Shown here: in pieces, positions 1 to 19,914 of the stretch
Numbering within the stretch: position 1 is the first letter of the stretch
Layout: each line of letters begins with the position of its first letter
Assembly: GCA_018901375.1 (NCBI GenBank)
Contig: JAHIEP010000046.1
Location: forward strand, 1-19,914
Direction of reading: 5' to 3'
Length of the DNA: 19,914 nucleotides
DNA from: Nanobdellota archaeon
GTDB taxonomy: Archaea; Nanobdellota; Nanobdellia; Pacearchaeales; GW2011-AR1
Made by a program: the position numbers and the translations under genes
The notes under the pieces: generated by a model
Database searches by the model: none
Told to the model about the DNA's origin: nothing
What the model saw: the letters and a program-made list of their open reading frames with translations, nothing else

Positions 1-1
1 A

Positions 2-565
2 ATGCTTGAGAGGTATAAAGATGATGATAGGATTATGCACATAGGGGGGAACAATTTTCAGAGAGGATGGAGAAGAGAAAGATATTCTTATTATTTTTCG
101 GACTATCCTTTTGTCTGGGGGTGGGCGTCTTGGAGTAGGGCATGGAAAAAATTTGATGCCGAAATGAAGAGTTATTTAATATTGAGAAGGAAGGGTTATT
201 TTTCGGATGCCTTTCCATATCGTCCATTGAGAAATTATATTTTTCGTTTAATGAACTACTCTTATTATAAAGATAAGAGTGGATGGGATAATAATTGGAT
301 TTTTACTATTTTTACGAATAATGGTCTTTCGATTGTACCGAATGAAAATTTGGTTAGAAATATTGGTTTTATGGAAAACTCGGTGAGAACTAAAAAAATT
401 GATTCGTTTTTATCTATACCTAGAAAAGAACTCGGATTTCCATTGAAGCATCCGCCATTTATGATAAAGGATAGGGTTTCAGATAAGAGATATTATAGAT
501 GGCTTTTGAAATTTAAGTTGAAAAAATATTTTTTGAAAAAGACTGGTTTGCATAAGCTGATTTGA
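2..565 (+). CDS. Glycosyltransferase, C-terminal part (cut by window edge)
   Basis: The frame is open to the left edge, so this is the C-terminal 187 residues of a longer protein; the Met at position 2 is probably internal. The stretch 'IGGNNFQ' followed by 'YYFSDYPFVWGWASWSRAW' (about residues 14-48) matches my memory of the conserved core of a bacterial and archaeal family of nucleotide-diphospho-sugar glycosyltransferases, in which a GNNF motif precedes Y-F-S-x-Y-P-x-x-W-G-W-A-x-W. It probably acts on the cytoplasmic side of the membrane, adding a sugar to a glycan under assembly. The basic, aromatic tail has no membrane segment. It ends 35 bp before the next glycosyltransferase gene, which seems to have its own TATA box. 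The donor and acceptor sugars cannot be read from the sequence. Confidence 0.6.
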   Translation: MLERYKDDDRIMHIGGNNFQRGWRRERYSYYFSDYPFVWGWASWSRAWKKFDAEMKSYLILRRKGYFSDAFPYRPLRNYIFRLMNYSYYKDKSGWDNNWIFTIFTNNGLSIVPNENLVRNIGFMENSVRTKKIDSFLSIPRKELGFPLKHPPFMIKDRVSDKRYYRWLLKFKLKKYFLKKTGLHKLI

Positions 566-567
566 TA

Positions 568-577
568 TTTTTATATG
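568..577 (+). promoter_or_regulatory. TATA box of the 601 gene
   Basis: TTTTTATATG is centred about 28 bp upstream of the ATG at 601. No Shine-Dalgarno sequence precedes that ATG, so a leaderless or nearly leaderless transcript is likely. Confidence 0.45.
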
Positions 578-600
578 CGAATATTTAAAAGTATAATCTT

Positions 601-1956
601 ATGATATGTTTTATGGAAAATTTGGATAATGATTGTCTTTTTTTATACGAGAAAATTCCGTTTTTGAAAAAATCTAGGGAATTTTTTAGTTCTTTGGATT
701 ATGAAGGGATTAACCTTTGGCCATTAATGGCTCCGGAGGCTTATATTTATTATGAGAATTCGGAGAAAGATAATTTTATGAAAATTTTATCTAAATTGAA
801 ATATCTTTTTACGCAGGATATTTTTAAGGTTCCGAAAACTAAGAAAGGGAAAATTCTCGCGACGTATTTTATGCCGAGGACAGACCATCGTGAGCTGATG
901 ATTAAGATGTTAAAAGATTTCCCTAAAAATGAAGTTTTGTTTTTGGATTATTTTGATTATAAGGTGAATAAATCTTTTCTTAAATATAAATTTGTTTTTC
1001 CGGATTTGTTGTTATTGTTCCAACTTTGGAAAAAGTTTGGAGTATTTCGTCGAATGGGACTCGGAAAAGAGAAAGTTCGTCATCTTTTTTTTAGGACATA
1101 TTCTAGGATTAAGCAAATTGGGGAAATAAAAAAGATTTTTGATAAGACTAGACCTAAGGCTTATATTTCGTTTTGCTCTCCATCTTTTGCCGAAGAGGCT
1201 ATATTAGATTTTTTTTGTAAGAAAGAAGGGGTTCCGACTTTTACTATGCAACATGGATTTTTGTCGAATAATTCTAATAATACTATTGGGTTTTATGTTA
1301 TGTGCGAGAATTTTGTTAGTGATTATATATTTCTATGGGGTGGGGAAAGTAAGGAGTTATTGGGGCAATATGTTAGCGAGAAAAGGCTTCTTGTCGTCGG
1401 AAATCCTAAACATAACTTGAAAAATGGAGCTATTAAATTTAATCCTAGAATTGCGACTTTTTTCTTTAGTGTAACTCCGAATGAAAAGAGTAACGGGGTA
1501 GCTTTGAAAGTTTTGAAAAAGTTTGCATTGAAACATAAGGACATTAAAATTAATTTAAAACTTCATCCTTTTGACGATAAGGAAAACTATAAGGAATTTT
1601 TTGATGTTGAAAATTTTTGTTTTGTAGATAAATATTATTCTCCTGAGAAACTTCTTTCTGGAAGTGATTTCGTGATTGTGCATAATACGTCGGTTGCTCA
1701 CGAGGCTCTCTTATATAGGATTCCGGTGTTCCGATTTAAGGACGACCATTTTGCTGATATTTGGGAGAATGATGATACTTTTGAAAATATTGACGAACTT
1801 GAGGATTTCTTTGAGAAACTTAAAGATGATGAATTTTTTAAGAAGACTATGAATTTTTATGACGGTATAAGAAAACAATATTTTTATTTTCCTTCTGGAA
1901 AAAGTGTTTCTCTAGGGTATTATGATGCCGTTATGAAAGTTGTTAATGGAAAATGA
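601..1956 (+). CDS. GT-B-fold surface-glycan transferase (CDP-glycerophosphotransferase/capsule-transferase-like)
   Basis: This 451-residue soluble protein shows the pattern of GT-B transferases related to TagF/CDP-glycerol glycerophosphotransferases and capsule polysaccharide transferases. MQHGF (216-220) is followed by a W-G segment (246-247), VGNPKH (266-271), KLHP (320-323) and a C-terminal donor-site block with SD (355-356) and HNTSVAHEAL (361-370). In these families the two HP/HG and S-D...H/E blocks face the nucleotide-linked donor. It probably transfers a sugar or polyol phosphate during capsule or surface glycan synthesis. The ATG at 601 fits the TATA spacing; an in-frame ATG at 613 is an alternative. 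The gene converges on the minus-strand gene ending at 1966 with only 9 bp between. The exact donor is unknown. Confidence 0.6.
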   Translation: MICFMENLDNDCLFLYEKIPFLKKSREFFSSLDYEGINLWPLMAPEAYIYYENSEKDNFMKILSKLKYLFTQDIFKVPKTKKGKILATYFMPRTDHRELMIKMLKDFPKNEVLFLDYFDYKVNKSFLKYKFVFPDLLLLFQLWKKFGVFRRMGLGKEKVRHLFFRTYSRIKQIGEIKKIFDKTRPKAYISFCSPSFAEEAILDFFCKKEGVPTFTMQHGFLSNNSNNTIGFYVMCENFVSDYIFLWGGESKELLGQYVSEKRLLVVGNPKHNLKNGAIKFNPRIATFFFSVTPNEKSNGVALKVLKKFALKHKDIKINLKLHPFDDKENYKEFFDVENFCFVDKYYSPEKLLSGSDFVIVHNTSVAHEALLYRIPVFRFKDDHFADIWENDDTFENIDELEDFFEKLKDDEFFKKTMNFYDGIRKQYFYFPSGKSVSLGYYDAVMKVVNGK

Positions 1957-1965
1957 TTGGTTCTA

Positions 1966-3609
1966 TTATTCCATTATTTTCCCGTTGCTTGCGAAGACGT
2001 CAAATTTTAATCCTTCTACTTGTTTGAAATCTATGAATCCGTTGCTGGCTTTAACTAGTGCTAGTCCTGCGGCGACGTCCCAGAGTAAGATATTTTTTTC
2101 TGAGTAGGCGTCGACTTTTCCTGCTGCGACGTATCCGAGAGATAATGCGGCGGAACCTATAAATCTTAGTTTCTTATATTTGATGAATGAATTTAAGATA
2201 ATCTCTAAATTTTCTTTTGAGTGTTCTGTTTCTTTTGCAATTCCACTACAAAGAATTGCTTTATCTTTTGAGGGCGTGTCGCTGACATTGATTTTTTTGC
2301 CGTTGATGAATGCTCCATTGTTTACATCTCCATAATACATTTCTTCTCTATTGAAATCGTAAATTATTCCGAGTAATGGATTTAGTCCGTCGAAGAGAGC
2401 AATGGAAACGACGCAGTTTGGAATTTTTCTTAAAAAATTTAGACTTCCGTCTATCGGGTCTACGATCCATGTTAATCCTTTTAGTATTAATTCTCCGTGG
2501 TGGGACTCCTCTGAGATTATTGGAATATTTGTTTTTGAAAGTTCACTTAAAATAATTTTCTCGGCTTCTTTGTCGGAATCTATTTTTATGTCTCTCGCTG
2601 ATTCCGTTATGACATTGACTTTCTGTATTTTTTTTAAATAGTCTCCTGTTTTTTTTGCGGTGTAAATTGCAATTTCTAGTTCTTTTGATAAATTTTTTTT
2701 TGCGACTTCTTTTAACATTTCAATTGCACAGTGCCCCATTGAAAGAATGGATTCGTTTGAGGCTCCGCCTATATGGGGGGTGCAGTAAAGATTTTTTTGT
2801 TTAATCAATTCTTCGTTGATGAATGGTTCGTTTGAGTATACGTCAAGTGCCGCTCCTTTAATTTTACCGTCTCTTAGAGCTGATATTAAATCTTCTTCGT
2901 TTATTACTTTTCCTCTTGAGGTGTTGATTATAAAAGACGATGGTTTCATTTTTTCGAGAGTTTCTTTGTTGATGAGATTTTCTGTTGAAGAATCGAGGGG
3001 GACGTGGACGGTGACGATGTCTGATGTTTTGAATATTTCTTCTTTCGAGGATTGAATTAGATTGTTTTGTTTGTAGTATTCTTCTTGCTCGATTATATCA
3101 TTTACTAGTATTTTGCAATTGAAATTTTTTAGCAATTCCACTACTTCTTTTCCGATGTTTCCGACGCCTATTATGCCGATAGTTTTTGAGCTTAAGTTAA
3201 ATCCTCCGTTTTTATTCCATTCTCTATTTTTTAAGTCAAGGGATGATTGGTATATATTTCTCATTAATCCGAGCATATATCCAATGGTGAGTTCTGCGAC
3301 GCTTCTTTTGTTTGTTCCTTTAGTGTGGAGGACTTTTACGTTATATTTTTTGCAAGATTCAAAATCGATATTTTCTACGCCTACTCCATATTTTGATATA
3401 TATCTGAGTTTTGGGGAATTTTTTAAAACGTCGTCGTTGATATTCTCTCCTCCAAGAATTATTGCGTCTGAATCTTTTATGAATTCTATTAGTTCTTTGT
3501 TGGTTTTAATTACTTTATGATTTAATTTTACTTCTTCAAAACTATTATTTGCCGTCGATACTAATTCGTCATTTTTGCTAAAAGCATTAGAAGTAATTGC
3601 TACTTTCAT
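1966..3609 (-). CDS. Fusion: D-2-hydroxyacid dehydrogenase + inositol-monophosphatase-family phosphatase
   Basis: This 547-residue protein has two enzyme domains. Residues 1-about 310 are a SerA-type D-2-hydroxyacid dehydrogenase: GVGNIG NAD-binding loop (148-153), SRGK with Arg232, DVYSNEP with Glu261, and TPHIGGAS with His279 form the usual R-E-H set. Residues about 345-547 are an inositol-monophosphatase-family domain: EE (367-368), WIVDPIDGSLNF (381-392) and WDVAAG (510-515) supply the usual metal ligands. All catalytic positions look intact in both halves, so both are probably active. The start overlaps the end of the upstream fusion gene by 23 bp, so the two are one operon. Oxidation of a hydroxyacid or sugar acid plus dephosphorylation, next to a CMP-type activating enzyme, suggests a custom sugar-acid pathway; the substrate is unknown. 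I see no Shine-Dalgarno sequence at the overlapping start. Confidence 0.8.
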   Translation of the reverse strand: MKVAITSNAFSKNDELVSTANNSFEEVKLNHKVIKTNKELIEFIKDSDAIILGGENINDDVLKNSPKLRYISKYGVGVENIDFESCKKYNVKVLHTKGTNKRSVAELTIGYMLGLMRNIYQSSLDLKNREWNKNGGFNLSSKTIGIIGVGNIGKEVVELLKNFNCKILVNDIIEQEEYYKQNNLIQSSKEEIFKTSDIVTVHVPLDSSTENLINKETLEKMKPSSFIINTSRGKVINEEDLISALRDGKIKGAALDVYSNEPFINEELIKQKNLYCTPHIGGASNESILSMGHCAIEMLKEVAKKNLSKELEIAIYTAKKTGDYLKKIQKVNVITESARDIKIDSDKEAEKIILSELSKTNIPIISEESHHGELILKGLTWIVDPIDGSLNFLRKIPNCVVSIALFDGLNPLLGIIYDFNREEMYYGDVNNGAFINGKKINVSDTPSKDKAILCSGIAKETEHSKENLEIILNSFIKYKKLRFIGSAALSLGYVAAGKVDAYSEKNILLWDVAAGLALVKASNGFIDFKQVEGLKFDVFASNGKIME

Positions 3610-5425
3610 TGTGGTTACTGTTTTTCAATTTTTTTAATATGTTAAGTATTAGCTCTTGACAATCGATTAGTTTTTGTGTGTGGTCGAACGAGAAGACATC
3701 GTTACCACTGAGCTTTTCTATTGCGGTTTTAATGACGCTCAAATATCTTGAATTTTTTAGATTGCTTAGTTCTAATAATTTTTCTTTGTTTCCGTCCGTG
3801 TCAACAAACCATAAATCGTTATTGTGATAGTCTAATAGAAGGGATGCTTTTTCTCCAGTGATTACAAATTTTCTTTGATTTTCTTTATGAGGAACGTATT
3901 TTCCGACTTTTACATTAACTGGAATATTTTTGTCGGTTAAAAATTTTATTTGAGCAAAGGATTCTGCGATATTTTCTTCGGGAAGTAAATGAGTATTTTT
4001 AGCCAAATTTATATATTCTTTTGCGTAATCAACATTTACTTCTCCGTCTTTAAAAGTGATATCTACTTTTCCAAAAACATTGTCGAGTACAAATATTGGA
4101 ATTAGTGCGTGCATTCCTAGATCTTGAATCATGCCGCCTCCTTTGGTGTTATCAAATAAGTGGGATCCTCTGTGATCTAACTTGCCAATTTCATCTTCGC
4201 TTTCGAGAATTTCAATGTCAATCTTTTTTATTTCTCCAGTTAAGTTTTTAATATCTTTAATATGGAAAAGAGGATTGTTCATAAATTCTGCTTTTCTTAT
4301 AACTTCTTCTGAATTGAGAAAAAAACTATCTTTTTTTATCAATTTTTCAAGGACTAAAAAGGGGATTGCCTTTCTCATTAAATGATATTCCATTAGTGAT
4401 ATTTTATCTGGATATTTTCTGATTAAATCTTTTAGTGATTCTAATTCTTTATGGTTGATGGAATATGGTTTTTCTGAAATAACTTTGAAACCATTTGATA
4501 CGAGGTCTTTTGTGTCTGTTAAATGAAAGTTAGTTGCATGTCCTAGTATTATTATTGGGTCTTCGTTTTTGAAGTCGTGTAAGATATCGCTTAATTTTTC
4601 ATCTTCTTTTCTAATAATATGATTTAAATCTGGAAAGGAATCTTCGCCTTGTAATTTTTTTTCTTCTATGTCTACTGTAGCTAACATAATTATATCTCCA
4701 CTGTCATTTAATATTTTTAATGCGGGAGATAAGAACCTATAATACAAGTCTCCGGTGCCGACGACGATTATTTTTTTATTAGTTTTGAGAATTGATTCGG
4801 CATTATGGAGGTCGAGGGCTGTATCTATGTCGACCCCTTCAATGTCATCAACTTCGACGGTTTTGTAATTTCCGCAAATTCTGTGTCTATATTTTTTATA
4901 GGAGTTTTTTCTAATGAAGTAAAAATCTGCTTCTTCATGTACTGGAATTAATTCTTGAGTTCCGACTAAATTTTCTATATCGTGATTTATTGGTTTGTTT
5001 TTGAACCAAAGTCTATTTTGTATTGGGACAACTCCGAATAAGGAATCTATAGTTTCGTCTTCTTCCATTAATTTAATGGATTTGAGAATTGTTTCTTTTT
5101 TTAAGAAAGGAGTTGTTATTAGAACCCATCCTATTATTTCATAATCGAGTTTGTCTAGAATTCTGCTTAGTAGTTGATGGCCTTGAATGTGGTCGGCATT
5201 ATATTCTTCTGGTCTTATGAGCGTGTTGAATCCCCATTCTCTTGCAATACTTAAAACTTTTTCGTCGGAAGAGTCAATAAATATGTTTGCCTTTCTTTCG
5301 TTCTGAATTGATTTTAATGTATTGAAAATGTAAGTATAGAGTGGCTTTCCGTTGAGAAGTTTAAAGGTCTTATTTGGGAGTCTTCTATTTTTTGTTTTTA
5401 TCGTTGTGACTATACAGGTTTTCAT
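3587..5425 (-). CDS. Fusion: CMP-sugar cytidylyltransferase-like + Gfo/Idh/MocA oxidoreductase
   Basis: This 612-residue protein has two enzymes in tandem. Residues 1-about 212 resemble CMP-N-acetylneuraminate/CMP-Kdo synthetases: the N-terminal strand runs into RRLPNK (14-19) and LNGKPL (24-29), and VDIDTALDLH (198-207) is the usual closing acidic motif. Residues about 217-600 are a Gfo/Idh/MocA NAD(P)-dependent oxidoreductase with VVGTGD (221-226), the catalytic-type EKP (318-320) and GGGMIQDLGMH (429-439), where Asp435 and His439 match family active-site positions. The likely role is oxidation or reduction of a sugar and its activation with CTP. It is the first gene of a two-gene operon. 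The start at 5425 is set by a TATA box 25 bp upstream, with no leader. The glycine-rich GGSKR loop of classical NeuA is replaced by IKTKNRR, so the substrate may not be a nonulosonic acid. Confidence 0.75.
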   Translation of the reverse strand: MKTCIVTTIKTKNRRLPNKTFKLLNGKPLYTYIFNTLKSIQNERKANIFIDSSDEKVLSIAREWGFNTLIRPEEYNADHIQGHQLLSRILDKLDYEIIGWVLITTPFLKKETILKSIKLMEEDETIDSLFGVVPIQNRLWFKNKPINHDIENLVGTQELIPVHEEADFYFIRKNSYKKYRHRICGNYKTVEVDDIEGVDIDTALDLHNAESILKTNKKIIVVGTGDLYYRFLSPALKILNDSGDIIMLATVDIEEKKLQGEDSFPDLNHIIRKEDEKLSDILHDFKNEDPIIILGHATNFHLTDTKDLVSNGFKVISEKPYSINHKELESLKDLIRKYPDKISLMEYHLMRKAIPFLVLEKLIKKDSFFLNSEEVIRKAEFMNNPLFHIKDIKNLTGEIKKIDIEILESEDEIGKLDHRGSHLFDNTKGGGMIQDLGMHALIPIFVLDNVFGKVDITFKDGEVNVDYAKEYINLAKNTHLLPEENIAESFAQIKFLTDKNIPVNVKVGKYVPHKENQRKFVITGEKASLLLDYHNNDLWFVDTDGNKEKLLELSNLKNSRYLSVIKTAIEKLSGNDVFSFDHTQKLIDCQELILNILKKLKNSNHNESSNYF

Positions 5426-5445
5426 AGAAAAAAATCATCAATTTG

Positions 5446-5467
5446 TTTTATATGTATTATTGTGATT
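5446..5467 (-). promoter_or_regulatory. TATA box plus AATCACAATAAT box for the 5425 operon
   Basis: On the minus strand ATATAAAA (5446-5453) is centred 25 nt before the ATG at 5425. Directly upstream lies AATCACAATAAT (5456-5467), which recurs at 6136 and 18899, each time just upstream of a TATA box. Confidence 0.65.
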
Positions 5468-5502
5468 GAGTTTTGTAAAGGTTCTGTTGTTTTATAATAA
5501 TG

Positions 5503-5512
5503 TATATAAATA
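5503..5512 (+). promoter_or_regulatory. TATA box of the isomerase gene
   Basis: TATATAAATA is centred about 25 bp before the ATG at 5532. There is no Shine-Dalgarno sequence, so the mRNA is probably leaderless. It is divergent from the 5425 promoter. Confidence 0.65.
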
Positions 5513-5531
5513 GATATTTGGATTAGTCAGT

Positions 5532-6128
5532 ATGAAAAAAGATGCAATTAAGGATGTAAGGGGATATGTTCCTAAATTTATTGAAGCGTTGGAAAATATT
5601 AATTATGAAGGTTTGCAGAAAGCAACGGATTTTTTAAGAGGACGGGATTATGGTAAGATTTATACTATCGGTAATGGTGGGAGTATGGCGACGGCTGAGC
5701 ATATGGCTGCGGATTTGAATAAGTGGTCGAATGCTGAGGACCAGAGAGTTAGGACGGTTTCGCAGTGTTTGAATTCTAATTCTCCTGAGGTGTCGGCTTT
5801 GACGAATGATGTTGGATGGAATAATCTTTATTCGGAGATGTTGAGAAATTATGGGGCTACTGGTCTTGATGTTCTAATTGCTTATAGTGTGCATGGCGGG
5901 AAAGGGCAGGAGAAGGCTGGGATTTGGAGCGAGAATTTGACTTCGGCTATTTCTTATATGAATTCAATAAAGGGAACAACTATTGGAATTACTGGTGGGG
6001 ATGGTGGGGCGTTTAAAGATTTGTGTGATTATTGTGTTATAGTTCCTTCGGATTCGACTCCGATTGTTGAAGGGCTTCATAGTGTTGTGGCTCATATTAT
6101 TGTTGATTCTATTCGGATTGGTTCTTAG
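5532..6128 (+). CDS. gmhA: SIS-domain sedoheptulose-7-phosphate (phosphoheptose) isomerase
   Basis: This 198-residue protein is full length for GmhA, which converts D-sedoheptulose 7-phosphate to D-glycero-D-manno-heptose 7-phosphate, the first step to nucleotide-activated heptose. The SIS phosphate-binding loop GNGGS (47-51) is followed by AEHMAADL (55-62), which carries the Glu/His expected at the GmhA active site. Near the C-terminus, EGLHSVVAH (180-188) gives the histidine expected of the second catalytic group. The insertion containing DQRVRTVSQCLNSNSPEVSALTND resembles the loop that distinguishes GmhA from other SIS isomerases. The transaldolase gene downstream could supply sedoheptulose 7-phosphate. 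The heptose kinase and nucleotidyltransferase of the pathway are not recognised in this window. The start is fixed by the TATA spacing. Confidence 0.8.
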   Translation: MKKDAIKDVRGYVPKFIEALENINYEGLQKATDFLRGRDYGKIYTIGNGGSMATAEHMAADLNKWSNAEDQRVRTVSQCLNSNSPEVSALTNDVGWNNLYSEMLRNYGATGLDVLIAYSVHGGKGQEKAGIWSENLTSAISYMNSIKGTTIGITGGDGGAFKDLCDYCVIVPSDSTPIVEGLHSVVAHIIVDSIRIGS

Positions 6129-6135
6129 TATATTT

Positions 6136-6156
6136 AATCACAATAATTTTTATAAA
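6136..6156 (+). promoter_or_regulatory. AATCACAATAAT box and TATA box of the transaldolase gene
   Basis: AATCACAATAAT (6136-6147) is followed after 3 nt by TATAAA (6151-6156). The TATA centre is 25 bp before the ATG at 6178. The gene therefore seems to have its own promoter in the 49-bp gap after the isomerase stop. Confidence 0.6.
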
Positions 6157-6177
6157 GAGTGCATAATGTTTTACTTG

Positions 6178-7032
6178 ATGAAGATGGAATTTTTTGCGGA
6201 TACGGCGAACCTTGATGAAATAAAATACTGTTTTGAGAATGGGGTTAACGACGGGATTACTACTAATCCTAAAATTATGGAGAGCACGGGGGATTTGTCT
6301 AAAGGAGTAGATTGGGCTTATAGAAAATTGATTGAAAAATATCCTAATGTTCCGATTTCTCTTGAGACTGATTTGAGAGGTATGGATGTTTATAGACTTG
6401 ATGAGAATCCCGAACAGGTAAAGGATATTTTGTTGGAACAGGCATATAAGCTTTCGGGACTTGCAAATAATGTTGTGATAAAAATTCCTATATCGGAAGG
6501 TGGGCTTTTGGCGACTAGGTGGCTTAATAAAGAGGGAATTAAGACTAATGTTACAGCGTGTATGACTCCGTATCAGGCACTTCGTGCTAGTGATGCTGGA
6601 GCTACTTATGTTAGTTTGTTTGCGAATAGGATGGTTGATGGACATATTTTGGAAATGTCTGGGAATCTTGAGAAATTTTTGGATGGGTTTGATTGGAAGA
6701 ATGTTGTTAAAAATAATGCTGTGGAATATTCAGAAAAAGCTTGGGGCAAAACTTTGGGGCAAATTGAATATGTAGCTAGGAAATTGGACGGAACTGAATC
6801 TAAGTTGATTGTTGGGAGCATTAGAAGTCCTGCAGATATTTATAAGATTGCAGAGAGAGGGCCTCAAGTGATTACGATTCCTTATGGGATTGTTTGTAAA
6901 TTGAAAGATATTGAGGGAATAAAGAATATTGATATTAAGGCTGAAAGTTTTATTGGAAGCTCTATTAATCATCCAATGACTTTGCTTACTTTAGATGAGT
7001 TCGAGAAGTCGGCCGATAAATACAGAGGTTAA
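6178..7032 (+). CDS. tal: Transaldolase (TalC/FSA-like, class I)
   Basis: This 284-residue transaldolase-family aldolase moves a dihydroxyacetone unit between sugar phosphates through a Schiff-base lysine. FFADTANLDEI (5-15), GITTNP (26-31) and VVIKIP (99-104) with the likely Schiff-base Lys102 are the diagnostic motifs, followed by NVTACMTPYQAL (124-135). It is longer than the 215-220-residue TalC type, with extra sequence after the barrel. I chose the ATG at 6178 because the TATA box is 25 bp upstream; ATGs at 6166 and 6184 are alternatives, and the open frame reaching back to 6064 lies inside the isomerase gene. Lying after the isomerase, it could provide sedoheptulose 7-phosphate for heptose synthesis, replacing an oxidative pentose-phosphate route. 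Its end overlaps the convergent glycosyltransferase gene by 4 bp. Confidence 0.8.
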   Translation: MKMEFFADTANLDEIKYCFENGVNDGITTNPKIMESTGDLSKGVDWAYRKLIEKYPNVPISLETDLRGMDVYRLDENPEQVKDILLEQAYKLSGLANNVVIKIPISEGGLLATRWLNKEGIKTNVTACMTPYQALRASDAGATYVSLFANRMVDGHILEMSGNLEKFLDGFDWKNVVKNNAVEYSEKAWGKTLGQIEYVARKLDGTESKLIVGSIRSPADIYKIAERGPQVITIPYGIVCKLKDIEGIKNIDIKAESFIGSSINHPMTLLTLDEFEKSADKYRG

Positions 7033-7763
7033 GTTTCTGGTTTATTTATTTTTATTTGTCCTGGAAGGTAGATTAAACTAATGAAACTTTTGTCAACTTT
7101 TTTGAATGTATGTTTGAAATCAGTTACTAATCTATATAGCCATTCTATTCCTAATTTTCTGACTAGCGACGGTGCCTCTTTCTTTTTTTCTAATAGAAAA
7201 TCTAGTCCTGCACCTATGTTTACAAAATATTGAGCTTTTGTTTTTCTGAATAATGTATCTGTTAAAATATTTTGTTTTGGGCAACCGATTCCAACCCAGA
7301 CGTAATCTGCTTTATATTTGTTAATTAGTTTTGACATTTTTTTTATTTCTTCTTGTGAAAATTGTATGAATTTGATGAATGGTGGGTTGTAGCTTTCTGT
7401 ATTATTTAGATGCGGTAGTTTTTTCTTTAGTCTTTGTATATCTTTTTTTTCTAATCCTATGAAAAAATGTCTCTTATTTTTTGAGAGATTTTTTTCCGAT
7501 AGGAAGTCTTTTGTAAATGTTGGGCCTCTTATTCTTGGGATTTTTCTTAAATTCGTTAGTGATAAATATACTGAAATTGTTGAGCCGTCTATGAAATTTA
7601 AGTTGTATTTTTTTAGTAGAGCTTCTTTGAAAAGTGGTTCGTTGTTTAGTTGATAGAGGTCGTGTTGATTAAGGAAGCTTAGAATTTTTCTTTCCTTGTT
7701 TGATTTTAAAAATTTGAAAAGTTCTTTTTCGTTTTTGTCTTGAAATGTTAATTTTTGTTTCAT
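7029..7763 (-). CDS. WecG/TagA/CpsF-family glycosyltransferase (GT26)
   Basis: This 244-residue protein belongs to the family that adds N-acetylmannosamine(uronic acid) or related sugars to a polyprenyl-diphosphate-linked sugar at the cytoplasmic membrane face. Family landmarks appear in order: DG (59-60), RIRG (77-80), VGIGCPKQN (157-165, equal to the usual VGLGxPKQE), NIGAGLDFL (182-190), EAP (196-198) and LGIEWLYRL (204-212). There is no membrane segment; the basic C-terminus is where this family usually contacts the membrane. The N-terminal 50 residues are lysine-rich. It is a single gene divergent from the phosphoramidate operon, with a TATA box 25 bp before its ATG. The sugar and the lipid carrier (probably dolichol-type in an archaeon) are inferred. 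Confidence 0.75.
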   Translation of the reverse strand: MKQKLTFQDKNEKELFKFLKSNKERKILSFLNQHDLYQLNNEPLFKEALLKKYNLNFIDGSTISVYLSLTNLRKIPRIRGPTFTKDFLSEKNLSKNKRHFFIGLEKKDIQRLKKKLPHLNNTESYNPPFIKFIQFSQEEIKKMSKLINKYKADYVWVGIGCPKQNILTDTLFRKTKAQYFVNIGAGLDFLLEKKKEAPSLVRKLGIEWLYRLVTDFKHTFKKVDKSFISLIYLPGQIKINKPET

Positions 7764-7784
7764 AAGTTGGGGTAGTGTTGGCTC

Positions 7785-7792
7785 TTTTAATA
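7785..7792 (-). promoter_or_regulatory. TATA box of the 7763 glycosyltransferase gene
   Basis: The minus strand reads TATTAAAA, centred 25 nt before the ATG at 7763. It is followed by a 10-bp palindrome, TACTTAAGTA (7791-7800). Confidence 0.55.
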
Positions 7793-7818
7793 CTTAAGTA
7801 TAATAATACTTATAAGTA
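7791..7818. promoter_or_regulatory. Divergent promoter with two palindromes (candidate operator)
   Basis: The region between the divergent starts (7763 and 7838) holds two perfect palindromes with the same half-site TACTT/AAGTA: TACTTAAGTA (7791-7800) and TACTTATAAGTA (7807-7818), 6 nt apart. The second contains the plus-strand TATA box, centred 25 bp before the ATG at 7838. The first abuts the minus-strand TATA box. The arrangement would suit a dimeric regulator or simply reflect AT-rich promoter sequence. Confidence 0.5.
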
Positions 7819-7837
7819 GATATTTATGTGTTAGGGT

Positions 7838-8335
7838 ATGGGGAAAAATGGACGATTGGTTTGGATAACGGGGCTTTCTGGGTCTGGGAAAACGACTTTG
7901 GCTAGGAGGCTTTGTGACTATATGGGAAACGGTATTGTTTATATGGACGGTGATGACTTAAGAAAAATATTGAGTGAGACCACGACTCATGATATGGATG
8001 GGAGAAAGAGGACGGCTAAGATTTATTCGAGGCTGTGTAGTTACTTAACGAGACAAGGAGCTGATGTCGTTATGAGCACTATTTCTTTGTTCCACGATAT
8101 TCACAAAAATAATAGAAGGAATAATTCTCGCTATTGTGAGGTTTTTTTGGATGTTGATGAAAATATTTTGAAAGATAGAAGGAAGAATCTTTATTTTGGA
8201 GAGATGGATAATGTAATAGGGATTGGTCAAGAACCAGAATTCCCTAGGAGTCCTACATTGACACTTTCGAATAATTATGCTTGCGATATAAATAAAAATG
8301 TTCAAAAAATAATAGAGGTGCTGGATGGACTCTGA
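7838..8335 (+). CDS. CysC-like kinase, probable cytidine diphosphoramidate 3'-kinase (Cj1415-like)
   Basis: This 165-residue P-loop kinase resembles adenylylsulfate kinase: TGLSGSGKTT (11-20) is the Walker A loop and MDGDDLR (36-42) is the acceptor-nucleotide motif seen as LDGDxxR in CysC. There are no other sulfate-assimilation genes here. Instead it heads an operon with a PEP-synthase-like enzyme, a nucleotidyltransferase and a C26 hydrolase. In Campylobacter jejuni the CysC homologue Cj1415 sits with the same partners and phosphorylates the 3'-hydroxyl of cytidine diphosphoramidate, the step equivalent to making PAPS from APS. I assign that role by context; the adenine or cytosine preference cannot be read. 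The TATA box lies 25 bp upstream, so the transcript is probably leaderless. The next gene overlaps by 11 bp. Confidence 0.7.
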   Translation: MGKNGRLVWITGLSGSGKTTLARRLCDYMGNGIVYMDGDDLRKILSETTTHDMDGRKRTAKIYSRLCSYLTRQGADVVMSTISLFHDIHKNNRRNNSRYCEVFLDVDENILKDRRKNLYFGEMDNVIGIGQEPEFPRSPTLTLSNNYACDINKNVQKIIEVLDGL

Positions 8336-9098
8336 TGAATCTGCGAATTATACGGGCAGAGGAGAGGTTTACAGAAAGTTTAGGTCTGGATATTCTGAGA
8401 AAGTTATTGATTTGCTTTTGGCTTATACTGGCCTTTCTCCAATAAAAGATACCGTCGCTGATATTGGTGCGGGAACGGGAATATTTTCTAAACAACTTGC
8501 AAATAGAGGGTATAGTGTTATTGCCGTAGAGCCGAATGATGATATGCGGACTAATGGGAGGGAATATACTGTTGATAAAGATAATATTAAGTGGAGAAAT
8601 GGATGTGCTGAGAATTCTGGTCTTGAAAACAAGTCTGTTGATTGGGTAACTATGGCTTCGTCTTTTCATTGGACAAAGCCCGAGAGGTCTCTTCCTGAGT
8701 TTTATAAAATACTTAAGGATGGTGGATATGTGACTCTTTTGTGGAATCCATTGGTGAAAGATGGCGATGTGATTCAGGAGAAAATTGAATCTATAATTCA
8801 ACGTAATGTTTCTGGTTTTTCGAGGGATTTTAGAAATGGAGAGAATTCAAGGGAAATTCTTCTCTCGAGTGGTTATTTTGATAACGTTGTTGAAATTAGA
8901 CGTGAGCACAAAAGAGATATGCCTGTTAAAGATTATCTTAATGCGTGGAGAGCCGCTAATCATTTGAGAACGACAGCGGAAAAAGTTAGAGAAGGAATAT
9001 TCGAGGATATCCTTAAAGAGATGGAAAAATGCTTGGGAGAACGGGAGATAATTGAGGTGCCTTATTTGACGAAAGCCTGGACGGCTAGAAAAAAATAA
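8325..9098 (+). CDS. Class I SAM-dependent methyltransferase, candidate phosphoramidate O-methyltransferase
   Basis: This 257-residue methyltransferase of the Methyltransf_11 type has motif I DIGAGTG (46-52), the acidic end of strand 2 in VEPNDDM, and SSFHWTKPERSLPEFYKILKDGG, typical of this family around motif IV. It overlaps the kinase gene by 11 bp and has a Shine-Dalgarno-like GAGGTG (8315-8320) at good spacing, so it is translated from the operon mRNA. The C. jejuni phosphoramidate locus also carries methyltransferase genes (Cj1419, Cj1420) beside the glutamine-kinase gene, where the final group is O-methyl phosphoramidate. Methylation of the phosphoramidate or of an intermediate is therefore the likeliest role. 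A glycan methyltransferase is the main alternative, since the motifs do not show the acceptor. Confidence 0.65.
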   Translation: MDSDESANYTGRGEVYRKFRSGYSEKVIDLLLAYTGLSPIKDTVADIGAGTGIFSKQLANRGYSVIAVEPNDDMRTNGREYTVDKDNIKWRNGCAENSGLENKSVDWVTMASSFHWTKPERSLPEFYKILKDGGYVTLLWNPLVKDGDVIQEKIESIIQRNVSGFSRDFRNGENSREILLSSGYFDNVVEIRREHKRDMPVKDYLNAWRAANHLRTTAEKVREGIFEDILKEMEKCLGEREIIEVPYLTKAWTARKK

Positions 9099-9106
9099 TT
9101 TTCAAA

Positions 9107-11476
9107 ATGGATAAATTTACGTTTGGAACTAAAGCAGAGACATTGGAAGGGATTAGCTCTCTCTTAAATGAGTGTGTTGTTCTTGATCAAATTTATTTTT
9201 CAGTTGGAGATTGGATAAATGATAGAGAAGAAATAATATGGAAATTGAAGCATTTTTTTAATTCAGATTTTATCGTCGTTAGAAGTAGTTCTTTGAATGA
9301 GGATACTTTTACTTCTTCGGGAGCTGGTAGTCATCAGACTGTTTTGAATGTTCCAAGAAATGATAGCGAGATGATTATTAAAGCTGTTGAGATGGTGAAA
9401 GAAAGTTACCTTAAGAAATCTCAATTTAATTTATTAAATCAAATTCTTGTTCAGCCAATGTTAGAAAATGTGTTCATGAGTGGTGTTGTGTTTACTAGAT
9501 GTCATACTACTGGGGCACCATATCTTTTGATAAATTATGATGACTCTTCTGGGAAAACTAACAGTGTTACGGGAGGATTGAATAGTCTTAAGACTTTTAC
9601 TTATTTGAAATCTTTAAAGTATTTGCCGAGTAATAAACTTCTTACTAAGGTGATTAGAGTCGCTAGAGAATTGGAATTAGTGACAGAGGTGGATGCTTTA
9701 GACATTGAGTTTGCAATAAATAATTTTGGGATTTTTTTGTTGCAGGTAAGACCATTGGTAATGTTGAAAAAAATAGAACCCGTTATGGACGAGAAAGTAA
9801 TTGCTACTGTAAAAAAAATAAAGGAATTTATTAATTCTAACGATAGGCGGTTTCCGAATTTGCACGGGTATAAAGCTATTTTTGGTTCTATGCCTGATTG
9901 GAATCCGGCAGAAATAATTGGTGAATCTCCGAAGCCGTTGGCGTTTTCATTGTATCGAGAACTTATTACCGATTATATTTGGCCATTAAGTAGAAGCAAG
10001 ATTGGATACAGGGATGTAGGATATCATCCTGGAATTGTTTCGTTAGGAGGTCGACCCTATGTTGATGTAAGATTGAGCTTTAATACTTTTATTCCAGTTA
10101 CATTGTCTGAGAGTGTATCTGAAAAACTTGTAAATTTTTATATAGATAAGCTCATAAATAGACCAGAGTTGCACGATAAAATTGAATTTGAAATAGCTCA
10201 CACTTGTTATAAGTTTGGTTATGAAAAAGAGGAGGTGGAGTTGAGACAAAATAATTTTTCTCCTTTGCAAATAAAGGAAATAAAAAAATCGTTGATAGAC
10301 CTTACTAATAAAATTGTGAATGGTTATTTTACTTCGATAGAAAGAGAGTTAGAGCTTAATGATTTTCTTGGTAATAGGAGACATAAGATAGTAGAATCTG
10401 ATATTGGTTATGATGTTAAAATTTCTCAGTTGATTCATGATTGTAAGCATTATGGAACTTTGCCGTTTTCTATATTGGCGAGATTTTCGTTTGTGGGAAA
10501 TATTTTATTGACGTCTCTCGTGGAAAAAGGGGTAATTACTTCTGATGAGAAAGATAATTTTTTTAAATCTATAAATTCTGTGGCTACGGAGTTTTTGAAA
10601 AAATTGGGTATGTTGAAAAATGGCGAGATAAGTAAGGAGGAGTTTTTAAAAGAGTTTGGACATTTGAGGCCTGGAACTTATGATATTTGCTCTGGGACAT
10701 ACAGAGAAAGATTTGAGGATTATTTTAATATGGAGCATATTGTAGGAAATACCGAAGGGGGATATTGTTTTGAATTTAGTTCTGAAAAGAAAGCTGCGAT
10801 TTCTCAAGCGATTAAAGAGGAGGGGCTTGATTTTACGGTTGAGCAATTTTTGGGTTTTACGAAGAAAGCTTTGGTGGCAAGGGAGAAATCTAAATTTGAG
10901 TTTACAAAAAATTTGAGTTTGATACTTGAGTATTGCCATCGGTTTATGTCTAAACATGGATTCAGTAAAGAAGATGTGGCTTTTTTAGAAATAGGCGATA
11001 TAATTGCCTTTTCTCATAAGTCTAAATCTATAACTGAGATTGAAGACTTGAAAAATAAAATAGCTGGGAATGATGTTGATTATCAAGTAACTAAATCGAT
11101 TAGGTTGCCGCCGCTTATTTATCAAGAAAGAAATGCGGAGTATTTTCATCAGTTTGATAATAAGCCGAATTATATAACTAATAAATTAGTTTGCGGGGAA
11201 ATAGTTTATTTGGACGGGGATATGGCTGTGGAAGATATAGAAGAAAAAATTGTTTTAATAGTGAATGCAGACCCGGGTTATGATTGGATATTCGGGCATA
11301 ACATAAAGGGATTAATAACTAAGTATGGAGGGGTGGCATCACATATGTCGATTCGGTGTGCTGAGTTTGGTTTGCCTGCGGCGATAGGTTGTGGAGAAAC
11401 TATTTTTAATCATATATGTAAATTTAAAGCCATAGAACTTAATTGTATGAATAATAAAATAAAGGGGATAAGTTGA
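9107..11476 (+). CDS. PEP-synthase-like phosphotransferase, probable L-glutamine kinase (Cj1418-like)
   Basis: This 789-residue protein has the PEP-synthase/PPDK layout without the PEP/pyruvate TIM barrel at the C-terminus. Residues about 1-220 form the ATP-grasp domain (VRSSSLNED 58-66; EVDALDIEF 194-202; LLQVRP 211-216). A central region of about 450 residues has no motif I recognise. The C-terminal swivelling phosphohistidine domain contains GGVASHMSIRCAEFGLPAAIG with the phospho-acceptor-type His746. This matches the length and order of C. jejuni Cj1418, an ATP-dependent kinase that phosphorylates the amide nitrogen of L-glutamine, the P-N bond-forming step. Following a nucleotidyltransferase-C26 hydrolase pair supports glutamine as substrate; rifampin phosphotransferase-like activity is the other possibility. 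The ATG is 8 bp after the methyltransferase stop, with no Shine-Dalgarno sequence. Its stop shares one base with the next start. Confidence 0.7.
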   Translation: MDKFTFGTKAETLEGISSLLNECVVLDQIYFSVGDWINDREEIIWKLKHFFNSDFIVVRSSSLNEDTFTSSGAGSHQTVLNVPRNDSEMIIKAVEMVKESYLKKSQFNLLNQILVQPMLENVFMSGVVFTRCHTTGAPYLLINYDDSSGKTNSVTGGLNSLKTFTYLKSLKYLPSNKLLTKVIRVARELELVTEVDALDIEFAINNFGIFLLQVRPLVMLKKIEPVMDEKVIATVKKIKEFINSNDRRFPNLHGYKAIFGSMPDWNPAEIIGESPKPLAFSLYRELITDYIWPLSRSKIGYRDVGYHPGIVSLGGRPYVDVRLSFNTFIPVTLSESVSEKLVNFYIDKLINRPELHDKIEFEIAHTCYKFGYEKEEVELRQNNFSPLQIKEIKKSLIDLTNKIVNGYFTSIERELELNDFLGNRRHKIVESDIGYDVKISQLIHDCKHYGTLPFSILARFSFVGNILLTSLVEKGVITSDEKDNFFKSINSVATEFLKKLGMLKNGEISKEEFLKEFGHLRPGTYDICSGTYRERFEDYFNMEHIVGNTEGGYCFEFSSEKKAAISQAIKEEGLDFTVEQFLGFTKKALVAREKSKFEFTKNLSLILEYCHRFMSKHGFSKEDVAFLEIGDIIAFSHKSKSITEIEDLKNKIAGNDVDYQVTKSIRLPPLIYQERNAEYFHQFDNKPNYITNKLVCGEIVYLDGDMAVEDIEEKIVLIVNADPGYDWIFGHNIKGLITKYGGVASHMSIRCAEFGLPAAIGCGETIFNHICKFKAIELNCMNNKIKGIS

Positions 11477-12264
11477 TGAAAGCTATAGTTTGTGCTGCTG
11501 GAATGGGAACACGTCTTGGGAGATATTCCGAGGACAAACCTAAATGTATGCTTGAGATTGGAGGAGAGTCTTTGCTGGAGAGGCAGGTTAGAACTTTGAA
11601 GAAATCTGGGATTGATGATATTGGTGTTGTGAGAGGATATATGCCTGAGAAAATTAATGTTTCTAGCGTGAAGTATTATGATAATCCGAATTTTGCGAGA
11701 ACGAATATGGTGGTATCTTTGATGACTGCCGAAAGAGAATTTTCTAAAGGTGAGAATCTCGTCTGCTATGGCGATATAATTTATGAGAATAGATTAATAG
11801 ATAAATTAAAGCAAAGTGGTGCTGATGTATCTGTTCTTGTGGACGATGACTGGCTTCCTTATTGGAAGGCGAGATTGGACAACTGGGAATCGGATATCGA
11901 AAGTTTAGTGTATGATTCTAATAGTAATATAATTGATATAGGAAATCCAAAATGTGATTTAAGTGATGCTCAATCGAGGTATATAGGTTTGATAAAATTT
12001 AGCGAGAAGGGTGCGAGAGAATTTGTGAGAATATTTTATGAGAATAAAGAGAAGTGTTGGGATTCTGATGAGCCGTGGTTGAATTCTAAATCTTTTAAGC
12101 AGGCGTATATTACGTGCATGCTTCAGGAGATGATTAATCAGAATGTCGATGTTGTGGCTGTGCATACAGAGAGGGGTTGGCTTGAATTTGATACTGAGGA
12201 GGATGTGAATAGGGTCGGAGAATGGATTAGGGAAGGGAAAATTAAACAATTTATAAATTTGTGA
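11476..12264 (+). CDS. Nucleotidyltransferase, probable CTP:phosphoglutamine cytidylyltransferase (Cj1416-like)
   Basis: This 262-residue sugar-nucleotidyltransferase-fold enzyme begins with AIVCAAGMGTRLG (3-15), followed by KPKCML (21-26), the usual NTP-binding loop and lysine. CYGDIIY and the late segment WLEFDTEEDV supply likely metal-binding acidic residues, the last as in LicC-type cytidylyltransferases. In C. jejuni Cj1416 uses CTP and N-phosphoryl-L-glutamine to make gamma-glutamyl-CDP-amidate; position between the kinase and hydrolase homologues supports that role here. I chose ATG 11476, which overlaps the previous stop as TGATG and follows a weak purine-rich AAGGGGAT. A TTG one codon earlier is less likely. 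CDP-choline- or sugar-type cytidylyl transfer cannot be excluded from motifs alone. Confidence 0.7.
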   Translation: MKAIVCAAGMGTRLGRYSEDKPKCMLEIGGESLLERQVRTLKKSGIDDIGVVRGYMPEKINVSSVKYYDNPNFARTNMVVSLMTAEREFSKGENLVCYGDIIYENRLIDKLKQSGADVSVLVDDDWLPYWKARLDNWESDIESLVYDSNSNIIDIGNPKCDLSDAQSRYIGLIKFSEKGAREFVRIFYENKEKCWDSDEPWLNSKSFKQAYITCMLQEMINQNVDVVAVHTERGWLEFDTEEDVNRVGEWIREGKIKQFINL

Positions 12265-12929
12265 TGTTGACGTTAATAACTCAAAGAGATATATGTGATA
12301 AAAAGCTTGGAGGAACTGATATGCTTGAACATAGCTATGTTGAGTATTATGAAAAAATGGGATTGGATTTAATACCTGTTCCGAATGGTGTTGGAAATAT
12401 TGGAAGGTATTTTGACTTGAATCCTTCTTTGGTTATTCTTTCTGGGGGGAATGATATTTCTCCAAGTTTATATGGAGGAAAGTATTTGTCTAATTCATTG
12501 AGTTCTTGGGAAAGAGATATGCTTGAAAGAAGGCTTGTTGATTATGCCGTTGAAAGACAAGTGCCGATTTTGGGAGAATGTAGGGGGATGCAGTTTCTTA
12601 ATGTTTATTTTGGGGGTAAGGTTTTGCAGAATGTTGGGAGAGAGGGACATGTTGCTAAGACTCATGAAATTGAGATAGTTGTTGGTAGAATATTTGGTAA
12701 AAATAATCCTGTTGTTAATTCTTATCATAATCATTGTATTTCTGAGAAAGAGTTATCTTCGGAATTAAAAGTTTTTGCTAAATCTTCTGAAGGATTTGTC
12801 GAGGGGGTTTATCATTCGAGTTTGCCTATTATGGGAATGATGTGGCATCCTGAAAGAAAGGGTTGCGCTGAAGGATTAAATGAAAAATTAATAGCGAATT
12901 TTTTAGATTTTCGTGAATTTTATTTTTAG
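12264..12929 (+). CDS. Class I glutamine-amidotransferase-like hydrolase (peptidase C26), probable gamma-glutamyl-CDP-amidate hydrolase (Cj1417-like)
   Basis: This 221-residue protein is a stand-alone class I GATase-fold hydrolase related to PuuD. LSGGNDISP (59-67) is the PuuD-type signature, GECRGMQ (104-110) carries the nucleophile Cys106, and MMWHPE (192-197) supplies His195 and Glu197 of the triad, so it appears active. With no synthetase partner, it should hydrolyse a gamma-glutamyl bond itself. In C. jejuni Cj1417 releases glutamate from gamma-glutamyl-CDP-amidate to leave cytidine diphosphoramidate, which is then 3'-phosphorylated by Cj1415. The ATG at 12264 overlaps the cytidylyltransferase stop by one base; a GTG one codon earlier is possible. 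The last 27 bp overlap the convergent sulfotransferase-like gene. Confidence 0.7.
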   Translation: MLTLITQRDICDKKLGGTDMLEHSYVEYYEKMGLDLIPVPNGVGNIGRYFDLNPSLVILSGGNDISPSLYGGKYLSNSLSSWERDMLERRLVDYAVERQVPILGECRGMQFLNVYFGGKVLQNVGREGHVAKTHEIEIVVGRIFGKNNPVVNSYHNHCISEKELSSELKVFAKSSEGFVEGVYHSSLPIMGMMWHPERKGCAEGLNEKLIANFLDFREFYF

Positions 12930-14015
12930 TCCTGTTTTTATGTTGTAATTTATTTTTGTAAATAGCTCTTGTGAAATAAATGTTATTTTGACCAAGGGCA
13001 GACCTATTAATGGAATCATATAAACGAATCTTAGAAATTTTAGGAATATTTTTTTGGCGCCTTTGTGGACGGTGTTTATGTGATTCAGCGAGAGGTTTCG
13101 TCTTATAGAAAAATATTCTATCCACAATGGTTCGTATCTTGGGATTCTTTTGTAATTAAATATTTTGATTAAATCCGAAAAGCAAAATTGGACTAAATTT
13201 ATTTCTGCGGTTGATAGCTCGTCTTTCCATTTTTCGTTTGCGAATTTTGAGTCTGGGATGTTGGATATTGCTCCGCTGGTTGATTCGAGTTTTTCGTTTT
13301 TGAATCCGTAATAGTCTTTGTCTAGAAATGTAGCTGAGTTTAGAGAAGGGTTGTCTTTGATTTTTAACCAGTTAATTAATTCGAATTTTATTTTTTTATA
13401 ATTGGTATGTAATGTTTCGTGTTTTATTGCCATGACGTCTTGTTTCTTTTTTTTCATTTGTTTATATAGATAGGTCGTGTTTCTTAGCATTGTTATGGCG
13501 AGTATAGTGTTCCTCATTTTTTTTCCAGAGTAGAAGCTTGCCCTCGGGTCTCTTATGAGAAATAGCATTTTTTGTTTTGGGAAGTTGTGTGCTAGGTCTA
13601 TGAACATTTCCGGCACGTGAGAATGTCCGAGGATATATCTTACTTTACTTACGTCTTTTTGAAAATGTTTTGTGTAGGCATAATGTGTTCCGATGAAAAT
13701 TGTTTTAGTGCTTGTTCCGAATTTGTCTGTATATTCTTTGAGATATTTTGCGAATATTTTTTTGGGGAATTTTTTTTGGAAATCGTTGTCTCCTATGTAC
13801 ATGGAAACTCGCTCAGCTATTCTTTCGTGAATTAGGTTGACTATATCATTAAAATTTTTATTTTCAATTTCGTTATTTTTTAAATAGTAAAATATGATTG
13901 TGGTAATTTCTGGATGACCGTCTAAAAGTCCTTGCACGAATATACTGCTTCCCCTACCTAAAGGAATCATATTGATAATTTTTATTTTATCTGGATGAAA
14001 ATTATGAAATTCCAT
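12903..14015 (-). CDS. Sulfotransferase-fold protein, candidate phosphoramidate transferase
   Basis: This 370-residue protein has both nucleotide-binding marks of PAPS-dependent sulfotransferases. GRGSSIFVQGLLDGHPEI (20-37) is the 5'-phosphosulfate loop (usually GRSGTTxLxxLLDxHP), and LFLIRDPRASFYS (151-163) is the 3'-phosphate motif with Arg155. A canonical Lys/Arg-Ser-Gly is replaced by Arg-Gly-Ser-Ser. It lies 1 nt after the flippase stop, so it is co-transcribed with glycan export, and its end overlaps the phosphoramidate operon by 27 bp. Plain sulfation of a glycan is the default family function. No PAPS-making genes are here apart from the CysC-like kinase, whose expected product, 3'-phospho-CDP-amidate, resembles PAPS; phosphoramidate transfer is therefore a concrete alternative. 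The C-terminal ~70 residues are hydrophobic/basic and may contact membrane. Confidence 0.6.
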   Translation of the reverse strand: MEFHNFHPDKIKIINMIPLGRGSSIFVQGLLDGHPEITTIIFYYLKNNEIENKNFNDIVNLIHERIAERVSMYIGDNDFQKKFPKKIFAKYLKEYTDKFGTSTKTIFIGTHYAYTKHFQKDVSKVRYILGHSHVPEMFIDLAHNFPKQKMLFLIRDPRASFYSGKKMRNTILAITMLRNTTYLYKQMKKKKQDVMAIKHETLHTNYKKIKFELINWLKIKDNPSLNSATFLDKDYYGFKNEKLESTSGAISNIPDSKFANEKWKDELSTAEINLVQFCFSDLIKIFNYKRIPRYEPLWIEYFSIRRNLSLNHINTVHKGAKKIFLKFLRFVYMIPLIGLPLVKITFISQELFTKINYNIKTGLKIKFTKI

Positions 14016-14016
14016 T

Positions 14017-15369
14017 TTATCTTTTCTTTTTGAAGATTATTAATCCTGCGAGATTTAGATATCGACTTATTATTGTTGCGATACATGCGCCGTAAGTTGC
14101 TTGCATCATTCCGTATGGAAGTAGTGCTGTTATTAATATGTAATTTAGTGCTATGTTGAGGAGCGTCGAGGCAAAAAGAATTATTGCGAATTTTTTGGTA
14201 TATTTTTGAGAAATATAGTAGGTTGTGTAGAGTGCGATTAGTGGAGCGCTGATTAGTATTAGAGAGAAAATTTCGAGGATGTGAACGGCTGGGGAAAAAG
14301 ACGGGCCTGGAATTTTTATTATTATTTTTGCGAAGACGAATGTGAATATTGCTGCTGATATACTTATTAGGAGAGTTAGTCTTATTGTTTTTTTGAATCC
14401 TTGTTCGAGCCTGTCGCCTTTTAGTTTTGAAAAAATCGGGAGAAGGGAGATTGATGAGAATGATAGAATTGCTGCTGCTGAGCCGATTAATCCGAATGCT
14501 GCAAAGTAATATCCGATAAAAGTTGAGTCTTCGATGAATCCCCCAAGCATAAACATATCGATGTTGCCGAAAAATGTTCCAGAAAGAGCAATTGCCGAGA
14601 GTGGTATAACGAATTTCCAAATTGTTGATTTTTCTTTTTTTGTTAGTTGTTTTGGTTTTATATCTTTAAAGTAATTTAATTTGAAAAATAAGAATGTGCT
14701 GGCAATGAAGTAGGTTAGTGAAAGGGTTAAAATTATTAGTGATATTGTTGCCGATACTGAGAGTTTTTTGGCGAAGAGAATAATTGATATTGGGACTATG
14801 ATTAACCTTAGGGATTGGATTATTATTTCTTTAATTAGTGGTATTTTGAAATTGTTTTTTGCGTGAAAAATTTGGATGAAAAAACCTATTGACAGGTTTG
14901 CTAAGAGATAAAGGATTCCTATTAAGAGAGCGAGGAAGATTGGTTTTTTGTAGTAGTAAACTGCAAGTGGGTAGCTTAAAATTGCCAATGATATTGCGGT
15001 TATTAGAAATAGAATTATTTTTATTTTTCTGAAATAAAGGTAATATCCTTTTGCAGAAGAAATGTTTTTGCCTGCTAATTTTTTAGACATAAATGTTGTG
15101 ATTGCGGCGCCGACGCCTAGGTCTGAAAAAATGGTAAAAAGAAGAATTGCCGAGAGTGTTAGTCCGTAGAGTCCGTAGAGTTCTGGAAGTAAAATTCTGG
15201 CTAAAATAATTGTAAAGAGAAGTGAGCCAACTTTTGAGACTATCGTCGTCGTAATTTGATAGGTTGAATTTTTTATTGCTTGGCCAGTGTTTCCTTTGAG
15301 GTCTCTTCTTTTTATTCTTCCGAGGATTCCTTTAATTTCTTTTACTTCTTCTTTTATTGCATTGTTCAT
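14017..15369 (-). CDS. Wzx-type oligosaccharide flippase (MOP superfamily)
   Basis: This 450-residue integral membrane protein has about 12 hydrophobic segments after a charged N-terminal region of some 30 residues. The opening pattern, with STYQITTTIVSKVGSLLFTIILARIL followed by LYGLYGL, is typical of the polysaccharide biosynthesis/Wzx family, in which the first helix ends near A-R-x-L and the first loop has a Y/F-G. It would flip lipid-linked oligosaccharide across the cytoplasmic membrane. It is first in an operon with the sulfotransferase-like gene (1-nt gap). A TATA-like TTTTAAATA lies 25-29 nt before the ATG. The glycan assembled by the neighbouring glycosyltransferases is its natural cargo, by inference. 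Confidence 0.8.
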   Translation of the reverse strand: MNNAIKEEVKEIKGILGRIKRRDLKGNTGQAIKNSTYQITTTIVSKVGSLLFTIILARILLPELYGLYGLTLSAILLFTIFSDLGVGAAITTFMSKKLAGKNISSAKGYYLYFRKIKIILFLITAISLAILSYPLAVYYYKKPIFLALLIGILYLLANLSIGFFIQIFHAKNNFKIPLIKEIIIQSLRLIIVPISIILFAKKLSVSATISLIILTLSLTYFIASTFLFFKLNYFKDIKPKQLTKKEKSTIWKFVIPLSAIALSGTFFGNIDMFMLGGFIEDSTFIGYYFAAFGLIGSAAAILSFSSISLLPIFSKLKGDRLEQGFKKTIRLTLLISISAAIFTFVFAKIIIKIPGPSFSPAVHILEIFSLILISAPLIALYTTYYISQKYTKKFAIILFASTLLNIALNYILITALLPYGMMQATYGACIATIISRYLNLAGLIIFKKKR

Positions 15370-15393
15370 TATAGGAAGATGTGGGTTTTTGAA

Positions 15394-15402
15394 TATTTAA
15401 AA
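15394..15402 (-). promoter_or_regulatory. TATA box of the flippase operon
   Basis: The minus strand reads TTTTAAATA, centred about 28 nt before the ATG at 15369. No Shine-Dalgarno sequence is visible. Confidence 0.5.
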
Positions 15403-15427
15403 GTACGTAATTATATGGTGTTCAAAT

Positions 15428-15437
15428 TTTATAAATA
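15428..15437 (+). promoter_or_regulatory. Relict TATA box
   Basis: TTTATAAATA is centred about 24 bp before the ACG at 15457 where the degraded epimerase frame begins. The spacing equals that of the live genes here, so it looks like the promoter of the lost gene. Confidence 0.4.
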
Positions 15438-15456
15438 GCGTAAATTAATTAGAAGC

Positions 15457-15549
15457 ACGAAAATAATATTGGTTGCCGGTGGTGTTGAATTTCTTGAGGG
15501 TAATTTGTGTAAATTTTTATTAGAAATAGAAAAAGAGTTATTTCTATGA
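15457..15549 (+). pseudogene. Relic N-terminus of an NAD-dependent sugar-nucleotide epimerase/dehydratase
   Basis: The plus strand between the flippase and secD encodes, from ACG at 15457 to TGA at 15547, a 30-codon frame whose sense is ILVAGGVEFLEGNLCKFLLE. This matches the first Rossmann unit of extended SDR enzymes such as GalE/RmlB (ILVTGGAGFxGSNLCxxLLE). The start codon reads ACG instead of ATG, the GxxGxxG loop has decayed (Gly to Glu at two places), and the frame stops before the second strand. Recognition rests on about 20 residues. Decayed homology may continue past 15549 in a shifted frame, up to the secD end. A TATA box at the usual distance upstream supports a once-functional gene. 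It fits a surface-glycan locus that has lost a sugar-nucleotide gene. Confidence 0.55.
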
Positions 15550-15584
15550 ATAATTGGGGAAATTGTCGATATAATTCTACTGTT

Positions 15585-17129
15585 TTAATTCTCTTCAAGT
15601 TGCTTGGTGATGTCTGCGAAGGCAGGTCTTGAAATGAGAACTCCCGTCGTTATTCCGATTAATGTTGTTACGGCGAAGCCTTTTAGGAGTCCCGCTGAAG
15701 CTGCCCCTATTCCCATGAATCCGAGTAGTCCCGTTAGTGGTATCATTGCTACAAAGGTCGTCGTGAAGGCCGTTACGATGATAAACAGCGCGTTCTTAAT
15801 TCTTTTTGTTAATGATTCAAATTTGTCTCGTGATTCGTCTAAGATAATTAACTGAGAATCTATTCCTGTTCCGATTGCTGCAATGATTCCTGCTATTGAA
15901 GGTAAATCTAAATTCCATCCGATTAGCGAGGCTGCTCCTAGAATAATTAAAACCTCAGATAAAGAAACTGTAACTAATGCGAATGAGATTTTTATTTTTC
16001 TATATCTAATGAAGACGACTATTGATACTGCGACGATTGCGAAAATTCCTGCTATTAAAATTTGTCTTAGAAATTGTTCTCCTAGGTTTGGGGATATTTT
16101 ATCTATTTTTACGATTTCTAATTTGAATGGGAGGGAGCCCGTGATTAGAATTGTTTGAAGTTTTTTCATTTCGAGTTTTGCTGATTCTATTGCTTCGTTT
16201 CTTGTTGCACCCGAACCTGAGCCCGAAACCGACACTTGAGTTGTAACCATTCCTTTTAGAGACTCTCCAATATTCAATGATGACGTTAATTTTTCGTCGA
16301 TATAGAAGTCTAGTTTTTTGCTTAGATAGGTTCCGTTTATTTCCAGTTTGTCTGTTATGTCTGCATGTCGTTGTGCGGCTTCTTCGCTTAGGAAAATTGT
16401 AAATCTAAAATTACAGGCCTCCCCTTCCTTGATTGCGAAACATTCTGTAATGAGTGCGTCTTGTCCGGTTCTCCCGACGTGGGTTATATCTTTATCTCCT
16501 CCGACGAAAACTGTTTCGTTTCCGATTTTCGCTTCAAATTTTCCTTGTTTTGCAATTAATTCTTCTAGGTCGTCTGGAGATGAGCCTGCGATTTCTACTC
16601 CCATTAGATTGTCGCCTGAAGAAGTTTTTACTTTGAAGAATTTTACATCAGATAAACCATAAACATTTAATCGTTCCTCGGAAACTGCTATCAAATCATT
16701 TAACTCTATGTCGCTCAGTGGGGCATTTGCTTTAACGAATGCTCTGGCTCCTCCTCTTAAATCCAGACCTGTCTTTATTCTTGTTGGTGCTATTTCCTCG
16801 ACGGAAATGTCATTGATTATATCTTTTGTGTAGATGTTTATTATTTCTATATCTTTTGTAGCTATTGTTAATTTCTGTGTTTCGTTTTCCCTTAAATTAT
16901 CGAACAAAGATAGGGAGTTTGAATAATCTTCGATAGTATTTGTCTCTTGTCCGTTTATGCTTCGAATAATCATCCCGCTTCTAAGCCCATCTTGAAAAAT
17001 TGTTGAGCTTTGTTCTACTGAGGTTACCATTAGTCCTTTTTCGAATATCATTGGAGGGATTGAGAAAATTGAAATCAGGGATAGTATTACTGCGATTATG
17101 AGAATCCAAATACGGAAAGTAATTTTCAT
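15585..17129 (-). CDS. secD: Protein-export membrane protein SecD
   Basis: This 514-residue protein is the archaeal SecD subunit, which with SecF forms an RND-family accessory to the SecYEG translocon that assists late translocation. An N-terminal membrane helix (about 5-27) leads to a PDZ-like segment (31-103: GLMVTSVE, DGLRSGMIIRSINGQ). The conserved GLDLRGG (121-127) and the periplasmic-type P1 domain follow, then a C-terminal membrane block starting near residue 355 with the D4-type motif AAIGTGIDSQLIILDE and a glycine-rich loop (GLLGFMGIGAASAGLLKG). It is the second gene of secFD, as usual in archaea. A strong GGAGG (17140-17144, minus strand) lies 10 nt before the ATG, in contrast to the leaderless first genes. 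The start is embedded in alternative hairpins. Confidence 0.9.
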   Translation of the reverse strand: MKITFRIWILIIAVILSLISIFSIPPMIFEKGLMVTSVEQSSTIFQDGLRSGMIIRSINGQETNTIEDYSNSLSLFDNLRENETQKLTIATKDIEIINIYTKDIINDISVEEIAPTRIKTGLDLRGGARAFVKANAPLSDIELNDLIAVSEERLNVYGLSDVKFFKVKTSSGDNLMGVEIAGSSPDDLEELIAKQGKFEAKIGNETVFVGGDKDITHVGRTGQDALITECFAIKEGEACNFRFTIFLSEEAAQRHADITDKLEINGTYLSKKLDFYIDEKLTSSLNIGESLKGMVTTQVSVSGSGSGATRNEAIESAKLEMKKLQTILITGSLPFKLEIVKIDKISPNLGEQFLRQILIAGIFAIVAVSIVVFIRYRKIKISFALVTVSLSEVLIILGAASLIGWNLDLPSIAGIIAAIGTGIDSQLIILDESRDKFESLTKRIKNALFIIVTAFTTTFVAMIPLTGLLGFMGIGAASAGLLKGFAVTTLIGITTGVLISRPAFADITKQLEEN

Positions 17130-17172
17130 TTTAAATTTTCCTCCGAAAATTTTAATTGAAAATTACTTTCGG
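17113..17172 (-). promoter_or_regulatory. Alternative hairpins around the secD ribosome binding site
   Basis: In the minus-strand RNA the arm at 17157-17170 is a perfect 14-nt complement of 17115-17128, which covers the UG of the secD start codon and codons 2-5. The loop holds the Shine-Dalgarno GGAGG (17140-17144). The same left arm (CCGAAA, 17167-17172) can instead pair with UUUCGG at 17143-17148, next to the Shine-Dalgarno, leaving the start codon free. The two pairings exclude each other. Confidence 0.5.
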
Positions 17173-17202
17173 GTGGTAGGGGGTAGGGGGTAGGGGGTAG
17201 GG
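17171..17202. repeat. G-rich GGGGGTA microsatellite in the secF-secD gap
   Basis: The plus strand carries GGGTGGTA followed by three GGGGGTA units and GGGAG, giving at least four runs of three or more G. This meets the usual pattern for a four-tetrad-type G-quadruplex on the template strand; the mRNA is C-rich. It lies between the secF stop and the secD leader hairpins. Confidence 0.7.
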
Positions 17203-17205
17203 AGC

Positions 17206-18216
17206 TCATCTTTCCTCCACGTACCATTTAATTATCGAGGCGTTTGTTACCCATGTGTTGAAAAGGTCGAAGCCCAAGCCAATAAGTAGAATTGTGAAGA
17301 TTTGATTTAGAACTGACTCGAACGAAAAGACGACGATTAGTGCTGCGACGATTGCGATGATGGAGGTTACTGTCATTGTTGTTCCGGTTTTGAAAGCTCC
17401 AAATAGGGCGGCGTTTGCGCCTTCGTGTTTTTTTAGTAGTCTTGTAGTTAGGAGAATGTCTGTATCAACCGAGTAACCGATAAGCATAAGGAAGGCGACG
17501 ATGCCAGCCGTTGAGAGTTTCATGCCGATTAAATCTACTATTGCTAATGTCATTACTATGTCTGCGAAAGCTGAGAGCATAACTGCGAAGGCTGGGACTG
17601 AATTTTTGATATAGATTCTAATTAAGATTGTTGCGAAGGCTATAAAAATTATTCCTGAGATTATTGGATTTATTTTTAAGAAAAATTTTCCCATAAAAAA
17701 TCCGAGTGCTATGTTTAGGATGATTGTCCAGAATTTTGTTTTTTTGCCTTTTGAGAAAATTAGGAACACGACTGCTGCCATCCAGAAAAATGCAAGGAGA
17801 ACTGCTACGACTAATTGTTTGTAGAAATCTGCGGACAGTGAGGCTGACGTTGTTTCTTTTGAGGAATTTTCTTGTGTTAGCTCTGTTTCTAGGAATTCTT
17901 CTAATGCTTGTTCTAATGCTTCTGTATTTTCTTCGGTTATGGTAATTATTAATTGTAACTGATTTCCGGCGTTATCTGATATTGTTTTTATTTCGAAATC
18001 TTGGAAGGTTTGTTTGAGGTGTTGTTCGAGTTCTTGTTGAGGTATTTGAGTTTGAATTGTTATTGTGGTTCCACCTGTTAACGAGACGTCTTTGTTGATT
18101 ATGTCTCCGGTTTGTATTGCGAAGATTGTTAGATAGATTAATGAAAGGGTTAGTAAGACTGCTGGAATGATTAGGAGTTTCTTGTAGTTTTGGTTGTACC
18201 AGTGTTCGAATTTCAT
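17206..18216 (-). CDS. secF: Protein-export membrane protein SecF
   Basis: This 336-residue protein is the archaeal SecF partner of SecD. It begins with a cytoplasmic stretch WYNQNYKKLL, a first membrane helix (about 14-34), then the SLTGGTTITIQ motif (45-55), which corresponds to the conserved F/L-x-G-G-T of SecF. An extracytoplasmic domain reaches to about residue 130 and is followed by five hydrophobic segments containing LMLIGYSVDTDILLTTRLL, the SecF D4 signature. Gene order secF-secD is typical of archaea, whereas bacteria usually have secD first. A TTTAAAA-type TATA box lies about 26 nt before the ATG; no Shine-Dalgarno sequence is visible. The two genes are separated by 76 bp carrying a G-rich repeat and hairpins. 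Confidence 0.9.
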   Translation of the reverse strand: MKFEHWYNQNYKKLLIIPAVLLTLSLIYLTIFAIQTGDIINKDVSLTGGTTITIQTQIPQQELEQHLKQTFQDFEIKTISDNAGNQLQLIITITEENTEALEQALEEFLETELTQENSSKETTSASLSADFYKQLVVAVLLAFFWMAAVVFLIFSKGKKTKFWTIILNIALGFFMGKFFLKINPIISGIIFIAFATILIRIYIKNSVPAFAVMLSAFADIVMTLAIVDLIGMKLSTAGIVAFLMLIGYSVDTDILLTTRLLKKHEGANAALFGAFKTGTTMTVTSIIAIVAALIVVFSFESVLNQIFTILLIGLGFDLFNTWVTNASIIKWYVEER

Positions 18217-18237
18217 ATAATATTTAGAAATTGTTTA

Positions 18238-18246
18238 GTTTTAAAG
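18238..18246 (-). promoter_or_regulatory. TATA box of the secFD operon
   Basis: The minus strand reads CTTTAAAAC, centred 26 nt before the secF ATG at 18216. Confidence 0.55.
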
Positions 18247-18331
18247 TATTTGGTTTGTGGGCTGGGGAAAATTTTAGCCACAGATTACACGGATTATGTT
18301 TTAGGGAGGCTTAATAAATGGGACTGCAACC

Positions 18332-18340
18332 TTTTATATA
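18332..18340 (+). promoter_or_regulatory. TATA box of the HNH gene
   Basis: TTTTATATA is centred about 26 bp before the ATG at 18362. There is no Shine-Dalgarno sequence. Confidence 0.55.
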
Positions 18341-18361
18341 GTTTGGTATCCTTATTTTTTT

Positions 18362-18694
18362 ATGCCATATAAAGATATCAAGGAAAGAAGGGCCTGTAGG
18401 CGAAGGTGGTACGCTGGAAATAAAAAATCAGAAAAAGGACACATTAAGAGAAGAAAGCTGGAAATAAAAAAATGGTTCTGTAAGCATAAATCTAATCTTA
18501 GTTGTTTGAAATGTGGAGAAAGTCATGTTGCCACGATTGATTTTCATCATAGCTTTGGAGATAAAGAAAAAAATATTTCGAAAATGGTTGCTGATGGTTA
18601 TTCGATTGATAGGATTAAAGAGGAGTTGGAGAAATGTGAGGTATTATGTTCCAACTGTCATAGAAAGATTCATTTTAAAAACAATAAACTTTAA
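18362..18694 (+). CDS. Small HNH-type zinc protein (HNH endonuclease-like)
   Basis: This 110-residue basic protein has a zinc-ribbon HNH layout: CLKC (48-51), the catalytic-type DFHH (60-63), and CSNCH (96-100) closing the fold with KIHF. The first 40 residues are rich in Arg and Lys and could bind DNA. Proteins of this size and layout are HNH endonucleases found in phages, mobile elements and stand-alone in many small genomes. It stands alone between secF and tRNA-Gly, with its own TATA box and a probable leaderless start. Its target and role cannot be inferred. The start could not be much earlier because the upstream sequence is promoter. The stop overlaps the TTTAAAA that probably drives the tRNA gene. 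Confidence 0.65.
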   Translation: MPYKDIKERRACRRRWYAGNKKSEKGHIKRRKLEIKKWFCKHKSNLSCLKCGESHVATIDFHHSFGDKEKNISKMVADGYSIDRIKEELEKCEVLCSNCHRKIHFKNNKL

Positions 18695-18696
18695 AA
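18690..18696 (+). promoter_or_regulatory. TATA box of tRNA-Gly
   Basis: TTTAAAA is centred about 28 bp before the mature 5' end of the tRNA at 18721 and overlaps the stop codon of the HNH gene. Confidence 0.45.
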
Positions 18697-18720
18697 CTTG
18701 GAATTAGGTGATTTAATTAT

Positions 18721-18806
18721 GCGTGGGTAGTTTAGTGGTAGAATAACTGGCTTCCAAAGTTTCTTGAAGAAACCAGTTGACCGGGGTTCGAGTCCCCGCT
18801 CGCGCA
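18721..18806 (+). tRNA. tRNA-Gly(TCC) with intron
   Basis: Acceptor arms GCGTGGG (18721-18727) and CTCGCGC (18799-18805) pair with two G-T wobbles and leave discriminator A at 18806; CCA is not encoded. The anticodon stem is ACTGG/CCAGT with loop CTTCCA...A, giving anticodon TCC. The T arm is CGGGG-TTCGAGT-CCCCG. Removing the intron leaves a 71-nt tRNA. Confidence 0.92.
18757..18771 (+). other. tRNA-Gly intron, 15 nt, position 37/38
   Basis: The 15-nt insert lies one base after the anticodon. Its core GTTTC/GAAAC (with flanking exon bases) folds back, as expected for a bulge-helix-bulge substrate of archaeal splicing endonuclease. The exact cut could slip by one base because of the A run. 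Confidence 0.8.
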
Positions 18807-18898
18807 TGGACTGAACCCTCGGGGTTTCCCATAGGGATGACTTTCGTTTTGATTGGCCTCGAGTTGCCTCTTGTGTGTTTTTTGTTAGAACGATCCTT

Positions 18899-18921
18899 AA
18901 TCACAATAATCCTTTTAAATA
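18899..18921 (+). promoter_or_regulatory. AATCACAATAAT box and TATA box of the 18943 gene
   Basis: AATCACAATAAT (18899-18910) is followed by TTTTAAATA (18913-18921), centred 26 bp before the ATG at 18943. The box is identical to those at 5456-5467 and 6136-6147. The preceding 90 bp after tRNA-Gly hold only a small AACCC/GGGTT hairpin and a T-run (about 18877-18884) that may end the tRNA transcript. Confidence 0.6.
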
Positions 18922-18942
18922 CAAAAAACTATAATATCTAAA

Positions 18943-19218
18943 ATGGAAACTTATTGTGGACACTGTGAGGGGTGGTATTGCACAGGCACAGATCAATGCA
19001 ATGTTCTGGGGGAAAAATTTCTACCAAATTTAGAAGAAATTACTGGAGCAAAAGATCAGCTTCAAGAAGAAATAACCTGGAGGAAACCTTCAGAGCTTAA
19101 TGCGTCACATAATTGCTCACACTATCGTCAAATAGGATTTGGTAAAAAATTAGTTCGTAAAATCTCCTATGGGATTCCATTAAGCTTAAGCCCTCTGAAT
19201 TCTAAAAGTACTCCTTAA
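18943..19218 (+). CDS. Small Cys-rich hypothetical protein
   Basis: I do not recognise this 91-residue protein. Its N-terminus holds Cys5, Cys8, Cys13 and Cys19 (C-x2-C-x4-C-x5-C), and Cys58 lies between His56 and His60, so it may bind zinc or another metal. The middle is acidic and the C-terminal 25 residues are basic with a proline-rich end. No membrane segment or signal peptide is visible. It is a single gene with a clear TATA box at the leaderless distance and a strong terminator directly after its stop, which makes it a credible gene despite its size. It shares a 12-nt promoter box with the transaldolase and cytidylyltransferase-fusion genes. Confidence 0.6.
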   Translation: METYCGHCEGWYCTGTDQCNVLGEKFLPNLEEITGAKDQLQEEITWRKPSELNASHNCSHYRQIGFGKKLVRKISYGIPLSLSPLNSKSTP

Positions 19219-19264
19219 AAAAGATGTTTGTTTTTTGATAAAATAAAAAACATCTTTTTTTTGA
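19217..19264 (+). terminator. Hairpin with T-run after the 18943 gene
   Basis: AAAAAAGATGTTT (19217-19229) pairs perfectly with AAACATCTTTTTT (19248-19260), and the right arm ends in eight or more T. It begins at the stop codon. As the opposite strand is A-rich on the other arm, it may also stop transcription from the convergent tRNA-Arg gene. Confidence 0.7.
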
Positions 19265-19278
19265 TAATTTATAATGGA

Positions 19279-19382
19279 CGCCCGGAACAGGACTTGAACC
19301 TGCGACCTATGCCTTGCTCCGGAGGAGTAAGTCCTCGGATTTTAGGAGGGCATCGCTCTAATCCAAACTGAGCTACCCGGGC
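19279..19382 (-). tRNA. tRNA-Arg(CCT) with 28-nt intron
   Basis: On the minus strand GCCCGGG (19382-19376) pairs with TCCGGGC (19286-19280), leaving discriminator G; CCA does not follow directly. The anticodon stem is ATGCC/GGCAT with loop CTCCTA...A, giving anticodon CCT for AGG codons. The intron is 19315-19342, after position 37; CCGAGGA and TCCTCCGG inside it pair with one bulged base. The spliced tRNA is 76 nt. The T arm is canonical. Confidence 0.92.
19315..19342 (-). other. tRNA-Arg intron, 28 nt, position 37/38
   Basis: The insert sits one base after the CCT anticodon. Its two ends, CCGAGGA and TCCTCCGG, form the central helix expected for bulge-helix-bulge splicing. Confidence 0.8.
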
Positions 19383-19391
19383 AGTATGAGG

Positions 19392-19412
19392 ATTCAGATG
19401 TAAAATCTGAAT
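19392..19412. repeat. Hairpin between the two minus-strand tRNA genes
   Basis: ATTCAGAT (19392-19399) and ATCTGAAT (19405-19412) form an 8-bp stem with a 5-nt loop in the 53-bp spacer. I see no promoter of the usual spacing for tRNA-Arg, so the two tRNAs are probably one transcript and the hairpin part of its spacer. Confidence 0.5.
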
Positions 19413-19435
19413 TCGTTGTTCGATAAATCTCACAA

Positions 19436-19518
19436 TGAGGGAAGGAGGATTCGAACCCCCGTAGGCGAAAGCCAATAGATCTTGAGTCTATCCCGTTTGA
19501 CCGCTCCGGCATTCCCTC
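19436..19518 (-). tRNA. tRNA-Leu(CAA)
   Basis: On the minus strand GAGGGAA (19518-19512) pairs with TTCCCTC (19443-19437); the discriminator is A and CCA is not encoded. The anticodon stem ATAGA/TCTAT with loop CTCAAGA gives anticodon CAA. A long variable arm (GGC-TTTC-GCC) marks a class II tRNA, and the 83-nt length fits Leu. There is no intron. Confidence 0.92.
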
Positions 19519-19541
19519 AGACAAAATAGCTGAGGAATTTT

Positions 19542-19551
19542 GATATAAAAA
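19542..19551 (-). promoter_or_regulatory. TATA box of the tRNA-Leu/tRNA-Arg transcript
   Basis: The minus strand reads TTTTTATATC, centred about 28 nt before the mature 5' end of tRNA-Leu at 19518. Confidence 0.5.
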
Positions 19552-19573
19552 GTTATTGATTGAAATCGGTAGA

Positions 19574-19580
19574 TTTAAAA
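19574..19580 (+). promoter_or_regulatory. TATA box of the 5S rRNA gene
   Basis: TTTAAAA is centred 25 bp before the inferred 5' end of 5S rRNA at 19602, so the gene is transcribed alone and not from a 16S-23S operon. Confidence 0.6.
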
Positions 19581-19601
19581 AAGAATTATTTGATATAATG
19601 T

Positions 19602-19710
19602 TAGACGGCCATAATAACTTGGTTACACCTGATCCCGTTCCGAACTCAGAAGTTAAGCTTGTTATGTTCGTATTTGTACTGTCTTTGATGGGAAGGTACG
19701 GAGCTGTCTA
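19602..19710 (+). rRNA. rrf: 5S rRNA
   Basis: The terminal helix pairs TAGACGGC (19602-19609) with GCTGTCTA (19703-19710). The central block CCCGTTCCGAACTCAGAAGTTAAGC and the later GATGGGAAGGTACGGAGC are strongly conserved 5S segments. It is about 109 nt, some 10 nt shorter than usual for archaea; the middle around TTGTTATGTTCG is where it seems reduced. No 23S or 16S gene is adjacent in the window. A T-rich stretch (19709-19720) follows and may terminate it. Confidence 0.9.
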
Positions 19711-19727
19711 TTTATTTTTTAATTACC

Positions 19728-19908
19728 GGCTCTATCCCAAATTAATTTTGGTTCTGGATGGAGCAGATACGCTTTGCTTCAGAGATGCTTCGCTTCATAT
19801 ACGCTTCGCTTTAGAAACACTTCGTTACAGATACGCTTCGCTACAGATTGACTTGGCTGCTTGAATGACTTTGTGATATGAAAGTTGAGGGTAATTTGGG
19901 ATGGAGCC
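19728..19908 (+). ncRNA. Possible structured RNA or mobile-type element closed by a 17-bp inverted repeat
   Basis: GGCTCTATCCCAAATTA (19728-19744) is complementary to TAATTTGGGATGGAGCC (19892-19908) at every position except one G-U pair. The left arm can also pair locally with GGATGGAGC (19756-19764) as a hairpin. The 147-nt interior holds six 16-bp repeats. No protein frame fits, and no promoter of its own is clear; read-through from 5S is possible. It could be a stable RNA, a processing stem or a MITE-like repeat. I do not recognise a family such as SRP or RNase P RNA. Confidence 0.35.
19764..19859 (+). repeat. Six imperfect 16-bp tandem repeats
   Basis: Units begin at 19764, 19780, 19796, 19812, 19828 and 19844, with consensus CAGATACGCTTCGCTT. 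Units 1, 3 and 5 differ from it by one or two bases, and units 4 and 6 have diverged more. The period is exact with no spacers, so this is a decaying minisatellite. The unit is not self-complementary. Confidence 0.75.
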
Positions 19909-19914
19909 TTAATT

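What the first reader, a model, noticed from the sequence alone, without database searches (positions are those of the whole stretch)
7838..12929. Complete phosphoramidate donor operon in an archaeon
Five overlapping or closely spaced genes encode a CysC-like kinase, SAM methyltransferase, PEP-synthase-like phosphotransferase with His746, nucleotidyltransferase and C26 hydrolase with Cys106/His195/Glu197. In Campylobacter jejuni Cj1418, Cj1416, Cj1417 and Cj1415 act in that order: phosphorylate glutamine nitrogen, add CMP, remove glutamate, add a 3'-phosphate. All four homologues plus a methyltransferase occur here with active-site motifs intact, in a different gene order. I am not aware of this P-N pathway being described in archaea, so it may be an undescribed archaeal surface modification and a case of inter-domain transfer.
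Basis: partly seen in the sequence, partly recalled or inferred. Interest (0 to 1): 0.92.

Follow-up and report, generated by a model that had tools for sequence, protein, structure and literature searches.

The report
Archaeal phosphoramidate sugar-decoration gene cluster
A tiny uncultured archaeon carries a set of genes resembling those that Campylobacter uses to build a rare phosphorus-nitrogen tag for its sugar coat, next to a sulfotransferase-like gene that is the best candidate for the enzyme that attaches the tag.

Summary
Confirmed, and larger than reported. The five genes at 7838-12929 match the Campylobacter jejuni donor-cluster proteins Cj1415-Cj1420 (two paralogous methyltransferases there, one here; E 4.6e-21 to 1.3e-177). 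The large protein belongs to the Cj1418 glutamine-kinase family (874 bits, cut-off 501; best PEP-synthase-type model 53). Among 371 genomes of the phylum, close relatives of the hydrolase occur in 8, all with the glutamine kinase. Best reading: a 3'-phospho-CDP-(methyl)phosphoramidate donor pathway in a surface-glycan locus of a Pacearchaeota-type archaeon.

Qualifiers: a 2025 paper already predicts such a cluster in Borg elements; archaeal copies are not one clade; the hydrolase misses its equivalog cut-off; no relation of this transferase to the Campylobacter one was detected; no activity was tested.

The parts
7838..8335 (+). kin: Cj1415-type CDP-amidate 3'-kinase (CysC-like P-loop kinase)
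   Evidence: NF004041 129.8 bits, cut-off 127; true APS kinase TIGR00455 70 bits, cut-off 138.7. C. jejuni Cj1415 scores 290.6 on NF004041. 33.5% over 167 aa to Cj1415, E 2.8e-27. 25 of 25 conserved columns kept.
8325..9098 (+). MT: Cj1419/Cj1420-type SAM methyltransferase
   Evidence: 37.5% to Cj1420 (E 5.9e-48) and 35.2% to Cj1419 (E 3.1e-37); 33 of 42 conserved columns kept; fused to kin in relatives.
9107..11476 (+). GlnK: L-glutamine kinase (Cj1418 family), phospho-acceptor His746
   Evidence: NF004508 874.3 bits, cut-off 501; Cj1418 scores 1173 on the same model; 39.6% over 798 aa, E 1.3e-177; H746 = Cj1418 H737.
11473..12264 (+). NT: Cj1416-type CTP:phosphoglutamine cytidylyltransferase (TTG start, ATG next codon)
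   Evidence: 29.8% over 255 aa to Cj1416, E 2.2e-37; relatives above 250 bits in 8 of 371 phylum genomes, all with GlnK; 35 of 39 conserved columns kept.
12261..12929 (+). HYD: Cj1417-type gamma-glutamyl-CDP-amidate hydrolase (GTG start, ATG next codon), C107/H196/E198
   Evidence: Best of the NCBIfam models is NF045546, 95.3 bits, below its cut-off of 250; 30.4% over 214 aa to Cj1417, E 4.6e-21; in 8 of 371 phylum genomes at E <= 1e-20, all with GlnK.
12903..14015 (-). ST: sulfotransferase-fold protein, candidate amidate transferase; convergent with HYD, 27 bases overlap
1966..3609 (-). PGDH-inositol-monophosphatase fusion; possible 3'-phosphatase for the spent nucleotide (weak)
   Evidence: PF00459 149.5 bits and PF02826 187.4 bits; CysQ model 85.2 bits, below its cut-off of 228.8; IMPase genes sit inside some clusters and in the triple fusion P0133.
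7029..7763 (-). WecG/TagA/CpsF-type glycosyltransferase, divergent from the operon, 74 bases away (context)
   Evidence: PF03808 106 bits; gap.
14017..15369 (-). Wzx-type polysaccharide flippase, 1 base from ST (context)
   Evidence: PF01943 70 bits; gap.

Best explanation
The operon makes a nucleotide donor that carries a phosphorus-nitrogen group, and a sulfotransferase-fold enzyme beside it puts that group on a surface glycan. Steps by homology: GlnK phosphorylates the amide nitrogen of glutamine through phospho-His746; NT adds CMP from CTP; HYD removes glutamate to give CDP-phosphoramidate; kin adds a 3'-phosphate; MT O-methylates at a point not known. Inferred here: ST binds the 3'-phosphorylated nucleotide as PAPS enzymes bind PAPS and moves the (methyl)phosphoramidate to a sugar hydroxyl, leaving 3'-phospho-CMP, which an inositol-monophosphatase-type enzyme may clear. 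Shown here: homology, conserved catalytic residues, conserved gene neighbourhood, co-occurrence, fusions, fold of ST. Not shown: any activity, the product, the acceptor.
Against: HYD is 95 bits against an equivalog cut-off of 250. ST itself is below Pfam's sulfotransferase cut-off (12.3 against 27) and shows no detectable relation to the C. jejuni transferase family DUF2972 (hhalign probability 1.9; the C. jejuni model was too poor to use, pLDDT 38.9). Corrected for the tree, the kin-sulfotransferase link is only suggestive (11 pairs, 6.0 same way, 0.5 other way, median p 0.06). The same-genus locus L073/L129 has GlnK, HYD and NT but neither kin, MT nor ST was detected. L042's genome does have an ATP sulfurylase. 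C. jejuni Cj1419/Cj1420 have no reported function. The IMPase link is not tree-robust.
Confidence: 0.72

Rival explanations
1. Same donor pathway, but the product is not methyl phosphoramidate: MT methylates the acceptor sugar or another molecule, and the plain phosphoramidate is transferred.
For: Knockouts of Cj1419 and Cj1420 gave no assigned change (PMC11800397 passages; PMC3546167 passages), so the methylation step is open. Many clusters have GlnK, NT and HYD without MT: MT is near 23 of 84 loci.
Against: MT and kin co-occur (19 of 38 loci with kin, 4 of 46 without) and are fused in 11 of 120 listed proteins, which ties MT to the nucleotide step.
Confidence: 0.18
2. Two unrelated modules lie together: glutamine-kinase genes, and ordinary sulfation by an APS kinase plus a PAPS sulfotransferase.
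For: Kinase and ST are CysC-like and sulfotransferase-like by fold. L036/L063 has a clear APS kinase-IMPase fusion and a clear sulfotransferase beside GlnK. The genomes of L042 and L112 have ATP sulfurylase, those of L064 and L095 have CysD over the cut-off, and that of L108 a weak CysD match.
Against: Kin scores above the model that holds Cj1415 and at half the APS-kinase cut-off. Neither sulfurylase type was found in 6 of 11 genomes checked: G000 and those of L127, L043, L058, L088, L090 (G000 is 80% complete). Kin-MT fusions make no sense for sulfation.
Confidence: 0.07
3. The phosphoramidate goes on a small molecule (a phosphoramidate natural product or signalling compound) instead of a surface glycan.
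For: No acceptor is known; the GlnK family also occurs in loci where few or no core partners were found, for example Streptomyces L071.
Against: The window holds a Wzx flippase 1 base from ST and glycosyltransferases nearby; a relative carries a glycosyltransferase-sulfotransferase fusion (L090).
Confidence: 0.1
4. Assembly or binning artefact: a bacterial contig in an archaeal bin.
For: Uncultured draft genome in 158 contigs, 79.9% complete.
Against: Closest relatives are in other records named Pacearchaeota, Nanoarchaeota and Micrarchaeia; a locus of the same genus carries GlnK, HYD and NT; the same six genes are in three further archaeal assemblies.
Confidence: 0.02

Closest known systems
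Campylobacter jejuni O-methyl phosphoramidate donor cluster, Cj1415-Cj1420
   Same: All four characterised donor enzymes and the methyltransferase type are matched, with catalytic residues kept.
   Different: Gene order kin-MT-GlnK-NT-HYD against MT-MT-GlnK-HYD-NT-kin. One methyltransferase instead of two. Archaeal host. No DUF2972 transferase found among the window proteins scanned; a sulfotransferase-fold gene instead.
Predicted O-methyl phosphoramidate cluster of the Cobalt Borg element (PMC12660748)
   Same: Predicted phosphoramidate genes linked to archaea, in a glycoconjugate region (passages seen).
   Different: Extrachromosomal element of methane-oxidising archaea; argued from predicted structures; 'glutamine kinase' does not occur in the main text. 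Not compared gene by gene here.
PAPS-dependent sulfotransferases, such as tyrosylprotein sulfotransferase and curacin sulfotransferase 4gbm
   Different: 14-16% identity in these matches, ST below Pfam's cut-off, and set among genes for a 3'-phosphorylated cytidine donor instead of PAPS.

Membership tests
Campylobacter-type phosphoramidate donor pathway | Glutamine kinase of the Cj1418 family with phospho-acceptor His | tested here: met
   NF004508 874.3 bits, cut-off 501; H746 aligns with H737 of Cj1418.
Campylobacter-type phosphoramidate donor pathway | CTP:phosphoglutamine cytidylyltransferase of the Cj1416 type | tested here: met
   By homology only: E 2.2e-37, co-occurrence with GlnK; no NCBIfam model specific to Cj1416 came up for Cj1416 itself.
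Campylobacter-type phosphoramidate donor pathway | Hydrolase over the equivalog cut-off of NF045546 | tested here: not met
   95.3 bits against 250; L042 and L034 relatives also below (91.4 and 97.3). It is still the best model, and the triad is kept.
Campylobacter-type phosphoramidate donor pathway | CDP-amidate 3'-kinase in the model that holds Cj1415 | tested here: met
   NF004041 129.8 bits, cut-off 127; Cj1415 290.6.
Campylobacter-type phosphoramidate donor pathway | Methyltransferase of the Cj1419/Cj1420 type | tested here: met
   E 5.9e-48 and 3.1e-37. The role of Cj1419/Cj1420 is itself unassigned.
Campylobacter-type phosphoramidate donor pathway | DUF2972 transferase (Cj1421/Cj1422 type) | tested here: not met
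   No PF11186 match in 17 window proteins scanned; ST and DUF2972 profiles do not match.
Campylobacter-type phosphoramidate donor pathway | The enzyme activities and the product on the cell surface | not testable with these tools
   Needs purified enzymes and 31P NMR.
Sulfotransferase superfamily (for ST) | Sulfotransferase fold | tested here: met
Sulfotransferase superfamily (for ST) | Pfam gathering score | tested here: not met
   Window ST 12.3 against 27; relatives P0124 (23.1 against 22) and L043 (24.7 against 22) pass.
Sulfotransferase superfamily (for ST) | PAPS supply in the cell | tested here: inconclusive
   No PF01747 and no CysD match in G000, but the genome is 79.9% complete.
True APS kinase (CysC) | TIGR00455 cut-off | tested here: not met
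   70 bits against 138.7; Cj1415 also below, at 126.9.
PEP synthase and rifamycin phosphotransferase | TIGR01418 and NF041857 cut-offs | tested here: not met
   33.9 against 739.75 and 29.1 against 999; best PEP-synthase-named model 53.1 against 850.
PuuD-type gamma-glutamyl hydrolase | NF008471 cut-off | tested here: not met
   50.5 against 266.

The most novel reading that the evidence does not exclude
Across bacteria and archaea, phosphoramidate decorations are commonly attached by sulfotransferase-fold enzymes that read 3'-phospho-CDP-(methyl)amidate as a PAPS analogue: the CysC-like kinase makes the 3'-phosphate handle, a kinase-fused methyltransferase finishes the group, and a CysQ-like phosphatase clears 3'-phospho-CMP. 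It is a parallel to the sulfation system built on a cytidine phosphorus-nitrogen donor, with Campylobacter's DUF2972 transferase as a local alternative or a form too diverged to recognise.
Probability: 0.45. Interest if true: 0.85.

Novelty: new variant of a known kind. Interest (0 to 1): 0.72.

Why it matters
Phosphorus-nitrogen groups on glycans are known biochemically from Campylobacter, and a June 2026 paper calls the enzymatic details of attaching the methylated group unclear (PMC13276843, passages). The archaeal cluster has one methyltransferase without a paralogue, relatives with kinase and methyltransferase in one chain, and a well-modelled candidate transferase, so the methylation and transfer steps become directly testable with few proteins. 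It would also put this chemistry on the surface of DPANN archaea, and in Haloferax elongans, a named species, whose genome has GlnK, NT, HYD and kin homologues.

Tried and rejected
Rejected: PEP synthase, rifampin phosphotransferase, APS kinase and PuuD readings. Rejected: recent transfer from Campylobacter (tree). Weakened: IMPase as a regular member (9 of 39 loci with kin against 1 of 45 without, p 0.005, but pairs 3.2 against 1.0). Tested and dropped: CDP-alcohol phosphotransferase as the alternative transferase of kinase-less clusters (4 of 38 with kin, 6 of 46 without, p 1.0). Failed: folding the C. jejuni DUF2972 transferase fragment (four rows, pLDDT 38.9); profile match of ST to it. 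The kinase motif listing shows ISLF or ISMF in many kinases of methyltransferase clusters and ISPY in L036/L063 and L049, but the pattern missed many rows, so it is not used as a count.

Limits of the counts. One search kept the best 80 of more than 549 confirmed places, so all neighbourhood counts rest on a capped list. One search used 84 loci after dropping L034, L036, L037, L038 and L129 as repeats of other records; L127's fused kinase was added by hand (before that and with L129 in: 19 of 37 against 4 of 48); many loci end near a contig end, and a fused HYD-NT or kin-MT ORF counts once, so absences are soft. The 20 include L063, whose kinase is probably a true APS kinase. Only 7 of 10 sulfotransferase-like genes sent to Pfam pass a sulfotransferase cut-off (L095, L120, L084 do not). 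The GlnK tree holds 101 rows: 15 loci and all proteins beyond P0028, with P0001 and P0003, were left out. 'PF01467-like' is a four-letter motif; Pfam was run on L034 alone. One search's label for L084 (PGDH) is an IMPase match by its range 298-525.

Papers: passages only, of PMC12660748, PMC6429109, PMC10971088, PMC11800397, PMC3907429, PMC3546167, PMC13276843 and PMC12409886; others as search listings. The original enzymology papers are not held. Absence from print: phosphoramidate with DPANN 0 papers, glutamine kinase with archaeal and cytidylyltransferase 0, none of 20 listed of 459 holds 'phosphoramidate'; none of the 15 listed of 29 holds both Cj1422 and sulfotransferase. One search is what found the Borg paper. 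Most subscription journals are not held.
Full report
What is there. The window is contig C74 of an 818,707-base draft genome, 79.9% complete. Its GTDB-type genus also holds G430, whose contig of 369,386 bases matches in length the record of a Candidatus Pacearchaeota archaeon, so the host is a Pacearchaeota-type DPANN archaeon (inference from contig length). The five reported genes form one run with gaps of -11, 8, -4 and -4 bases. Around them are a Wzx-type flippase, glycosyltransferases, a CMP-sugar synthetase-like gene and SIS and transaldolase-like genes: a surface-glycan locus.

Identity of the five. Against the proteins of a C. jejuni record (L114) the window gives GlnK-Cj1418 39.6% over 798 residues, MT-Cj1420 37.5%, MT-Cj1419 35.2%, NT-Cj1416 29.8%, kin-Cj1415 33.5%, HYD-Cj1417 30.4%. 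The NCBIfam models that hold Cj1418, Cj1415 and Cj1417 (1173, 290.6, 330.7 bits) are the best models for the window's GlnK, kin and HYD (874.3, 129.8, 95.3); the first two pass the cut-off, the third does not. At columns conserved in at least 85% of cluster relatives the window keeps 25 of 25 in kin, 26 of 27 in HYD, 35 of 39 in NT and 33 of 42 in MT (the window is one of the rows). The phospho-acceptor His and the Cys-His-Glu triad align with those of Cj1418 and Cj1417.

Specificity. Among 371 genomes of the phylum, 8 have GlnK over the cut-off and a ninth (G204) has it in pieces. HYD relatives at E <= 1e-20 occur in 8 genomes, all among these nine; the one without is G122, whose GlnK is a fragment. 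NT relatives above 250 bits are in the same 8, the next best being 174 bits in genomes without GlnK. So the hydrolase and nucleotidyltransferase have no closer relatives in unrelated settings in this sample.

Distribution and descent. In the tree the window sits in a set of 29 unfused sequences (support 99), seven of which bear archaeal names; a second archaeal set of 14 rows (support 100) consists mostly of kinases with an added N-terminal cytidylyltransferase-like domain; the two haloarchaeal sequences fall among bacteria. One archaeal clade is rejected (p-AU 0.0001), also without the haloarchaea (0.003) (quick trees). Gene flow between domains is therefore likely, but old or indirect for the window.

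A general pattern. Seeding only with two sulfotransferases of L036, sulfotransferase-like genes were found within 8 kb of GlnK in 20 of 38 loci with the 3'-kinase and 3 of 46 without (Fisher 3.4e-6). In seven bacterial loci (L058, L064, L088, L090, L095, L108, L112) the gene abuts or overlaps the kinase (gap of 12 or less). With tree correction 11 independent pairs go 6.0 to 0.5 the expected way, median p 0.06: suggestive. The chemistry makes sense: the kinase gives the cytidine donor the 3'-phosphate that sulfotransferases need in PAPS (established knowledge of that fold, recalled). Ordinary sulfation is disfavoured: neither sulfurylase type was found in 6 of 11 genomes checked, G000 among them; but L042's and L112's genomes have ATP sulfurylase, those of L064 and L095 have CysD, and L108's a weak CysD match.

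The methyltransferase. MT is near 19 of 38 loci with the kinase and 4 of 46 without. Kinase and methyltransferase are one chain in L127 and in 11 of the 120 listed proteins (one of them identical to L127's over the aligned part), and phosphatase, kinase and methyltransferase are one chain in P0133. This is the strongest pointer so far to what the unassigned Cj1419/Cj1420 type does. Other fusions join HYD to NT (L128) and a glycosyltransferase to a sulfotransferase (L090).

Against. The same-genus locus L073/L129 has GlnK, HYD and NT, while neither kin, MT nor ST was detected, so the full set is patchy. ST shows no detectable relation to the C. jejuni transferase family. HYD is well below its equivalog cut-off. 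No activity, product or acceptor is known.

Prior knowledge. PMC11800397 (passages) states that Cj1415-Cj1418 make CDP-phosphoramidate 3'-phosphate, that Cj1419 and Cj1420 are unassigned, and that Cj1421 and Cj1422 deletions lose the group. PMC13276843 (passages) calls the enzymatic details of decoration unclear. PMC12660748 (passages) predicts such a cluster in a Borg element. I found no paper on it in DPANN archaea. Verdict: a well-supported new archaeal variant of a known pathway, with a testable new transferase type.

Noticed in passing
L044, L045, L052 and other loci marked NTfused: Many bacterial and two haloarchaeal glutamine kinases carry an extra N-terminal domain (MobA-like NTP transferase in several) although a separate Cj1416-like gene often stands beside them; why two nucleotidyltransferases are needed is unexplained.
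   Followed up: partly
L034:8251-11154 and the archaeal set of 14 rows: A second archaeal kind in which the glutamine kinase has an N-terminal PF01467-type cytidylyltransferase-like domain (Pfam run on L034 only), with HYD and NT but mostly without the 3'-kinase or methyltransferase; some loci have unassigned 430-460-residue and phosphoglycerate-mutase-like neighbours.
   Followed up: partly
L073:12970-14976 (same record as L129:6049-8055): The Cj1416-like nucleotidyltransferase is fused to serine hydroxymethyltransferase (PF00464 536.6 bits) in a genome of the window's genus, beside a gene that looks like FolD by eye.
   Followed up: no
window:1966-3609 (-): A phosphoglycerate-dehydrogenase-like domain fused to an inositol-monophosphatase domain; the gene fits no single curated family.
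   Followed up: partly
window:3587-5425 (-), 5532-6128 (+) and 6184-7032 (+): A CMP-sugar synthetase-like domain on a 612-residue protein (the rest looks like an oxidoreductase by eye), a GmhA-like SIS protein and a transaldolase-like protein suggest synthesis of an unusual, perhaps heptose- or ulosonate-like, activated sugar.
   Followed up: no
L034:12066-12530 (+) and 13912-14385 (+): A HIT-domain protein and a low-molecular-weight phosphatase-like protein lie inside a glutamine-kinase cluster; HIT proteins include nucleoside phosphoramidases (recalled), so this may be a turnover or protection step.
   Followed up: no
L041:9165-12055 (-), same genome as L012 (G204): The glutamine kinase is broken into three overlapping reading frames beside intact HYD and NT; decay or sequencing error was not decided.
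   Followed up: no
L052 (Haloferax elongans ATCC BAA-1513): A named haloarchaeal species with glutamine kinase (1053 residues), hydrolase, Cj1416-like and Cj1415-like genes in a row.
   Followed up: partly
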